NCBI RefSeq assembly: GCF_001969365.1
Contig: NZ_CP019312.1
Location: forward strand, 744,001 to 808,000
Length of the DNA stretch: 64,000 nt
Reading direction: 5' to 3'
Source: Tateyamaria omphalii
Lineage (GTDB): Bacteria; Pseudomonadota; Alphaproteobacteria; Rhodobacterales; Rhodobacteraceae
Part shown: piece after piece, positions 1 to 64,000 of the stretch
Layout: each line of letters begins with the position of its first letter
How positions within the stretch are numbered: the stretch's first letter is position 1
Made by a program: the position numbers and the translations under genes
Notes under the pieces: model-generated
What the model saw: the letters and a program-made list of their open reading frames with translations, nothing else
Told to the model about the DNA's origin: nothing
The model's database searches: none

Positions 1-886
1 CAGACGCATCCCCGATCGAAATCGCGCCGGAGGCGGGGAAGTCGAAATCAGCCTCAAAGTACTGGTAGGCGTCGTGGAAGACGATGAAGCTGCCGCCGCG
101 CACCGGATCCAGCGTCGCATTGATCTCTGCGGACAGGGCCTCCATCTCGGTGCGCGCGGCAGACGCGTTGGCGAAGTATGCCCCTGCATTGTCGGGGTCC
201 ACTGCGGACAGCTCTGCCGCGATGACATTCAGCCACGCACTTGCGTTTTGCGGTGACAGCCAGGCATGGGGGTCGTGATCGCCGTGGTCATGTCCGGCGT
301 AGTCGTCGTGCCCGTGATCGTCATGATCGTCGTGGCCCGCATGATCTTCGTCGCCGTGATCGTCATGTGCGTGATCGGCATGCCCATGATCATCGTGGTC
401 TTCGGCCTTCACTTCCTCGTGCCCGTGGTCATCATGCCCATGATCGTCATGCGCGTGATCGTCGTGGCCTTCAGCTTTCGCTTCGTCGTGGCCATGATCG
501 TCGTGATCATCGTCGTCGTGTGCTTCGAACAGCACGCCTTCGCGGAAATCCAGCAGAGTGATGCCATCGGCCTCAAGCAGCTCTGTGACGGATGCGTCCT
601 CCGCCAGTGTTTCAATGGCATCTTCCAGTTGCGGGGTCAGATCGTAACCGATCCAGAACACCACGTCAGCATCCTGCAGCGCTTGTGCCGAGGAGGGGCG
701 CATGTTGAACCCGTGCGGGGATTCGCCGGACGGAATGACCAGGTCTGGTGTGCCGACACCGTCCATCACGCGCGCGACCAGCGAGTGCACGGGCGCAATG
801 TCAACGGCGACACGCGGCATGTCTGCCATTGCAGTTCCGCCCAAAAGCGCGGCATAGATTGTAAGATAAAGAAGCTTCCTAGACAT
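1..886 (-). CDS. znuA: ZnuA, zinc ABC transporter substrate-binding protein (3' end beyond the window)
   Basis: Periplasmic zinc-binding lipoprotein-like receptor of the ZnuABC importer. I translated 295 residues from the ATG at 886; the C-terminus lies outside the window. Residues 1-21 form a signal peptide. The cluster A-I metal-binding fold is visible with likely zinc ligands H58 (in ESPHGF), H207 (in DPHAWL) and H271 (in VFHDAYQYF). Between the first two ligands lies a His/Asp-rich loop, residues about 123-207, with about 25 histidines. This is longer than the short loop of many ZnuA proteins. The gene is divergent from zur-znuC-znuB, with a candidate Zur operator in the 40-base gap, so repression by Zur when zinc is sufficient is likely. 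The repetitive GAY/CAY codons make the opposite strand look like a tandem repeat. Confidence 0.95.
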   Translation of the reverse strand, partial: MSRKLLYLTIYAALLGGTAMADMPRVAVDIAPVHSLVARVMDGVGTPDLVIPSGESPHGFNMRPSSAQALQDADVVFWIGYDLTPQLEDAIETLAEDASVTELLEADGITLLDFREGVLFEAHDDDDHDDHGHDEAKAEGHDDHAHDDHGHDDHGHEEVKAEDHDDHGHADHAHDDHGDEDHAGHDDHDDHGHDDYAGHDHGDHDPHAWLSPQNASAWLNVIAAELSAVDPDNAGAYFANASAARTEMEALSAEINATLDPVRGGSFIVFHDAYQYFEADFDFPASGAISIGDAS

Positions 887-898
887 CAGGGTCACCTT

Positions 899-916
899 GT
901 GATCTTATAACGTTAC
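899..916. promoter_or_regulatory. Candidate Zur operator between znuA and zur
   Basis: An 18-base imperfect palindrome centred on TTATAA (half-sites GTGATCT and AACGTTAC; 12 of 18 positions symmetrical) fills the gap between the divergent znuA and zur starts. Its position and A/T-rich dyad fit a Fur-family Zur box controlling both directions. It is assigned from symmetry and context only. Confidence 0.6.
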
Positions 917-927
917 TGTTGCCGTAC

Positions 928-1461
928 ATGATCAAAGTTTCCATGACAAGCAATCAAGCATCCGCGTCTGCTGCCGCGCAGCGGCCCGTCGGGTTTACAA
1001 ATCATGATCACGACAAGTGCGTGAAAACCGCCTTGGCCGCGGCAGAGGAGCGCTGCTCCAAAGGCGGATTGCGCCTGACCCCGGTTCGCAGGAAAGTTCT
1101 GGAACTGCTTCTGCAAGAGCATCGCGCGCTCGGGGCCTATGCGCTTCTGGATCTGTTGAAGGATGCGGGGTTCGGGTCGCAACCGCCCGTAGCCTACCGC
1201 GCGCTCGATTTCCTGACAGAACATGGGTTTGTGCACAAGATCGAGCGCCTCAATGCCTTTGTGGCCTGCAGCCATCCGGGCCAAGATCATTCACCGGCAT
1301 TCATGATTTGCCGTCTGTGTGATGCCGTGGTTGAGGCGCAGTCGTCCCCGGCCAAAGGCACTTTGGGCGACGCCGCAAAGGCGGCAGGCTTTCAGATTGA
1401 AAAAACAGTTGTCGAAGCCGAAGGCGTCTGCCCGGAGTGTGTCGGCAAGGCTGACGCATGA
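928..1461 (+). CDS. zur: Zur, zinc uptake regulator (Fur family)
   Basis: Fur-family repressor of 177 residues that senses zinc. The winged helix covers about residues 40-105, and the dimerisation/metal domain follows with paired cysteines C128/C131 and C168/C171, the structural zinc site of the family. The segment NHDHDK (25-30) adds extra histidines near the N-terminus. I chose the ATG at 928. An in-frame TTG at 919 would overlap the operator region, and an ATG at 943 is also possible; none has a clear Shine-Dalgarno. The gene overlaps znuC by 4 bases (ATGA), so zur, znuC and znuB form one operon. The genomic setting separates Zur from the Fur, Mur or Irr paralogues. Confidence 0.93.
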   Translation: MIKVSMTSNQASASAAAQRPVGFTNHDHDKCVKTALAAAEERCSKGGLRLTPVRRKVLELLLQEHRALGAYALLDLLKDAGFGSQPPVAYRALDFLTEHGFVHKIERLNAFVACSHPGQDHSPAFMICRLCDAVVEAQSSPAKGTLGDAAKAAGFQIEKTVVEAEGVCPECVGKADA

Positions 1462-2189
1462 CCTTAGTCACTGTCACGAACCTGAGCGTCGCCTATGGCG
1501 CGCATGTCGTCCTGCGCGATGTCGAACTGGCCGTATCATCTGGTGAGATCGTGACCATTGTGGGCCCGAACGGCTCCGGCAAGACCAGCCTGTTGCGTGC
1601 GATCATCGGCGCGTCGCCACCGGCCAAGGGGAGCGTGCAGCTCAAACCCGGGCTAAAGATCGGATATGTTCCACAACGGCTGCACATCGACCCGACGCTG
1701 CCCATCACGGTCGAACGCTTTATGCGTCTGACCGCGCCGGTTGATCGGCGCGGCTGCAGGGACGCGCTGGATGCCGTTGGTATGCCTGACCTGCTGACCC
1801 GCCAGATGTCGCAACTGTCGGGCGGGCAATTCCAGCGCGTGCTGCTTGCGCGCGCGTTGATCAACGCGCCGGACATCCTGTTGCTGGATGAGGCGACACA
1901 GGGCCTCGATCAGCCTGGCTCTGCCGCGTTTTATCGCCAGATTGAAACGGTCAGAGAGCAAACGGGCTGCGCGGTGCTGATGATCAGCCACGATTTGCAC
2001 GTGGTGATGAGCGCCTCTGATCGGGTGGTCTGCTTGAACGGCCATGTCTGCTGTCAGGGCACACCGGCGGTGGTGGCCTCTGCGCCGGAATACCGCGCGC
2101 TGTTTGGTGCTGGCACCGGCGGTGCTCTGGCGCTCTATCGGCACGATCACGATCATCACCACGATACCCGTCCAAAGGCTGCCGAATAA
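1458..2189 (+). CDS. znuC: ZnuC, zinc ABC transporter ATPase
   Basis: Cytoplasmic ATPase that powers zinc import with ZnuB and ZnuA; 243 residues. Walker A GPNGSGKT is at 36-43, the ABC signature LSGGQ at 120-124, Walker B ILLLDE at 140-145 and the switch histidine H178. The C-terminal tail is histidine-rich (YRHDHDHHHD), a feature often seen in ZnuC proteins. Start and stop overlap the flanking genes by 4 bases and 1 base, so it is translationally coupled to zur and znuB. Confidence 0.95.
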   Translation: MTLVTVTNLSVAYGAHVVLRDVELAVSSGEIVTIVGPNGSGKTSLLRAIIGASPPAKGSVQLKPGLKIGYVPQRLHIDPTLPITVERFMRLTAPVDRRGCRDALDAVGMPDLLTRQMSQLSGGQFQRVLLARALINAPDILLLDEATQGLDQPGSAAFYRQIETVREQTGCAVLMISHDLHVVMSASDRVVCLNGHVCCQGTPAVVASAPEYRALFGAGTGGALALYRHDHDHHHDTRPKAAE

Positions 2190-2986
2190 TGCTGGATGAT
2201 TTCATGACGCGCGCGACCCTTGCCGGGATCGGTGTGGCCGGTGCCGCTGCCCCGTTGGGTTGCTTTGTGGTGTGGCGGCGCATGGCTTACTTCGGGGATG
2301 CGACGGCCCATGCGGCCATCCTTGGCGTGGCGCTGTCGCTCGCTTTCGAGATGTCCATTTTCCCTGGCGCGCTTGCTGTGGCGCTCATCATGGCCCTAAC
2401 TGTGACCCAACTTGCCGGGCGTGGATATGCGATGGATACGCTGCTGGGGGTGATGGCCCATTCCGCGCTGGCCTTCGGGCTGGTGGCGGTGTCCTTCCTG
2501 TCGGGGATACGGATTGATTTGATGGCCTATCTGTTCGGTGACATCTTGGCTGTGTCCCGGACGGATCTGCTGGTGATCTGGGGTGGCGCGGCGCTGGTGG
2601 TCGCTTTGATCACGTGGCGATGGTCGGCCCTTTTGGCATCAACCCTGAACGAGGACCTGGCCTATGCCAGCGGGTTCAATCCCAAGCGCGAGCAGCTCAT
2701 TCTCACGATGTGTTTGGCGATTACAGTTGCGGTCGCGATCAAGGTGGTTGGCGTCTTGCTGATTGCCGCGTTGCTGATCATTCCGGCTGCCGCCGCACGG
2801 GGCACGGCCCGAACCCCTGAGGCGATGGCCGGGATTGCCGCCGCCATTGGCGGCGTGTCGGCCGTGGTCGGTCTGCGCGGTGCTTACCTGTTCGACACGC
2901 CTGCAGGACCGTCGATTGTGTGCGTGGCGGCGATCATCTTCGCGGCTCTGAACCTCGTGCGGTTGGGCACGGAACGCCAGTCCTGA
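2189..2986 (+). CDS. znuB: ZnuB, zinc ABC transporter permease
   Basis: Membrane subunit of the zinc importer, ABC-3 (ZnuB/TroC/MntB) family; 265 residues with about eight hydrophobic segments. The start codon overlaps the znuC stop by one base. The family hallmark near VGVLLIAALLIIPAAAAR (about residues 186-203) is present. It is the last gene of the zur operon; a transposase fragment follows within about 30 bases, so any downstream partner may have been lost. Length is normal for the family. Confidence 0.95.
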   Translation: MLDDFMTRATLAGIGVAGAAAPLGCFVVWRRMAYFGDATAHAAILGVALSLAFEMSIFPGALAVALIMALTVTQLAGRGYAMDTLLGVMAHSALAFGLVAVSFLSGIRIDLMAYLFGDILAVSRTDLLVIWGGAALVVALITWRWSALLASTLNEDLAYASGFNPKREQLILTMCLAITVAVAIKVVGVLLIAALLIIPAAAARGTARTPEAMAGIAAAIGGVSAVVGLRGAYLFDTPAGPSIVCVAAIIFAALNLVRLGTERQS

Positions 2987-3007
2987 GGCATCCCGGCGCG
3001 CGGGCAG

Positions 3008-3580
3008 TTGCAATGTCCATGGGGCGGTCGCAAGCGCGCTGTCGGGACGCGGACGCCCATGGTGATCCCGCAAGGCCCGAACCAGAGATGGTCGCTCGAC
3101 TTCATGTCGGATGCTCTGGAGGACGGTCGCCGGTTCCGTGTGCTGAACATCATCAATGACTTCAGCCGGGAACGCTTGGTCGCCGTGGTGGACACATCCA
3201 TTGGCAGTGCGCGTGTCGCCCGTGAGTTGGACCGGGTCGCCGAGTTGCGAGCGTATCCCTGCATGGTGGTCGCAGACAACGGGACGGAGCTGACCTCCAA
3301 CGCGATGCTCAGATGGCAAGAGGATCGCCAGGTCGGCTGGCACGACATCGCGCCTGGCAAGCCCATGCAAAACGGCCTCGTCGACAGCTTCAACGGTCGG
3401 ATGCGTGAGGAGTGCCTCAACGAACACCTGTTCCCGTCTCCGCGCCATGCCCGCCGCATGATCGCGGCATCGCGCACCGACTACAATCACAACCGGCCTC
3501 ACTCCAGCCTCGACGGGCTCACCCCGTGGGAGTATCACCAACGGTCAAGAGAGGACCAAACCCTAAACAGAACTAACTGA
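3008..3580 (+). pseudogene. IS3-family transposase OrfB, C-terminal fragment
   Basis: Remnant of a DDE transposase with an rve integrase core; about 190 readable residues against about 270-290 for a full OrfB. The three catalytic acidic residues are present in order: D in WSLDFMSD, D in VVADNGTEL and E in [11 protein letters not shown]. The helix-turn-helix OrfA and the N-terminal part of OrfB are missing, and no ATG with a Shine-Dalgarno belongs to this frame. Sequence resembling the family begins around GRKRAVGTR, so the 5' deletion lies between about 2987 and 3020, just after znuB. The right end of the element seems intact (see 3590-3609). It should be inactive without a complete copy elsewhere. 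Confidence 0.85.
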
Positions 3581-3734
3581 GGAATGCGGACTCACAGGGG
3601 CGCAGGTCAAGGGCAAAAAACGATCGGAAAAGGACGATTTCACCCAAGGGGACATGGTGACTGACGGCCTTGACGCAAATGAACATGCCGGCCCCAAGAG
3701 CAGCCAAGACCACCTGAGAGAACACGAAGGCCAA
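3573..3734 (-). pseudogene. EamA/DMT-family transporter, N-terminal fragment cut by the IS
   Basis: On the minus strand, directly after the permease gene that ends at 3762, a frame opens at TTG 3734 (or GTG 3725). It encodes about 41 residues typical of the first helix of drug/metabolite (EamA) transporters, including LGAGMFICVKAVS and PLGEIVLFRSFFAL. Homology stops exactly at the IS end (3609/3610); the frame then runs about 12 codons into IS DNA and stops at 3573. A full EamA protein has about 290 residues. I infer that the insertion, followed by deletion of the rest, destroyed the gene, which probably once lay downstream of the importer operon. Confidence 0.6.
3590..3609. repeat. Probable right terminal inverted repeat of the IS remnant
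   Basis: The last 20 bases before non-IS coding sequence resume. Read on the minus strand this begins TGACCTGCGCCCC, the usual TGA-start and G/C-rich form of IS3-family ends. The matching left end has been deleted, so the pair cannot be confirmed. Confidence 0.5.
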
Positions 3735-3761
3735 TCCCGAGCCGGGGACGCTCCGGATGCG

Positions 3762-4556
3762 TCACGCAGGATGATCCTCGTCCGCCACGGCGTCTCTGAG
3801 CGCGTCGCCCGCAAGGTTGATCGCCAGAACACAGATCACGACGGCCAGCCCCGGCCAGATCATCTGCAACGGGGTTGACCGCAAGTGGATACGCGCGTCC
3901 AGCAGCATCGTGCCCCATTCCGGTGTCGGCGGCTGAACGCCGAAGCCCAGAAAACCCAGCGCCGAGATCCCAAGGATGGCGCGGGCGAACATGCCGGTCC
4001 ACACGACAGTGAGTGTCGGCAGAAGTGAGGGAAGGTAGTGCCAGCGGGCGATGTACAGGTGCGAAAGACCCGCCAGTCTGGCTTGCACCACATAGCCCTG
4101 GGACCGAAGCGACAGGCCGATGCCCCGGGCCACACGCGCATATCGCATCCAACCGGTCACGCTGAGGGCAAAGATCAGGCTCCAGGTGCCGGCCCCCATC
4201 AGACCCGCAATGACCACGGCCGCCACCAGTTCGGGAAAGGCCAGAAAGGTGTCCGTTGTGCGCATGACCGCCCAATCGGCCAGCTTGCCGCCAAGGGCCG
4301 CCACAAGGCCGATAACCGTGCCGATCAAAAGACCGATGAGCGAGATAAGCAGGGCGAGACCCAGCGACCATCGCGCCCCGTGCAGAAGCCGGGACAGGAT
4401 GTCCCGTCCCAACGCATCCGTGCCCAGTATGAACTCAGCACCCGGCGGCGAAAGGCGTTTGGGAATGTTGATCGCGACGGGGTCATAGGGGGCGACAAGC
4501 GGGCCCGCCGCCGCGAACACAAGCAAGGCGCCCGCGATGAGTGCTACACTACGCAT
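3762..4556 (-). CDS. Nickel/peptide-type ABC transporter permease, NikC/DppC-like
   Basis: Inner-membrane permease of 264 residues, binding-protein-dependent transport family (OppBC/NikC type). Near the N-terminus is the usual LGTDALGRDILSRLL motif, followed by five or six helices and an EAA-like loop in the C-terminal half. I chose the ATG at 4556; a TTG at 4580 is in frame. It overlaps the upstream permease gene by 8 bases. It is the fifth and last gene of the operon running from 8406 to 3762. The substrate cannot be decided from this subunit. Confidence 0.85.
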   Translation of the reverse strand: MRSVALIAGALLVFAAAGPLVAPYDPVAINIPKRLSPPGAEFILGTDALGRDILSRLLHGARWSLGLALLISLIGLLIGTVIGLVAALGGKLADWAVMRTTDTFLAFPELVAAVVIAGLMGAGTWSLIFALSVTGWMRYARVARGIGLSLRSQGYVVQARLAGLSHLYIARWHYLPSLLPTLTVVWTGMFARAILGISALGFLGFGVQPPTPEWGTMLLDARIHLRSTPLQMIWPGLAVVICVLAINLAGDALRDAVADEDHPA

Positions 4557-5487
4557 GATGCCCGCCAATCCGGGGATCAATCACCCGATAAAGAACATCA
4601 ATGATCAGGTTGACCGTCACGAAGAGCAGGGCCGTCAGGACGACCACCGCCTGAACATGCGGAAAATCCCTGGCCTCTATCGCCGTAAGCAGGAAGGTTC
4701 CGAGGCCGGGGCGCGCAAAAATGACCTCGACCATGACCGCGCCTTCGAGAAGAAAGGCGAGTTCCAAACCAAAGACGGTGATCACCGGGATCGCTGCGTG
4801 TGGGGCCACGTGGTCGCGGCCAATGGATTTGGGCGACACACCGCGGCGTTTGATCGCCGGAAGGAATGGCTTGCCCCGTGCTTCCAGAATGCCGGACCGG
4901 ATGATCCTGGTGAGCGAGGCGGCCACCCCCAGGCCAAGGGTCAGGGCCGGAAGCACGGCATGGGCCGTGGTGCGGGCCCCCATGGCTGGCAGCCAGCCCA
5001 GTTGAACCGCAAAAAGAAGGATCAGCAAAAGTCCCAGCCAATAGGCCGGAATGGCGGCACCCAAGGACGCGATGGCCACAGCACAGCGGTCCAGCAGGCC
5101 GCCGGGCCGTTTTGCGGCCAGGATGGCCAATGGCAGGGAAATCGCCAGACCAATGGCCAACCCGGCAAGTGCCAAGGGGAAGGTGTAGGTGATCGCGGCC
5201 CACAGATCGGGCCAGACCGGGCGGCCAGTGACGGCCGAGTTCCCAAAATCCAACACGAGCAACGGGCCAACCCAATCCAGGAATGCCGTCCAGAAACTGG
5301 CATTCAGTCCGACCTCCTCCCGCACCTGATCAATCACATCCTTGGTCAGCAAGGCATCAAACCGCGCCATGGCAATCGCCTGCGCGGGATCACCCGGCGC
5401 GTGCCACAAAAGCGCGAATGTCAGGATCGCCGCCCCCGCCAGAACCACGACTGCGCGCAGGACAAGGCCGATCACGCCCGCAATCAT
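4549..5487 (-). CDS. Nickel/peptide-type ABC transporter permease, NikB/DppB-like
   Basis: Inner-membrane permease of 312 residues with about six helices. The early helix LTFALLWHAPGDPAQAIA and the C-terminal DVLYRVIDPRI are typical of the DppB/NikB subfamily. It starts inside the stop of the upstream ATPase gene (ATGA overlap at 5484-5487), showing translational coupling. It pairs with the NikC/DppC-like subunit to form the membrane channel. Confidence 0.87.
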   Translation of the reverse strand: MIAGVIGLVLRAVVVLAGAAILTFALLWHAPGDPAQAIAMARFDALLTKDVIDQVREEVGLNASFWTAFLDWVGPLLVLDFGNSAVTGRPVWPDLWAAITYTFPLALAGLAIGLAISLPLAILAAKRPGGLLDRCAVAIASLGAAIPAYWLGLLLILLFAVQLGWLPAMGARTTAHAVLPALTLGLGVAASLTRIIRSGILEARGKPFLPAIKRRGVSPKSIGRDHVAPHAAIPVITVFGLELAFLLEGAVMVEVIFARPGLGTFLLTAIEARDFPHVQAVVVLTALLFVTVNLIIDVLYRVIDPRIGGHHA

Positions 5488-6209
5488 CCCACGGCACCCA
5501 GCGCACCCAGCGCGATGGCGGCATCACGCAACGCCCGGCAGTAGTCGGTCTTGGGACTAAGGGCAAAGGTCCGGGATGGAGCGACCTCTTCGATGCGACC
5601 GGATTTCAGGACGGCAATGTCGTCGGCATGGGCCACAGCATAGCCAAGATCATGCGTGACGATCAATGCGGCGAACCCTTCCTCGCGCTGCAGATCGGAA
5701 ATCAGCCTGCCGGTATGTTTCTGGGTCACTGCATCAAGTGCCGAAAGCGGCTCGTCAAAGAGAATAAGCGGCGGTGCGGAAATCAGGGCGCGCAATATGC
5801 CCACCCGTTGCGCCTGTCCGATCGAGACTTCGCCAGGGCGCCTGTCCAGAAGATCTATCGGAATTTCGAGCCCGTCGCACAGTCGCTTGATCCGTTCGTC
5901 GGGCACCCGCGCCTTTTGCGCACGGATCGGCTCCATTACCGATTGTCGCAATGGCAGCACCGGGTTGAATGCGGCGCGTGGCTCTTGCATCACCAAAGCG
6001 GGGCGACAGGCGCCGATGGGGCCGCCGTCCCAGGTGATCTCTCCCTTCGATGGGCGCAGCAGACCAAGAATTGCACCGATCAACGTGGACTTGCCGGCGC
6101 CGCTTTCGCCGATGACGGCAAGCGTTTGTCCCGGCAGCAATGACAACGAGATATCCTCGAGTGCGGTCGCATTGCCGCGTTTGACCCAAACCCGATCTAC
6201 GCTCAGCAC
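5484..6209 (-). CDS. ABC transporter ATPase, NikE/DppF-like
   Basis: ATP-binding subunit of 241 residues with a GTG start at 6209 overlapping the previous stop. Walker A GESGAGKST lies near residue 34, the signature is atypical (VSIGQAQRVG instead of LSGGQ), and Walker B is LILFDEPLSALD. The short length, without the C-terminal extension of OppF/DppF, is closer to NikE. It should dimerise with the ATPase encoded immediately upstream. Confidence 0.87.
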   Translation of the reverse strand: MLSVDRVWVKRGNATALEDISLSLLPGQTLAVIGESGAGKSTLIGAILGLLRPSKGEITWDGGPIGACRPALVMQEPRAAFNPVLPLRQSVMEPIRAQKARVPDERIKRLCDGLEIPIDLLDRRPGEVSIGQAQRVGILRALISAPPLILFDEPLSALDAVTQKHTGRLISDLQREEGFAALIVTHDLGYAVAHADDIAVLKSGRIEEVAPSRTFALSPKTDYCRALRDAAIALGALGAVG

Positions 6210-6886
6210 GGCAGAGCCATCCAGTTTTGATGCGAGGCCAGTGATTTTGCGGCTGGCGTTCGGGGGCGCTCCAGGACCGCTTCGGTCGGCCCCTGCTCGA
6301 TGATCCGGCCCTCATCCATGACCACCAGCGTCGATACCCGCCGCGCCGCAAGCCCCAGGTCATGGGTGATCAACATCATTGCCGTGTCCCGGCCGTGAAG
6401 GTGGCGGTCAAGCAGATCCATCGTGGCCGCCGCCACCACCGGGTCCAGGGCCGATGTCGGTTCATCCAGGACTATCAGGTCCGGCGCGCCGATTAGGGCC
6501 ATCGCGATGACAAACCGCTGCTGCATGCCCCGGCTCCAACCCCAGGGCCGCTTTCGCAGGTCGGCGCCGCTGATCCTGAGCGCCTCAAACAGCATGCCTC
6601 GATCCGCGGCACCCGGTGCCAGATCCAGCGCATTTTCCGCCTCCCGCCAATGAAACGCCATGCTCCGAAGCGGGTCGAGCGCATCGTCCGGGCTTTGTGG
6701 AACATGGGCCACGCTCTTGCCTTGGGATCTGAGATCATCAATCAAGGCATGGCCCAGAGTGGACTTGCCCGACCCCGATGCGCCAACGACGCCGATCCGG
6801 TCGCGCGGTGAGATCTTCACCGATGTCGGGTGAAGGATGGTCCGGCCCGAGCGCACAGCACTCAGTCCGGTTGCGGACAACGTCAT
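6203..6886 (-). CDS. ABC transporter ATPase, NikD/DppD-like
   Basis: ATP-binding subunit of 227 residues from the ATG at 6886, which overlaps the stop of the binding-protein gene (ATGA). A TTG at 6916 is in frame but less likely. Walker A GASGSGKST, a divergent signature region (WGWSRGMQQRFVIAMAL) and Walker B LIVLDEPTSALD are visible. Like its partner it is short, as in nickel-type importers. Both ATPases have weakened signature motifs, so their hydrolysis may be asymmetric; that is inference. Confidence 0.87.
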   Translation of the reverse strand: MTLSATGLSAVRSGRTILHPTSVKISPRDRIGVVGASGSGKSTLGHALIDDLRSQGKSVAHVPQSPDDALDPLRSMAFHWREAENALDLAPGAADRGMLFEALRISGADLRKRPWGWSRGMQQRFVIAMALIGAPDLIVLDEPTSALDPVVAAATMDLLDRHLHGRDTAMMLITHDLGLAARRVSTLVVMDEGRIIEQGPTEAVLERPRTPAAKSLASHQNWMALPC

Positions 6887-8406
6887 TCCGTCAGGGCCGT
6901 TTCGTGCGTGATCCAATATGTCTCGGTCGGATGCACGGCATATCCCGTCAGGCCCGCCCTGGCGACGTTGACCTGACTGACGTGGAACACCGGGATCATG
7001 GCCGCGTCGGCAGCAATGATCTCCTGCACCTCGTCGTAAATGGCCTTGCGTTCGTCCTGGTCGAAGGTCAGGCGACCTGCGTCCAGAAGTGCGTCGAGGG
7101 CAGGGTTTGCGTAGCCACCCGCGTTCGATCCACCGTCGGATTTCAGGAGCGCTTCCAGAACCGCGCCGGGGTCACCTTGCGGTGTCGTGACCCACGCCTG
7201 CAGGAACATGTCGGCCTCGCCCGCGGCGATCAGATCATTGCTGGCGGCCCACTCGCCGACCCGGACATTTGCACCCACGCCAATGGCCGACAGAAAGGCC
7301 TGCGTGAGTTCAGCCGAGGGCGGCAAAGCAGCGCGAGAGGAATAGGTGACGATGTCGATCACCAGCGGCTCGCCATCCAGCATCCAGCGCCCGCTCTCCT
7401 TGATGGCTCCGGCCTCGGCCAACAACTCTTCGGCGCGGGCAGGGTCATAGGCCACTGAGATGTCGGCGGCCCAGCCCTTGCCCTGCGGAAAGATCGTCTG
7501 CGCAGGCACACCGCCAACGCCGGACAGCACGGCATTCACCACGCCTTGCCGATCAATCGCCATGGACACCGCCTGCCGTATCAGCGGGTTCGCCATCGGA
7601 CCAGAGACCGCATTCACAGTATAGAAATACAGCCGCGCCGTCGGAGCAGAAAAGCCAAGCGCACCAGTGCCTTGAATGCGCTCAAAGTCAGTTTCAGGAT
7701 AGTTGATCACCATATCGACCTCACCGGCCTCAAAAGCCAGCGCAGCGGTTGCCGGATCATGCGCGACCACGACACGGACTTCGTCCAGCCCCGGAGTGCC
7801 AAGCCGATAGTCGGCATCAGCCTCGACCCTGTACAGTTGATCGGGAACAGCTTCCTTGAAGATGTACGGTCCGGTCGCATTGATCGGGAAGTCGGCGGAC
7901 GCTTCGCCAAGGATGGCAATGCCCGGTTCCGACAGGGTCCAGGGGAAGGCGGCATTTGGGCTGTTCGTTTCAAACACCACCACGCTGTCACCGTCCGTGG
8001 ACATGCCTGCAAGATCGAGAAGTTTCGACACGCGGGCATTGTGGCCCGCGTGATCCTCGATCGAGATCGGCGTGATCGCATCAATGACAGCCTGCGAGGT
8101 AACCGGCGATCCGTCATGGAAGGTCAGCCCGTCGCGCAATGTGACCCGCCAGGTGGTGGGCGAGGATTGTTCCATGCTTTCGGCCAGACGGGCGTAAAGG
8201 TTCAGGTCATAGTCGATGCCCATCAGCGTTTCCGTCACGCCGGTCTGGTTCGACATCCAGCCGTTATATCCGGCCCGTGGGTCAGGCACCTCGGCAGTTG
8301 GGCCCGACCCGACGGCAATGGTAAGGCTGCCATTCTGGGCAAGGGCGGGAAATGTGCCGCTAAGCGCCAGGAACGCTGCACATGCGAGACGAGGTAAGAG
8401 CGACAT
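6883..8406 (-). CDS. Extracellular solute-binding protein, family 5 (NikA/DppA-like)
   Basis: Periplasmic binding protein of 507 residues with a clear Sec signal peptide (about 1-23, ending ALAQ). The SBP family 5 fold is recognisable from LYARLAESME, WRVTLRDGLTFHDGSPV and the C-terminal YDEVQEIIAADAAMIPVFH. It is the first gene of the five-gene importer operon, with the order binding protein, two ATPases, two permeases. Family members bind peptides, nickel-chelate complexes or opines. Two short ATPases and the nearby zinc locus make a metal or metallophore ligand possible, but nothing in the sequence proves it. Confidence 0.88.
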   Translation of the reverse strand: MSLLPRLACAAFLALSGTFPALAQNGSLTIAVGSGPTAEVPDPRAGYNGWMSNQTGVTETLMGIDYDLNLYARLAESMEQSSPTTWRVTLRDGLTFHDGSPVTSQAVIDAITPISIEDHAGHNARVSKLLDLAGMSTDGDSVVVFETNSPNAAFPWTLSEPGIAILGEASADFPINATGPYIFKEAVPDQLYRVEADADYRLGTPGLDEVRVVVAHDPATAALAFEAGEVDMVINYPETDFERIQGTGALGFSAPTARLYFYTVNAVSGPMANPLIRQAVSMAIDRQGVVNAVLSGVGGVPAQTIFPQGKGWAADISVAYDPARAEELLAEAGAIKESGRWMLDGEPLVIDIVTYSSRAALPPSAELTQAFLSAIGVGANVRVGEWAASNDLIAAGEADMFLQAWVTTPQGDPGAVLEALLKSDGGSNAGGYANPALDALLDAGRLTFDQDERKAIYDEVQEIIAADAAMIPVFHVSQVNVARAGLTGYAVHPTETYWITHETALTE

Positions 8407-8416
8407 TTCAATTCCT

Positions 8417-8689
8417 TCAGATTTGAGAATTTAGATTGGACACGGTCGACAGGCGGTCCCTTGCCAACGTCCGGGCCTCGGCCTGGCTGAGCGAAACAAG
8501 CGTTTCTTCTGCGGTCCGTCCCTTGGCCAGCGATTTTGTCCAGATGCGCCGTGCCGAGGTCGGCGACCACGGCAGCACCGCCTGCGCAAGCCAGCGGCGC
8601 AACGGTGTGGGAAGAGCGTCATAGGCCGCCATCGGATCACTCGAACGGCGTTTGCGCCGCAGGCTGCTTTGTCCCAGATTGCGGCTCAT
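8417..8689 (-). CDS. DUF6525-like small conserved protein
   Basis: Ninety residues from the ATG at 8689, whose start overlaps the stop of the mini-ORF upstream. Basic and tryptophan-containing, with no signal peptide or membrane helix. The core ALPTPLRRWLAQAVLPWSP followed by an Arg/Ser-rich stretch resembles a family of small Rhodobacterales proteins that I recall as DUF6525. It ends 10 bases before the binding-protein gene, so it could be the head of that operon. Function unknown. Confidence 0.6.
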   Translation of the reverse strand: MSRNLGQSSLRRKRRSSDPMAAYDALPTPLRRWLAQAVLPWSPTSARRIWTKSLAKGRTAEETLVSLSQAEARTLARDRLSTVSNLNSQI

Positions 8690-8820
8690 GCGTCGTGGCC
8701 CCGATGCGGTGGCAGGACCAGGGCGCGTGCGCACGTGTCGCACGGACCATCCGCAGGCGTCGTCCTGCCCGCGCTACGGCAACCAGCGATGGCTGTAACC
8801 GAAAGGCGCGTGTCTGACAT
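8686..8820 (-). CDS. Possible 44-residue mini-protein, translationally coupled
   Basis: A 44-codon frame from ATG 8820, preceded by GGAG at 8 bases' spacing, ending with a TGA that overlaps the ATG of the next gene. It contains one CDTC motif (CxxC). I do not recognise a family. The good ribosome site and ATGA coupling argue for translation, perhaps mainly as a leader for the downstream gene. Confidence 0.4.
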   Translation of the reverse strand: MSDTRLSVTAIAGCRSAGRTTPADGPCDTCARALVLPPHRGHDA

Positions 8821-9246
8821 GAAGAGGGCTCCGTGAAATGGCAAGCGAGTCGCGGAACCTAAGCAGATACAATATGAATGCAACAGCAATTGTTACGTGT
8901 TTGCCCCGCATTGGAATGAAGCCGCGCATCACCGACGACCGTCGCGCGCCAAAGCGGTATTTGCAAAGCGCCATGCGGCTTGCAGGCGCATCATGTCCAG
9001 GCGCGTGCTGGCCGTGTAGATCCTCCCGCGCGCGACCGTCTCGCTGTTGGCAACCACGGACAAGACACGGCCAAGCGGGCTTTCGATGAAAATCCACTTA
9101 CACCAATTCCGGAAAACTATTCTCGCAGCCCAAAGGGTCACGTTCGCGGGTGGGTCAGTTCAAATGCGCCGACCTGACCGCAACAGGCCGCGCAAATGGC
9201 ACGCCACCGGCTAAACCATGCCGGCTGGTGCCGTCGCAGGTCCGCG
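8821..9246. other. Gap without a recognised gene
   Basis: About 425 bases. A minus-strand frame of 70 codons (8929-9141, GTG start, no Shine-Dalgarno) encodes an Arg/Ala-rich peptide of no family I know; I rate it as probably non-coding. The stretch around 9080-9130 is A/T-rich and could hold a minus-strand promoter. A bulged hairpin (9204-9228) just beyond the cytochrome gene may help end its transcript, but it has no T-run. Confidence 0.4.
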
Positions 9247-12200
9247 TCACTGCACTTGCGCGCTGTCGCTTTGGATCTTCAGTTTCCAATCCTCAATCAA
9301 CGTCCCTTCGGTCTTCAGACGGCTGGCAAGATAGTAAAGCCGCTGGGTCGCCGGCCCGGTCGGGGCCGTTTCGAACCGCTGCTTGAGGTAGTAGGGCGGG
9401 ATCGCCTGCGAATAGAGCGTGGCCGACACCGTCACGCCGCTTGCGTCCACGCCAGAGGGCAGGGTGATCTTGTAGGTCAACTCGTCCTTGCCCGCCTTGA
9501 CGCCCGCATCATGTTCGGCACGCCCTTCGGGCATCGTGGCTTTCATGAACGCGGCGGTAACCTCGGAGTCTCCGAACCGGGCCTTGAACGCGTCCGTGCC
9601 GGGCTCCTCCGCGCCCCAGGGCAGCAGGCGGTTGTCCTTGGGATGGTAGACCCGGTGCACAAAGCTGGAGGTGAACTCCTTTTTGGCATTCTGCGTCAGT
9701 TCTTCATAGATCTGTACCTGGGTTTCATCGTCGATCAGGTTGTGATGCGGCTGGTAAAGCGCTTCCGTCGCGCCCTCGGGCACGTAGTCCAGGAACTCGG
9801 TCTTGAGCGGCTTGCCGTCCGGCCCGATGATCACGCCCGCACCGTTTGTGCAGCCGGAACACCAGACCTGCGCGCCGCTTGCATCCGTCACCTTCACCTC
9901 AAGGAATGCGCGCCGGAACCCGACGCCGGACGGCAGGCGGTGCCCGGTCTTGTTGTCGACGCTCACGACTGCCTCAAGCACACCATCCGCCGCTGTCAGG
10001 CGTTCGATGGCCACATCCGCCGTCTCGTCCCGCGCCTGCAGCGCCATCGTGTCGAGCGACAATTGCGCCCCATTGGTGGCGTAGGTCATCGGGTCCTTGG
10101 GGCTCATGCCCATCTCTTCGTCGAATTGTGACAGCATCTCGACCATGAAGGCGTTGAGACCCACGAAATTGTGCCGTTTGTAGTCGTCGCGGAAGGGCAC
10201 ATCCAGCTCCTCGTGCGGCAGCGCGTTCGGCACTTCGGGCAGGTTTGTGTCCTGAATGCTGGCGATCTGTGTGGTCAGGCTGCCGATCTTGATACGGCCG
10301 TCCCGCGTCTCGAAATTGCTCTTCATGTGGCAGTCCTGGCAGGACTGCGCGGTGCCCGCGTCGGCAAACTGGCTGTTTTGCCATTCCAGGAATGTCGCCT
10401 GTTCGACCGAGTGCTGGAACTGCACGAGCGGCTCGCGATAGGTCACGCCGAACTCGTCCTTGAGAAAATCCACTGCATTCTGTGCCGACTGGTTCAAAAC
10501 CGCCTGCTCTTCGACCGTGAAGCCGGGCAGGGGCGTGTCCGTGGCCCAATCCACATTGGGCAGGTTGATCGTGTGGCAGGCGCCGCACATCTCGCTGTCG
10601 GTGATGTAGTCATCATGCAGGGGCGTGATGCCCATGGCGTTCTGCATCGGTTTTTGGCGCACGTCGGAAAACGGACCGATCAACTCATTGGCCGGGTTGG
10701 TGCGGAACACACCCGTCGTGCCGTTCATCAGATAGGTGTCGAGCGTGTTGTAGTCGGGCTGCCCCTCGGCCCGTTCCGGTGGGGCGATGTGGTGGCACAC
10801 GGCACAGGAGATCCCCTCGCGCGCAAGGTTGCCGTATTCGTGGTACTCGAACGTCCCGTCCGCGATCTGCTGCTCTTTCTCGGCCTCGGTCAGCGGATCA
10901 TGCAGCAGCGTGTAGGCGACTTTGAACGTGTTCCCGTCAAGGCCGCTTTCGGGATCGGCATGTGCGTCGATCTCAAGCTGGCGCTGGCCCATCGCACCGT
11001 GACAGGACAGGCAGGTGGTGCCCAGGTTTTCGGACAGGTCCCCGACGCCGGCCGCGTCCAGCAGGGCAAATTCGGATTCGAGCTGCGCATAGAAAATCGG
11101 ATCTCGCCCGGCCAGACCCATGGGCGACCAGCGCCATTCGCCATATTCCGAGATGTTGTAGCCGTCCCCGTATTTGGGTCCGTCCTTGATGAACATGGTC
11201 ACGCCCGACGGCGCACCGCCCAGGCCGCCGTGGCAGCCCAGGCAATTGTCCGATGTCAGGAAATGCTGGGTGTCGTCGGGACGGGCAGGTACGTGGTCCA
11301 GCCACTCGCTGGGCAGGGTCTGCAGGTTGGCACGAGTGATATCGACACCGCCGGTGCCTGGGAACATGTCGATGAATGCCTTGTTCTGATTGACGGGCGA
11401 TGCCTTGGCCGCGGCGACATGGGCGGCGCGCATGGCCGCAGGGTCGTGGGGGTCGTTCACATAGGATTTGATCATCTCTTCAAGGCTGGCGCCAAAGGCA
11501 GGCTTCTGCGCCATCGGCAGGTCGCGCCAGCTTTCGTCCACGCGGTAGATCACCGGCTCGCCCGGATACCCCTCGATGTTTTCAAGCGCGGAAAAGATCA
11601 ACTCCTCGGCGGCAGAGGCATGGCAGCGCATGCACATCCCGTCACCACCCGCGCCAAGGGGTGGGCTGTAGGGGGGCTCGAACGTGTCGATGACCGGCAT
11701 GCGCGCCTCCATCCCCGCCTTGTCCGCGAAATAGACCGAGGCAAAGAACCAGCCGCCATGCGACAGCGCACTGTCCTTGACCATCACGGTCCAGTTCAGC
11801 TTGCCATGGTCATAGGCGTATTTCGCCATCTCCTCTGCGACCTTTCCGGGGTCATTGGGATGCTTGGCGACAAGGCTGGCGTAATATTCGTTGTAGCGGG
11901 CCGACGGTGGGGTCACCATTTCCTTGACCACGATGGCCCCGTCGGCGATGGCGCCTTGCCGTCCCCCTTCAAGCCACGCCATGATCTCGGGCGAGTAATA
12001 CATGCGCACCGCAGGGTGGACGCCAAAGCTCATGTCGAACACGAACGGGCCGGTATCGCGCCAGCTTTTGTCCCGTTTCCACCCCAGCCCCACATATTCG
12101 CGCTTTGCGATCCACGGAAACAATACGTTCTCGTAGTCGATCAACGGCAAGGTGCTCGGCAACGGCAACTGGGCGCTCTGCGCCGCGTGCGCGACCTCTT

Positions 12201-12267
12201 TGGCTGATGTGACATGAGAAAAGGAAAACAGGGCGAACAGGACGGTGGCGAGAAATCGGGCGCACAT
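9247..12267 (-). CDS. Large secreted multihaem cytochrome c (six CXXCH)
   Basis: A 1006-residue periplasmic electron-transfer protein. I chose the ATG at 12267, which has GGAG at 9 bases and is followed by a signal peptide (about 1-22); upstream in-frame starts would give a non-secreted N-terminus. Six haem-attachment motifs are visible in order: CMRCH, CLGCH, CLSCH, CAVCH, CGACH, CQDCH. A seventh cysteine pair (CSGC) lacks the histidine. The C-terminal third, beginning near GHRLPSG, is a beta-rich domain often attached to multihaem cytochromes. There is no linked maturation system, quinol dehydrogenase or terminal reductase. The gene stands alone, with a long upstream region shared with divergent dps. 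Substrate or partner unknown. Confidence 0.85.
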   Translation of the reverse strand: MCARFLATVLFALFSFSHVTSAKEVAHAAQSAQLPLPSTLPLIDYENVLFPWIAKREYVGLGWKRDKSWRDTGPFVFDMSFGVHPAVRMYYSPEIMAWLEGGRQGAIADGAIVVKEMVTPPSARYNEYYASLVAKHPNDPGKVAEEMAKYAYDHGKLNWTVMVKDSALSHGGWFFASVYFADKAGMEARMPVIDTFEPPYSPPLGAGGDGMCMRCHASAAEELIFSALENIEGYPGEPVIYRVDESWRDLPMAQKPAFGASLEEMIKSYVNDPHDPAAMRAAHVAAAKASPVNQNKAFIDMFPGTGGVDITRANLQTLPSEWLDHVPARPDDTQHFLTSDNCLGCHGGLGGAPSGVTMFIKDGPKYGDGYNISEYGEWRWSPMGLAGRDPIFYAQLESEFALLDAAGVGDLSENLGTTCLSCHGAMGQRQLEIDAHADPESGLDGNTFKVAYTLLHDPLTEAEKEQQIADGTFEYHEYGNLAREGISCAVCHHIAPPERAEGQPDYNTLDTYLMNGTTGVFRTNPANELIGPFSDVRQKPMQNAMGITPLHDDYITDSEMCGACHTINLPNVDWATDTPLPGFTVEEQAVLNQSAQNAVDFLKDEFGVTYREPLVQFQHSVEQATFLEWQNSQFADAGTAQSCQDCHMKSNFETRDGRIKIGSLTTQIASIQDTNLPEVPNALPHEELDVPFRDDYKRHNFVGLNAFMVEMLSQFDEEMGMSPKDPMTYATNGAQLSLDTMALQARDETADVAIERLTAADGVLEAVVSVDNKTGHRLPSGVGFRRAFLEVKVTDASGAQVWCSGCTNGAGVIIGPDGKPLKTEFLDYVPEGATEALYQPHHNLIDDETQVQIYEELTQNAKKEFTSSFVHRVYHPKDNRLLPWGAEEPGTDAFKARFGDSEVTAAFMKATMPEGRAEHDAGVKAGKDELTYKITLPSGVDASGVTVSATLYSQAIPPYYLKQRFETAPTGPATQRLYYLASRLKTEGTLIEDWKLKIQSDSAQVQ

Positions 12268-12484
12268 GAAATTGTCTCCGGTATCGAATACCGGCAGAAT
12301 GCCACCTAAACGAGAATTTGTATACGCAAAGATTCGCCGATGGCGTGTAATTTTAAGCAAAATGGTGCTCTTGCCGTCTTGGCGCCCTTGAAGTGACGGG
12401 GTGGCGAACCAAAAGGCGGCGCTGTGCGCGCAGGCCGCGTCTGCCACATCCGACATGCGGCCTGCCGGATTTCGCCGAAAAAAC

Positions 12485-12509
12485 GGAACTCTTGCGCGCC
12501 TGTCCCGTT
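12485..12509 (+). promoter_or_regulatory. EcfG-type promoter of dps
   Basis: GGAAC at 12485-12489, a 16-base spacer and CGTT at 12506-12509, an exact match to the alphaproteobacterial general stress sigma factor pattern. It sits about 35 bases before the dps ATG. Confidence 0.8.
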
Positions 12510-12543
12510 GAATGGGTAACGTAACCAATCGACGGAGATCACA

Positions 12544-13041
12544 ATGGCCGATGCCCTCAAAGTAATTCCCAAAAGAAACGACGTTTCAACCGGCGTGCAG
12601 GATACCAAGGCGGTCGCAACTGGTCTGTCTGACGTTCTGGCAGATACATATTGCCTGGTGTTCAAGACCCACGCGTATCACTGGAACGTCGAAGGACCTC
12701 TATTCTATTCGGTCCACAATCTTACGGAAGAGCACTATTCGAACATGTTCGAAGCCGCCGATGAACTGGCCGAGCGTATCCGCGCACTGGGCGAGTTGGC
12801 ACCCTCCGCACTGAAGGATGTGGTAAGCCGGTCGCGGGTTGAGGATGCCGAAGGTGAGATGTCGACGGCTGACATGGTGGAGGATCTGGCCGCAGATCAC
12901 GAACGGATCGCGCATCGTCTGCACGCGCTGGCCGAACTGGCAGCCGAAAACCGCGATATCGTGACCGAGGATCTGGCCACCGAACGGTCTGCCTTTCACG
13001 AACAAGCTGCATGGATGCTGCGTGCAATCGCCAAAAGCTGA
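12544..13041 (+). CDS. dps: Dps family DNA-protection / iron-storage protein
   Basis: Ferritin-like protein of 165 residues that oxidises and stores iron and can coat DNA during stress. The ferroxidase helix motif THAYHWNVEGPLF and the acidic segment around FEAADELAERIR provide the Dps signature. Length is normal. A perfect EcfG-type promoter lies just upstream and an intrinsic terminator just downstream, so it is a single-gene unit of the general stress regulon encoded next door. Confidence 0.93.
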   Translation: MADALKVIPKRNDVSTGVQDTKAVATGLSDVLADTYCLVFKTHAYHWNVEGPLFYSVHNLTEEHYSNMFEAADELAERIRALGELAPSALKDVVSRSRVEDAEGEMSTADMVEDLAADHERIAHRLHALAELAAENRDIVTEDLATERSAFHEQAAWMLRAIAKS

Positions 13042-13046
13042 ATATG

Positions 13047-13082
13047 AAAAGACCCCGCCGGACCGATCCGGCGGGGTCTTTT
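13047..13082. terminator. Bidirectional terminator between dps and phyR
   Basis: Sixteen-base-pair perfect stem (AAAAGACCCCGCCGGA and its complement) with a four-base loop, A-tract on one side and T-tract on the other, between two convergent genes. Confidence 0.9.
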
Positions 13083-13101
13083 ACGACATGACGACAAGGT
13101 T

Positions 13102-13917
13102 CTAGGCTCTCAGCGTCTCGGTTGACGAAAAGAACATCGCCTGGCTGACAGCGGATTTCACTTGCGCCTCTGTGTACGGTTTCGAGATGAGGAACGCCGG
13201 TTCGGGCCCTTGCCCGGTCAGCAGCCGCTCGGGGAAGGCGGTGATGAAGATGACCGGAAGGTCGCCTTGCACGCCCAGAATGTCATTAACCGCATCAATC
13301 CCGCTTGAATTGTCGGCGAGTTGAATGTCCGACAGGATCAGGTCGGCGCTTTCTTCGCCGGCCAGTTGCACGGCGCGGTCACGGGTCCGGGCAATCCCGG
13401 TCACCCGGTGGCCCATATCGGCAACGATGGATTCCAGATCCATCGAAATGATGGCCTCGTCTTCGATGATCATCACGCGACCGGACACGTGCTGGCTCAT
13501 TTCGGCATATGCGATGTTGATCAACTCCTGCGCTTCCTCAAGGGGCGCATCCATGACCTTTGCGACCTCAGCTGGCGAAAACTCCTCGACCGTGTGCAAG
13601 AGCAGCGCCTCGCGGGTGTTCGGTGTCAGCTTTGACAGATGGTCGCGGGCCTTTCGGGCGATGCCCGTGACATCTGAATCGTTGCCGAACACGGCGCCCG
13701 ACGTGGTCCAGATGGCGTGAAAACTGCGGAACAGTGCCACTTTGGCATCTGAACCGCCCTCGTATTGATCGGGATTTGACAAGATCGCTTCAAGCGTCGC
13801 GATCGCATACGTGTCGCCGCTGTCCTGGCTGCCTGTCAGCGCCCGCGCATATCGACGGAGGTAAGGAAGGTTCGCGCCCACGTCGTCCGCGAGCTGCTCC
13901 CTAGCGTCTTTGTTCAT
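13102..13917 (-). CDS. phyR: PhyR, general stress response anti-anti-sigma response regulator
   Basis: 271 residues. The N-terminal half (about 1-140) is a sigma-factor-like domain that mimics EcfG; the C-terminal half (about 146-271) is a receiver domain with acidic residues near IEDE (151-154), phosphoacceptor D197 in LSDIQ, and the conserved lysine in SKPYT. When phosphorylated, PhyR sequesters NepR and frees EcfG; this is established for the family. It is divergent from nepR-ecfG, and an EcfG-type promoter precedes it, giving positive feedback. The cognate kinase is probably the one encoded at 14734-16485. Confidence 0.95.
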   Translation of the reverse strand: MNKDAREQLADDVGANLPYLRRYARALTGSQDSGDTYAIATLEAILSNPDQYEGGSDAKVALFRSFHAIWTTSGAVFGNDSDVTGIARKARDHLSKLTPNTREALLLHTVEEFSPAEVAKVMDAPLEEAQELINIAYAEMSQHVSGRVMIIEDEAIISMDLESIVADMGHRVTGIARTRDRAVQLAGEESADLILSDIQLADNSSGIDAVNDILGVQGDLPVIFITAFPERLLTGQGPEPAFLISKPYTEAQVKSAVSQAMFFSSTETLRA

Positions 13918-13944
13918 TTTGTTTGCCTTTTTTGACTTAGTCTT

Positions 13945-13969
13945 GGAACCTTACGCGCGGCCATGCGTA
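13945..13969 (+). promoter_or_regulatory. EcfG-type promoter of nepR-ecfG
   Basis: GGAAC (13945-13949), a 16-base spacer and CGTA (13966-13969), about 47 bases before the nepR ATG. The last base differs from the CGTT consensus. It implies autoregulation by EcfG. Confidence 0.75.
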
Positions 13970-13977
13970 TTGGTTCC
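13952..13977 (-). promoter_or_regulatory. EcfG-type promoter of phyR
   Basis: Minus strand: GGAAC (13977-13973), a 17-base spacer and CGTA (13955-13952). It overlaps almost entirely with the opposite promoter of nepR-ecfG, so the two share a palindromic region bounded by GGAACC and GGTTCC. Confidence 0.75.
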
Positions 13978-14015
13978 GTCAGACGCACATAAAATTAATC
14001 GAGAAACCAAACCCG

Positions 14016-14192
14016 ATGACACGGCAGAACCACAAGACAGAGATCGACGCAGAGATCGACGCGAACCTCAAACGCGCCTTCGACACCCTCGCAAAGGAGC
14101 CCGTGCCAGACCGGTTCACGGACTTGCTCAACCAGTTGCGGACCGGAAACGCACAGACGTCTTCGGACAAGGGAGACCGCCATGACGACTGA
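14016..14192 (+). CDS. nepR: NepR, anti-sigma factor of the general stress response
   Basis: A 58-residue protein. The core NLKRAFDTLAKEPVPDRF is the NepR motif that grips either the EcfG sigma domains or PhyR. It lies between phyR and ecfG as in most alphaproteobacteria. Its stop codon overlaps the start of ecfG by 11 bases, so the two are co-translated. The short acidic C-terminal tail is not conserved. Confidence 0.93.
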   Translation: MTRQNHKTEIDAEIDANLKRAFDTLAKEPVPDRFTDLLNQLRTGNAQTSSDKGDRHDD

Positions 14193-14730
14193 CCCGCGCG
14201 ACGAGTTGGTCGAACATTTGGGTCCGCTCCGTGCCTTCGCACTCAGCCTGTGCAGGAATTCTGCAACGGCGGATGATCTGGTGCAGGAAGCCCTCATCAA
14301 GGCATGGACCAATATCGACAAGTTCGAACCGGGTTCGAACATGCGGGCCTGGCTCTTCACCATCCTGCGCAACACCTATTACTCGCTGCATCGCAAGCGC
14401 AAACGCGAGGTCGAGGATGTCGACGGGGCCTATGCCGATACCCTGTCGCAAAAACCGGATCACGACGGGCGGCTGGCCATGCGGGATTTCGGTGTCGCAT
14501 TCGACCAACTCAACGACGAACAACGCGAAGCACTGGTGCTGGTCGGTGCAGGCGGCTTTTCTTACGAGGAAGCGGCAGAGACATGCGGTGTTGCCGTCGG
14601 CACCATCAAAAGCCGCGTGAACCGGGGCCGCGCGCGGCTGGCAGAGCTGATGGCGGTGGACGATCCCGACGATATCGAGTTGACGGACAGCGTGACTGTG
14701 GGGATCGTTTCAGCCCAAAACATGGCGTAG
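14182..14730 (+). CDS. ecfG: EcfG, general stress response sigma factor
   Basis: Extracytoplasmic-function sigma factor of 182 residues. Region 2 (about 10-75) carries DDLVQEALIKAW and the region 2.4 stretch NMRAWLFTILRNTYYS; region 4 (about 110-165) has the helix-turn-helix FSYEEAAETCGVAVGTIKSR. It starts within nepR and is followed 3 bases later by the kinase gene. EcfG-class factors recognise GGAAC-N16/17-CGTT, and such sites are found before several genes in this island. Confidence 0.95.
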   Translation: MTTDPRDELVEHLGPLRAFALSLCRNSATADDLVQEALIKAWTNIDKFEPGSNMRAWLFTILRNTYYSLHRKRKREVEDVDGAYADTLSQKPDHDGRLAMRDFGVAFDQLNDEQREALVLVGAGGFSYEEAAETCGVAVGTIKSRVNRGRARLAELMAVDDPDDIELTDSVTVGIVSAQNMA

Positions 14731-14733
14731 TTC

Positions 14734-16485
14734 GTGGCACAAGACAGGTTGACACGCGGGCTTTTCGTGCGCTTGGCCGGGCTGATGACCTTGGCCCTGT
14801 TCCCGTTGGGCGCAATCGCGCTGTGGCAGACCAATGAAGTGGTGAGCGCCACGGTCAGACTGTCCGAAGAGATTGTCCTGTCACAAACCGAGCGGGCCGC
14901 CGCCAGTGAACGGCGCCTGCTGGAACGGGGCCGGGGCGCAGCCGAAGGGCTGGCCGCGCTGTTGGGCCCTGTTGCCGGCGATGCCGCTCAATGTTCCGAG
15001 ATGATGGCGCGTTTTGTGAGCCGTCAGGACACGTTCGTCTTTGCCGGGTTCATCGGTCGGGACGGGATGATGGAATGCACATCCAACGGTGTCACCTTCG
15101 ACTTTGCAGATGATCCAAGTTTTGCCCGCGCCATCGAGCAGGAGGGGCAGATCTTTGAAGTGAACCTGTCAGGCGTCGCAACGGGCGATTCCGTGGTGAT
15201 CATCAGCAATCCGGTTAAGATCGACGGCAGGTTCGCAGGCTTCGTCTCCCTGTCAATGCCGCACGAAACGGCAAAACCGCCTGCCGCTGGCCTGACCGAA
15301 GACAGCCGGTTCGATCACGTCACGATCAACCGGGCCGGCCGCATTCTGTTTTCCTCGCGCGAACTGTCCTCTGCCGGGGGCATCCTCCCGACCGACACGG
15401 ATCCGACAGCGTTCCTCGAGCGCGACGGCGAAACGTTCCTCGCACGGTCGATTGACGGACGTGAACGGCTGTTTGCCATCGCGTCCATCGTACCGGGCGA
15501 GGTGGTCGTGGTCGGATCATGGTCCACGGGCCGCACGTTGAACAGCCTTGGAGCGACACCCGTTTGGGTGCCGCTGCTCTTTCCCGTCCTGATGTGGTTT
15601 GCGGGGCTTGCCGTGGCTTTTCTTGGACTGCACCGTCTGGTGATCCGCCATATCTACGCCCTGCGCCGATCCATGCGGCAGTTTGCGCTGGGCCAGCGCG
15701 ACGAGCCGGGATTGCAGCTTGATGACCCGCCCGCCGAATTCGAAGTGCTCGAAACCTCATTCAATCGCATGGTCTATGCTCTGACCCACGCGGAACGTCA
15801 GGCGGAACAGGATCTCAGTGAAAAGACAATCCTGCTGCGTGAAATACACCACCGGGTCAAAAACAACCTGCAACTCATTGCGTCGATCATGAATATGCAC
15901 GCGCGTGCCGCCAAAACGCCGGAAACGCGGGCCTTGCTGTCTCAACTTCAGCAACGGGTACGCGGCCTCGCGACCGTTCACCAGACGCTGAATGCCGACA
16001 CTGACGATTCCACCGTCGATGCGCAAAGCCTGATCCGGCGGCTGGTCAGGGAATTGATCCCCATGGCCGATGCTCTGAAACGCGACATCCAGACCACCAC
16101 CGACATTGCACATGTTCAGTTGGGACAGGATCAGGCCGTCACGCTGTCCATGCTGGCGGCGGAGGCGTTGACCAACGCCGTCAAGTATATCGACGCCCCA
16201 CAAGGCCAGCCGCTGACCCTGGACATCTCGCTCACACAGGACAATGCACAGACACTGACGTTCACGATCATCAACTCCATCGGTCAAGGATCCGATCGAA
16301 CACCCGATATGATGGAAAGCACCGGCATCGGTACGCGCCTGATGCGCGCCTTCGTCGCACAGCTGGACGGAGAAGAAAGCCGCGACGAAACCGAGACGCA
16401 TTTCACGTACAGCGTCACCTTTTCCCTGACGGAGGTCGCGCCCGAAGCACCGAAACTATGGGCGCAACCGCACGCGACCGGATAA
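14734..16485 (+). CDS. Membrane sensor histidine kinase, HisKA_2/HWE type (PhyK-like)
   Basis: 583 residues with a GTG start 3 bases after ecfG. Transmembrane helix 1 (about 13-31), periplasmic sensor region (about 32-275, resembling a Cache fold), helix 2 (about 277-302), a HAMP-like linker, then HisKA_2 with the phosphorylation motif REIHHRVKNNLQ (H372 or H373) and a HATPase domain (about 450-570, with AAEALTNAVKY and GIGTRLMRAF). Kinases of this class phosphorylate PhyR. Its place in the nepR-ecfG operon makes it the probable PhyR kinase, triggered by an unknown envelope signal. Confidence 0.9.
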   Translation: MAQDRLTRGLFVRLAGLMTLALFPLGAIALWQTNEVVSATVRLSEEIVLSQTERAAASERRLLERGRGAAEGLAALLGPVAGDAAQCSEMMARFVSRQDTFVFAGFIGRDGMMECTSNGVTFDFADDPSFARAIEQEGQIFEVNLSGVATGDSVVIISNPVKIDGRFAGFVSLSMPHETAKPPAAGLTEDSRFDHVTINRAGRILFSSRELSSAGGILPTDTDPTAFLERDGETFLARSIDGRERLFAIASIVPGEVVVVGSWSTGRTLNSLGATPVWVPLLFPVLMWFAGLAVAFLGLHRLVIRHIYALRRSMRQFALGQRDEPGLQLDDPPAEFEVLETSFNRMVYALTHAERQAEQDLSEKTILLREIHHRVKNNLQLIASIMNMHARAAKTPETRALLSQLQQRVRGLATVHQTLNADTDDSTVDAQSLIRRLVRELIPMADALKRDIQTTTDIAHVQLGQDQAVTLSMLAAEALTNAVKYIDAPQGQPLTLDISLTQDNAQTLTFTIINSIGQGSDRTPDMMESTGIGTRLMRAFVAQLDGEESRDETETHFTYSVTFSLTEVAPEAPKLWAQPHATG

Positions 16486-16507
16486 CCCCGCACGGGCCGG
16501 TCGACGG

Positions 16508-17257
16508 CTAGATCAACGGGCGCTGGTGGATATTGTCGGGGTCGATGCCCGACAATTCGGCCAACGCCTTTTCATCGAGAATGCGCAATATCCCGTTGCT
16601 CCAATGCGCGATCTTCCTGTCCTTCAACTTCGCCAGCGTCTTGTTGGTGTGCACGAGGGACAGGCCCAATGCATCGGCCAGATCCTGTTGGCGAAAGGGC
16701 AGGGGACATGTGTTGTCCTTGTGCAGATCAAGCGAACGGGCCCGGCGATAAAACCGATGCAGGCTCCAGCCGATCTTTTCCAACGCGCCGCGCTGGCCAA
16801 CAGTGGTCAGCGCATCGCCCAGAAAATGCTCCTCGACCGCAGCGATGTGGGTCAGGGCAAAGGCACGTTCGGGCTGGTTCTGGAACAGCTCGAACACCCG
16901 GCTGCGGTTAAAGACGCATAACCGCATCGGTGTCGTCGCCTCAACCGAGTGGCACATCGCATCAAGCACGCTCGCCTGCAATCCGATGAAATCGCCCGGC
17001 GTCACAAAGCCGATCACCTGACGTCGCCCGTTCTCCAGTGTCTTGTAACGTATCCCCATACCCGACAGTACGGTGAACAGCTGCGCCGCACGTGCGCCCT
17101 CCATGAACAGTTGCGTGCCTGAGTCTGCAACCATTTCGCCGGTTTTGAAGCGGTTCATGAACGCAACCTCCTCCGACTTGAACGGCAGAAAACCGTCCTT
17201 GCGTCGCAGCGGACAGTTGTCACAGCTGATTGTCGAAATATCACCTTGGTATGTCAC
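16508..17257 (-). CDS. Crp/Fnr family transcriptional regulator
   Basis: 249 residues. cNMP-binding-like beta barrel (about 40-150) and winged helix-turn-helix (about 180-230, with FRQQDLADALGLSLVHTNKTL). The N-terminus has CDNCPLR with cysteines at 12 and 15 but not the full cysteine set of an oxygen-sensing FNR; two further cysteines occur near 100 and 113. Whether it binds an iron-sulfur cluster is uncertain. I used the GTG at 17257. No EcfG promoter was found. It is convergent with the kinase gene. Confidence 0.88.
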   Translation of the reverse strand: MTYQGDISTISCDNCPLRRKDGFLPFKSEEVAFMNRFKTGEMVADSGTQLFMEGARAAQLFTVLSGMGIRYKTLENGRRQVIGFVTPGDFIGLQASVLDAMCHSVEATTPMRLCVFNRSRVFELFQNQPERAFALTHIAAVEEHFLGDALTTVGQRGALEKIGWSLHRFYRRARSLDLHKDNTCPLPFRQQDLADALGLSLVHTNKTLAKLKDRKIAHWSNGILRILDEKALAELSGIDPDNIHQRPLI

Positions 17258-17323
17258 AGTTTATTGCTCCCCTGAGCAGGCACATGGAATGAGGACGTCA
17301 AACGAAAACAAGAGCGAGATTTG

Positions 17324-17722
17324 ATGACCGTGCGCACATGCCGCGATCACAGGTTTTCTGTGGTCATCACCCCAAATTTTGTCGAAGCCGAAGATGTCTC
17401 GGACGCGTTGCGCCGGGCCGGTTTCGATGACGTCGTTCACTTTCGGTCTATTGAACATGCCGCTACCGAACTTGCGGGCGATGCCCCGTTGCCGGCATTT
17501 GCGATCCTGTCGTTTCACGGCCCTGACGACGCGGCGGACGCATTGTGCGCGCGACTGCATCACGCAGGTTGCCGTCAGGTTCTGATCGACGGCGATCCCG
17601 CGCGCGCCCCCGCTCTGCATGCCGCGTTCCTGCGACGCCCCTACTCCAACACCCAGCTGGATCGGTGCATCGCGGATCTCATGCGGGACGGGCCGTCCAC
17701 AGGCGGCACACATCAGGCGTGA
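17324..17722 (+). CDS. Degenerate receiver-like protein
   Basis: 132 residues from ATG 17324 (a TTG directly precedes it). The pattern of a response-regulator receiver domain can be followed: VVITPNFVEAEDVSDALRRAGF as strand 1 and helix 1, then FAILSFHGPDDAADALCARL where the phosphoacceptor aspartate would be (serine here), then LRRPYSNTQL resembling the KP(Y/F) end. With the acidic pocket missing it cannot be phosphorylated normally. There is no output domain. Its position in the stress island suggests a decoy or scaffold related to PhyR signalling; that is inference. Confidence 0.6.
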   Translation: MTVRTCRDHRFSVVITPNFVEAEDVSDALRRAGFDDVVHFRSIEHAATELAGDAPLPAFAILSFHGPDDAADALCARLHHAGCRQVLIDGDPARAPALHAAFLRRPYSNTQLDRCIADLMRDGPSTGGTHQA

Positions 17723-17731
17723 TCACGCCAG

Positions 17732-17911
17732 CTACCCCTGCGGCTCAATCATCTGTGCGTCATCGTCAACCAGCGCGGCATCGTCGTCCATGCTGGAATA
17801 GACATTCGCCACGAAAAAGAAGCCCGCGACCAAGACGACCGCTCCGATCCCGGCCAGGACAAACCAATGCTTGCGTGTCTGGGTTTCAATGTTTGTGTCG
17901 GGTGCCGACAT
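17732..17911 (-). CDS. 59-residue single-pass membrane mini-protein
   Basis: ATG at 17911 with GGAG 8 bases upstream. A hydrophilic N-terminus (about 1-15), one strong helix (about 16-37, FVLAGIGAVVLVAGFFFVAN), then an acidic tail (DDDAALVDDDAQ). I know no family. An exact EcfG-type promoter (17970-17946) is placed 35 bases before the start. It is thus a likely member of the general stress regulon; a role at the inner membrane is inferred from the helix. Confidence 0.7.
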   Translation of the reverse strand: MSAPDTNIETQTRKHWFVLAGIGAVVLVAGFFFVANVYSSMDDDAALVDDDAQMIEPQG

Positions 17912-17945
17912 CTTCCGTCTCCTTGTCATTCTGCGTTGTGGGCTT

Positions 17946-17970
17946 AACGCTCGAACCAGCGCGGAGTTCC
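17946..17970 (-). promoter_or_regulatory. EcfG-type promoter of the 59-residue membrane protein
   Basis: Minus strand GGAAC (17970-17966), a 16-base spacer and CGTT (17949-17946), an exact consensus match ending 34 bases before the start codon. Confidence 0.78.
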
Positions 17971-18062
17971 ATGTGCCATGTGTCAGATGACATTCAGGCT
18001 TGGTGCTGGCGCATCCCGTGATGACCACGGCAAAGCCTTGGCGTGTCGTGCAAATCGCAATT

Positions 18063-18087
18063 GGAACCAAAAGAAGTGCGTGGCGTT
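18063..18087 (+). promoter_or_regulatory. EcfG-type promoter of the FNT channel gene
   Basis: GGAAC (18063-18067), a 16-base spacer and CGTT (18084-18087), an exact consensus match 32 bases before the chosen ATG at 18120. It also argues against the longer frame that begins at 18000. Confidence 0.78.
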
Positions 18088-18119
18088 TCGCATCAAACGG
18101 CTCGGTTCAGGATATTGGT

Positions 18120-18956
18120 ATGACGCAGACATCTTCTTCCCCCCTCGTCGAAGAGAAAGTCGAAGACGAGGCGGTCATAGAAGCGTCCGGCCTGTCGCCC
18201 CGTCTGATCTTTGAAACCATTCGACGTCATGGCGAAGAAGAGTTGAAGCGCCCCCTCAATACGCTCTTCTGGTCCGGCATCGCCGCAGGCATTCTGATCA
18301 GTTTTTCTGTCCTGGGCGAAGCATATCTACGCGCATACCTGCCCGACGCCGATTGGCGTTTCATTGTCGAAAACCTTGGCTATTCGCTGGGCTTTCTGCT
18401 CGTCATTCTGGGGCGGATGCAGCTGTTCACGGAAAATACGATCACCACCGTTGTCCCCGCTGTGATTGACCCGTGCCGCGCGGTTTTTGTCCGTGTCGCA
18501 ACGCTCTGGTCGGTGGTCCTCTTTGCCAACATCATCGGCGCCTTCCTGATCGCGACCTTTCTTGTCTACACACCCGTTCTGACGCCTGACCTCCTCGCCA
18601 TTGTCACGGACCTCAGCAAGCACGCGACAGGCTTTTCGCCGGTCGAGGGGCTGGTGCGCGGCATTCCCGCAGGCATCCTCATCGCCGCCATCGTCTGGAT
18701 GCTGCCATCGGCGCAGAACAACGAAGTGCTCCTGATCATCATCTTCACATGGCTGATTGCACTGGGCGACTTCACCCACATCATCGCGGGTTCGGTTGAA
18801 ATGGCAGTGCTGGCCGTTCAGGGGATGATCAGCGCACCGCAGGCCGTGTTCAGGTTTTTCCTGCCAGTCCTGGTCGGCAACGTCATCGGCGGCACGGCGG
18901 TGTTCACGATGATGACCTACGCCCAAATCCGGCCCGAGATCGACGAGACAGAATGA
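18120..18956 (+). CDS. FNT-family channel, YfdC-like
   Basis: Formate/nitrite transporter family membrane protein of 278 residues with six helices after a 45-residue acidic cytoplasmic N-terminus. The central pore histidine is visible in LGDFTHIIAGS, the form seen in the YfdC branch and not the FocA/NirC branch. Start chosen at 18120 because an EcfG promoter lies inside the longer frame. A strong hairpin follows the stop. The substrate of this branch is not known to me; a monovalent anion is expected from the fold. Stress regulation is inferred from the promoter. Confidence 0.88.
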   Translation: MTQTSSSPLVEEKVEDEAVIEASGLSPRLIFETIRRHGEEELKRPLNTLFWSGIAAGILISFSVLGEAYLRAYLPDADWRFIVENLGYSLGFLLVILGRMQLFTENTITTVVPAVIDPCRAVFVRVATLWSVVLFANIIGAFLIATFLVYTPVLTPDLLAIVTDLSKHATGFSPVEGLVRGIPAGILIAAIVWMLPSAQNNEVLLIIIFTWLIALGDFTHIIAGSVEMAVLAVQGMISAPQAVFRFFLPVLVGNVIGGTAVFTMMTYAQIRPEIDETE

Positions 18957-18958
18957 AA

Positions 18959-18980
18959 CAGGGCGCCCGAAGGCGCCCTG
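18959..18980 (+). terminator. Hairpin after the FNT gene
   Basis: Nine-base-pair perfect stem with a CGAA loop directly after the stop, between convergent genes. No T-run follows, so it may be a weak intrinsic terminator or an mRNA-end stabiliser. Confidence 0.6.
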
Positions 18981-18986
18981 CATGTC

Positions 18987-19130
18987 TTACCCATCTTTCG
19001 CGAGGCTCGATTTCTCCGCGTCCGGATCCTCCAGGCGCGCCTCTGTGCGTCGCTTGCTCAAATAGGCCCAACCCAAAACCAAACCAAAGGTCAGCGCAGG
19101 CAGGACAATGATAAGTGCTTCGATGTTCAT
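18987..19130 (-). CDS. 47-residue single-pass membrane mini-protein
   Basis: ATG at 19130 preceded by AAGGA at 7 bases. One helix (about 4-24, ALIIVLPALTFGLVLGWAYL), then a basic stretch (SKRRTEAR) and an acidic tail. By the positive-inside rule the tail is cytoplasmic. Unknown family. An exact EcfG-type promoter lies upstream (19185-19161). Together with the 59-residue protein it gives two membrane mini-proteins flanking the FNT channel gene, each with its own stress promoter. Confidence 0.68.
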   Translation of the reverse strand: MNIEALIIVLPALTFGLVLGWAYLSKRRTEARLEDPDAEKSSLAKDG

Positions 19131-19160
19131 ACCGTGTCCTTTCTCGTTGCTCGGGGAAGG

Positions 19161-19185
19161 AACGCGCGTTTTCCATCAGTGTTCC
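19161..19185 (-). promoter_or_regulatory. EcfG-type promoter of the 47-residue membrane protein
   Basis: Minus strand GGAAC (19185-19181), a 16-base spacer and CGTT (19164-19161), an exact consensus match ending 30 bases before the start codon. Confidence 0.78.
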
Positions 19186-19420
19186 CGCAGAACGACCTCT
19201 GGTTCAATCGGTCGCAGTGGGGCCGCGTATCGTGCGGCAAGAGCCGGCTCCCCCCACGGATTGCAGTGACGGGCCGACGTCTCGCTGGCCGAAACAGGTG
19301 CCAACCCGCGACTCGCTTGGGCGCGACCGACGATACTCATTGCCATCTGCTTGCTCTGGAAGGCGAATAAAAGCCTTTTACTCTCAATGTTCTGCGGGGT
19401 TTCACATCCCAGAATGATGA
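19186..19420. other. Gap upstream of the sugar operon
   Basis: Between the stress promoter and the operator-like repeats I see no gene or RNA. GC content falls towards the operon promoter. Confidence 0.4.
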
Positions 19421-19464
19421 ACGCACCTCAAAAATCCGTTGACATGATGTACGCCCCTCAAATA
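19421..19464 (+). promoter_or_regulatory. Putative promoter with 30-base-spaced direct repeats
   Basis: ACGCACCTCAAA (19421-19432) and ACGCCCCTCAAA (19451-19462) are direct repeats one base apart in sequence and exactly 30 bases (about three helical turns) apart. A perfect TTGACA (19439-19444) lies between them and a poor -10 (around 19459-19466) overlaps the second. This could be the control region of the ABC operon; the LacI-family regulator encoded downstream is one candidate binder, although LacI operators are usually inverted repeats. Confidence 0.45.
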
Positions 19465-19512
19465 GCGTTTCCCCAAGGTCACCGCCAACACGGGACCGAT
19501 AGGGAGGATCAT

Positions 19513-20832
19513 ATGAAAAAAGTGACTTCAGCCGCCGTAGGTGCGGCCCTGATGACGTCTGTGAGCGTGCCGACGATGGCCATGGCAGATGATTTGACAC
19601 TGTGCTGGGCCGCCTGGGACCCGGCCAACGCTTTGGTAGAACTCAGCAAGGAATTCGAGGCCCAGTCCGGCCACACCATGAACTTCGAGTTTATCCCCTG
19701 GCCTAACTTCGCCGACCGGATGCTGAACGAGCTGAACTCGGGCGGCAAACTGTGCGACCTGCTCATCGGCGACAGCCAGTGGATCGGTGGCGGCGCCGAA
19801 AACGGCCATTACGTCAAGCTGAACGACTTCTTCGATGCCGAAGGGATCAGCATGGACGACTTCGCCCCCGCGACCGTCTACGCCTATTCCACATGGCCGA
19901 AGGGCACGCCCAACTACTACGCGCTGCCCGCCATGGGCGACGCCAACGGCTGGTTCTACCGCGCCGACTGGTTTGCCGACCCCGACATCCAGGCCGCTTT
20001 CAAAGAGGCCACAGGCCGCGACCTGGGCGAGCCGCAAAGCCAGAAAGAACTGCTTGAAATCGCCCAGTTCTTCCAGGGCCGCGAGATCGACGGCAAGACG
20101 GTCTATGGCGCCTCGATCTTCACCGAACGCGGCTCCGAAGGGATCACAATGGGCGTGACATCCGCGCTCTATCCCTGGGGGTTCAAATACGAAAACACCC
20201 CCGGCGCCTACGACATGGAAGGGGCGGTGAACTCGCCCGAAGCGGTCGAAGCACTGGAGTTCTACAAGGAATTCTACGAAACCGCGACGCCGCCGGGCTA
20301 CACCAACTCCTACATGGGCGAGTCGCTCGACGCGTTCAAATCCGGGCAGGTCGCCATGGCGATGAACTGGTTCGCGTTCTTCCCCGGCCTCTACGCCGAC
20401 CCGGCCACCGGCGGGGACAAGATCGACTTCTTCGTGAACCCACCGCAAAACCAGGCGGGCTCGACCCTGGGCGGGCAGGGGATCAGCGTGGTCGCCTATT
20501 CCGACAAGCAGGACGCCGCCCTGGAATACATCAAGTGGTTCGCCGATCCGGGCGTGCAGGCCAAGTGGTGGGAACTGGGTGGCTACTCGGCCCACAACTC
20601 GGTCCTGAACGATCCGGGCTTCAAGGACAGCGCGCCCTTCGCCGGTGACTTCCTCGAAGCGATGGGCGCGGTGCAGGACTTCTGGCAGGAACCGGCCTAT
20701 GCCGAATTGCTGCTGGCCATGCAAAAGCGCATCCACGACTACGTGGTCGCCGATCAGGGCACGGCACAGGAAGCACTCGACAAGCTGATCGAGGACTGGA
20801 CCGAAACCTTCGAAGACGAAGGCAAGCTCTAA
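19513..20832 (+). CDS. ABC transporter solute-binding protein, family 1 (sugar/polyol type)
   Basis: Periplasmic receptor of 439 residues with a signal peptide (about 1-25, ending AMAD). ATG at 19513 has an ideal AGGGAGG. The family 1 fold shows in DDLTLCWAAWDPANAL, LLIGDSQWIGGGAENG and LGGQGISVVAYSDKQ. It heads an operon with two permeases, a small membrane protein, two ATPases and catabolic genes, so the ligand is probably a sugar, polyol or related compound degraded by those enzymes. Confidence 0.9.
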   Translation: MKKVTSAAVGAALMTSVSVPTMAMADDLTLCWAAWDPANALVELSKEFEAQSGHTMNFEFIPWPNFADRMLNELNSGGKLCDLLIGDSQWIGGGAENGHYVKLNDFFDAEGISMDDFAPATVYAYSTWPKGTPNYYALPAMGDANGWFYRADWFADPDIQAAFKEATGRDLGEPQSQKELLEIAQFFQGREIDGKTVYGASIFTERGSEGITMGVTSALYPWGFKYENTPGAYDMEGAVNSPEAVEALEFYKEFYETATPPGYTNSYMGESLDAFKSGQVAMAMNWFAFFPGLYADPATGGDKIDFFVNPPQNQAGSTLGGQGISVVAYSDKQDAALEYIKWFADPGVQAKWWELGGYSAHNSVLNDPGFKDSAPFAGDFLEAMGAVQDFWQEPAYAELLLAMQKRIHDYVVADQGTAQEALDKLIEDWTETFEDEGKL

Positions 20833-20841
20833 ACCACCTGC

Positions 20842-20901
20842 GGTGCGCAGTGAATGCGCACCCTACACCACCATCCGTCGGGTGCGCGGTCTCCGCGCAC
20901 C
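20842..20901. repeat. Tandem REP-like hairpins
   Basis: Two neighbouring hairpins between binding-protein and permease genes: GGTGCGCA/TGCGCACC (20842-20862) and GGTGCGCGG/CCGCGCACC (20881-20901). Such G/C-rich palindromes within an operon often stabilise the upstream mRNA, here giving more binding protein than permease. Confidence 0.6.
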
Positions 20902-20931
20902 GCACCTTCCTCTTTGCCTTGCGGTAGCCCT

Positions 20932-21879
20932 ATGACAGACACCATCACCGACCGCGCCGCCAAGGCCACGCCGCCCCGCGTCGCGCGCAAGATCAAGGGG
21001 CTCAGTGACCGGGCAATCGCCTGGATCTTTGTCGCACCCACGATCTTCCTGCTGCTGGCCATCAACATCTTCCCGCTGATCTGGACGATCCAGCTCAGCT
21101 TCACCAACTACCGCGCCAACCGTCTGACGCGCGAACCGGAATTTATTGGTCTACGCAACTACGAACGCATCCTCACGGACAGCGACATCTGGCTGAACAT
21201 GCAGGCCACCGCGCATTTCCTGTTCTGGACCATCGCGCTGCAGGTGCTGATCGGCTTCACGCTGGCCTGGCTCATCAACAAGAAATTCAAGGGCAACGAC
21301 CTCTGGACCACGATCATCGTGCTGCCGATGATGCTGTCGCCCGCGGTGGTCGGCAACTTCTGGAAATTCCTCTACCAGCCTCAAATCGGGCTCTTCAACT
21401 ACATCGTCGCCTTCTTCACCGGCAAGGACCCCAGCAGCTTCGAAATGCTCGGCTCCGTCCAACTGGCGCCGTGGTCCATCGTGATCGTGGACACCTGGAT
21501 GTGGACGCCCTTCGTGATGCTGATCTGCCTCGCCGGGCTCCGCTCCATCCCCGACTACATCTACGAAGCGGCCGAGGTCGACCGCGCCTCCAAACTCCGC
21601 CAATTCTTCACCATCACAATCCCAATGGTGCTGCCCTTCCTGATGCTGGCGGTCCTCTTCCGCGGGATCGAGAACTTCAAGATGTTCGACCTCGTCGTGC
21701 AACTCACCGGCGGCGGCCCCGGCTCCACCACCGAACTGACATCCATCAACCTCAAACGCGAGGCGTTCGAAAAATGGCGCACCGGCTACGCGTCTGCCTA
21801 CGCCATCATTCTTTTCGTGACGGTGTTCGGCCTCGCCAGCATCTACGTCAAAGCCCTCAACAAGGTGAAGGAACGCTGA
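20932..21879 (+). CDS. Sugar ABC transporter permease (MalF-like)
   Basis: Inner-membrane permease of 315 residues with six helices. The EAA loop is YEAAEVDRASKLRQFFTITIPM. A short cytoplasmic N-terminus precedes the first helix (about 30-52). ATG 20932 follows the REP-like hairpins. Forms a heterodimer with the next permease. Confidence 0.88.
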   Translation: MTDTITDRAAKATPPRVARKIKGLSDRAIAWIFVAPTIFLLLAINIFPLIWTIQLSFTNYRANRLTREPEFIGLRNYERILTDSDIWLNMQATAHFLFWTIALQVLIGFTLAWLINKKFKGNDLWTTIIVLPMMLSPAVVGNFWKFLYQPQIGLFNYIVAFFTGKDPSSFEMLGSVQLAPWSIVIVDTWMWTPFVMLICLAGLRSIPDYIYEAAEVDRASKLRQFFTITIPMVLPFLMLAVLFRGIENFKMFDLVVQLTGGGPGSTTELTSINLKREAFEKWRTGYASAYAIILFVTVFGLASIYVKALNKVKER

Positions 21880-21994
21880 GCATGACCAGATCCATCCTTC
21901 ATTTCGCCAGAAAAACCGTCGGGGGGAGGTGCGTCTGCACCGGGGGGCAGACAGCCCCCCTCCGAACCCCGACACCCCAAACGGACCTCAGATC

Positions 21995-22933
21995 ATGAGC
22001 GCCTATTCCGTCACCGAACCCAGCACACGGTCGAAATGGTTCGCCGGCTCGTTGGTCATCCTCTACGCGCTGATCACGATGATCCCGCTGGCATGGATCA
22101 TGCTCACCGGCTTCAAATCGCCCAGCGACGCCATCAGCTACCCGCCCAAGGTCGTGTTCGAACCCACGCTCGAAGGGTACGTGAACCTCTTTACCACCCG
22201 CACACGGCAGACGCAGGAATTCCTGGATGCCAACCCGCCGCAGAACTGGGCGGACGAGATCGTGCGCGATTACGACATGGTCATCGTCGGCCCCTCGAAA
22301 TTCGGCGAACGGTTCCTCAACTCGGTCATCATCGGCTTCGGCTCCACGTTCCTGAGCATCTTCCTCGGCACCCTCGCGGCCTATGCGTTCTCGCGCTTCA
22401 AAATCCCGCTGGCCGACGACCTCCTGTTCTTCATCCTCAGCACGCGGATGATGCCCCCCATCGCCGTCGCGATCCCCATCTTCCTGATGTACCGCAACCT
22501 CGGGCTGTCGGACACGCATCTGGGCATGATCCTGCTCTACACGGCCGTGAACATCTCGCTTGCCGTCTGGCTGCTCAAGGGCTTCATCGACGAAATCCCG
22601 CGCGAGTACGAAGAGGCGGCCCTGATCGACGGCTACACACGGTTCCAGGCGTTCTACAAAGTGGTGCTCCCTCAAGCCGCCACCGGCATCGCATCGACGG
22701 CCATCTTCTGCCTGATCTTCGCATGGAACGAATACGCCTTCGCCGTGCTGCTGACCTCGGCCACGGCGCAGACGGCACCGCCCTTCATCCCAACGATCAT
22801 CGGCGTCGGCGGTCTCGACTGGCCTGCGGTTGCGGCGGGGGCCACGATCTTCCTGTTGCCCGTGATGATCTTCACCATCCTGCTGCGCAAACACCTGCTG
22901 CGCGGCATCACATTCGGAGCGGTCCGCAAATGA
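21995..22933 (+). CDS. Sugar ABC transporter permease (MalG-like)
   Basis: Inner-membrane permease of 312 residues. EAA loop YEEAALIDGYTRFQAFYKV. An unusually long periplasmic insert lies between helices 1 and 2 (about 50-95). ATG 21995 was chosen over an upstream frame through an intergenic repeat-like sequence (about 21890-21990). Confidence 0.88.
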   Translation: MSAYSVTEPSTRSKWFAGSLVILYALITMIPLAWIMLTGFKSPSDAISYPPKVVFEPTLEGYVNLFTTRTRQTQEFLDANPPQNWADEIVRDYDMVIVGPSKFGERFLNSVIIGFGSTFLSIFLGTLAAYAFSRFKIPLADDLLFFILSTRMMPPIAVAIPIFLMYRNLGLSDTHLGMILLYTAVNISLAVWLLKGFIDEIPREYEEAALIDGYTRFQAFYKVVLPQAATGIASTAIFCLIFAWNEYAFAVLLTSATAQTAPPFIPTIIGVGGLDWPAVAAGATIFLLPVMIFTILLRKHLLRGITFGAVRK

Positions 22934-22981
22934 TGTCACCATGCGCTGACACAACATCTTGGTGCACCGCAGCGGTGTACG

Positions 22982-23014
22982 GGTTGTGCACAGGGTGTGC
23001 ACGGGATGTGCATG
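22982..23014. repeat. Three tandem 11-base repeats
   Basis: Three copies of GG(T/G/A)TGTGCA(C/T)(A/G) lie back to back in the 109-base gap between permease and small membrane protein genes, one per helical turn. No known function. Confidence 0.5.
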
Positions 23015-23042
23015 CCGGTTTTCGACAGAATGAGGTGCCGAC

Positions 23043-23237
23043 ATGAAAGGGTTCTTCACCGGTCTCATGCGCCTGCGCCGCGGCCCGTGGGAGGCGCTGG
23101 CGACCATCATCATCGCGCTGGGGGTCTTCATGCTGATGCAACCCTTCGTGCTCTGGGCGTTCACCTATTCCTTCATCACGACACTGGTGGGCACCGTCAT
23201 GTTCATCGTCGTCAGCCACTTCCCGGAAGGTGAGTAA
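23043..23237 (+). CDS. 64-residue membrane protein of the ABC operon
   Basis: Two hydrophobic segments (about 17-38 and 42-60). A protein of this kind sits between permease and ATPase genes in related importer operons of alphaproteobacteria, from memory; its role is not known. Its stop codon overlaps the ATG of the first ATPase gene, so it is translated with the transporter and may be an accessory subunit. Confidence 0.75.
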   Translation: MKGFFTGLMRLRRGPWEALATIIIALGVFMLMQPFVLWAFTYSFITTLVGTVMFIVVSHFPEGE

Positions 23238-24334
23238 TGGCCGAGATTGTCATCAAAAACGTCCGCAAGGAATTCGGCGATTTCGTCGCCGTGCGCGAGT
23301 CGAGCTTTACCATCGAAGACGGTGAATTCTTTATGCTTTTGGGCCCCTCGGGCTGCGGCAAAACCACCACCTTGCGCATGATCGCAGGGCTCGAATTGCC
23401 CACCTCCGGAGAGATCTATCTCGACGGCGAAGAGATCGGTCAGCGCCCACCCTCCGAACGGGATATTGCCTTTGTTTTCCAGATGTTCGCCCTCTACCCT
23501 CACATGAACGTCTACAAGAATCTCAGCTATCCGCTGGTCAGCCAGGGCATGCCACGCGCCCAAGTCCGGGCCAAGGTGGACGAGGTCGCAACGATCCTCG
23601 GGATCAAGGACATCCTCAAGAAGCCCGTGGGCGGTCTGTCGGGCGGCGACCGCCAGCGCGTGGCCCTTGGCCGCGCCATCGTGCGCGAACCCAAGGCCTT
23701 CATGATGGACGAACCCCTTGGCGCGCTCGACGCCGAATTCCGCGAACACATGGCCGAGGAACTCCGCGCCCTGCACGACCGCATGGGCGCCACCACTGTC
23801 TATGTCACCCACGACCAGCTCGAAGCCATGCAGATGGGCGACAAGATCGTCGTGATGAACAACGCCGTCGTCGAACAATTCGGCAAGCCGCAGGACATCT
23901 ACGACATGCCCGCCACCATGTTCGTGGCGGATTTCATCGGCTCCCCCTCCATGAACTTCCTGAATTTCAACGGAAAAATCGCGAACGGCGAAGGGTTGGT
24001 CACGCTTGCCGATCAGACAATGAGCGTGCCGACCCTGCGCGAGGGCGCAGCCGGAGACCTCGTCTTCGGCGTCCGCCCCGAACACATCCACCTCTCCGAC
24101 AACGGCGCCTACCGAGGCAAAGTGCTGGCCACCGAATACCTCGGCACGACCCAGATCATCACGCTCGACACGCCCAACGGAGAGGTCAAGGCGCGCATCG
24201 CCTCCGACCAGCCCGCCACGGTGGGCGAGACGGTGGGCCTTGGCTTCAACAGCAAAACGATAACCCTGTTCGACAAGGCCACTGGCCACGCCCTGCGCTC
24301 GGAACTGAACGAAGGAGTGCTGGCCCATGGCTGA
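23237..24334 (+). CDS. Sugar ABC transporter ATPase 1 (UgpC/MalK-like)
   Basis: 365 residues. Walker A GPSGCGKTT (about 35-43), signature LSGGDRQRVALGRA, Walker B FMMDEPLGALD and a C-terminal TOBE/OB regulatory region (about 240-365). The signature has D in place of Q (SGGD). Overlaps the next ATPase gene by 8 bases. Confidence 0.9.
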   Translation: MAEIVIKNVRKEFGDFVAVRESSFTIEDGEFFMLLGPSGCGKTTTLRMIAGLELPTSGEIYLDGEEIGQRPPSERDIAFVFQMFALYPHMNVYKNLSYPLVSQGMPRAQVRAKVDEVATILGIKDILKKPVGGLSGGDRQRVALGRAIVREPKAFMMDEPLGALDAEFREHMAEELRALHDRMGATTVYVTHDQLEAMQMGDKIVVMNNAVVEQFGKPQDIYDMPATMFVADFIGSPSMNFLNFNGKIANGEGLVTLADQTMSVPTLREGAAGDLVFGVRPEHIHLSDNGAYRGKVLATEYLGTTQIITLDTPNGEVKARIASDQPATVGETVGLGFNSKTITLFDKATGHALRSELNEGVLAHG

Positions 24335-25325
24335 GGTACAACTGACCGGGGTTTCAAAATCTTTCAAAACCACGCAGGCCATCATCGACATGGACCTGAC
24401 CATTCCCGACGGCGCCTTCGTCGTCCTGCTTGGCCCCACCGGGGCGGGCAAGACCACGACCCTGCGCCTGATCGCCGGACTGGAAAAGCCCGACACCGGG
24501 GACATCAAGATCGGCGGCACCTCCGTGACCAATCTGACCCCCGCACAGCGCGACGTGGCGATGGTGTTCCAACAGTATTCGCTTTACCCGCACATGTCCG
24601 TTCGCGACAACCTGGCCTTCCCTCTACGCTCCCCCATCCTCAAGACTCCCGAGCATGAAATTACACGCAAAGTCAAAGAGGTGGCGGAGGTTCTTCACAT
24701 TCCACATAAGCTCGACAACAAGGCGACCGAATTGTCTGGGGGCGAGATGCAGCGCGTGTCCATCGGTCGTGCGCTGGTGCGCGACCCGCAGGTCTACCTC
24801 ATGGACGAACCGCTCAGTTCGCTCGACGCAAAGCTGCGCGCCGACCTCCGGATCGAGCTGAAACGCATCCACGCCGAACTGGCTGCCACGCTGCTCTACG
24901 TGACCCACGACCAGATCGAAGCGATGACCATGGCCACCCATGTGGGCGTGCTGGACGAGGGGCGGATGGTGCAGTTCGGCACCCCGCGCGACATCTATGA
25001 AAACCCGCGCACAGCCTATGTCGCGGCACGTCTGGGACAACCGCGGATCAACCTGCTGCCTGTGGGGCTGCTGGGTGAAAACGCCCCGGCAGACGCGCAT
25101 CAGGTAGGGCTGCGGCCCGAAAACATCCGCCACGGAACGGGGCGCGACGCACAGGTCGTGCGTGTTGAACGGCTTGGCGATCAGACGCGTCTGCACCTGA
25201 AAGTGGCCAATCACGATGTGATCACCCTGACCGATCCGCACACCAGCCTCAGCCCGGGCGAAACCATTCAAATCGCACCGGAAAACCCCGTTTTCTTTGA
25301 CGCGGCAGGCGCACGGATCACCTGA
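24327..25325 (+). CDS. Sugar ABC transporter ATPase 2 (UgpC/MalK-like)
   Basis: 332 residues. Walker A GPTGAGKTT, signature LSGGEMQRVSIGRA, Walker B YLMDEPLSSLD, followed by a shorter TOBE region. Having two different ATPases suggests a heterodimeric motor, a recurrent arrangement in this transporter subgroup. Confidence 0.9.
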   Translation: MAEVQLTGVSKSFKTTQAIIDMDLTIPDGAFVVLLGPTGAGKTTTLRLIAGLEKPDTGDIKIGGTSVTNLTPAQRDVAMVFQQYSLYPHMSVRDNLAFPLRSPILKTPEHEITRKVKEVAEVLHIPHKLDNKATELSGGEMQRVSIGRALVRDPQVYLMDEPLSSLDAKLRADLRIELKRIHAELAATLLYVTHDQIEAMTMATHVGVLDEGRMVQFGTPRDIYENPRTAYVAARLGQPRINLLPVGLLGENAPADAHQVGLRPENIRHGTGRDAQVVRVERLGDQTRLHLKVANHDVITLTDPHTSLSPGETIQIAPENPVFFDAAGARIT

Positions 25326-25339
25326 GAAAGGACAAGCAC

Positions 25340-26962
25340 ATGGCACAATTCGTCAATGCGAAAGAGGATCTGGTCAAAGAGGCCATCGACGGTCTGCTCG
25401 CGTGTTCCGGCGGCGCGCTGACGCGGCTGGATGGGTATCCGCATATCAAGGTCGTCTACCGCGCCGATTGGGTGCGCGACCGCGTCGCGCTGATCTCCGG
25501 CGGCGGGTCGGGTCACGAACCTGCGCATGCAGGTTTCGTGGGCCCCGGCATGTTGACGGCCGCAGTTTGTGGCGAAGTGTTCGCCTCCCCCTCGGTCGAG
25601 GCGGTCCTGGCTGGCATTCTGGCGGTCACGGGAGAGGCAGGCTGCCTGCTGATCGTCAAGAACTACACCGGCGACCGTCTGAACTTCGGCCTTGCCGCCG
25701 AACGGGCGCGGGCACTGGGCCGCAAGGTCGAGATGGTGGTTGTCGATGACGACATCGCGCTGCCCGACCTGCCGCAACCGCGCGGTGTGGCGGGCACGCT
25801 CTTCGTGCACAAGATCGCCGGCGCCATGGCCGAGGCGGGCAAACCGCTGGAGGACGTGGCAGAGGCCGCCCGCAGGGTCATCGCCAGCGTCGTTTCCATC
25901 GGCACCAGCCTTGATACGTGCACCGTTCCCGGCTCGCCGAAAGAGAACCGGATCCCCGCTGGCAAGGCTGAGCTTGGCCTCGGTATTCACGGGGAACCGG
26001 GCGTCGAACAGGTGGATTTCGCGGGCGCGTCCCAAGCGATGAACATGGTGCTCGACAAGCTCGCTGAACACAGCAAACAAGGGCCCTGTGTCGCGCTTGT
26101 GAACAATCTTGGCTCGACCACACCGCTCGAGATGTCGGTGCTCAGTCACGGTCTGGCCCAGTCGGGGATTGCCAGTCACGTGATCGGCCCCGCGCCAATG
26201 ATGACCTCGCTGGATATGCACGGTTTCTCGGTCTCAATCCTGCCCGTTGCTGCGGACGACCTTGATGCGCTTGCGGCCCCAGTGCCCATGGCGGCATGGC
26301 CCGGTCTGCAGGGCATTGTGGACGTGCCGGTTACTGCTTTGCCCGACGGATTGACGCCCATCGAACCAATTCCGTCTGCCAATGCCCAGACGGGTGCGAC
26401 GATCGCGCAAGTGGCGGACGTGCTGATCTCTGCCGAAGACGATTTGAACGCATTGGACGCCAAGTCCGGCGATGGCGATACGGGCAGCACGCTCGCGACG
26501 GCGGCGCGGGCCCTCAAGGACAGGTTGGACGCGATGCCGCTCGCCGACCTGACGCAGCTTTTCCCGGCACTTGGCAATGAGTTGAGCCAGACCATGGGGG
26601 GGTCGTCCGGCGTGATCCTGGCGATCTACTTCAACGCGGCGGGTGATGCTTGCGCGGGTGGCGCACCGGTGCACAAGGCGCTGGCGGAGGGCCTGAAGCG
26701 GGTCAGCGATGTCGGCGGCGCCAAGGTGGGCGACCGGACGATGATCGACGCGTTGGCGCCTGCTTTGCAGGCATTGTCGGACGGGATTGATGCATCCGCC
26801 ACTGCGGCGCGGCAAGGGGCAGACAGCACAGCGCATATTCACCGTGCAAAGGCGGGCCGGGCGGCATATGTCCCCTCCGAAAACCTCAAGGGCCACAACG
26901 ATCCGGGGGCGGAGGCGGTGGCGCTGGTGTTCGAGGGGTTGGCACAGGCCATGAAGGGATAG
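25340..26962 (+). CDS. Fused DhaK-DhaL dihydroxyacetone-type kinase
   Basis: ATP-dependent kinase of 540 residues. The DhaK domain (about 1-330) binds the keto sugar covalently through a histidine, here in LGIHGEPG, and has the GGGSGHEPAH motif. The DhaL domain (about 350-540) carries the Mg-ATP loop KSGDGDTGST. Single-chain enzymes of this type phosphorylate dihydroxyacetone or, in several characterised pathways, D- or L-erythrulose. Operon context (transporter, isomerase, dehydrogenase) favours a C4 ketose or similar intermediate, by inference. Confidence 0.88.
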   Translation: MAQFVNAKEDLVKEAIDGLLACSGGALTRLDGYPHIKVVYRADWVRDRVALISGGGSGHEPAHAGFVGPGMLTAAVCGEVFASPSVEAVLAGILAVTGEAGCLLIVKNYTGDRLNFGLAAERARALGRKVEMVVVDDDIALPDLPQPRGVAGTLFVHKIAGAMAEAGKPLEDVAEAARRVIASVVSIGTSLDTCTVPGSPKENRIPAGKAELGLGIHGEPGVEQVDFAGASQAMNMVLDKLAEHSKQGPCVALVNNLGSTTPLEMSVLSHGLAQSGIASHVIGPAPMMTSLDMHGFSVSILPVAADDLDALAAPVPMAAWPGLQGIVDVPVTALPDGLTPIEPIPSANAQTGATIAQVADVLISAEDDLNALDAKSGDGDTGSTLATAARALKDRLDAMPLADLTQLFPALGNELSQTMGGSSGVILAIYFNAAGDACAGGAPVHKALAEGLKRVSDVGGAKVGDRTMIDALAPALQALSDGIDASATAARQGADSTAHIHRAKAGRAAYVPSENLKGHNDPGAEAVALVFEGLAQAMKG

Positions 26963-26968
26963 GCTCGG

Positions 26969-28021
26969 TTGAACAAACAGGACACGAAAAGCGGTCTCAA
27001 GCCCACCGTCAACGACATCGCCCGCGTGGCGGGCGTGTCGCTGGCGACGGTCGACCGTGTCCTGAACGCGCGCCCCGGCGTGCGGTCCGTGACCATAGAA
27101 AAGGTGAATAAGGCGATCGCCGATCTGGGCTATGTCCGTGACACGGCGGCCGCCAACCTGGCGCGTGGGCGGGTTTACAACCTGCTCTTTATCCTGCCTG
27201 ACACGGCAAATGAGTTCGTCGTGGCGCTGGATGCGCATGTGACCGAACAGGGGGCGAAGCTGCGGCACCAGCGCACGACATTGGACACTGTGCGTGTGCC
27301 CCCGTTTGATCCGCAGGCGATCGTGCAGGCGCTGGATCACGTGGACGCCACGCGCACCGATGGGGTTGCCGTCTTTGGGCCTGAAACGCCATCGGTGCGG
27401 GATGCGGTGAAACGGGCACGGGCGCGCGGGATCGTGGTTGTCGCTCTTGTCGCGGATTTGCCCAGCTCGGACCGCGACCACTTCATCGGCGTTGACAACG
27501 TGGCCGCAGGCCGGACAGCGGCCCATCTCATGGGGCGTTTTGCCAAGCGGGGCGGGCGGGTGCTGGTCATCACGGGCTCGCGTCTGGCGCGTGACCACTT
27601 GGAACGGCGCAAGGGCTTTGATGCGGTCATGTCGGACCGGTTTCAGGACCTTGATGTGGTTGCAAGTATCGAGGGGCGGGATGATCCAGATTTGATCCGC
27701 AACATGCTGCCCGATGTATTCGCGTCCTATCCAGACCTCTGCGGCATCTACTCGTCTGCGGCAGGCAACCCGGGGTTGATCCAGTATCTAAGTGACAATC
27801 CCCAGCCCGGTCTTGTGGTCATCGCGCACGAGCTGACACCGACCTCGCGGACGGCCTTGGAGCGGGACGTGTTTGATGCCATCATTTCGCAGGACACGGG
27901 CCATCTGGTGCGGTCGGCTGTTCGGCTGATGAAAGCCACCGCCGACAGGCAACCCATTGACCATACGCAGGAACGCATTCGTATCGACATTTATCTGAAG
28001 GAAAACATGCCGTCGCCGTAG
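26969..28021 (+). CDS. LacI-family transcriptional regulator
   Basis: 350 residues, TTG start. Helix-turn-helix PTVNDIARVAGVSLATVDRVLNARPGV at the N-terminus (about 12-38), then a periplasmic-binding-like effector domain. Encoded inside the operon, 6 bases after the kinase, so it probably controls its own operon in response to the imported substrate or a derivative. Confidence 0.9.
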   Translation: MNKQDTKSGLKPTVNDIARVAGVSLATVDRVLNARPGVRSVTIEKVNKAIADLGYVRDTAAANLARGRVYNLLFILPDTANEFVVALDAHVTEQGAKLRHQRTTLDTVRVPPFDPQAIVQALDHVDATRTDGVAVFGPETPSVRDAVKRARARGIVVVALVADLPSSDRDHFIGVDNVAAGRTAAHLMGRFAKRGGRVLVITGSRLARDHLERRKGFDAVMSDRFQDLDVVASIEGRDDPDLIRNMLPDVFASYPDLCGIYSSAAGNPGLIQYLSDNPQPGLVVIAHELTPTSRTALERDVFDAIISQDTGHLVRSAVRLMKATADRQPIDHTQERIRIDIYLKENMPSP

Positions 28022-28043
28022 CGGCATGGAGGGAGGAGACATC

Positions 28044-29102
28044 ATGAAAACCATCAAGGGCCCCGCGCTGTTTCTGGCGCAGTTCGCAGGCGATGAAGCG
28101 CCGTTCAATTCGTGGGACGCGATCACCAAATGGGCAGCTGAGTGCGGCTACAAGGGCGTGCAGGTCCCCAGCTGGGACGGACGGCTTTTTGACGTGATGA
28201 CGGCCGCCGGCTCGCAGGACTATTGCGATGAGTTCATGGGGCAGGCGCGTGAGAACGGGGTCGAGGTGACTGAACTGTCGACCCACCTGCAAGGTCAACT
28301 TGTGGCCGTGCATCCCGCATACGATACCGCCTTTGACGGGTTTGCAGCCGAAGAGGTGCGCGGCAATCCCAAGGCGCGTCAGGCATGGGCGGTGGAGCAG
28401 GTCAAATACGCCCTGTCTGCCTCGTCCCGCATGGGGATCAAGGCGCATGCGACCTTCTCTGGCGCCTTGGCGTGGCCTTACATTTATCCGTGGCCGCAGC
28501 GTCCTGCGGGCCTTATCGAGACGGCGTTTGACGAGTTGGCGGCGCGCTGGCGCCCGATCCTGGATCATGCCGAGGATATGGGCGTCGATGTCTGCTATGA
28601 GATCCATCCGGGCGAGGACCTGCATGACGGCGTGACCTTCGAGATGTTCCTTGAGCGGCTGGACAACCACCCGCGCTGCAACATGCTCTATGATCCCAGC
28701 CACTACGTGCTGCAATGCCTTGATTACATTGATAATATTGACATCTACAAGGATCGTATCCGCATGTTCCACGTCAAGGACGCCGAGTTCAATCCGACGG
28801 GGCGGCAGGGGGTCTACTCCGGCTATCAAAGCTGGGTGGATCGCGCGGGTCGCTTCCGGTCGCTTGGCGACGGGCAAGTGGATTTCGGGGCGGTGTTCTC
28901 GAAAATGGCGGCCAATGATTTTGATGGATGGGCCGTGGTGGAATGGGAATGCTGCCTAAAGCACCCCGAAGACGGCGCACGCGAAGGCGCGCAATTCGTC
29001 AAGGATCACATCATTCGCGTGACCCAGCGGGCCTTTGATGATTTTGCCGATGGCGGGACGGACGAGGCGGCCAATCGCAAGATGCTGGGCATCGAGGGCT
29101 AG
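28044..29102 (+). CDS. Xylose-isomerase-like TIM-barrel sugar isomerase/epimerase
   Basis: 352 residues from ATG 28044, with GGAGGGAGGAG upstream. AP-endonuclease-2-like barrel with probable metal ligands in CYEIHPGED, MLYDPSHYV and MFHVKDAEF. Family members isomerise or epimerise sugars and keto-acids. Together with the Gfo/Idh enzyme it probably converts the transported compound to the ketose used by the DhaK-DhaL kinase; order of reactions unknown. Confidence 0.85.
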   Translation: MKTIKGPALFLAQFAGDEAPFNSWDAITKWAAECGYKGVQVPSWDGRLFDVMTAAGSQDYCDEFMGQARENGVEVTELSTHLQGQLVAVHPAYDTAFDGFAAEEVRGNPKARQAWAVEQVKYALSASSRMGIKAHATFSGALAWPYIYPWPQRPAGLIETAFDELAARWRPILDHAEDMGVDVCYEIHPGEDLHDGVTFEMFLERLDNHPRCNMLYDPSHYVLQCLDYIDNIDIYKDRIRMFHVKDAEFNPTGRQGVYSGYQSWVDRAGRFRSLGDGQVDFGAVFSKMAANDFDGWAVVEWECCLKHPEDGAREGAQFVKDHIIRVTQRAFDDFADGGTDEAANRKMLGIEG

Positions 29103-29119
29103 CGTTGGCGCATTTGGCA

Positions 29120-29160
29120 GATCGGCCCTTCGGGGAGGATTTTTTGAACCAGAGAAGAGG
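29120..29160 (+). repeat. Dispersed intergenic repeat, copy 1
   Basis: GGCCCTTCGGGGAGGATTTTTT followed by CCAGAGAAG in pattern, a member of the family also found at 38075, 43756, 43901 and 63908. The G/C-rich dyad and T-run may act as a terminator. Confidence 0.5.
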
Positions 29161-29195
29161 GGCGGTCGCGCAATTATGCTGACCGGGAGGATGAG

Positions 29196-30326
29196 ATGAG
29201 CCGAATTAGACTGGGCATGGTGGGCGGCGGCAACGACGCCTTTATCGGTGGCGTGCACCGTATTGCGAGCCGTATTGATGATCGTTTCGAGTTGGTGGCG
29301 GGCGCGCTTAGCTCGACACCCGAGAAGTCGCAAGCCAGTGGGGCGGCTTTGGGCCTGCCGCGCATCTATGACGACTTCAAGCAGATGGCGCAGCGCGAGG
29401 CGCGGCGGAAGGATGGGATTGACGCCGTCATCATCGTGACCCCCAACCACGTGCATTATGCGGCGGCGCGCGAGTTTCTGAAGCGCGGCATTCATGTCAT
29501 CTGCGACAAGCCGCTGACCTCGACTCTCGCGGACGCCAAGAAGCTGGTGAAGGCGGCAGAGGACAGTGATGCGCTGTTTATCCTGACCCACAACTACACC
29601 GGCTATCCGATGGTGCGTCAGGCGCGGGAGATGGTGGCAAACGGCGACATCGGCACCATTCGCGTGGTGCAGGTGGAGTATCCCCAGGACTGGCTGACGG
29701 TTGAGCAGGACTTTAAGCAGGCTGAATGGCGCACCGATCCGGCGCGCTCGGGTGCGGGTGGATCGACGGGCGATATCGGCACGCATGCCTTCAATCTGGC
29801 CTGCTTCATCACCGGGCTTGAAGTGGAGAGCCTTGCTGCGGATCTGACAGCTTTTGTGCCGGGGCGGCAGGTGGATGACAACGGCCACGTCATGCTGCGC
29901 TTTGAAGGTGGTGCCAAGGGAATGCTGTGGTGCAGCCAGGTGGCGCCGGGCAATGAGAATGCGCTGCGCATCCGCATCTATGGCGACAAGGGCGGACTGG
30001 AGTGGGCGCAGGAGGACCCGAACTACCTGTGGCACACGCCGTTCGGCGAACCCAAACGCCTGATCACCCGCAACGGGGCGGGGGCAGGCGATGCTGCCGC
30101 CCGAGTGTCGCGCATTCCACCGGGCCATCCGGAGGGGTATCTTGAGGGCTTTGCCAACGTCTACACCGAGGCGGCGGATGCGATCATGGCGGCCAAGGCA
30201 GGGCAGGACGCGCCTGCGGATGTGCTGTACCCGACTGTGCATGATGGATTGAAGGGCGTGCAGTTCGTCTCGGCCTGCGTGAAATCCTCGGCCCGGAATG
30301 CGGCCTGGGTGAAGCTGGATCACTGA
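29196..30326 (+). CDS. Gfo/Idh/MocA family NAD(P)-dependent dehydrogenase
   Basis: 376 residues. Rossmann domain (GMVGGGNDAF, 7-16) with the substrate lysine in CDKPLTS, then the alpha/beta substrate domain with the catalytic histidine in GDIGTHAFNLA. Oxidises or reduces a sugar, inositol or derivative. Last gene of the sugar operon; a strong terminator follows 6 bases after the stop. Confidence 0.87.
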   Translation: MSRIRLGMVGGGNDAFIGGVHRIASRIDDRFELVAGALSSTPEKSQASGAALGLPRIYDDFKQMAQREARRKDGIDAVIIVTPNHVHYAAAREFLKRGIHVICDKPLTSTLADAKKLVKAAEDSDALFILTHNYTGYPMVRQAREMVANGDIGTIRVVQVEYPQDWLTVEQDFKQAEWRTDPARSGAGGSTGDIGTHAFNLACFITGLEVESLAADLTAFVPGRQVDDNGHVMLRFEGGAKGMLWCSQVAPGNENALRIRIYGDKGGLEWAQEDPNYLWHTPFGEPKRLITRNGAGAGDAAARVSRIPPGHPEGYLEGFANVYTEAADAIMAAKAGQDAPADVLYPTVHDGLKGVQFVSACVKSSARNAAWVKLDH

Positions 30327-30331
30327 ACGAT

Positions 30332-30363
30332 GGGCCAAGGGGCGGCTTGACCCGCCCCGGCCC
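30332..30363 (+). terminator. Terminator of the sugar operon
   Basis: A stem of 7 plus 5 base pairs (GGGCC-AA-GGGGCGG pairing with CCGCCCC-GGCCC) with a 6-base loop, directly after the dehydrogenase and before tRNA-Gly; followed by TTG only, so the T-run is weak. Confidence 0.65.
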
Positions 30364-30388
30364 TTGTCATATCTGATGCAGCGGAGCC

Positions 30389-30462
30389 GCGGGCGTTGTG
30401 TAGTGGTAAGACCTTAGCCTTCCAAGCTAATGACGCGGGTTCGATTCCCGCCGCCCGCTCCA
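30389..30462 (+). tRNA. tRNA-Gly (anticodon TCC)
   Basis: Complete cloverleaf: acceptor GCGGGCG paired with CGCCCGC, D-arm, anticodon loop CTTCCAA, T-loop TTCGATT, discriminator T and encoded CCA (30460-30462). Reads GGA and probably GGG codons. No integrase or attachment-site repeat lies next to it. Confidence 0.95.
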
Positions 30463-30547
30463 AACCTTTCCCATGCGCCGCCCTGTCCACTTGACCTGAC
30501 AGCACCGGTACGGGCATGTGCGGGGTGCAAAAGTTGCCGGAGACCGC

Positions 30548-32359
30548 ATGGCCGACCAGACGACCGCCGCCGCACCGCCCAATCCGGGCACGGAAGAGCG
30601 CGAAAAATCCAAGCAGATCGGTGCCTTGCGCGCCCTTTGGCCCTTTGTCCTTCCTTATTGGAAGCTGATGTGCGCGGCCATCGCGGCCCTTGTATCGACG
30701 GCCATCGTGTCGCTGACGCTGCCTTTGGCCGTGCGGCGTGTGGTGGACAATTTCAATACGGCCGAGTCCGAAATCCTCGACCTCTATTTTCTGGCAGCCA
30801 TCGGCATTGCGGGTCTTTTGGCCATTGGCACGGCGGTCCGCTATATGCTGGTGACGCGGCTGGGGGAACGGGTTGTGGCAGACATCCGCAAGGCGGTGTT
30901 TGACCGTGTGATCGGGATGTCGCCCAGTTTCTATGAAAACATCATGACGGGCGAGGTGCTCAGCCGGATCACCACCGACACGACGCTGATCCTGAGCGTC
31001 ATCGGCTCGTCCATCTCGATCGCGCTGCGCAACGTGCTGATCTTTGTGGGCGGGTTGATCCTGATGCTGCTGACCTCGGCCAAGCTGACCGGTCTTGTGC
31101 TGTTGATCGTTCCGGCCGTCATCGTGCCAATCCTTGTTTTGGGGCGCCGTTTGCGGGTGCTGAGCCGTGAGAATCAGGACTGGATCGCCGCGTCGTCCGG
31201 GAGCGCGTCGGAGCAGCTGAGCGCGGTGCAGACCGTGCAGGCGTTCACCCATGAGACCACGAGCCGGGCGATGTTTTCGGATGTGACCGAGCTGAGTTTT
31301 GGCTCTGCCCGTCGGCGTATCGCCGTTCGGGCCCTGATGACGGCCATTGTGATCTTTCTTGTGTTTGTTGGTATTGTCGGCGTCCTGTGGATCGGAGCGA
31401 ACGACGTGCGGTCGGACGTGATGACAATGGGGGCGCTGATCCAGTTTGTCATCTATGCCGTGATGGTGGCGGGTGGCGTTGCCGCCCTGTCCGAGATCAT
31501 CGGGGAATTGCAGCGCGCCGCCGGCGCCACAGAACGTCTGGTAGAGCTTTTGCAGGTCGAGGATGCGGTGCAGGATGTGGCCGCGCCTACCGCGCTGCCT
31601 GCGCCGGTTCGGGGCCATATCCAGTTCGAAGACGTGCGCTTTGCCTACCCCTCGCGGCCCGGCATCAACGCGCTGGATGGCGTGACGCTTGATATCCAGC
31701 CCGGTGAGACAGTGGCTTTCGTTGGGCCGTCCGGCGCCGGGAAAACCACCATTATTCAGATGCTTCTGCGGTTCTATGACCCGCAGGACGGGCGCGTGCG
31801 GTTGGACGGGGTCAATGTGGCCGAAATGGCGCGCGAGGCGTTCCGCCAACACATTGCACTCGTCCCTCAGGATCCCATTATCTTTGCTGCATCAGCTGCT
31901 GAAAACATCGCCTTTGGTCGCCCCGGTGCGACGCAGGCCGAAATACAGGCGGCCGCGCATGCCGCTGCGGCGCATGAGTTCATCAGCGCCTTGCCGCAGG
32001 GCTATGACAGCCCCTTGGGCGAGCGTGGTGTGATGCTATCGGGTGGGCAGAAGCAGCGCATCGCCATTGCCCGTGCGATCCTGCGTGACGCGCCCGTTTT
32101 GCTGCTGGATGAGGCGACCAGCGCGCTGGATGCTGAAAGCGAGCGTGCAGTGCAAGAGGCGGTGGATACGCTGGCGCAGGGGCGCACCACATTGATCGTG
32201 GCGCACCGGCTGGCGACGGTGAAGATGGCCGACCGCATTGTCGTGATGGATCAGGGCCGGATCGTTGCCCAAGGGCCGCATCACCAGCTGGTCGCCGAGG
32301 ACGGGCTTTATGCGCGTTTGGCGCGCTTGCAATTCACCGATGGGGTCGCCGCCGAGTAG
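30548..32359 (+). CDS. ABC exporter, fused permease-ATPase (MsbA/LmrA-like)
   Basis: 603 residues. Six-helix exporter domain (about 30-310) and an ATPase domain (about 345-595) with Walker A GPSGAGKTT, signature LSGGQKQRIAIARA and Walker B LLLDEATSALD. Works as a homodimer at the inner membrane, exporting a hydrophobic or lipid-like substrate, as in the family. ATG 30548 has GGAG upstream. It is a solo gene after the tRNA. Confidence 0.87.
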   Translation: MADQTTAAAPPNPGTEEREKSKQIGALRALWPFVLPYWKLMCAAIAALVSTAIVSLTLPLAVRRVVDNFNTAESEILDLYFLAAIGIAGLLAIGTAVRYMLVTRLGERVVADIRKAVFDRVIGMSPSFYENIMTGEVLSRITTDTTLILSVIGSSISIALRNVLIFVGGLILMLLTSAKLTGLVLLIVPAVIVPILVLGRRLRVLSRENQDWIAASSGSASEQLSAVQTVQAFTHETTSRAMFSDVTELSFGSARRRIAVRALMTAIVIFLVFVGIVGVLWIGANDVRSDVMTMGALIQFVIYAVMVAGGVAALSEIIGELQRAAGATERLVELLQVEDAVQDVAAPTALPAPVRGHIQFEDVRFAYPSRPGINALDGVTLDIQPGETVAFVGPSGAGKTTIIQMLLRFYDPQDGRVRLDGVNVAEMAREAFRQHIALVPQDPIIFAASAAENIAFGRPGATQAEIQAAAHAAAAHEFISALPQGYDSPLGERGVMLSGGQKQRIAIARAILRDAPVLLLDEATSALDAESERAVQEAVDTLAQGRTTLIVAHRLATVKMADRIVVMDQGRIVAQGPHHQLVAEDGLYARLARLQFTDGVAAE

Positions 32360-32525
32360 ACAGCGGCGGGTTGTTCTGACCCAAGGTCACCTGATCTGAC
32401 GCGGCGTCCGACAGGACGCTTGTCCCTTGCAATGCTTGAACATTGCGGCAATCCACCGCATCTTGTTGGGCGAGGGATCATTGCGCCCATACGAAAAAAG
32501 ACATGGCGCTACAGGGAGGAAGACC

Positions 32526-34424
32526 ATGACATATGCCGGGTTCGCGGACCGCGATGCCATTGAAAACGAAATGCCATGGGAAGAGCGCGATGTCGCTAAA
32601 ACCCTCTTTGGTATGCTGAGCGACACGGCTGAGAAGTTTCCCAACCACAATGCAGTCAGTTTCCAGATATTCTCGGACCCGAAGTCCAAGGCAGAGACGC
32701 TGACCTGGACCCAGTTGCAGGGCCGGACCGCGCAATGCGCCAACATGCTGCGCACGCACGGTATCGGGCCCAAAGATGTGGTGGCCTATGTTCTGCCCAA
32801 CGCGACCGAAACCATCGTGGCCCTTCTGGGCGGTGCGACGGCGGGGATCGTGAACCCGATCAACCCGCTGCTGGATGCCGAACAGATCGGCGCCATTCTG
32901 CGCGAGACGGGCGCCAAGGCCGTCATCACGTTGCGCGCGTTTCCCAAGACGGACGTGGCGCAGAAGACGACCGAGGCGGTCAAGCTGGCGCCGAACGTCA
33001 AGACCGTGCTTGAGGTCGATCTGCTGGGCCACGTGTCGGGCCTGAAGTCGTTTATCATCCCGCTGATCCGTCCCAAGATGGAGAAAGCGCCTGGCGTTAC
33101 CTACCTGAATTTCAACGAGGAGTGCGCCAAGCATCCGACCACCCTGCAATTCGAGGACGTGCAGGAAGATCGGGTTGCCTGCTACTTCCACACGGGCGGC
33201 ACCACCGGCATGCCGAAGGTGGCGCAGCACAAGTATTCCGGCATGGTTTACAATGGGTGGGTTGGGGCGACGACGCTCTTGACCGCAGAAGATAACATAT
33301 TGGCGCCATTGCCACTTTTCCACGTGATGGCCGCGCATGTGCTGCTCCTGGGCGCTGTTGCATCGGGCGCGCATTGCATCTTCCCCACGCCGCAAGGCTA
33401 CCGGGGCGAGGGCGTGTTCGACAACATCTGGAAGCTGACGGAGCGCTGGAAGATCACCTTTATCGCGTCTGTTCCGACGGCCATCGCCGCGATGATGCAG
33501 CGTGGGATTGATGCTGACATCAGCACGGTGAAATCCACATTCTCGGGTTCTGCACCGCTGCCGCAAGAGCTGTTCCGGCGCTATGAAAGTGCCGCGGGTG
33601 TCGAGATTGTCGAAGGGTACGGCATGACCGAGGCAACCTGCCTTGTGTCCGGCAACCCGATCGACGGAGAGAAGAAAATCGGGTCCGTCGGCATCCCGTT
33701 CCCTTATACCGAAGTCAAGATTTACAAAGGCACCCCCGAAGGCCCGATCGAGGCGGGTGTGGACGAGATTGGCGAGATTTGTGTCAGTAATCCGGGCGTC
33801 TGGCCCGGCAATACGTATACCGAGGCGGACAAGAACAAGGACTTGTTCTACAATGAGAAATTCCTGCGCACGGGCGATCTGGGGCGCCGGGATGCGGATG
33901 GGTATTTGTGGATCACCGGCCGCGCCAAGGATTTGATCATTCGCGGCGGTCACAACATTGATCCCGCAGAGATCGAAGAGGCGCTGCTGGGTCATGAAGC
34001 CGTCGCCTTTGCCGGGGCCATCGGGCAACCGGACAAGCATTCTGGTGAAATTCCATGCGCCTATGTGGAGCTGGTCGATGGGGCCAGTGTTACGCCGGAC
34101 GAGTTGATCGCCTTCTGCAAGGAACATGTGCACGAGCGCGCGGCGCAGCCCAAGCACATGACCATCATGGGCGAATTGCCGAAGACGGCTGTTGGCAAAA
34201 TCTTCAAGCCCGACCTGCGCAAAGAAGCCATCACGCGCATCTACAATGCGGCATTGACCGATGCCGGATTGAAGGCGCAGGTGGTCGCAGTGACGGACGA
34301 CAAGAAGCGCGGGTTGGTGGCGCAGGTGGCTGCCAGTGGCGAGAGCGAGACGGCGATCCAGACGGTTCTGGGCGATTTTGTCCGGCCCTGGGAAATGGCG
34401 TCGGAGGCAATGGCGGCCGAGTAA
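32526..34424 (+). CDS. Acyl-CoA synthetase (AMP-forming)
   Basis: 632 residues, from ATG 32526 with AGGGAGGA. ANL superfamily: phosphate loop FHTGGTTGMPK, YGMTEATC motif, GDLGRRDADGYL and the C-terminal catalytic lysine in VGKIFKPDLR. Activates a fatty or other carboxylic acid to its CoA ester. The N-terminal 40 residues precede the usual start of the family. The acid cannot be identified and there is no beta-oxidation gene beside it. Confidence 0.88.
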   Translation: MTYAGFADRDAIENEMPWEERDVAKTLFGMLSDTAEKFPNHNAVSFQIFSDPKSKAETLTWTQLQGRTAQCANMLRTHGIGPKDVVAYVLPNATETIVALLGGATAGIVNPINPLLDAEQIGAILRETGAKAVITLRAFPKTDVAQKTTEAVKLAPNVKTVLEVDLLGHVSGLKSFIIPLIRPKMEKAPGVTYLNFNEECAKHPTTLQFEDVQEDRVACYFHTGGTTGMPKVAQHKYSGMVYNGWVGATTLLTAEDNILAPLPLFHVMAAHVLLLGAVASGAHCIFPTPQGYRGEGVFDNIWKLTERWKITFIASVPTAIAAMMQRGIDADISTVKSTFSGSAPLPQELFRRYESAAGVEIVEGYGMTEATCLVSGNPIDGEKKIGSVGIPFPYTEVKIYKGTPEGPIEAGVDEIGEICVSNPGVWPGNTYTEADKNKDLFYNEKFLRTGDLGRRDADGYLWITGRAKDLIIRGGHNIDPAEIEEALLGHEAVAFAGAIGQPDKHSGEIPCAYVELVDGASVTPDELIAFCKEHVHERAAQPKHMTIMGELPKTAVGKIFKPDLRKEAITRIYNAALTDAGLKAQVVAVTDDKKRGLVAQVAASGESETAIQTVLGDFVRPWEMASEAMAAE

Positions 34425-34461
34425 TCCGTAGCGCACCGTGCGCGGCGCGCTGTGAGACCGG

Positions 34462-34497
34462 GGAAGGCGCGAAACTGCGAAGTCTGTCGCGCCTTCC
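34462..34497 (+). terminator. Hairpin after the acyl-CoA synthetase gene
   Basis: Eleven-base-pair perfect stem (GGAAGGCGCGA with its complement) and a 14-base loop, 37 bases past the stop; no T-run. Confidence 0.55.
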
Positions 34498-34677
34498 GCG
34501 TATTTCGGCCCCCTTGGGGCCGCACACGATCTGGCAACGACTGGCAGGTTGGCAAACGGTGCGGCGTGGCGTCAACGGATCGGTCATATTTACTCTGACA
34601 TGACAGAGACGTGAGCGGCGGCGCACCCGTTTGTCGGGTATCTTTACGGCACCAAAGACTGTCAGTGAGAGATCCCC

Positions 34678-35148
34678 ATGCCCAAATCCAGGAAGCGCGT
34701 GAAAGCGGTGACAACGTCATCGGACACGTTGCCAGCCGTCTCGCGCCGGGTGCTGCTAAGCGGCGGGGCGGTTGCGTCAGCCGTGGTGCTGGGCGGTGGG
34801 TTCTGGGGTGTGAGTTCGTTCCGGACCTATGCGGCGGAGCATGACCTGACCCGCGTCGGCCAGGGCGATCCGGCCATTGTGCAGATTCACGATCCGCAAT
34901 GTCCGACCTGCACCGCCCTTCAGAAACAGACGCGGCGCGCGCTGCGCGATTTTGACGATTGCGGGATGGCCTATCTGGTGGCGGATATCAACACGCCAGA
35001 GGGCGCGGCCTTTGCCCGCCGGTTCAATGCGCCGAATGTGACCCTGCTGCTGTTTGACGGGCAGGGGGAGTTGCAGCGCCGGGTGCAAGGGGTGCAGCAA
35101 GCGGCGCAGTTGGCCGAAGTGTTTTCGGCGCACAAAGCGGCGGTCTGA
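34678..35148 (+). CDS. Exported thioredoxin-like protein with CPTC
   Basis: 156 residues. Basic N-terminus with twin arginines (SRRVLLSGG) before one hydrophobic segment (about 26-46), so a Tat-like signal or membrane anchor. The rest is a short thioredoxin fold with the redox motif CPTC and strand FNAPNVTLLLFD. The usual cis-proline position holds N or V (APNVT), which is atypical. Likely a periplasmic thiol-disulfide protein; partner unknown. Confidence 0.75.
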   Translation: MPKSRKRVKAVTTSSDTLPAVSRRVLLSGGAVASAVVLGGGFWGVSSFRTYAAEHDLTRVGQGDPAIVQIHDPQCPTCTALQKQTRRALRDFDDCGMAYLVADINTPEGAAFARRFNAPNVTLLLFDGQGELQRRVQGVQQAAQLAEVFSAHKAAV

Positions 35149-35985
35149 TCAGGACAGGAACGGAGCGCCCCGCATCGTGTCGGGGATGTCAGCGCCCAGA
35201 CGGTTTAGTATGGTCGGGGCCAGTTGCAGCTGGTCAATCACTGTGCCCGCATCAGGTCCCGTGGCATCGCCAAAATAGTAGAGCGCGGTGTCCTGTTGCA
35301 GTGCGCCGCGCCCGCCGTGATGGCCGCGGTCGTCCTGACCGTGATCGGCAGTCACGATCACCTCGTACCCCATGTCGCGCCAGCGGGGGATGAAAGGGGC
35401 GAGCATCTCGTCCATGACGAAACAGGCGTGATCCATCTCCTGGCAGTCGTGGAAAAAGCGGTGCCCCATGCTGTCGAGCGTGCAGGTGTGCAGCATCCCG
35501 TAGGTCAGGTCGAAGCGCGCGCAGAGGTTGGTGAGCGTGCCGAAGAGGTCCACGTCCGAGGGCGTCATCTGGTTGATCAGCCCGTATCCCGTCATCGTAT
35601 GAAAGCGCCCGTGGTTGATCGTGTCGCTTTCGGTTTCGTCATATTCGATGTCTCGGACACAATCGAAAGGGTGCCGGTTGAACAATTCGGACCAGAAGGA
35701 ATGCGCCACGGCGCCTGTGGTTCCGCCCGCCTTGCGGACCTGTCCGAAGACGTCCGGCTGTGTCAGCCGAAAGACGTTGCCATTGCCGGTGCAGCCATGT
35801 TGCGCCGGTGTGACTCCGGTGTGGATCGAGGCGTAGCAGGAGGCGGAGATCGACGGGATCACGCTGCGGTGCGTCCATGTTTGCGCGTCGCCGCTGTCCA
35901 CCCAGCCTTCGAGGTTGCCAAAGAGGCGGCGGAAATTGCGCAACGGCACGCCGTCGAGGATGATGAGCAGGAGTTTGTTTGTCAT
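35149..35985 (-). CDS. Alkaline phosphatase superfamily hydrolase (phosphodiesterase/sulfatase-like)
   Basis: 278 residues from ATG 35985. Metal-binding aspartate in LIILDGV, nucleophile region SVIPSISASCYASIHTG, and the second metal site in TLDSMGHRF and TADHGQDDRGHHGG. Similar to the nucleotide pyrophosphatase / phosphodiesterase branch. No signal peptide, so probably cytosolic. Convergent with the thioredoxin-like gene, the stops being adjacent. Confidence 0.8.
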   Translation of the reverse strand: MTNKLLLIILDGVPLRNFRRLFGNLEGWVDSGDAQTWTHRSVIPSISASCYASIHTGVTPAQHGCTGNGNVFRLTQPDVFGQVRKAGGTTGAVAHSFWSELFNRHPFDCVRDIEYDETESDTINHGRFHTMTGYGLINQMTPSDVDLFGTLTNLCARFDLTYGMLHTCTLDSMGHRFFHDCQEMDHACFVMDEMLAPFIPRWRDMGYEVIVTADHGQDDRGHHGGRGALQQDTALYYFGDATGPDAGTVIDQLQLAPTILNRLGADIPDTMRGAPFLS

Positions 35986-36067
35986 TGGACCGCAACCCGG
36001 TGAGTTTTGACGGGAGCGTAGGTCCAATTCCGCAGGCCCTCAATCTTTCAATCGCGCAAGTGGCCCT

Positions 36068-36343
36068 TCAAGGTCGCAGGGCCATCATGGCGTTGCGGAT
36101 GTCGCCATTTGTCAGCGCCGGGTTCGCCGCTTTGAAACAGTCCATGACGGTGCCGCGTTGAGCGCGCGACAGCCGCTGGCCGGGGACCGCGTCGGCTGGA
36201 ATGCAGTTTTGGACCTGTTCTTCGGTCAGGTTCAGGCCGGCTGCCAGTTTGGCAAAATCAAGTTGACCCTCTTGGGCCGCGGCAAGCGACGGCAGCCAAA
36301 TGGCCGCAAAGATGGTCAGAGGGGGCAGGACGTGTTTGCGCAT
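36068..36343 (-). CDS. Small secreted protein, unknown function
   Basis: 91 residues from ATG 36343 with GGAG at 7 bases; an upstream ATG at 36355 lacks one. Signal peptide about 1-24 (ends AAAQ). The mature part has two cysteines (VQNCIP, MDCFKA), which could form a disulfide, and is mostly helical. I do not recognise the family. Confidence 0.65.
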   Translation of the reverse strand: MRKHVLPPLTIFAAIWLPSLAAAQEGQLDFAKLAAGLNLTEEQVQNCIPADAVPGQRLSRAQRGTVMDCFKAANPALTNGDIRNAMMALRP

Positions 36344-36409
36344 CGGTCGCTCCATATCTGCAGGACATGGAAGTGATACGGAGGTGCTGTCGGGTTCCGT
36401 CGCGGGAAA

Positions 36410-38044
36410 TCAGTTCCCGGCGCTTTCCATCTTGCGGTTGGCGATGACCTCTTCCAGCCAGCCGAGCTTCATCTCTGGGACTGAGCTGAGCAACAGGTCG
36501 GTGTAGTCGTCATACGGGGGCGTGAGCACCTCGGATTTGGTGCCATAGCGCTGGACGCGGCCCTGGTACATCACCGCGATGCTGTCGGAGATCGCTTTGA
36601 CCGTGGCGAGATCGTGGGTGATAAAGAGATAGGCCACATCCTCGATCTTTTGCAGGTTGAGCAGCAGTTTGAGGATGCCGTCCGCGACGAGCGGGTCGAG
36701 GGCGGAGGTGACCTCATCACAGATGATCAGTTTGGGTTTTGCCGCCAGCGCCCGCGCGATGCAGACGCGTTGTTTCTGCCCGCCCGAAAGCTCGGCCGGG
36801 TAGCGGTCCTGAAAGCCGGTGCCCAGTTCGATCTCGTCCAGAAGCTCCTGGATGCGTTTTTGTTTTTCGGCGCCTTTAAGGCCGAAGTAGAATTCCAGTG
36901 GCCGTCCGATGATCGTGCCGACCGTCTGGCGCGGGTTCATGGCGGTGTCGGCCATTTGGTAGATCATTTGCAGCTCGCGCAGGTCTTCGATGCTGCGGGA
37001 GGGTAACTCGGGTGTCAGCGTGCGCCCGGCGAAGGTGATCTTGCCCGCCGTGGGCGGCAGGAGCCCGGTGATGACGCGGGCGAGGGTGGATTTGCCGGAG
37101 CCGCTTTCGCCCACAACGGCAAGTGTCTGGCCGGGGCTGATGTCAACGCTGACATTGTGCAGGACGTCGAAACTTGTGCCCTTGTAGCGGGCAGTGATGT
37201 TTTCGACCCGCAGGATGGGTGCGGTGGGTTGCTTTTCCTCGTGCGTAATGGAGCGGACGGAGACCAGCGCCTGTGTGTATTTTTCCTGCGGGGCGTTGAT
37301 GATCTGGTCGGTGGTGCCGTATTCGACCATCTTGCCGTGCCTGAGCACCATGATGTGGTCGGAGACCTGCGCCACCACGGCAAGGTCGTGCGTGATGTAG
37401 AGGGCGGCGACGCCGGTGTCGCGGATCGCGTCCTTGATCGCCTTGAGCACGTCGATCTGGGTCGTGACGTCGAGTGCTGTTGTGGGTTCGTCAAAGACCA
37501 CGAGGTCGGGTTCGGGGCAGAGGGCGAGGGCCGTCATGCAGCGTTGCAGTTGCCCGCCCGAGACTTGGTGGGGGTAGCGGCTGCCGATTGTGTCGGGGTT
37601 CGGCAAGCCGAGTTTCTTGAAGAGTTCTACGGCGCGTTTCTGGGCTTGCGCCTTGGTGAACTTGCCCTGGCCGACGGCGGCTTCGATCACCTGTTCCATG
37701 ATCTGCTTGGCGGGGTTGAACGACGCGGCTGCGGATTGGGAGACATACGTGACCTCGGCGCCGCGCAGTTTGCGGATGTCCTTGAGCGGGGCCTGGCGCA
37801 CGTCGCGGCCGTTCACCTCGACCGTGCCGCCCGTGAGCGTCACTCCGCCCCTTCCGTAGGCCATAGTCGCGAGCCCGATGGTGGATTTGCCCGCACCGGA
37901 TTCGCCGATGAGGCCCAGCACCTTGCCGGGTTCGACGTCGAAGTCGACGCCATGCACGATGTCGATGTCGTGGGGTTTTTCCCCCGGCGGGTAGATTGTG
38001 GCGCCGATCTTGAGACCGCGGACTTTCAGGAGAGGTGTGGTCAT
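36410..38044 (-). CDS. Dipeptide-type ABC transporter, fused double ATPase
   Basis: 544 residues containing two complete ATPase modules, equivalent to DppD and DppF joined. Module 1 has GESGAGKST, VSGGQLQRCMTALAL and LVVFDEPTTALD; module 2 has GESGSGKST, LSGGQKQRVCIARAL and LIICDEVTSALD. ATG 38044; a GTG at 38056 is in frame. Last gene of the importer operon read leftwards from 41595. Confidence 0.9.
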   Translation of the reverse strand: MTTPLLKVRGLKIGATIYPPGEKPHDIDIVHGVDFDVEPGKVLGLIGESGAGKSTIGLATMAYGRGGVTLTGGTVEVNGRDVRQAPLKDIRKLRGAEVTYVSQSAAASFNPAKQIMEQVIEAAVGQGKFTKAQAQKRAVELFKKLGLPNPDTIGSRYPHQVSGGQLQRCMTALALCPEPDLVVFDEPTTALDVTTQIDVLKAIKDAIRDTGVAALYITHDLAVVAQVSDHIMVLRHGKMVEYGTTDQIINAPQEKYTQALVSVRSITHEEKQPTAPILRVENITARYKGTSFDVLHNVSVDISPGQTLAVVGESGSGKSTLARVITGLLPPTAGKITFAGRTLTPELPSRSIEDLRELQMIYQMADTAMNPRQTVGTIIGRPLEFYFGLKGAEKQKRIQELLDEIELGTGFQDRYPAELSGGQKQRVCIARALAAKPKLIICDEVTSALDPLVADGILKLLLNLQKIEDVAYLFITHDLATVKAISDSIAVMYQGRVQRYGTKSEVLTPPYDDYTDLLLSSVPEMKLGWLEEVIANRKMESAGN

Positions 38045-38057
38045 GGTTGGATACACC

Positions 38058-38105
38058 CGGGGGCGCTGCCCCCGGACCCCCGAAGTATTTTCAGCCAGAA
38101 GAAAG
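38058..38105 (+). repeat. Dispersed intergenic repeat, copy 2
   Basis: A G/C-rich dyad (GGGGGCGCTGCCCCC) followed by CCCCGAAGTATTTTCAGCCAG and AAGAAAG. The second half is nearly identical to the copy at 43756 and the reverse copy at 43901. It separates the permease and ATPase genes of one operon. Confidence 0.7.
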
Positions 38106-38117
38106 ATGGGGTTTGGG

Positions 38118-38936
38118 TCATCCGCGGCCTCCCTTGAGGGAGGTGGTGCGATTTAGGATCCAGTCGGCGATGAGGTTCACGCTAATCGCCAGCGTGGCGA
38201 TGGCGACCGCCGGGTAGAGCGCGGCGCCGATGCCGAAGTTGATCCCCTCCTTGTTTTCTTTCACGATACCGCCCCAGTCGGCGAGCGGGGGTTGGACTCC
38301 GATACCTAGGAAACTGAGTGTCGAAATGAAGAGCACCATGAAGATAAAGCGCAGGCCCATTTCGGCGACGAGCGGGGAGAGCGCGTTTGGCAGGATTTCG
38401 CGGAAGATGATCCAGCCAAGTTTTTCGCCGCGCAGGCGCGCCGCTTCGACATAGTCCATGACGGAGATGTCGACAGCCACCGCGCGGGCGAGGCGGTAGA
38501 CGCGTGTAGAATCGAGCAGGCCCATGATGACGATGAGGGTGACGACTGTTGCCTCGATTGAGCTGAGGATTACGAGGGCGAGGATCAGTGACGGGATCGA
38601 CATGAAGAGGTCGACGAGGCGGGACATGACCTGGTCCACCCAGCCGCCCGAAACGGCGGCCATGAAGCCCAGAACCGATCCGGTGGTGAAGCTGAGGATC
38701 GTGGCGGCGGTGGCGATGAATATCGTGGTTTGCCCGCCGAAGATCATACGCGTGAGCAGGTCGCGCCCGATCTGGTCGGTGCCGAGCCAATGGGCGGCAG
38801 ACGAGGGTTCCCAAACGTCGCCTACGGTTTCGGCCATGCCGTAGGGGGCGATGAGTGGTGCAAGGAGTGCGGCGAGGAAGTATGTGCCAGTGATGACAAG
38901 GCCGATGGCGGCGGAGAGGGGGATGTTTTTTAGCAT
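38118..38936 (-). CDS. Dipeptide-type ABC permease, DppC-like
   Basis: 272 residues, six helices, with LGTDQIGRDLLTRMIFGG near the N-terminus and EAA-type loop YVEAARLRGEKLGWIIFREI. Forms the channel with the DppB-like subunit encoded 12 bases upstream. Confidence 0.88.
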   Translation of the reverse strand: MLKNIPLSAAIGLVITGTYFLAALLAPLIAPYGMAETVGDVWEPSSAAHWLGTDQIGRDLLTRMIFGGQTTIFIATAATILSFTTGSVLGFMAAVSGGWVDQVMSRLVDLFMSIPSLILALVILSSIEATVVTLIVIMGLLDSTRVYRLARAVAVDISVMDYVEAARLRGEKLGWIIFREILPNALSPLVAEMGLRFIFMVLFISTLSFLGIGVQPPLADWGGIVKENKEGINFGIGAALYPAVAIATLAISVNLIADWILNRTTSLKGGRG

Positions 38937-38948
38937 TGGTCCTCTCCT

Positions 38949-39905
38949 TTACTTTGGATGGCGGAGGCGTGGGTTCGCCAGGATGGAAACCACGTCAGCG
39001 ACGATGTTCAGGATGATGTAGACGGCGGCGAAGATCACGCCGCAGGCCAACACCACGGGCACGTCGCGTTTGACAACGGCGTCCACCAGGTATTGCCCCA
39101 TGCCCGGATAGGCGAAAACGACCTCGACCACGACAACGCCCACCACAAGGTAGGCGAGGTTGATCATCACCACGTTCACGATGGGGGCAATCGCGTTGGG
39201 AAAGGCATGCCGGTAGATCACGCGGAACGTCGTCAGCCCCTTGAGTTCTGCCGTTTCGATATAGGCGGATTGCATGACGTTCAGGATCGCGGCGCGTGTC
39301 ATCCGCATCATGTGCGCCAGCACCACCAGTGTCAGCACCGCCACAGGCAGCGAGATGGCGTGGAGTTGGTCTAGCAGTGGCATGCCTGGGCTGATCGAAG
39401 CGAAGGAGGGCGCCCAGAAGAGTTTGACCGCGAAGAAGAAGACGAGAATGTAGGCGATCATGAACTCGGGCAGGGAGATGGAAGCGAGCGTTACGCCGGA
39501 GATCAGCTTGTCAGGCCAGCGGTTCTGGTAGCGGACAGCGATCAGGCCCAGCAGGATGGCGAGCGGGACCGAGATGATGGCGGCCCAGAACGCCAGGAAC
39601 AGGGTTGCGCCCATGCGGCGGGCGACCTGATCGGCGATGGGCAGCTTGTTGGTCAGCGCGGTGCCCAGATCGCCCGTCACGATGCCGCCCAGCCATTCGA
39701 CATAGCGGGTCAGGGCAGGGCGATCGAGGCCCATCTCCTCGCGCAGGTTGGCGAGGCTTTCGGCGGTGGCCGCTTGCCCGAGGATGGCCTGGGCCGCGTC
39801 GCCGGGCAGGATTTCGGTCAGGCCAAATAGCAGGGCCGAGGCCGCCACCAGCAGGATCAGGCCAAGGCCGAGGCGCTGTAGGACGAGTGTCAGGATGGGG
39901 TGCAT
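38949..39905 (-). CDS. Dipeptide-type ABC permease, DppB-like
   Basis: 318 residues, six helices; FGLTEILPGDAAQAILG at the N-terminus and a YIETAELKGL loop are typical of the subfamily. Second gene of the importer operon, about 97 bases after the binding protein gene. Confidence 0.88.
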   Translation of the reverse strand: MHPILTLVLQRLGLGLILLVAASALLFGLTEILPGDAAQAILGQAATAESLANLREEMGLDRPALTRYVEWLGGIVTGDLGTALTNKLPIADQVARRMGATLFLAFWAAIISVPLAILLGLIAVRYQNRWPDKLISGVTLASISLPEFMIAYILVFFFAVKLFWAPSFASISPGMPLLDQLHAISLPVAVLTLVVLAHMMRMTRAAILNVMQSAYIETAELKGLTTFRVIYRHAFPNAIAPIVNVVMINLAYLVVGVVVVEVVFAYPGMGQYLVDAVVKRDVPVVLACGVIFAAVYIILNIVADVVSILANPRLRHPK

Positions 39906-40002
39906 GAAAGGGTCAGTTCTTTGGGTGCGCCCGTGGGGCTTGAAAGTCTGCGAAGCCCAACGAAAAACCGCGCCCGGAGGGACCGGGCGCGGCTATTTCA
40001 GG

Positions 40003-41595
40003 TTACGCTTTCCAGGTTTTCTTGAACGCGTACCAGTTCATTTGCGGGCCATTCGGGTCGCTTTCCCAACCCTGCACCGATGTCGACACGGCGTCGACGA
40101 AATCGTTGAACATTGGCACCATCAGGCCGCCCTCTTCGTTCAGCATGCGGCCCATCTTGGAATAAATCTCTTTCCGCTTGGCCTCGTCCAGTTCGGCGCG
40201 GGCTTCCAGAAGCATGGCGTCGAATTCGGGCCGTTTCCAGCGTGTGTCGTTCCAGTCAGCGGTGGACAGATAGGCCGTGGTGTACATCTGGTCCTGCACG
40301 GGCCGACCGCCCCAGTAAGAGCAGCAGAACGGCTGCACGTTCCAGACCTCTGACCAGTAGCCATCATTGGGTTCGCGCTTGATTTCCAGCGGAATGCCTG
40401 CCGCTTGGCACGACTGCTGGAACAGGGCCGCCGCATCCACAGCGCCGGGGAAGGCGCCATCGGCGGTGCGCAGGATGATGGGCGAGCCGTCATGGCCGGA
40501 CTTGGCATAGTGCTCGCGCGCCTTGTCCAGATCAAAGGTCCGCTGGGGGATCGTGTCGTCAAAAAGCGGGTAGGCCGCGTTGATCGGCATGTCGTTCCCG
40601 ATGGAGCCGTAGCCTTGCAGGATCTTTTCGACCATCTCTTCGCGGTTGAGCGCGTGTTTCAGGGCCAGCCGCAATTCGTTTTCATCGAACGGCGCGGTGT
40701 CGATGTGCATGATGAAAACGTAATGGCCACGGCCTGCCGTGGACAGCACGTTCACGGTGGGAGCACGGTCCAGGAGCTTCGCGATCTTGGGCTCGACCCG
40801 GTTGATCGTATCGACCTGGCCCGATTGCAGGGCTGCGGTGCGCGCCGTGGCGTCGTTCAGCACGATGACTTCCACGGTGTCATAGTGGGCCGTGACCGTC
40901 TGGTCGCCGCCCCAATAATCGTCGCGACGTTTGCCGATCATCCGCACGCCGGGCTCATCGCTGTCCAGCGTATAGGCGCCGGTGCCGATCGCGGCGGTGG
41001 GGTCGTCAAAGCCGCCGTTCGGCTGGATCATCAGGTGATAGTCGGCCATGAGGTAGGGCAGGTCGGCATTGCCGACGCCCAGCGTCACCTCGAACACGTC
41101 GCCATCGGTGCGCATGCTCTCGATCCCCTGCACGATGCCGAGGGCACCGGATTTGGAATCTTCATTCGAGTGACGAGCCATGGTCTGCATGACGTCTTCG
41201 GCGGTGACAGCCTGGCCGTTCGAGAATGTGATGCCCTGGCGGACCTTGAAGCGCCACGTTTTGGCGTCTGCGCTCCCCTCCCAGCTTTCGGCGACAAGGC
41301 CGGTGAGGGATCCGTCCGGCTCAACCTCGACCAGCCCCTCGCCCCAGAGCTGACCGCCGGCAATCGGCACGTCAGAGGCCCAGGTGGCGGGGTCCTGGCT
41401 GTTGGTGCTCTCGCCGCCCTGCACACCCATCTTGAAGGTGCCGCCCGCGACGGGCGCCGCCTTGGCTTGCGTGGCGATCATGGATGTGGCAACGGCCGCC
41501 GACACGCCCAGTGCGGCGGCGCGCGCCATGAAGTCGCGGCGCGTCATCGTGCCTGCCGCCACTTTGGCGGACAGGTGTTCCAGTTCGTTAGACAT
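40003..41595 (-). CDS. Dipeptide-type solute-binding protein, Tat-exported
   Basis: 530 residues, SBP family 5. A Tat signal is visible (MTRRDFMARAAALG, cleavage near AKAAP around residue 47), so the protein is exported folded. Core motifs include WRFKVRQGITFSNGQAV and EIYSKMGRMLNEEGGLMVPMF. Operon with the two permeases and the fused ATPase. Substrate unknown; the hydrolase gene upstream suggests a compound with an ester or amide bond. Confidence 0.88.
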   Translation of the reverse strand: MSNELEHLSAKVAAGTMTRRDFMARAAALGVSAAVATSMIATQAKAAPVAGGTFKMGVQGGESTNSQDPATWASDVPIAGGQLWGEGLVEVEPDGSLTGLVAESWEGSADAKTWRFKVRQGITFSNGQAVTAEDVMQTMARHSNEDSKSGALGIVQGIESMRTDGDVFEVTLGVGNADLPYLMADYHLMIQPNGGFDDPTAAIGTGAYTLDSDEPGVRMIGKRRDDYWGGDQTVTAHYDTVEVIVLNDATARTAALQSGQVDTINRVEPKIAKLLDRAPTVNVLSTAGRGHYVFIMHIDTAPFDENELRLALKHALNREEMVEKILQGYGSIGNDMPINAAYPLFDDTIPQRTFDLDKAREHYAKSGHDGSPIILRTADGAFPGAVDAAALFQQSCQAAGIPLEIKREPNDGYWSEVWNVQPFCCSYWGGRPVQDQMYTTAYLSTADWNDTRWKRPEFDAMLLEARAELDEAKRKEIYSKMGRMLNEEGGLMVPMFNDFVDAVSTSVQGWESDPNGPQMNWYAFKKTWKA

Positions 41596-41727
41596 CGGTT
41601 TCTCCCGGTTGGTCCCCTGCGCCTTTTGCGGCGCGTTTTTTGCTTACACGCATAGGGTACGCATTTGATGACAGCCTTCAAGGGCCAATCCCCAAGGATG
41701 CACGGCCGGGCGAGGCGAGTGCCTCAT

Positions 41728-43680
41728 TCACAGCAGATTGCGCATGATTTTGTCTTGGGTGGTGCGGTGATAGATGCGCGTGTCGTTCTCGAACGCCTCG
41801 ATGGTGGCTGTGAGGTGGAAATGCGTGGCGTCGGACCACATCGCGCAATGCGCTTCGGTGCGCAGGTGGATGTCGCCGCGCGTCAGCTCGTCCGTCCAGT
41901 GGCAGGTGCCGCGCGCCGACAGCGGGTCGTCCGGGTGGATGTCCCAGCGTTCGCGGGCGATAGATCCGGCGATCAGCCCGTGGTCGAGGTCGCGGAGCTT
42001 GCCAAAGTCGTCTTCGATGATCAGGGAGGTGATGCCGGTGACCATGTTGGTTTCCTGCCGTCTGATGTGGGTTTCAGGGCGCAGTTCTTCTGTGTTCCAG
42101 GGGGCGGCCGCGTCGGGCGGGGGAAAGGTCCAGTCGCCGGCAGTGGTCATGGCATCGACGGACAGCGTGCCGCTGTGCAAGGCGATCCTGGCGGCCTCGG
42201 GCGCGGGCCAGATCAGCGGCCAGTAGGATGTCGAGATGGCCACGCGAATCCGGTGCCCGGCAGGCACACGGTAGGCGATGTGATCCGGCGACAGACGTAT
42301 CTGTTCCGCCCGTCCAGGGGTCAGCGGGCGGTCAAGATCGCGGGCGAGGTTCAGCACACCATAAGTGATGCGGGTCGCGGCTCCGTCGGGGTGGATGTGG
42401 TTGAGACGCACTGCGATATGCGCAACGGGTCGGTCCGAGCTAAGTGCCAGGTCGAGTGTTGGCGCGCCGGTAACGCAGAGATCGTCGGCCAGGGGCGCGC
42501 TGTCGAAACAGGCGCTGAGCGCATCATCGGCGCGTTGGTCGCCCGGCAGTTCTGGGCCGAGCCAGATGGCGCAATACTCGCCAGCATCTGCGCCCGTGTG
42601 CTGGGGAGAAGAGATCGGGCAGGCGAGGGCGCCGGGTGTGTCGGTCAAGCCTTCGTCGGTCAGGTGCCATGTCTGCGTATCGCTCCGCGCGTCTGACAGC
42701 CACCGTCCCGGACGGTCTGTGTACCATGTGGCCGGGCGCACGCCATCCATCAGGTAGGTGCGCAAGGCGGGGTCCTCTTCGACACCCGTCTCGATGCCCT
42801 TGAGCCAGCGATCCCACCAGCGCAGCGCTTCTTGCAGAAAGCCGATGCGCGGCTCGGGCACGGCGAAATGCGGGTATTTGTGAACCCATGGACCGATGAT
42901 GCCCTTGGCGCCTTCTATGTTCTGGACGATCTGCGGCACCGCGTTCTTGTAGGCGTCGCCCCAGCCGCCGATGGCGAGCACTTTTGCTTCGATCGCGTCA
43001 TAGCTCTCGCAGACAGAGCCGTGCCGCCAATAGGCGTCGCGGCTTTGATGGCGCAGCCAGGTGGCGGGCAGGAAGGGTTCGTGCTCCAGCCGGTCCAGCC
43101 ACATCTCGCGCCAGTCGGGGCGCAAGGCTGGATCGGGCGCGCGCGAGGAATAGCTCCACATCGTCGCACCCCAGCCGAGGTTCTCGTTGAGCAGGCACCC
43201 ACCCTTGTAATGGATGTCGTCGGCAAATCGATCGACCGTGGAACAGAGCGTGATGATGGCCTTGAGAGGGGCGGGCGCCATGGCGGCGACCTGCAGGCTG
43301 TTGAAGCCACCCCAGCTGATCCCCATCATGCCAACCTTGCCATTGCACCAGGGCTGCTCTGCGACCCAATGGATCACCTCGACCGCGTCATCCAACTCCT
43401 GCTGGGTGTATTCGTCGGTCATCAGCCCATGGCTGTCGCCATTGCCGCGGATGTCCACGCGCAGGCAGGCATAACCGCGCTGGGCGAAGTACGGATGGGT
43501 CAGCGCGTCACGGGCGCAGGTGCCGTCGCGCTTGCGGTAGGGCAGGTATTCCAGGATGACCGGGACCGGATGGTCGCCTGCATCCACAGGCGCCCACATG
43601 CGGGCGGAGAGCCGCGTGCCGTCGCTGAGGGCGATGCCCAGATCAGGCTGCTCTTCGATTGTGCGGAGGGTATGTTCCAT
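41728..43680 (-). CDS. CocE/NonD family hydrolase (X-Pro dipeptidyl-peptidase S15-like)
   Basis: 650 residues from ATG 43680; an in-frame TTG at 43716 would add 12 residues. Alpha/beta hydrolase core with nucleophile serine in GISWGG, oxyanion region LEYLPYRKRD, and a C-terminal jelly-roll domain. Members cleave acyl esters or proline peptides. No signal peptide, so it would act on imported substrate. It lies just upstream of, and in line with, the dipeptide-type importer, suggesting a joint role. Confidence 0.85.
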   Translation of the reverse strand: MEHTLRTIEEQPDLGIALSDGTRLSARMWAPVDAGDHPVPVILEYLPYRKRDGTCARDALTHPYFAQRGYACLRVDIRGNGDSHGLMTDEYTQQELDDAVEVIHWVAEQPWCNGKVGMMGISWGGFNSLQVAAMAPAPLKAIITLCSTVDRFADDIHYKGGCLLNENLGWGATMWSYSSRAPDPALRPDWREMWLDRLEHEPFLPATWLRHQSRDAYWRHGSVCESYDAIEAKVLAIGGWGDAYKNAVPQIVQNIEGAKGIIGPWVHKYPHFAVPEPRIGFLQEALRWWDRWLKGIETGVEEDPALRTYLMDGVRPATWYTDRPGRWLSDARSDTQTWHLTDEGLTDTPGALACPISSPQHTGADAGEYCAIWLGPELPGDQRADDALSACFDSAPLADDLCVTGAPTLDLALSSDRPVAHIAVRLNHIHPDGAATRITYGVLNLARDLDRPLTPGRAEQIRLSPDHIAYRVPAGHRIRVAISTSYWPLIWPAPEAARIALHSGTLSVDAMTTAGDWTFPPPDAAAPWNTEELRPETHIRRQETNMVTGITSLIIEDDFGKLRDLDHGLIAGSIARERWDIHPDDPLSARGTCHWTDELTRGDIHLRTEAHCAMWSDATHFHLTATIEAFENDTRIYHRTTQDKIMRNLL

Positions 43681-43979
43681 ATGCGCACGGTGGGCGGCGT
43701 CTTGCTGCGCTGTCAAGCCGGGCCGGGGGCCAGCCCCCTCGCGCTGACGCGCTCACCCCCGAAGTATTTTCAGCCAGAAGAAAGGAATTGTTTACCGTGT
43801 TGGCGCATCTTGCCCATGCGGCACAGGCGGAAGCGCCGATGGCCGTGCCAGGAGAAGGGGACACCTTTCTTCAACGGGGGAGGGCCAAACGCCTTCCCCC
43901 TTTTTCTGCTGGCCGGAAATACTTCGGGGTTTGGGGCAGAGCCCCAATGAAGACTGTCGTCGCGCAAGCGGCCTGTGGA
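43681..43979. repeat. Intergenic region with two inverted copies of the dispersed repeat
   Basis: Contains copy 3 (43756-43785, plus sense: CCCCCGAAGTATTTTCAGCC then AGAAGAAAG) and copy 4 (43901-43936, minus sense). The two face each other across about 115 bases, so the transcript could fold into a long imperfect stem. No gene seen between them. Confidence 0.65.
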
Positions 43980-45080
43980 TCACGCCTTGTGGGCGATGAG
44001 CAGATCCATCACATTGGTGCCCGTCGGGCCCGTGACCACCAGCGCGCCGTGTTCCTTGAGCCAGGGATACGCATCTGCGCGGGCCAGTGCCTTTGCGGCG
44101 CTCTCCTGCCATGTGTCGCCGTCGATCAATGCTCCGGCGGCGTCCGTGGGTCCGTCAGTGCCGTCAGTGCCCGCCACGAGGATGCGCAGCCCCTCCGTTC
44201 CGGCGATTTCGCGGGCCAGTGCAAGGCCAAGCGCCATGTTGCGCCCGCCCAGTCCGGGGCTCTTGGGCAGATGCACCACCGGCTCACCGCCGAAGATATG
44301 CAGCCCCGGCGCAGCGTTGCGCAATACCTCGCCGAGTTGCGGAGCAAGGTCAGCCACGTTGGCGTACAGCGTTTCCTCATTCGTTTTCACCGCGACCGGT
44401 GACGCAGCCGCAACCGCCGCGCGCGCGATGGCGTTGCAGGCGATGATATGTGGCGCAAAGGTGAATGGCGCATCCGGCACCGCGTTACCGATGCCCGAGC
44501 CTATGGTGGCGAGGCTGTCGCCCTCCACGTCCGACAGCGCCAACGTGGTCACGCAGCGCCCGTTGAAGCGGGCGAGCAGCTTGCCCCCCTTGATCTCCGA
44601 GCGCATGGTGCGATGCGCGTTCATCTCGTCAATCGGAGTGCCGGAGGCGAGCAGGGCTTCGGTCTCTGTCCGCAGGTCATCGAGGCTCAAACCGTCCACA
44701 GGCACCTCGGCCAGCGCCGAGGCACCGCCCGAGACCAGCATCAGCAGATGGCTGTCCGCTGCACACGCATCCACCGCATCGATCAGCGCGCGTCCGGCTG
44801 CAAGGGACGCATCATCCGGCACCGGATGAGCGGCTTCGATGATATCGGCCCGTGCGGGCGCGCCTTCTGTATGGCGGTATTTCGTCACGATCAGGCATGG
44901 TGCATCTGGCCAGCGTTCCGCGGCTGCGCGCGCCATGGCGGCAGCAGCCTTGCCGACCGATACGATACGGTCAGGTCTGGGGATGTCGCGCGTTTCAAGT
45001 GCTGTGCCAACGGCAGCGTATCCTTCGACGGCCTTTACGCCTGCGTACCAAAGCGAAAGAAGATCTGGGGCGTCAGACAT
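43980..45080 (-). CDS. Glycerate 2-kinase (GckA / MOFRL family)
   Basis: 366 residues. DUF4147 N-terminal domain with SVGKAAAAMARAA and LVSGGASALAEVP, and the C-terminal MOFRL domain with GTDGTDGPTDAAGA. Phosphorylates D-glycerate to 2-phosphoglycerate; some members were first named hydroxypyruvate reductase. Shorter than the usual 400-440 residues. Same strand as, but separated by about 300 bases of repeats from, the hydrolase-importer genes. Confidence 0.88.
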   Translation of the reverse strand: MSDAPDLLSLWYAGVKAVEGYAAVGTALETRDIPRPDRIVSVGKAAAAMARAAAERWPDAPCLIVTKYRHTEGAPARADIIEAAHPVPDDASLAAGRALIDAVDACAADSHLLMLVSGGASALAEVPVDGLSLDDLRTETEALLASGTPIDEMNAHRTMRSEIKGGKLLARFNGRCVTTLALSDVEGDSLATIGSGIGNAVPDAPFTFAPHIIACNAIARAAVAAASPVAVKTNEETLYANVADLAPQLGEVLRNAAPGLHIFGGEPVVHLPKSPGLGGRNMALGLALAREIAGTEGLRILVAGTDGTDGPTDAAGALIDGDTWQESAAKALARADAYPWLKEHGALVVTGPTGTNVMDLLIAHKA

Positions 45081-45302
45081 GTTGAAAACCCTGTCGCTGA
45101 ATCAAAGTGAGTCCGAATCAGCACAATATCTACCCGGAATCGCTGCAAATTGTGATGCTTTCCCAAAAAGACTCTAGCCCTAGAATCGTGATTCGCTTAT
45201 CAAAGCACTCACAACAAGTGGTCAGCACGGCGAAACAAGGCCGGCGACGCGTTTACCAGAAGGGTCCGCAACAAAGCGGTCTGAGGCGAGAGTGGTGGTG
45301 TA

Positions 45303-48300
45303 ATGAAGGCGATTGATTTCGTCGTCCGCGACGGTGCGGGCGCAATCCAGCGTGGAGTCGTGCCGGCTGAAGGCAATGCGGCGGTATCGCTGACACAAGG
45401 GCAGGAAATTTCATTTAATCTGCGGCAGGTTGATCTGGCGGGTCAGCAGCGCAGCGGCGATGACCTGATCATTACGCTGGTCGATGGCCGTCAAGTCACG
45501 CTTGAGAACTACTTCAATGACGCGGGTGAGGCCAACCGGCTCTTCATCTCGTCGGATGGTTACCTGAACGAGGTTGCTTTTGTTGACACGGCCGATGGCG
45601 AACTGTTCGCGCAATACGGCCCGACAGAGCAATGGGGCAAGTGGAGCCCCTCTGACGATCTGATTTACCTGGGTCGGACCGAGGTCGCGAGCGCGCCTCT
45701 GACCGACGACGAAGAAGTGTCCATGCTCGGCGCGGCACTGCTCGGTGGCTCTGGCCTGCTGGGCGGTGGTGCGGCGGCGGCGGCTGCCGTGGTTGGCGGT
45801 GCGGCGCTGCTGAACAATGGCGGCGGCAGTGGCGGCACGGGTGGTGGTGGCGCTGGAGGCGGTGGTGGAGGCAGTGCGCCGACGCCTTATGTGCCAGCGG
45901 ACCCGACCATCGACGGCGCGGGTACGTCAGCCAACATTGGCGGTGACGATACGGCGACGCATGTTTTCGAAGTGACCGGCACGGGTGAGCCGGGCGACGC
46001 CGTCACGGTCACTGCCGGACATCAGGTTGTCACCACGACAATCGGCGACGATGGCAAATGGAGCGTCACGTTCCAAGGCGCGACCTTCCCGAATGACGGC
46101 ACGGTGGATGTCTTTGCCGAATTTTCACATGCAGGCGGTGGAGCGACAACGTTGCCCGGACCCACCTTTGTCATCGACACGACGCCACCAGATGTCGCTG
46201 TGACCGAAGGCGTGGACTCTGTTGGCCATGTCGTCAACGGCGGTGAAATGTCGAGTGGCGTGACCCTCAAGGGCACTGGTGAAGCAGGCGCGACGCTTGA
46301 GGTCACCATTTCCGGCGTCACCCGCACCGTGACCGTAAACGACACCGGCACATGGGAGGCGACGTGGCAGGCGGGGACGCTGGCGGAAGGCGAATATTCG
46401 ACTGACGTCACCATTGTTGCATCCGACAACTTCGGCAACACGACGACCGTCACGGATACGCTTGTTGTCGACACGGTGGCCGAGATCACGATGGAGACGG
46501 CGACCCTCGAGGGCGATGGCATCATCAATGCCGTCGAGGCATCGGACGGCGTTGTCCTGACAGGCACCGCGCAGCCCGGTTCGACGGTCGAGGTCACCTT
46601 TGGTTCGGTCACCCGCAGTGCAACTGTGGATGCGACGGGCAACTGGAGCGCGACCTTTGCGGCAGCGGAGATCCCGTCGGGCGAGACCACCGTGACCGCA
46701 ACGGCCGTGGCGACGGATACGGCGGGCAATACGGCCACCGCCACGGGCGATGTACAGGTGGATACGCTGGTCAACGCGTTGAACTACACCTCGACTGCGG
46801 GCGGCGATGGCACGATCAACGCATCAGAGGCGGCGGCGGGCATCGTCGTCACGGGCATGGTCGAGCCAGGCTCGACCCTGTTGGTCACTCTGGCGGGCGT
46901 GACAACCGCAGCTGTGGTGGCCGCAGATGGGTCATGGACGGCGACATTTGCCCCCGGCCAATTGCCCTCGGGCACATACACGTCCGACATGGTGGCCACA
47001 GCAACAGATGCAGCAGGCAACACGTCGAGCGTGACGCAATCCGTCAACGTGGACACGCAGGCAAGTGTCCTGACATTGAACGGCCCGGTAGAAGGTGATG
47101 ATGTCATCAACGGCGTTGAGGCGAGCGACGGCGTTGTGCTGTCCGGCACATCCGACCCCGGTGCCATCGTCAACGTGACACTGCATGGCGTGACCCATCA
47201 GACCGTCGCTGGCTCAAACGGCACTTGGCAGGCGTTCTTTGCGGCGGGCGAGATCCCCGCGGGCACCTATGACGCGCAGATCAGCGCGACGACCACGGAT
47301 GCTGCGGGCAACACCGCCACAGTCACCGACACGGTGCATGTGGATACTCACGTTGACAATCTGAGCGTTGCCGCCGACCAGATCGAGGGTGATCAGATCA
47401 TTTCGGGCGCCGAACGCGCGGATGGCACGGTGATCACCGGCACGACCGAGCCCGGCTCGACCGTCTTGGTGACCATGGGCGCGCATACGGTGCAGGCTGT
47501 TGTCGATGCGAACGGCAACTGGCAGGCCCCGTTCGCCGCCAACCAGATCCCCGTCGGTGAATACACCGCCGACATCTCTGTCACCGCTACGGACCGCGCG
47601 GGCAACGTGGCGACGGTGACCGATACGGTCGAGGTCGACACGCTGGTCAGCACGCTCAGCCTGAACGGTCCGGTCACCGCAGACGATGTAATCAACGCGC
47701 AGGAAGCCCGCGAGGGCATCAACCTGGGCGGCATGGTGGAACCTGGTTCAACCGTGATGGTGGATTTCAACGGCACCGTGATGGCCGCGACCGTGGATGC
47801 GGGCGGCAATTGGTCACTTGATATTCCGCCCTCTGCCATTGCGGCGGGTGAATACGACGCGGCCATCACCGTCATGGCGACGGATGCTGTCGGCAACACC
47901 GATGCGATCAGCGACACCGTGCGCATCGACACGCAAGCACCCGGAGGTCCGGTCATTGCAAGCTATACGCGCGACAGCCATGGGGTGCGCGGCATTTCGA
48001 CCGACCAGAGCGATGGGGACCTGTCGGTGGCGCAGGTCAATGCGGATGGGACCATCACCGACGTGGTTGCCAATCAGGTCGACATCGACGTACTGGGCGA
48101 GACGAATTTCCAGTTCCAGACCGACGTTCCGGATGGGTCGCACCTTGTGGTCAGTTCGCAGGATGCAGCTGGCAACGCGGTCGGCACATATGTGGTTCTC
48201 GATGACGAAAGCGCCAATTCCAGCGTCGATCTGGGCAATTCGAACCTGGGCAACTACCAGATCGAAGCGGTCGATCTGCAATTCGCGGAAGAGGCCCGCC

Positions 48301-48512
48301 TGACCATCACCGAAGCGCAGTTGCTGAACCTGTCGGACAACAGCAACACCCTGACGATCCATGGCGGCCGTGACGATACGGTCACGATTGCAGGGGCGCA
48401 GCGCACTGGGTCGACCACGGTGGATGGCCAAACCTACGACGTCTACAGCCTGGGCGCCGAAGGCACGATCATCTTGGACGACGACATCGCCGTGAACACG
48501 GGCGTCGTCTAA
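45303..48512 (+). CDS. Type I-secreted Ig-repeat adhesin (BapA-like)
   Basis: 1069-residue surface or released adhesin. The N-terminal part (about 1-130) resembles the BapA prefix-like domain, followed by an Ala/Gly-rich hydrophobic stretch and glycine linker (about 140-190). Then one divergent and six regular Ig-like repeats of about 95-100 residues (about 195-880), each with GDxxINxxEAxxG, a PGSTVxVT strand and TDxAGNT near its end. The C-terminal about 180 residues (LTITEAQLLNLSDNSNTL and LDDDI) look like a type I secretion target. There is no Sec signal. Secretion genes follow directly. Confidence 0.85.
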   Translation: MKAIDFVVRDGAGAIQRGVVPAEGNAAVSLTQGQEISFNLRQVDLAGQQRSGDDLIITLVDGRQVTLENYFNDAGEANRLFISSDGYLNEVAFVDTADGELFAQYGPTEQWGKWSPSDDLIYLGRTEVASAPLTDDEEVSMLGAALLGGSGLLGGGAAAAAAVVGGAALLNNGGGSGGTGGGGAGGGGGGSAPTPYVPADPTIDGAGTSANIGGDDTATHVFEVTGTGEPGDAVTVTAGHQVVTTTIGDDGKWSVTFQGATFPNDGTVDVFAEFSHAGGGATTLPGPTFVIDTTPPDVAVTEGVDSVGHVVNGGEMSSGVTLKGTGEAGATLEVTISGVTRTVTVNDTGTWEATWQAGTLAEGEYSTDVTIVASDNFGNTTTVTDTLVVDTVAEITMETATLEGDGIINAVEASDGVVLTGTAQPGSTVEVTFGSVTRSATVDATGNWSATFAAAEIPSGETTVTATAVATDTAGNTATATGDVQVDTLVNALNYTSTAGGDGTINASEAAAGIVVTGMVEPGSTLLVTLAGVTTAAVVAADGSWTATFAPGQLPSGTYTSDMVATATDAAGNTSSVTQSVNVDTQASVLTLNGPVEGDDVINGVEASDGVVLSGTSDPGAIVNVTLHGVTHQTVAGSNGTWQAFFAAGEIPAGTYDAQISATTTDAAGNTATVTDTVHVDTHVDNLSVAADQIEGDQIISGAERADGTVITGTTEPGSTVLVTMGAHTVQAVVDANGNWQAPFAANQIPVGEYTADISVTATDRAGNVATVTDTVEVDTLVSTLSLNGPVTADDVINAQEAREGINLGGMVEPGSTVMVDFNGTVMAATVDAGGNWSLDIPPSAIAAGEYDAAITVMATDAVGNTDAISDTVRIDTQAPGGPVIASYTRDSHGVRGISTDQSDGDLSVAQVNADGTITDVVANQVDIDVLGETNFQFQTDVPDGSHLVVSSQDAAGNAVGTYVVLDDESANSSVDLGNSNLGNYQIEAVDLQFAEEARLTITEAQLLNLSDNSNTLTIHGGRDDTVTIAGAQRTGSTTVDGQTYDVYSLGAEGTIILDDDIAVNTGVV

Positions 48513-48655
48513 GACACGGGGACAAAAGCGAACTTTCACTGGGCAAGAGCAACAAAAACAAAATCGAGCATTCTCCAGCAAGACAAGAGGCGCGGACCGG
48601 ACACCGCAACCGCGCCCACCTCCAAAACGATAAAAACCCGAAACGGGACAGGACT

Positions 48656-49993
48656 ATGGGGCAAGGTGGTATCAAGTGTGCGGTGGCCTTCACCGCCGTT
48701 TCGCTGGCAGCGGGATGTCTGGGAGACATGGGCGAAATGCCGTTTGTGTCCCGGCTCAATAAAGGGGCGGAGGCGACTGTCGTCGCGCCGTCGCAGGCCG
48801 CGTTGCGCGCAACACCCACCACACATGACGAGACGTTGAACGCTGAAAGCCCGGTTATTCAGGGCCTGCTCGCGCGCCGCTCCGTGCTGCCGGATGGCAG
48901 CGCCTATGACCGCGTTGCCACTTCTGTTCTGGCCGCCAACGCACGCGCGGCCGAAACCGAGTTGCGGGCCGCGCGCCTGCGCGCCTCTGCCGCGTCAAAG
49001 AACTGGTTGCCGACCATCGGGCCGCGCGTGTCGCTGAATTCGCTGGGCGACATCATCAGCCAGATCGTGGTCGAACAGGTGATTTTCGACAATGGCCGCA
49101 AGAAGGGCGAGCGCGCCTTTGCGAAGGCCGATGTCGAGGTCGCCGCCGTCGCGCTGGCCGAGGATACCAATGCGCGGGTGGCCACGGGGTTGGATCTGTA
49201 CCTGACCGCCGCCGAGGCCCGCGAGAGTGCCGCCGTGCATCGCGCGACCCTGCGCGAGATGGAGCATTTCGAATATATCATGTCCGAACGCGTCCGGGGC
49301 GGCGTGTCGGACATGTCTGACCTGAACGTGATCCGCCAGAAGCTGGCCGAGATCCGGGCCGCCATTGCCGCAAGCCAAGAGGCGGAGGCGACGGCCATCG
49401 CCGAGCTGAACGCGATGTCCATCCAACCCTTGGGCGATCTGCGCGGGCTTGGGCCGCTGGACGTCGGTGCGACAGCCGCGCAACCCTTGGCCGTGACGCG
49501 CGCCGAGGCCGAAAAGGACCGCAGCATCGCGCAGGCGCAGATCGACCGCGCCAACCAGTTGCCGGGCATTACTGCCACGGCGACGGCGGGCGAAAACAGC
49601 GGCGCGGGCATCACCGCGGGCGGTATGGGCGTCGGCCTTGGCACACGTGCCCGCCTGCGCGCCATAGAAGCCGCGCGCGAAGCGGCGGGCCGTCAGGTGG
49701 CCCAGGCCAATGAGGATGCGAACCGCACCTTGCGCCGGCTAGAGGGGCAGGCCCGTGCGACCGCCCGTCAGGCGGGTGAGGCGCGGGGTCTGACCGCGCA
49801 GGCCAAGGCCAATCTGGACCTATTTCAGAACCAATACCGCGCCGGGCAGCGGCAGGTCATGGACGTGGTGGGCGTCTACGAGACCTTTGCCGCGCGTCAG
49901 GTCGCCGAGGTGCTGCTGACATTCGAAGCGCTCCGCCTGGAGGTCGAACTGGCCCGCGTGCAAGGCGTGCTTGCGGACGGAGAGCAGATTTGA
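48656..49993 (+). CDS. TolC-family outer-membrane channel of the adhesin secretion system
   Basis: 445 residues. Lipoprotein-type signal (LAAGC at about residues 17-21). Two outer-membrane-factor repeats with long coiled-coil helices, e.g. FEYIMSERVRGGVSDMSD and FQNQYRAGQRQVMDVV. Would form the trimeric exit duct. Stop overlaps the start of the ABC gene by 4 bases. Confidence 0.88.
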   Translation: MGQGGIKCAVAFTAVSLAAGCLGDMGEMPFVSRLNKGAEATVVAPSQAALRATPTTHDETLNAESPVIQGLLARRSVLPDGSAYDRVATSVLAANARAAETELRAARLRASAASKNWLPTIGPRVSLNSLGDIISQIVVEQVIFDNGRKKGERAFAKADVEVAAVALAEDTNARVATGLDLYLTAAEARESAAVHRATLREMEHFEYIMSERVRGGVSDMSDLNVIRQKLAEIRAAIAASQEAEATAIAELNAMSIQPLGDLRGLGPLDVGATAAQPLAVTRAEAEKDRSIAQAQIDRANQLPGITATATAGENSGAGITAGGMGVGLGTRARLRAIEAAREAAGRQVAQANEDANRTLRRLEGQARATARQAGEARGLTAQAKANLDLFQNQYRAGQRQVMDVVGVYETFAARQVAEVLLTFEALRLEVELARVQGVLADGEQI

Positions 49994-52236
49994 CCGAAAA
50001 ACGCCCCTTTACCCTGACCATCACCAATGGAAACCAAGCGCAGATCACGGCCGCCCCGAGCAAAGAGGCGCCGAAAGCCGACAACACCAATCATGGGGCC
50101 GATCACGAGGCCGACCGGCTGCGTGCCCGCGCCGATGTGGCCGTGGCCTATGCCGGGTTGTTGGGGGTTTCGGCAGCGACGTCTGATATGCTCACAACCC
50201 TGCGCCAGAACGCGCGCGAGGGGGCAAGTGACAAGGTCGAGGCGGGCACGCTTGCCACATGCCTACGCGGCACGGGCCTGCAGGCGCAGGTCATGTCCGC
50301 CCGTGCGCTGACGCCCGAACACTGGCCTGCGCTCGCCTATATGACCAGCGGTCAGGTGGTGCTGGTTGTGGGGCAGGACCGCGGTGATCTGATCATCTAT
50401 GACAAGACCTGCCCGGACAACCGCGCCCATGTGCCGCTGGCCGAGTTCGTGCCGTTCTTTGCGGGGCATCTGGTCAAGGCAGAGGCGCCGCTGGAGCGCG
50501 TGGCGGAGACGCACAAGACATTTCACGTCAGCAATCACTGGTTCTGGGGGCAGTTCCCGCGCTTCCGCAAGGCGCTGGCAGAAATTGCGCTGGGGTCTTT
50601 TGTCGCCAACCTGTTGGCCGTTGCCGTCGCGCTCTTTTCCCTGCAGGTCTATGACCGCGTAATCCCGCACCAGTCCGAGGCGACCTTGTGGGTGCTGGCC
50701 GCGGGCGCCTGTCTTGCCCTGCTGCTTGAAGCATTCATCAAGATTGCCCGTGCCCGTCTGATGGACGGGGCGGGGCGGCAGATCGAGCTGTCGGTGCTGA
50801 CCCTCCTGATGCAGCGGGTGATGGGCATGCGCAGTGATCTGCGGGGGCAATCGCCCTCGATGACGTTTTCAGCCATGCGCGAGTTCGGGTCGGTGCGCGA
50901 GTTCTTCACCGCGTCGACCATTGGCACCATTGCCGACATTCCGTTCATCTTTGTGTTCCTGTTGCTTGTCGCCTCCATCGCGGGGCCGGTTGTCTGGGTG
51001 CTCATCCTCGGGGGCATCCTGATGGTGGTGCCCGGCTTCTTCATGCAGCGCCGGATGCTGCGGTTAACGCAAGAGACGCAGGGCGCATCCGCCAAGTCGT
51101 CGCGTCTGCTGCACGAGGCGATTTTCGAGCGCGATACCGTCAAGACCCAGCGGGCCGAGGACCGCGTGATGCGTCTGTGGCAAGAGCTGACGACGCTAAG
51201 CGCCATGAAGTCGTCGGAGCAGCGCCGTCTGGCCTCTGCCCTGACCTTCTGGAGCCAGGGCATGCAGCAGATGACCTATGTCGCTGCGGTGATTGCGGGC
51301 ACGTATCTGGTCTTTGCCGGGCAGTTCACGGTCGGGTCGATCATTGCGGTCGGCATCCTGTCGTCGCGCACGTTGGCGCCGCTGACACAACTGGCGGGCA
51401 CCATGGCGCGCTGGGGCAATGTGAAGGCGGCACTGGATGGCTTGGACGCCATTGCGGATGCGCCGCAGGACGTGGATGCAAGTCGTACCTATTTGCGCCG
51501 GGATACGCTCAAGGGGCATTTCGAGCTGCGCGAGGTGCAGTTCCAATATGAAGACGACGGCGCGCCGACGCTGGACCTGCCCGGTGTACAGATCCTTCCG
51601 GGTCAGCGCCTCGCTGTGCTGGGATCGAACGGGGCGGGCAAGTCGTCGTTGCTGAAGCTCTTGTCGGGGGTCTATGCGCCGACCAAGGGCCGTGTGCTGA
51701 TTGATGGCACCGACATGGCCCAGATCGAGCCGCGCGATCTGCGCCGGTTGATCGGGTATCTGGGGCAGGATGTGCGCCTGTTCTCCGGCACGCTGCGGGA
51801 TAACCTGAACCTGACCCTCCTCGAACGCGATGATGACCGCCTCTACGCCGCGCTAGATTTCGCGGGGTTGGGGCCGTTTGTGAAAGGGCATCACAAGGGG
51901 TTGGATCTGGAGATTTTGGATGGCGGGCAGGGCCTGAGCATCGGGCAGCGCCAGTCGATCGGCTGGGCGCGGCTGTGGTTGCAGGACCCGGCGATTTGCC
52001 TTCTGGACGAACCGACGGCGGCGCTGGACCAGACCCTGGAGACGACGCTGGTCAGCCGTTTGGAAACTTGGATGCAGGGCCGCACGGCCATTATCGCGAC
52101 CCACCGCGTGCCGATCCTGTCACTGACCAACCGCACGCTGATCCTGCAAAACGGGCGCATGACCATCGACGGACCGCGTGATGAGGTGCTGAGCCATATC
52201 GGCAAGACTGTTCCGCTGAAAGGCAAGATCGCATGA
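49990..52236 (+). CDS. Type I secretion ABC transporter (LssB/RtxB-like)
   Basis: 748 residues, TTG start overlapping the tolC-like stop. N-terminal domain (about 40-160) is a C39-peptidase-like domain without the catalytic DCG, so it should bind and not cleave the substrate. Six-helix exporter region (about 180-480) and an ATPase with GSNGAGKSS, SIGQRQSIGWARL (weak signature) and CLLDEPTAALD. Drives secretion of the adhesin encoded upstream. Confidence 0.9.
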   Translation: MTEKRPFTLTITNGNQAQITAAPSKEAPKADNTNHGADHEADRLRARADVAVAYAGLLGVSAATSDMLTTLRQNAREGASDKVEAGTLATCLRGTGLQAQVMSARALTPEHWPALAYMTSGQVVLVVGQDRGDLIIYDKTCPDNRAHVPLAEFVPFFAGHLVKAEAPLERVAETHKTFHVSNHWFWGQFPRFRKALAEIALGSFVANLLAVAVALFSLQVYDRVIPHQSEATLWVLAAGACLALLLEAFIKIARARLMDGAGRQIELSVLTLLMQRVMGMRSDLRGQSPSMTFSAMREFGSVREFFTASTIGTIADIPFIFVFLLLVASIAGPVVWVLILGGILMVVPGFFMQRRMLRLTQETQGASAKSSRLLHEAIFERDTVKTQRAEDRVMRLWQELTTLSAMKSSEQRRLASALTFWSQGMQQMTYVAAVIAGTYLVFAGQFTVGSIIAVGILSSRTLAPLTQLAGTMARWGNVKAALDGLDAIADAPQDVDASRTYLRRDTLKGHFELREVQFQYEDDGAPTLDLPGVQILPGQRLAVLGSNGAGKSSLLKLLSGVYAPTKGRVLIDGTDMAQIEPRDLRRLIGYLGQDVRLFSGTLRDNLNLTLLERDDDRLYAALDFAGLGPFVKGHHKGLDLEILDGGQGLSIGQRQSIGWARLWLQDPAICLLDEPTAALDQTLETTLVSRLETWMQGRTAIIATHRVPILSLTNRTLILQNGRMTIDGPRDEVLSHIGKTVPLKGKIA

Positions 52237-53414
52237 GCATTGCGCACACCAATCTGAGCGGGCAGCTTGAAAGCGACATGCGCGGCCCGTCGCTGGTTGT
52301 GTGGCTGAGTGCCGGGGCGGTGCTGGTCTTTGTCCTGTGGGCGGCCTTTGCCTGGGTGGACGAGATCGTGCGCGGCGCGGGCGAGATGATTTCATCCTCG
52401 CGCCCGCAGATCATCCAGAACCTTGAGGGCGGTATTCTGGCGGAACTGGCCGTGGCCGAGGGGGATGTTGTCGAGCAGGGCGATGTGCTGGCGCGGTTGC
52501 AGGGAACACAGTTTCAATCCCAGGCCGACGATTTGCAGGACCAGATCACGGCCTTGGCCGTGCGCCAGTTGCGACTTGAGGCGGAGCTGGCGGGCCAGTT
52601 TGACTTTGCCGTGCCCGGCGCGCTGGAACAGCAGATGCCGGGGCTGGTCGCGTCGGAGCGGGCGCTCCTCAATGCGCGGCAGACCGATTTTCTGAGCCGG
52701 CGCGAGGGCGCGCAGCGGGTGTTGGATCAGGCCGCCAAGGAACGCGCGCTGCTTGAGGACTTGCTGGAACGCAACATCGTCGCCTTGATCGAGGTGACGC
52801 GGGCGCGCAAGGCCCATGCGGACGCGCGGATCAAGCTGGATGAGATCATCACCCAGACGGAGCTGGAGCGGGCGCAGGCCTATTCCGACACGCTCAAGGA
52901 ATTGGGGACGCTGCGCCAGACCTATAAATCCGCGCAGGATCAGTTGAACCGGACCGTGCTGGTGAGCCCCATGCGCGGGATCGTGAACAATCTGAGCGTG
53001 ACGACCATTGGCGGCGTTGTGCGGCCTGGTGAGGAGATCTTGCAGATCATCCCGCTGGATGAGGAGTTGTTCGTCGAGGCGCGTGTGGCGCCCAAGGATA
53101 TCGCGAATGTGTTGCCGGGGCAGGAGGCGAGCGTGAAGCTGAGCGCTTATGATTACACGATTTATGGCGCGTTGAAGGGGGAGGTGAAGTTGATCTCGGC
53201 CGACACCTTCAAGGACGAGAGGAAGCCGGACAGTGAGGCGCATTACAAGGTGACGGTGCGGGTGGACATGTCGGCGCTGACGGAGCGGCAGCGGTCCATT
53301 TCGATCCGGCCGGGGATGCAGGCGGAGGTGGAGTTGCATACGGGGGCGAAAACCGTGCTGCAATATTTGATGAAGCCGCTTTATAAGTCGCGCGAGGCGT
53401 TTCGGGAGCCTTGA
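52233..53414 (+). CDS. HlyD-family membrane fusion protein
   Basis: 393 residues. A single helix near the N-terminus (about 25-45), lipoyl half-motifs on either side of a long coiled coil (about 90-240), and the HlyD C-terminal signature around LIEV to ADTFKDERKPDSEAHYKVTV. Bridges the ABC transporter and the TolC-like duct. ATG overlaps the ABC stop by 4 bases, so the three secretion genes form one operon. Confidence 0.9.
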   Translation: MSIAHTNLSGQLESDMRGPSLVVWLSAGAVLVFVLWAAFAWVDEIVRGAGEMISSSRPQIIQNLEGGILAELAVAEGDVVEQGDVLARLQGTQFQSQADDLQDQITALAVRQLRLEAELAGQFDFAVPGALEQQMPGLVASERALLNARQTDFLSRREGAQRVLDQAAKERALLEDLLERNIVALIEVTRARKAHADARIKLDEIITQTELERAQAYSDTLKELGTLRQTYKSAQDQLNRTVLVSPMRGIVNNLSVTTIGGVVRPGEEILQIIPLDEELFVEARVAPKDIANVLPGQEASVKLSAYDYTIYGALKGEVKLISADTFKDERKPDSEAHYKVTVRVDMSALTERQRSISIRPGMQAEVELHTGAKTVLQYLMKPLYKSREAFREP

Positions 53415-53751
53415 TCTGTCCCATGGTGGGACGGGGCGTCCGCGTGTTTGATTTCAATGGGTTGCGCGGCCGTGTTTACGGTTTGGTAGGGTTTTGGTCT
53501 GTCGGGTGCTCTCTTTGCTGACGCAAATTCGCCCACCCGCCGACCCCGGTCTGGGTTCAGCTTCGGGCTCACCAAGACAAAGCCTTGTCACGCATCCACC
53601 CTCGCCTGATCTTTGGCGTGACAGAGCGCCGTCCCCTTCCCAAGCGAAATAGCCGCATCCCCGCGGGGCGGGGCCCCTCGGCGATTTCTCTTGGCAATGG
53701 GCCGTCCCTCCGTTCCTTGAAGATCAGGCGAGGGCGGCTCCGAGACAAGGA
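53415..53751. other. Non-coding gap dominated by a long palindrome
   Basis: No credible gene. Holds the inverted repeat described at 53596-53737 between the convergent secretion operon and dtd. Confidence 0.6.
53596..53737. repeat. Long imperfect inverted repeat (arms about 55 and 54 bases)
   Basis: Left arm 53596-53650 and right arm 53684-53737. Their outer 18 bases are almost identical in reverse complement (core CCCTCGCCTGATCTT), the middle is diverged, and the inner ends match again (CCAAG(C/A)GAAAT). Loop 53651-53683 is G/C-rich. It lies between convergent genes. Could be a MITE-like element, a terminator-like structure or a relic. No flanking direct repeat was evident. Confidence 0.65.
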
Positions 53752-54195
53752 TCAGCTTTGGGTGTCGAGCCAGATCGTCACCGGGCCATCGTTGGTCAGA
53801 GCGACGGACATGTCTGCGCCGAAACGGCCGGTTTCGGTCGGGATGTCCAGATTGCGCAAAGCGTCGGCGAATTGGAGATAGAGCGTTTCTGCTTCATCCG
53901 GTTTGGCCGCGCCGGAAAAGCCGGGGCGGTTGCCACGCGATGTGTCGGCGGCCAGGGTGAACTGGCTGACCACCAGCGCGCTGCCACCCGATTGCAGGAT
54001 CGACAGGTTCATCTTGCCGGCCTCGTCCTTGAAGAGCCGCAGTTTCGAGACCTTGGCAGCCAACGTTTTTGCGGTGTCGTAGGTATCGCCGGGCATGGCG
54101 CAGACAAGGATCACGAGGCCGGGGCCGCAGTGGCCGACGATCTGGTCCTCGACCGTGACCGATGCCTTGCTCACCCGTTGCAGGAGCGCCCTCAT
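53752..54195 (-). CDS. dtd: D-aminoacyl-tRNA deacylase
   Basis: 147 residues from ATG 54195. Signature motifs VSQFTLAAD and TNDGPVTI are both present. Hydrolyses D-amino acids from mischarged tRNAs. Start overlaps the nitroreductase stop (ATGA), so it ends the long minus-strand operon. A longer frame to 54204 is not needed. Confidence 0.94.
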
Positions 54196-54863
54196 TCCTT
54201 CCACTCCATCACGTCTGCGACCGTGGCCCGGTCGGTGCGGAAGCTGTTGGCTGGGTGGTCGGGGTCGGCGTAGCCCATGGAGATGGCGCAGAGGATGTGT
54301 CTGTCCTCCGCGATGTCAAAATGAGCGCGGACGAAGGGCGCCTGGGCGGCGATGGCCGCTTGTGGGATGGTGGCGACACCCAGCGCCTGGGCAGCCAGGC
54401 AGAAGGCCGTCACGAACCCGCCGGTGTCCATGGCGCCATAGGGGCCGAGCACCGCAGGGCTGGTCACGATGGCCACGTGCGGGGCGCCGAAGAGGCGGTA
54501 GTTTTCCATCATCTGTCGGGCCGAGGCGGCGCGGTCGCCTTTCTCGATGCCCACCGCATCGTAAAGCTGAAAGCCGCAGGCGCGGCGGCGCGTCCCGTAG
54601 ATGCCGGGGTAGCCGTCGGGCCAGGGCATGTCGGGGGCGGGGGCCGTGCGGCTGGCCGCTGCATAGAGCGCGTCGCGGAAGCGGTCGGTTTCGGCCCCTG
54701 CCGTCACGATCACCTGCCAGGGCTGGGCGTTGCACCAGCTTGGCACCTTTTGCGCGGTGGCCAGGATGCGTTCGATGTCGGCGCGCGGCACTGGGTCAGG
54801 CCGGAAGGCGCGGCAGGAAAAGCGGGCCGACAGGACCGCGTCGAGCGTGTCGATCTGGGTCAT
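54192..54863 (-). CDS. Nitroreductase-family flavoprotein
   Basis: 223 residues. FMN-binding start [15 protein letters not shown] and substrate region [17 protein letters not shown]-terminal AISMGYADP is typical. Reduces nitro or quinone compounds with NAD(P)H as in the family. Its start overlaps the zinc-ribbon gene stop. Confidence 0.88.
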
Positions 54864-55969
54864 TGCTGGGTCGCCACCACAAAACCCACGCCCGCCGCGA
54901 CGATCAGGCCCAGCAGGACGGCGATGGTGATCTTGACCGCGGACCAGGGCCGTTCGCCCTGCACCCGGCCCGTGCGTCCGTTCACCACAAAGCGGTAGGT
55001 GTTGCCCCGGTACTTGTAGGCGGCGAGCCATACGGGCAGCAACACGTGTTTGAAGGTGATGGCGCCGAGTTGCGTGTCGATGGCATGGATGCGCTGGCGG
55101 TCGCCGCCGATGTCGAATTTGACGTCGCGGGCGATGACGCGGTCCATCCTGGCCCGTGCTTCCTCGAACCCTTCTTCGAGGTCGATGGCGTAGCCTTCGG
55201 CGCGGAAGCCTGCGAGGAATTCCGGCGTGTAGGGTTCAAGCGCGCTCAGGTCCCAGGGTTCGAGCGCATCGGTGAACCGTTTGGGCAGCGATTTCGACGC
55301 CAGCACCAGCACGTCGTCAAAGAACCGCGCGACCTTGCCCCGTGTGCGCCGCCACCGGACCTTGGCCACGCGCACCTGCTGGCGCTTGCCGTCGCGCGTG
55401 ACAGTGCGGGTTTCGTAATAGACCGTGCCGCGTTCGCCGGAATAGCTGCTGCGCGTGTCGGCGTCGAAGGTCCAGTAGGGGACGTATATGCCCTGCATCG
55501 CGCGCCCCTTGCGGGCATAGTCCTGCAGGCCCCCCGGTGCGAACCAGAGGCTGCCCAGCCAGTCGGTCATCGCCTTGCGCGCCTGCGCTTCGGTCAATGC
55601 AAAGGGCAGGACGCCGCGCGGTTTGATGTGCCTGTGCGCGCCCGTGTCCGTCACGACAGGCGTGGCGCAGAAGGGGCATTCGGTGGCGTGGAGGGTGGCG
55701 TCAAATTCGACCTGTGCGGCGCAGTTGGGGCAGGTGGAGACGCGTGTTTCCTCGATCTCCGTGCTGGGCAGGTCGGCGGTGAGGGCGGCGCGGTAGTCCA
55801 GTTCGGCGATGGGGGCGACGGCTTGGGGCGCGTCCGCATCCATGGGGGCGGTGTTGCCGCAATGGTCGCATACAAGCTGGCCCGCGCGCGGGTCGAACCG
55901 GAAGTCGGCGCCGCAATTGTCACAGGGAAAGCGGTGATCGGCGGTGGGAGGGTCGGGAAGGTCGGTCAT
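54860..55969 (-). CDS. Zinc-ribbon membrane protein (TFIIB-type ribbon, YdjG-like)
   Basis: 369 residues. Two zinc ribbons at the N-terminus (CDNCGADF/CDHCGN at about 16-38 and CPNC/CPFC at about 80-100), a middle region of unknown fold with many Trp/Tyr, and one C-terminal helix (about 345-365) as membrane anchor. A similar ribbon-plus-helix organisation occurs in Bacillus YdjG, which helps recruit stress proteins to membranes. Overlaps both neighbours. Confidence 0.7.
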   Translation of the reverse strand: MTDLPDPPTADHRFPCDNCGADFRFDPRAGQLVCDHCGNTAPMDADAPQAVAPIAELDYRAALTADLPSTEIEETRVSTCPNCAAQVEFDATLHATECPFCATPVVTDTGAHRHIKPRGVLPFALTEAQARKAMTDWLGSLWFAPGGLQDYARKGRAMQGIYVPYWTFDADTRSSYSGERGTVYYETRTVTRDGKRQQVRVAKVRWRRTRGKVARFFDDVLVLASKSLPKRFTDALEPWDLSALEPYTPEFLAGFRAEGYAIDLEEGFEEARARMDRVIARDVKFDIGGDRQRIHAIDTQLGAITFKHVLLPVWLAAYKYRGNTYRFVVNGRTGRVQGERPWSAVKITIAVLLGLIVAAGVGFVVATQQ

Positions 55970-56385
55970 AGAATGGAATGCAGTGCCGTCGGTGTGATCC
56001 GGCGCAGGGCGCCGTCGCCCAATGCCGTGTGCCGCCAGAGGTGGAAGATGGCGTGCAGCGATGAGGCTGCGATCAGGTAGAAATAGAGATCAACGAGCGC
56101 AGGCCCGCCCCAGCGCCCGCCCAGCATGTACCACGCCGTCAGCGCCGCCACGAGGCCGAGGGCGGCATACATGCCCCGGCTGAGCCAGGGGTGGGCGCGG
56201 CGCAGGGCCCCTTCAAGCTTGGGGCCGGGGCCGTTCATCAGCCCCTTGATCATGGCGACGCCGCACATGCCCAGCCCGGTCAGCACGAAGGCCCATGCCA
56301 CGACGGGGATTGGCCCGCCGGCCACCAGCAGGATCAGCAGAACGAAGTTCGCCCAATGCAGGGCAATGGTGGCTTTGCGGCGCAT
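55966..56385 (-). CDS. Four-helix membrane protein of unknown function
   Basis: 139 residues, ATG 56385 with GGAG. Four predicted helices. Several histidines near helix ends (LHWANF, RAHPWL, LHAIFHLWRH) recall cytochrome b561-type proteins, but the spacing is not diagnostic. Coupled to the zinc-ribbon gene by a 4-base overlap. Confidence 0.65.
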   Translation of the reverse strand: MRRKATIALHWANFVLLILLVAGGPIPVVAWAFVLTGLGMCGVAMIKGLMNGPGPKLEGALRRAHPWLSRGMYAALGLVAALTAWYMLGGRWGGPALVDLYFYLIAASSLHAIFHLWRHTALGDGALRRITPTALHSIL

Positions 56386-56656
56386 GGCGGCTCCTTTTTC
56401 AGCTGGGCGCGAGCGTAGTGGGCTTGGGCGGTGATGGCCATATGGAATGGGGGTGATGTGGCGGCGACAGGCTTGGGTCGAGGGCGGGCATGTTTACCCT
56501 GCGGTGCGCGCGAACAGGGCGCGTTCGCCCGGTTTGGTCGTGCGTCTTTGGGCGAGGATCGGGACGCCGGTTGAGCGCGCTGCGCAGGTTTCGCTGCCTT
56601 TGTCGGTGCAGGACCGGGCCGGTGCCCTTGATTGGCCTGCGTGCCCGCATTGGTCC
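56386..56656. other. 271-base gap inside the operon
   Basis: A minus-strand frame here is open and Ala/Pro/Lys-rich, with no start, Shine-Dalgarno or recognised motif. I treat it as non-coding. It separates the SPFH module from the four-helix/zinc-ribbon module. Confidence 0.35.
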
Positions 56657-57766
56657 CTACACGCCGGGCGGGGGCGGCGGGGGCAGGATGGTGAAGAGCT
56701 GCGCCAGTTCGGTGACGTCCTCGGCCTTCATCCAGCCGTCCTGGCCTGCGGTCCAGACATAGCTTTCGCGGGCCAGTTCGCCCGCTTGGGCCATGCGGCC
56801 AAGTTGGGCTTTGGAGAAGGGGCCCTTTGTCTCGCCGTTTTCGGCCACGTGCCAGACATGTTCGACGGGGGGCGGGGGTGGTGCGGCAGCGCCGCCGCGT
56901 GCGGGTTGGGCGCCCCAGGGGCCTGCTGCCGCCTGCTGGCCCATTTGCAAGCCCATGGCCGCGCCGAGGCCCGCTTGCATCGCGTCGGATGCGCCGCTGC
57001 CCTCGCGTCCCAGCGCTTCGGCGGCCTGGAACTGCATGTATTCGTTCAGATTTCCGATCACGCCCATGGAGGAGCGTTTGTCCATCACTTCCTCGACCGC
57101 CGGAGGGAGCGAGATGTTTTCGATGTAGAGTTCGGGCAGCGTCAGGCCGTATTCGGCGATCTGGGCGCTGATTTCCTTGGCCACGAGCTGGCCCAGTTCG
57201 CGGGTGTTGGCGGCCATGTCCATGACCGGGATGCCGGACTTGGCGAGGCTGCGCGACATTTCCTGCACGATGATGTTGCGGATCTGGAAGCTGATCTCGT
57301 CCATGGTGAACTCGCCGTCGGTGCCGACGATTTCCACGAGGAAGCGCGCGGGGTCGGCGACCTTGACCGAGTAGGTGCCGAAGGCGCGCAGGCGCACGGG
57401 GCCAAATTCGGGGTCGCGGCAGATGATCGGGTTCTTGGTGCCCCATTTCAGGTCGTTGAAGCGGGTGGTGTTGACGAAATAGACCTCGGACTTGAACGGG
57501 CTTTTGAAGCCGTGATCCCAGTGCTGGAGCGTCGTCATGATGGGCATGTTGTTGGTCTCGAGCATGTAGAGACCGGGGGTGAAGACGTCTGCGAGCTGCC
57601 CCTCGTGGACGAAGACCGCCGCCTGTCCTTCGCGGACCGTCAGCTTGGCGCCGTACTTGATTTCGTGGCCGTGGCGCTCGAACCGCCAGACCATGGTGTC
57701 GCGGCTGTCGTCGACCCAGTGGATCACGTCGATGAACTGGCCGGAGAGGAAGTCGAAAATGCTCAT
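56657..57766 (-). CDS. SPFH-domain protein with C-terminal GYF-like domain (YdjI-like)
   Basis: 369 residues. SPFH/virion-core-like domain (about 25-235) with KYGAKLTVREGQAAVFVHEG and DVFTPGLYMLET at its start, a Gln/Ala/Gly-rich linker, proline run, and a C-terminal GYF_2-like domain (about 300-355: VWHVAENGETKGPFSKAQLG). It ends with PPPPPPGV. ATG 57766 has AGGAGG. Proteins of this family act at the membrane in envelope stress responses. Neighbours (TelA, XpaC, zinc-ribbon) fit. Confidence 0.85.
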   Translation of the reverse strand: MSIFDFLSGQFIDVIHWVDDSRDTMVWRFERHGHEIKYGAKLTVREGQAAVFVHEGQLADVFTPGLYMLETNNMPIMTTLQHWDHGFKSPFKSEVYFVNTTRFNDLKWGTKNPIICRDPEFGPVRLRAFGTYSVKVADPARFLVEIVGTDGEFTMDEISFQIRNIIVQEMSRSLAKSGIPVMDMAANTRELGQLVAKEISAQIAEYGLTLPELYIENISLPPAVEEVMDKRSSMGVIGNLNEYMQFQAAEALGREGSGASDAMQAGLGAAMGLQMGQQAAAGPWGAQPARGGAAAPPPPPVEHVWHVAENGETKGPFSKAQLGRMAQAGELARESYVWTAGQDGWMKAEDVTELAQLFTILPPPPPPGV

Positions 57767-57790
57767 GCTGAGCCTCCTTTGGTCTGGTCG

Positions 57791-58756
57791 TCAGGATGGG
57801 CCGATGGTCGTGGCCTCGGCCGCGAGGGCGCGCACGGTGGGCCGCGCCTCGGTCAGTCCGATGCCGGGGCGCAGACGGTCGTCATAGAGCATCCCCAGCA
57901 GTTTCACGTCATGGCCGGTGAGCAGCGCAAATTCGTCGTCATCGTTGAAGATCGACGGGCGCGCGTCGGGGCTGTCGTTGGCGAGGCCCATGCCCTGGGC
58001 CAGTTCCTCGTGAATGCAGGACAGGCGCAGAAGGTCGGGGTTTTCGGCGCGGATCACGGCCACGGCGGCGGTGTAGGTCGACCTTTCCGGTCCGGTGGCA
58101 TAGGCGGCGACCGCGCAATAGGCGTCGCTGGGCAGGTCACGGACAGGGCCGACATTGATCCGGTTGACGCCCGGCAGGCTGGTCGCGCGGACATTGACCG
58201 TGTCGGCCCGGTCATCTTCGGACACGAAGAAGACCAAGAAGTTCGGGTTGTCCGAGACCGAGACGGGGTGGCCCGTGGCCTGCGCCAGCCGCCGCGCGTA
58301 GGCGATCACGTCATTGGTGTCGCGTGTGCGCTGGCTGGGCGGGACCGAAGCGCCAAATTCTATCCCGATGCGCACGGGCGCGGTCCAGCGGCGCAGGGCG
58401 CTGGCCGATCCGGGGCGCACGCCGGGGCCGGCATATTCGTTGAAGAACACGATGTTTTCGAAGTTGCGCGCCAGCATGTCGGCGGTGAAGGGCGTGTCGG
58501 GCCCGCCGCCATCCTGCCGCAGCAGACCGGCGGTCAGCTGGCTTGATTGCACCTGCGCGAGATAGGCGCGCAGGGCCGCACTTTCCTGGCTGGTGGCCTG
58601 GATATCGGGGACGGGCGGCGGAGCAAGGCCCGCGGGCCGGGCCCTTGGGGTCAGCACGGGTTCGACCGGTTGGAACATCTCGCACGCGCCAAGAAGGCCC
58701 AAGACGATCAAGCCGCCCCAGGCTTTGATACCGCGTGTGATCCGTGCCCCCGCCAT
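57791..58756 (-). CDS. DUF2927-domain lipoprotein with HEExAQ motif
   Basis: 321 residues from ATG 58756 (a GTG two codons upstream is possible). Lipobox LGLLGAC near the N-terminus indicates an anchored lipoprotein. The DUF2927 region contains CIHEELAQGMGLANDS, a zinc-metallopeptidase-like HExxx motif. Function is unknown. It lies between telA and the SPFH gene with only 10-25 base gaps. Confidence 0.78.
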   Translation of the reverse strand: MAGARITRGIKAWGGLIVLGLLGACEMFQPVEPVLTPRARPAGLAPPPVPDIQATSQESAALRAYLAQVQSSQLTAGLLRQDGGGPDTPFTADMLARNFENIVFFNEYAGPGVRPGSASALRRWTAPVRIGIEFGASVPPSQRTRDTNDVIAYARRLAQATGHPVSVSDNPNFLVFFVSEDDRADTVNVRATSLPGVNRINVGPVRDLPSDAYCAVAAYATGPERSTYTAAVAVIRAENPDLLRLSCIHEELAQGMGLANDSPDARPSIFNDDDEFALLTGHDVKLLGMLYDDRLRPGIGLTEARPTVRALAAEATTIGPS

Positions 58757-58766
58757 AGTCACGTTG

Positions 58767-59963
58767 TCAGTTCGGGACCGACGTGCCAGCGGTGTCGCCC
58801 ACCCCGTCCTTGCGCGCCTTGGCGGAGGCCAGGGTGTCGCGCAGGTCGGCCTCCATCTTCTTGAGGTCTTCCTCGGCGGCGGCGCGCTTGGCCTTACCTT
58901 CGTCCGCGATTTGCAGGGATTCCTCGATGGTGCCGATCAGGTCGGCGTTGGCCTGTTTGACGGCTTCGATGTCGAATACGCCGCGTTCCATCTCGGTGCG
59001 GATCGCCTTGTTGCTTTCGCGCAGGTTTGCGGCGTTGGCGGTGAGCAATTCGTTGGTCAGATCATTGGCATCGCGCACAGCGGCGGCGGCCTCGGCGCTG
59101 CGCTGGATCGTCACCGCCTGGGCCAGTTGCGTTTCCCAAAGCGGGACGGTGTTGACGAGGGTCGAGTTGATCTTGGTCACAAGGCTTTTGTCGTTTTCCT
59201 GCACCAGCCGGATCGAGGGCAGCGATTGCATCGTCACCTGACGGGTCAGCTTCAGGTCGTGGACCCGGCGTTCCAGATCGTCGCGGGCGGCGCGCAGGTC
59301 GCGCAGTTCCTGCGCTTTCATCACCTGGTCATCCTCGGCGGCGGCCTCGACCTCGGCCTCTTTTGCGGGGATGTCGGTGCTGTCGATTTCCTTGATCTTT
59401 TCCTCGCCCGCCGCGATGTAGAGGGCAAGTTCATCGTAGAATTGCAGCGTCTTTTCGTAGAGCAGGTCGAGCGATTTGATGTCTTTCAGCAGCGTGTGTT
59501 CGTGGGCCAGCAGGTCATCGGTGATCTTGTCGATCTGGTTTTGCACCGTCTCGAACTTGGCAGTGAACTTGGCGAAGGGGGCGGCGCGGCCCAGCAGCTT
59601 TTCGAAAAAGCTGCGTTCGCGCCGCACGTCGAGTTCGGAGACCGAAAAGCCGCGGATGGTGGTGACGATGCCGCGCAAGCTGTCGCCTGCGGGGCCGACA
59701 TCCTTGTTGCGGACGCCTTGCAGCATGGATTGGCTGATTTCCTGCAATTCGGCCTGTGCGGCAGATCCGAAGGACACGATGGATTGCGTGTCGTCCATGT
59801 CAATCTCGTCCATACGGGAGCGGATTTCGGTGCCGACGGGCGCGTCGGCCTGTTCCAGAGGCACGATGGCGGTCGCGTCTGTGGGTTCGGGCAGGACCAC
59901 GGCGGTCACTTCCTCGACTTGGGTGAGGGCGGCTTCGGCCTTTTGGCGGACTGTTTCGGACAT
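58767..59963 (-). CDS. TelA-like toxic anion resistance protein
   Basis: 398 residues from ATG 59963 with AAGGA; an ATG at 59987 would add 8 residues and overlap xpaC. Long coiled-coil helical protein, cytosolic, without membrane segment. TelA (B. subtilis YaaN/YceH) proteins are linked to tellurite and envelope stress. Downstream of xpaC as in the Bacillus xpaC-yaaN pair. Confidence 0.85.
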   Translation of the reverse strand: MSETVRQKAEAALTQVEEVTAVVLPEPTDATAIVPLEQADAPVGTEIRSRMDEIDMDDTQSIVSFGSAAQAELQEISQSMLQGVRNKDVGPAGDSLRGIVTTIRGFSVSELDVRRERSFFEKLLGRAAPFAKFTAKFETVQNQIDKITDDLLAHEHTLLKDIKSLDLLYEKTLQFYDELALYIAAGEEKIKEIDSTDIPAKEAEVEAAAEDDQVMKAQELRDLRAARDDLERRVHDLKLTRQVTMQSLPSIRLVQENDKSLVTKINSTLVNTVPLWETQLAQAVTIQRSAEAAAAVRDANDLTNELLTANAANLRESNKAIRTEMERGVFDIEAVKQANADLIGTIEESLQIADEGKAKRAAAEEDLKKMEADLRDTLASAKARKDGVGDTAGTSVPN

Positions 59964-59979
59964 GACTTGATCCTTATCG

Positions 59980-60879
59980 TTAGACATCATCGGCGGGCGA
60001 CACGCGCACGCCTTCGCGCTGCAAGCGGTCGCGCAGCACGTCGATTTCAATGGTGAGGTCGGTGCGATCCTCGGTGAGCAGTTTGCGGGTGCGGGCGGCG
60101 AAGTTTTCCTCGAGATCGTCGAGGAGAGCGGCATAGTCGGTGCGCGCCTGCGCGTCGCGGCTGCGCCCGTAGATGTCGGCGAACTTGACCGTCGCGTCGC
60201 GCGCGCCGATCAGGTAGACGCCCAGATATTTGCGGGCCGCTGTGAGGTCGCGGGGGTCCTCTTCGACCGTTTGGATGAGGTCGCGCACGGTGGTCTGGAA
60301 CTGGTCGAGCCGCAGTTCCATCTTGCGATCCTCGGCCCGTTTCATGGCGTCGCGCATGTCTGTCAGCAGCTCTTCGGCGCCGTCGACGACGCGGGCGACG
60401 CGGTCCTGCTGGAAGCTGTCGACCCCTTCGAGCCCCTTGGATGTCAGGGGGTCGATGCCGAAGGCGGCAAAGTGCAGCCCGAATGCGGCGAGGCCATAGA
60501 GCAGCGGCGCGATGATGCCGGGATCGGAGCGGTAGGCGGCCAGCGTGATGCCAAAGCCCACGAGGAAGGCGGCGATGATCTTGCGCGGCAGGGCGGGACG
60601 GCGGGCGACCTTGCGGGCGTGGTACGCTGCTTCGGCCTTGAGCCCCTCGCGCAGCATGACCGCGCCGCCGGTTAGAAAGCCTGCGGATACCAGTGCGGTG
60701 ACAAGGCCCGCAGCCCCGTCATTCAGTGCGAGAAACACCATCGGGACGGCGGGCACAAACATGAGGTTGGCGCGCGCGCCGACCGGATCGACCTTGGCCC
60801 GGTCAAAGGCGGGGCGGTCGCCTGTTGCGGGTGCATCAGTGGGATCGGGGCTGAACTTGCCGCCAAAGCGTTTGGCCAT
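59980..60879 (-). CDS. XpaC-like membrane protein (5-bromo-4-chloroindolyl phosphate hydrolysis family)
   Basis: 299 residues. Two or more helices (about 40-80 and 100-140) then a long helical cytoplasmic region. Family name comes from an old phenotype; the biochemical role is not established. The stop lies beside the telA start. Three bases separate it from the M23 peptidase gene upstream. Confidence 0.82.
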   Translation of the reverse strand: MAKRFGGKFSPDPTDAPATGDRPAFDRAKVDPVGARANLMFVPAVPMVFLALNDGAAGLVTALVSAGFLTGGAVMLREGLKAEAAYHARKVARRPALPRKIIAAFLVGFGITLAAYRSDPGIIAPLLYGLAAFGLHFAAFGIDPLTSKGLEGVDSFQQDRVARVVDGAEELLTDMRDAMKRAEDRKMELRLDQFQTTVRDLIQTVEEDPRDLTAARKYLGVYLIGARDATVKFADIYGRSRDAQARTDYAALLDDLEENFAARTRKLLTEDRTDLTIEIDVLRDRLQREGVRVSPADDV

Positions 60880-60882
60880 GCG

Positions 60883-61566
60883 TTACGATCCTCCGGCGCA
60901 GGGGACGGGGTAGGTCAGCGTGCCTGCCGGGTAGCTGCGTCCGGGTTCGAAACAGGTGACCCGGTTCGGTCCGTCGGCCCAGTATTGATGCGGATTGGTG
61001 CCCCGCTTGCCATCCTGCAGGTAGCGCATGTGGCCCCAAAAGGTTCCCTTTTCAGGTCCACGCCAGGCGCGGCCCAGTTGGAAGTGTAGATGTCGAACGC
61101 CGCCGATACATCTGAAGTCTCGCTGGTTGTCCCCCAGCGTGCCGATTAACTGCCCGCGGCGTATGTTTTGACCGGATACGACCTGCATCTGGCCAAGGTG
61201 CCCGTAGGCGGCGATCAGACGCTTGCCGTCCCAGCCATTGCCGTGGTCGATGACGACTGTCGGGCCCCAGCACGAGCCGACGTCTGTCTCAAGTACCCGC
61301 CCGTTGGCTGCGGCAATGATACGGGTGCCGTTTGGACCAGCCACGTCGATACCTTGATGAAGCGACCGCCGCACACCACCGCGGACGTTTACGCGTGACC
61401 GGAAATCCGAGATGATTTTTGGAGCGCCCGCCGGGTATGTAAGCTCGCCCACATTCTTGGCGTGCAGAGGTGAACCCGGCATGCAAATCAGAGCGCTCAC
61501 CAGTGCAAGCGCTTTGGCACTCAAAACGCTGCGGGTGCAGCCACGGTGAGGTTGATGCTTTATCAT
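60883..61566 (-). CDS. M23 (LytM) family metallopeptidase, exported
   Basis: 227 residues from ATG 61566. Signal peptide (about 1-36). Peptidase domain with zinc ligands in SLHQGIDVAG (HxxxD) and HLHFQLG (HxH), so likely an active endopeptidase that cuts peptidoglycan cross-links. At the head of the telA/SPFH operon, linking this operon to the cell wall. Confidence 0.86.
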   Translation of the reverse strand: MIKHQPHRGCTRSVLSAKALALVSALICMPGSPLHAKNVGELTYPAGAPKIISDFRSRVNVRGGVRRSLHQGIDVAGPNGTRIIAAANGRVLETDVGSCWGPTVVIDHGNGWDGKRLIAAYGHLGQMQVVSGQNIRRGQLIGTLGDNQRDFRCIGGVRHLHFQLGRAWRGPEKGTFWGHMRYLQDGKRGTNPHQYWADGPNRVTCFEPGRSYPAGTLTYPVPCAGGS

Positions 61567-61570
61567 CGGG

Positions 61571-61660
61571 TTAGAGACCACCCAGCAGGCCCAGCGTCAC
61601 GCCAAACATCAGCGCAAGCAGCGCGGCAAAGGCGATTTTCTGAAATGCGGTTGGCTCCAT
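61571..61660 (-). CDS. Possible 29-residue membrane peptide
   Basis: ATG 61660 with AGGGA at about 8 bases. One helix covers almost the whole peptide (KIAFAALLALMFGVTLGLLG). Just upstream of the M23 gene on the same strand. May be real or chance; no family known. Confidence 0.4.
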   Translation of the reverse strand: MEPTAFQKIAFAALLALMFGVTLGLLGGL

Positions 61661-61806
61661 CCCGAACTTCCCTGTTGGCTGTCAGACATATAGCCCGTTT
61701 GCGGATGCGGCACTAGGGGTGCGCGCGTCCTTCCACTGCATGAGAGGTGTGACGCGCAAATGACGGGCGCAAGGGGAAAATTACGTGCGCCGCATCATAT
61801 CTGGCG

Positions 61807-62607
61807 TCAGCGCCGTGTGGGCTTGCGGGTGCGGCGCGGTTTGCCTTTGGGTTTTGCCGTGCCGGTCTCTGGTTCGGGATCGAGACCCAGCTGGTCGCGC
61901 ACGATCCGTCTGCGCACCTCCTCGACCGTGCCCTGTTTCAGCTCGCCCAGCTGGAAGGGGCCGTAGCTGATCCGGATCAACCGGTTCACCGACAGGCCGA
62001 TGCTGTCCATGGCGCGCCGGATCTCGCGGTTCTTGCCCTCGCGCAGTCCTACCGTCAGCCAGGCGTTGGCGCCTTGTTGGCGGTCGAGGGTGACCTGCAT
62101 GGGCTGGAAGCGCTCGCCCTCGACGGTGATCCCCTTGCGCAGCGGTTCAAGTTGCGGGTCGGTGGGCCGTCCGTTCACCCGCACGCGGTAGCGGCGCATC
62201 CAACCGGTGGAGGGCAGTTCCAGCTTGCGTTTGATGCCGCCGTCGTTGGTCAGAAGCAGCAGCCCCTCGGAGTTGATGTCGAGCCTGCCCACGCTCATCA
62301 CCCGCGGCATGTCCTCGGGCAGGGCGTCGAAGATGGTCTTGCGCCCCTGTTCGTCCTTGGTCGTCGTCACGAGGCCCGCCGGTTTGTGGTAGAGCCAGAG
62401 CCGTTCGGGTTCGGGGGCTTGCAGCGGTTTGCCGTCGACTGTGATCTTGTCAGTATCGGTGACGTTCAGCGCGGGGCTGTCGATCCGTTTGCCATTTACG
62501 CTGACGCGGCCTACGGCGATGATCTCTTCGGCGCCGCGGCGGCTGGCGATGCCCGCGCGGGCCAGCACCTTGGCGATGCGGTCGCCTTTGGGGGTGTTTT
62601 GGGTCAT
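61807..62607 (-). CDS. rluB: RluB-type 23S rRNA pseudouridine synthase
   Basis: 266 residues. N-terminal S4 RNA-binding domain (about 9-55, [18 protein letters not shown]), catalytic domain with the active aspartate in [17 protein letters not shown]. Basic tail ([15 protein letters not shown]). Modifies U2605 of 23S rRNA in the E. coli orthologue. Confidence 0.9.
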
Positions 62608-62663
62608 GGGCCGGGCTTACCCCTGGGTTGCGCGGGGGGCAAGCGGTGTGGCAGGGACCCGTC

Positions 62664-63113
62664 ATGGAGTTTCGGTCATTCATGGTTCAGGCGCTGGAGG
62701 AGGCGCGGGCCGCAGGTGCGCGTGGCGAGGTGCCTGTGGGCGCCGTGGTCGTGTCGCCCGAGGGGCAGATCGTGGCGCGTGACGGGAACCGCACGCGGGC
62801 GTTGGCCGATCCCACGGCCCATGCGGAGGTGCTGGCGATCCGCGCGGCCTGTGCCGCGGCAGGATCGGAGCGGCTGGTGGGCCATGATCTTTATGTGACG
62901 CTGGAGCCCTGTGCCATGTGCGCGGCGGCGATTGCAGCGGCACGGATTGCGCGGGTGTACTATGGCGCGTCTGACCCGAAGTCGGGCGGGGTGGCGCATG
63001 GGGCGCGGGTGTTTTCGCATGCCCAATCCCATCATGCGCCCGAGGTCTACGACGGAATTGGGGCGCGTGAGGCCGAAGACCTGCTTAAAGAGTTTTTCGC
63101 GGCGCGGAGGTAG
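62664..63113 (+). CDS. tadA: TadA, tRNA-specific adenosine deaminase
   Basis: 149 residues from ATG 62664 with AGGGA. Zinc deaminase motif TAHAEVLAI and EPCAMC. Converts A34 to inosine in tRNA-Arg(ACG). Length normal; divergent from rluB. Confidence 0.93.
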   Translation: MEFRSFMVQALEEARAAGARGEVPVGAVVVSPEGQIVARDGNRTRALADPTAHAEVLAIRAACAAAGSERLVGHDLYVTLEPCAMCAAAIAAARIARVYYGASDPKSGGVAHGARVFSHAQSHHAPEVYDGIGAREAEDLLKEFFAARR

Positions 63114-63159
63114 CCGTTTTCTTTGAAAGAAATCGGTTCGGAATTTTTAAGAAATTCCG
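63114..63159. terminator. Two A/T-rich hairpins between convergent tadA and hydrolase genes
   Basis: First palindrome 63114-63136 (CCG...TTTCTTT-G-AAAGAAA...CGG) and second 63139-63159 (CGGAATTT, 5-base loop, AAATTCCG). Adjacent stems between convergent stops suggest transcription termination in both directions. Confidence 0.6.
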
Positions 63160-63170
63160 GGTGTGACGGG

Positions 63171-63863
63171 TCAGAGCGGGATGGGTTGCATCACCTCAGG
63201 CTCGATCACCTTGACGCCTGGAAGTCCTTCCTTCAGCACCTCGGCTGACTGTTCGAGGGGCGGGAACGTCTTGTAATGGCAGGGGATTACCGTGTCGAAG
63301 TGGAAGTAGTGGCGCGCGGCATAGGCCGCCCCTGCCATGTCCATGGTGTAGTAGCCCCCCGCCGACAGGATGCCGATGTCGGGTTTGTGGTAGTCCCCGA
63401 TCCAGGCCATGTCCGCCATGATGTCGGTGTCGCCGGAGATGTAGATTGTCTTTCCTTCACCGCGGATGATGAAGCCGCATTCCTGGCCCGAATAGCGTGG
63501 GTTTTCGTCATCGCCGATGGAGGATGAGTGCGATGCGGGCACCAGGGTCGCGGTGACATTGCCAAGTTGGATCGTGCCGCCGCGGCCATAGGCATGACCC
63601 TCGATCGCCCCCTTGGCGAAGAGGAGGTTCCCCAGTTCGAAGACGGCCGAGACGGGCGCGCCGGTCTTCTGGCTGATTGTGACGCTGTCGGCGGTGTGGT
63701 CGAAATGGCCATGCGTCACGAGGATATGTGTGGCGTCTTGGATGGCCGCGTCGTGCTGGTCGTCGGCGAGCATGGGGTTGCCGGTGAGCCAGGGGTCGAT
63801 CAGCAGGATCTGGTCCCCGATTTCGATGCGGAAGCTGCCGTGGCCGAGCCAGATGATGTTCAT
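63171..63863 (-). CDS. UPF0173 metal-dependent hydrolase (metallo-beta-lactamase fold)
   Basis: 230 residues from ATG 63863 with GGGAG. Metal motif VTHGHFDHTAD, further ligands in YISGDTDIMAD and IPCHYKT. YtkL/UPF0173-type; physiological substrate unknown. Confidence 0.86.
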   Translation of the reverse strand: MNIIWLGHGSFRIEIGDQILLIDPWLTGNPMLADDQHDAAIQDATHILVTHGHFDHTADSVTISQKTGAPVSAVFELGNLLFAKGAIEGHAYGRGGTIQLGNVTATLVPASHSSSIGDDENPRYSGQECGFIIRGEGKTIYISGDTDIMADMAWIGDYHKPDIGILSAGGYYTMDMAGAAYAARHYFHFDTVIPCHYKTFPPLEQSAEVLKEGLPGVKVIEPEVMQPIPL

Positions 63864-63907
63864 GTCGCGTCTCCCTTTTGGGGGAGTGTAGCGCATGTTG
63901 CAGGCTG

Positions 63908-63945
63908 CGGGAGCCTCCGGCGGGAGTTTTTCTGGCCAAGTGAAG
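63908..63945 (+). repeat. Dispersed intergenic repeat, copy 5
   Basis: GGGAGCCTCCGGCGGGAG followed by TTTTTCTGGCCAAGTGAAG; same build (dyad, T-run, TGGCCA, GAAG) as the copies near 29120, 38058, 43756 and 43901. The rest of 63897-64000 contains no gene I can see. Confidence 0.5.
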
Positions 63946-64000
63946 GGGGATGCGATTCGCTTTGGGATTTACCTGTTGTTCAGGGAGGTTAAGGGGGGAT

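Follow-up and report, generated by a model that had tools for sequence, protein, structure and literature searches.

Background

Firing of the partner switch depends on how PhyR and NepR are balanced, and the way in which this balance is maintained when EcfG induces both of their genes and its own is not known to have been explained. In the alphaproteobacterial PhyR-NepR-EcfG core, the three proteins are accompanied by a HisKA_2 kinase, phyR is divergent from nepR-ecfG, and EcfG-type sites are found before the core genes. The same arrangement is present in the locus described here, which lies within a 64,000 nucleotide stretch of Tateyamaria omphalii DNA, referred to as the window. It differs in that its two core promoters are interlocked, whereas the motifs are apart wherever other families have them in both directions (eight loci).

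Bidirectional promoters are described for sigma-70, where a single -10 is shared, starts are mostly 18 bp apart, and basal activity is too low for competition (Warman et al. 2026, PMC12825309). Pseudo-symmetrical DNA that can be engaged in two orientations, with one binding excluding the other, would be common to those promoters, as presented there, and to the palindrome reported here. In the palindrome, however, the two directions have separate -35 and -10 boxes, the predicted starts are approximately 31 bp apart, and it is an ECF sigma that would act, on its own control genes. With its -10 boxes 10 bp apart rather than shared, the palindrome resembles a sigma-70 bidirectional promoter but is not a member of that class. 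There is no description of an interlocked bidirectional ECF-sigma promoter among the literature matches listed, which come mostly from outside the subscription journals.

The core stress genes

The core genes of the block, which spans positions 12485-19185 of the window, are:

13102..13917, - strand: phyR, anti-sigma antagonist (PF22029, PF22233 and PF00072 over cut-off)
14016..14192, + strand: nepR, anti-sigma (PF18557, 8.7e-14)
14182..14730, + strand: ecfG, sigma (PF04542, PF08281; NF009198 above cut-off)
14734..16485, + strand: HisKA_2 histidine kinase (PF07568)

As a PhyR-NepR-EcfG locus requires, PhyR has both the sigma-like and the receiver domains and the NepR anti-sigma adjoins an EcfG-type ECF sigma, with ecfG overlapping nepR by 11 bp. 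The kinase begins 3 bp after ecfG and is therefore probably in the same operon. That this is a general stress core with promoter-like sites of its own, as in the original prediction, is supported by the presence of PhyR, NepR, the ECF sigma and the HisKA_2 kinase. There is good reason to regard the block as the general stress response core locus of a Tateyamaria-like roseobacter, in which a central palindromic EcfG promoter would be read both ways.

A palindrome between phyR and nepR

Six EcfG-type promoters had been predicted in the block. All six sites are present, but those of phyR and nepR-ecfG are a single interlocked element that had been missed:

13945..13977, both directions: 33 bp palindrome of interlocked EcfG-type promoters, nepR-ward and phyR-ward (motif scan, conserved frame)
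13945-13969, + strand: nepR-ward half (EcfG-type motif)
13977-13952, - strand: phyR-ward half (EcfG-type motif)

The two sites overlap by 18 bp and together make one inverted repeat, in which the -10 of each direction is placed 2-3 bp within the opposite -35. Both are of the GGAAC-N16/17-CGTT type, although ending in CGTA, with spacers of 16 (nepR) and 17 (phyR).

A GGAAC...GTTCC dyad of 31-33 bp, the lengths that spacers of 16-17 bp require, is found between the core genes in 77 of 80 related loci, which are the best 80 of 192 kept and are thus biased towards near kin. By title these are mostly from Rhodobacteraceae genera, with some MAGs labelled just Alphaproteobacteria and one locus (L084) labelled Enemella evansiae. 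Both motifs are strict in 39 of the 80, a single motif is strict in 28, and neither is in 13; where both are strict, the offset is 7 bp in every case (39/39). In a family-wide draw, 53 loci have phyR divergent from nepR/ecfG, and the 31-33 bp dyad is present in 49 of these, a count that includes the locus of the window itself and to which three genomes contribute two loci each. This draw used 55 of 58 PhyR matches, leaving aside the second PhyR of G000 and the PhyR fragments G496 and G415. The strict dyad occurs in 57 of 295 genera, at a single place per genome, against 1 match for the control pattern, and in all 30 family loci checked it is flanked by phyR on one side and by nepR and/or ecfG on the other. 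A narrower dyad pattern, which excludes the CGTA variant of the window and so gives an underestimate, has a frequency of 1/385. In genome G691 an intact copy of the dyad is also present at the second phyR.

The comparison set for other families contains 29 phyR loci, 27 of them outside the family, these being the top-scoring ones from 125 genomes with a match. In 19 of the 27, the opposite strand has a match to nepR or ecfG. There is no interlocked dyad in any of these 27 best-scoring loci, even with a relaxed -10, while motifs in both directions are present in eight, in all of which they are side by side. The dyad motifs, their fixed interlocked geometry and their wide conservation in the family are thus established at the level of sequence and comparison.

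Instead of two promoters, an inverted repeat might be the operator at which a dimeric regulator represses or activates both genes, and it is true that loci with drifted -10 boxes still retain the GGAAC/GTTCC frame. Against this, the EcfG -35 and -10 boxes of the two strands together make up the conserved bases, the length range is that which the promoter spacers allow, and other families have two EcfG-like sites side by side in the same intergenic region. The flanking positions that are conserved solely at the core sites are those of the opposite promoter, with 0.5-1.6 bits at 13 of 14 positions, compared with 0.02-0.27 bits at 194 ordinary sites, although the relatedness of their loci means that the core sites are not independent. 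A footprint control uses permuted-box matches anywhere in the stretch, mostly in coding DNA, and so has a differing background. Arm-to-arm symmetry beyond the consensus is not significant, being reached in 135 of 2,000 shuffles. An operator is quite improbable on this evidence.

More probably, the palindrome is two promoters. A single 33 bp stretch would then accept EcfG-polymerase in both orientations, with EcfG recognising each half. One orientation would lead to transcription of phyR, the opposite one to that of nepR, ecfG and, probably, the kinase gene. As the sites overlap by 18 bp, opposing polymerases would be unable to bind together, so that one docking would exclude the other, with one direction read at a time, and this mutual exclusion may keep PhyR output in a set proportion to that of NepR/EcfG.

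It is also conceivable that both promoters are real and that their overlap is mere compaction without regulatory effect, or that a single direction is used. The distance from the phyR start to the nepR start in the window is only about 100 bp, one half of the dyad is imperfect in the 28 loci with a single strict motif, and sigma-70 bidirectional promoters show no competition at basal activity (PMC12825309). The fixed 7 bp offset and the wide conservation of the dyad in the family speak against this explanation, which is unlikely.

The proposal that in Rhodobacteraceae the EcfG control node has collapsed into a single palindromic docking site is about evenly poised between being right and wrong. 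Under this proposal the polymerase would choose, at each docking, either PhyR, the liberator, or NepR-EcfG, the captor together with the sigma factor itself, and, whatever the EcfG level, the exclusivity would fix the PhyR:NepR ratio and also limit total output. If true, DNA geometry would here serve to control both the stoichiometry and the noise of a partner switch, and the element would be a bidirectional ECF-sigma promoter with interlocked -35/-10 pairs. Since the palindrome recurs across the majority of the family loci with PhyR that were examined, but is absent from the 27 loci of other families, the question of balance becomes testable by a few base changes.

Distribution of EcfG-type sites

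A pattern scan for GGAACN{16,17}CGTW finds six matches in the window, all between 12485 and 19185 and none elsewhere in the 64 kb. The -10 and the predicted start are separated by 34 bp for dps, 46 bp for nepR, 34 bp for phyR, 34 bp for the gene of a 59-aa protein, 32 bp for the FNT gene and 30 bp for the gene of a 47-aa protein, which confirms the predicted six sites at 30-50 bases before start codons, the range found being 30-46 bp. The four exact sites with a 16-base spacer (GGAAC-N16-CGTT) are likewise as described earlier, before the dps, 59-aa, FNT and 47-aa genes (12485+, 17946-, 18063+ and 19161-).

That six such sites are chance matches could be argued from two counts. In the whole genome there are 103 matches to the motif, compared with 244 for the pattern read backwards, which means that the motif is not enriched overall; overall enrichment was for this reason dropped as evidence. 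In addition, the six matches in the window are unremarkable by themselves, since 88 of 1,680 box orders (summed from the table) reach at least six there. What is enriched is the clustering. With the two clusters of the genome removed, 74 matches are left, one per 57 kb, and the block has six sites against 0.117 expected from the genome background (Poisson P 3e-9, for a region picked post hoc). Dinucleotide shuffles of the window have a mean of 1.39 matches, with at least six in 0 of 100, and the true box order is the only one of 1,680, itself included, that reaches at least five in the block. The clustering expected by the original prediction is thus borne out for the block but not as an overall excess of the pattern. 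The placement of the sites before starts, the negative controls within the loci and the conservation of the dyad in 77/80 and 49/53 loci also speak against coincidence, which is very hard to credit.

Candidate outputs

Four further genes of the block have EcfG-type promoter-like sites, identified by motif:

12485..12509, + strand: site of dps (strict in 14/29 relatives)
12544..13041, + strand: dps, ferritin-like (PF00210, 2.7e-25)
17946..17970, - strand: site of the 59-aa gene (strict in 18/21 relatives)
17732..17911, - strand: 59-aa protein of the MSAPxTN... family, with one hydrophobic stretch by eye (alignment; 324 relatives)
18063..18087, + strand: site of the FNT gene (strict in 11/20 relatives)
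18120..18956, + strand: FNT (formate/nitrite transporter family) channel (PF01226, 164.5 bits, cut-off 34.6)
19161..19185, - strand: site of the 47-aa gene (strict in 4/6 relatives)
18987..19130, - strand: 47-aa protein, with one hydrophobic stretch by eye (alignment; 140 relatives)

Conservation of the sites, which the original prediction had proposed as a check, is thus strong in the 80 related loci for the 59-aa gene and weaker for dps, FNT and the 47-aa gene. Among the three closest relatives that carry the name Tateyamaria, two (L037, L039) are without the strict dps site. As controls within the same loci, a strict upstream site is seen before ecfG in 0/80, the kinase in 1/67, crp in 0/43 and a 132-aa gene in 0/19.

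The FNT protein has the Form_Nir_trans domain of its family, with 3kly as the nearest solved chain (2e-8), but is below the curated cut-off of TIGR00790 (fnt) and is not FocA (TIGR04060, 53.4 bits against a cut-off of 290.1). The literature searched yields nothing earlier on FNT as a target of EcfG, the one matching paper being, by its title, on fnr genes. For the 59-aa and 47-aa proteins, no Pfam-type or NCBIfam profile is over its cut-off, the best sub-threshold NCBIfam match being Psb34 (19.9 against 45 bits). The suggestion that some outputs belong to no described family is supported, since both small-protein families are unnamed and the 59-aa site is strict far more often than those of the controls.

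On the basis of its conserved site, the 59-aa protein is a candidate stress output. Together, the 59-aa and 47-aa proteins, FNT and Dps are likely to be further EcfG outputs, making up a small part of the predicted regulon. The two unnamed families would provide conserved candidate stress outputs in a marine group with a little-studied stress response; PMC5830050 states that, as of 2018, no other Rhodobacterales member had been the subject of a PhyR analysis. Mapped 5' ends are available for R. sphaeroides (PMC5830050).

A second island

Approximately 380 kb away, at C1:314550-378728, there is a 64 kb run of 23 EcfG-type sites. This second island contains a second PhyR, NepR paralogues and a diverged EcfG-like protein, as well as paralogues of the FNT channel and of the 59-aa and 47-aa proteins. 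Because the second island holds these sites and paralogues of both core and output genes, the block is not the self-contained module that it had been taken for. That one genome should have two PhyR proteins and additional NepR copies recalls RsiA1/RsiA2 and RsiB1/RsiB2 of S. meliloti (PMC4814048), but here the duplicates are within the run of 23 sites, with the EcfG-like protein and the output paralogues. By motif content, the predicted EcfG regulon has more sites in the second island than in the block.

EcfG-type sites in the core stress locus

The block at 12485-19185 is the alphaproteobacterial general-stress-response core locus, with Pfam calls for a ferritin-like Dps, PhyR, NepR, an ECF sigma factor, a HisKA_2 kinase, a Crp/Fnr-type regulator and an FNT channel; its EcfG shares 99% identity with the Tateyamaria sp. 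syn59 protein. The 132-aa, 59-aa and 47-aa proteins have no Pfam family over the cut-off. The 132-aa protein (17324-17722, + strand), also without an NCBIfam family, resembles by eye a receiver domain without the usual aspartate. Divergent from dps is a 1,093-aa ORF (9247-12528, - strand) with, by eye, several CxxCH motifs, which is likely a multihaem cytochrome.

In the 64-kb window there are six matches to GGAACN{16,17}CGTW, all within the block and all followed by a predicted start after 30-46 bp, confirming the six sites near start codons of the original prediction. The four said to be exact with a 16-base spacer are indeed GGAAC-N16-CGTT, while the -10 of the phyR and nepR sites reads CGTA. 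A genome-wide search, proposed as a check on clustering, supports it in the block (6 observed versus 0.117 expected, with one match per 57 kb outside two clusters) but not overall enrichment, there being 103 matches in the whole genome (4.3 Mb) versus 244 to the backward reading. The pattern is rarer than its own backward reading, so that its overall abundance is uninformative, whereas place and clustering are informative; the clustering P values apply to regions picked after inspection. Across 1,680 box orders, the true order alone gives at least 5 matches in the block, and 88 give at least 6 in the whole window.

A palindrome between phyR and nepR-ecfG

Two of the sites form a GGAAC...GTTCC inverted repeat, or dyad:

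13945-13969, + strand, nepR-ward site, GGAACN{16,17}CGTW match
13977-13952, - strand, phyR-ward site, GGAACN{16,17}CGTW match

They share 18 bp, in GGAACCTTACGCGCGGCCATGCGTATTGGTTCC, and both -10 boxes are set 2-3 bp inside the -35 of the opposite promoter. Among 80 related loci, the best 80 of 192 and biased to near kin, both strict motifs are present in 39, always offset by 7 bp (39/39), with spacers of 16/16 (25 loci), 16/17 (8), 17/17 (5) and 17/16 (1). One strict motif only is found in 28, 21 of which keep the partner's -35 with one -10 mismatch, and neither is strict in 13. The 31-33 bp frame is present in 77 of the 80, the exceptions being L060, L092 and L113. In L057, L058, L061, L065, L067 and L072, CATT replaces CGTT in both -10 boxes, matched on both arms. 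Arm-to-arm symmetry beyond the consensus is not significant in the related loci.

To avoid the bias towards near relatives, 120 genomes, one per genus, were drawn evenly over the Rhodobacteraceae. The stress core is patchy here, with PhyR at E<=1e-40 in only 54 of the 120. A divergent nepR or ecfG is present at 53 of 55 usable phyR loci; the dyad is found at 49 of the 53, the window's own locus counted in, and measures 32 bp at 27 loci, 33 bp at 15 and 31 bp at 7. It is absent from divergent loci in G393, which has a one-mismatch form by eye, G407, G416 and G448b, which has a 30-bp dyad, and from the 2 phyR loci without a divergent nepR or ecfG. Conservation in relatives, another check proposed originally, is found for the core sites. 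A stricter form of the dyad is present in 57 of 295 genera, at a single place per genome, against one hit over all 295 for the control, and in all 30 family loci checked it separates phyR from nepR and/or ecfG.

The 31-33 bp dyad is absent from all 27 top-scoring phyR loci of other alphaproteobacterial families; a 27-bp GGAAC...GTTCC occurs in two of them. Eight carry motifs both ways, side by side with starts at least 31 bp apart, a divergent nepR or ecfG being detected in six. Outside the family, one genome has a strict dyad adjoining a distant PhyR relative.

Promoter pair or operator

Such a palindrome might instead be a regulator's operator. Information content is 0.02-0.27 bits at each of the first eight spacer bases and of the six bases following the -10 in 194 distinct ordinary EcfG-like sites. 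In 106 non-independent core sites it is 0.5-1.6 bits at 13 of these 14 positions, which read as the opposite promoter. This fits interlocked promoters better than an operator.

For interlocked promoters, we infer the following mechanism. The EcfG-polymerase footprint should exceed the 33 bp of the element, so that its two orientations on the palindrome would be mutually exclusive. Initiation to the right would give NepR, EcfG and, because its gene starts 3 bp after ecfG, probably the kinase; leftward initiation would give PhyR. The ratio of PhyR to NepR/EcfG would then be set by the relative strength of the halves, not by the level of EcfG. This predicted palindromic, probably bidirectional EcfG promoter would be a new feature at the heart of the partner switch.

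Transcription typically starts 6-7 bp beyond the -10, which would space the divergent starts about 31 bp apart. For sigma-70 bidirectional promoters, by contrast, PMC12825309 describes one -10 element common to both directions, starts mostly 18 bp apart, and competition only after activity was raised. In R. sphaeroides, membrane stress raises ecfG mRNA but leaves phyR mRNA without a rise, and the promoter on the nepR side is reported to lie opposite phyR coding sequence (PMC5830050); both observations would count against a simple coupling.

Candidate outputs

In the 80 related loci, a strict site within -160 to +30 of the start is found before the 59-aa gene in 18/21, dps in 14/29, the FNT gene in 11/20 and the 47-aa gene in 4/6, compared with 0/80 for ecfG, 1/67 for the kinase, 0/43 for crp and 0/19 for the 132-aa gene as within-locus controls. 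An alignment of 17 members of the 59-aa family has M1, A3, P4, Q11 and H15 invariant. This protein has 324 relatives and the 47-aa protein 140, with no Pfam domain among the 120 listed for each; one hydrophobic stretch in each, judged by eye, suggests a membrane location. The nearest solved relative of the FNT protein is formate transporter chain 3kly, but the FNT protein itself scores under the FocA cut-off.

A second stress island

The same genome has a second, newly recognized island besides the core locus:

G000:C1:314550-378728 (L031-L034), second general-stress island, 23 EcfG-type sites versus 1.1 expected

The 75 kb scanned there contain 24 sites, and for 21 of them a predicted start lies no more than 96 bp away. 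The genes behind them include Pmp3, CsbD, DUF7218/Rho_N, PRC-barrel, PLD, SDR, SSF, gluconate-dehydrogenase subunit 3, aldehyde dehydrogenase, DJ-1, HlyD and entericidin. The island encodes PhyR2 (61% identical to PhyR1), NepR2 (PF18557), two further NepR-like proteins that only blastp detects, an EcfG-like protein that has diverged (36%), a second HisKA_2 kinase (33%), FNT2 (57%) and paralogues of the 59-aa (42%) and 47-aa (48%) proteins. The block had been read as a self-contained stress module with its own outputs; a core locus with promoter-like sites, above all before the 59-aa gene, is supported, but with these sites and paralogues elsewhere it is not self-contained.

Among 19 further genomes from the genus, a close PhyR2 (90%) occurs in G691 alone. 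Of 22 comparable sites 18 are kept there, with boxes 98% and spacers 82% identical; for permuted-box controls, which lie anywhere in the stretch, mostly in coding DNA, and so have a different background, 31/63 are kept, with boxes 94% and spacers 93% identical. In G691 the dyad that separates phyR2 from a NepR paralogue is intact. The corresponding copy in the window's genome has lost the -35 of one arm, the NepR-like ORF being present. In L032, within the island, an element in the 120 bp preceding the NepR-like ORF at 3603 has, by eye, an intact left arm GGAACAAAACGC and a damaged right arm; standing before a NepR-like/EcfG-like/kinase run, it resembles a degenerated version of the dyad.

Only 7 bp separate the end of the FNT2 site (L032:10791-10824) from the predicted ATG, a spacing that would point to a leaderless transcript or to translation from a later start. 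An EcfG-type site also precedes, by 82 bp, the gene of a LuxR-type regulator (L032:15475-16239, + strand) that carries an autoinducer-binding domain; this may link the stress response to quorum sensing.
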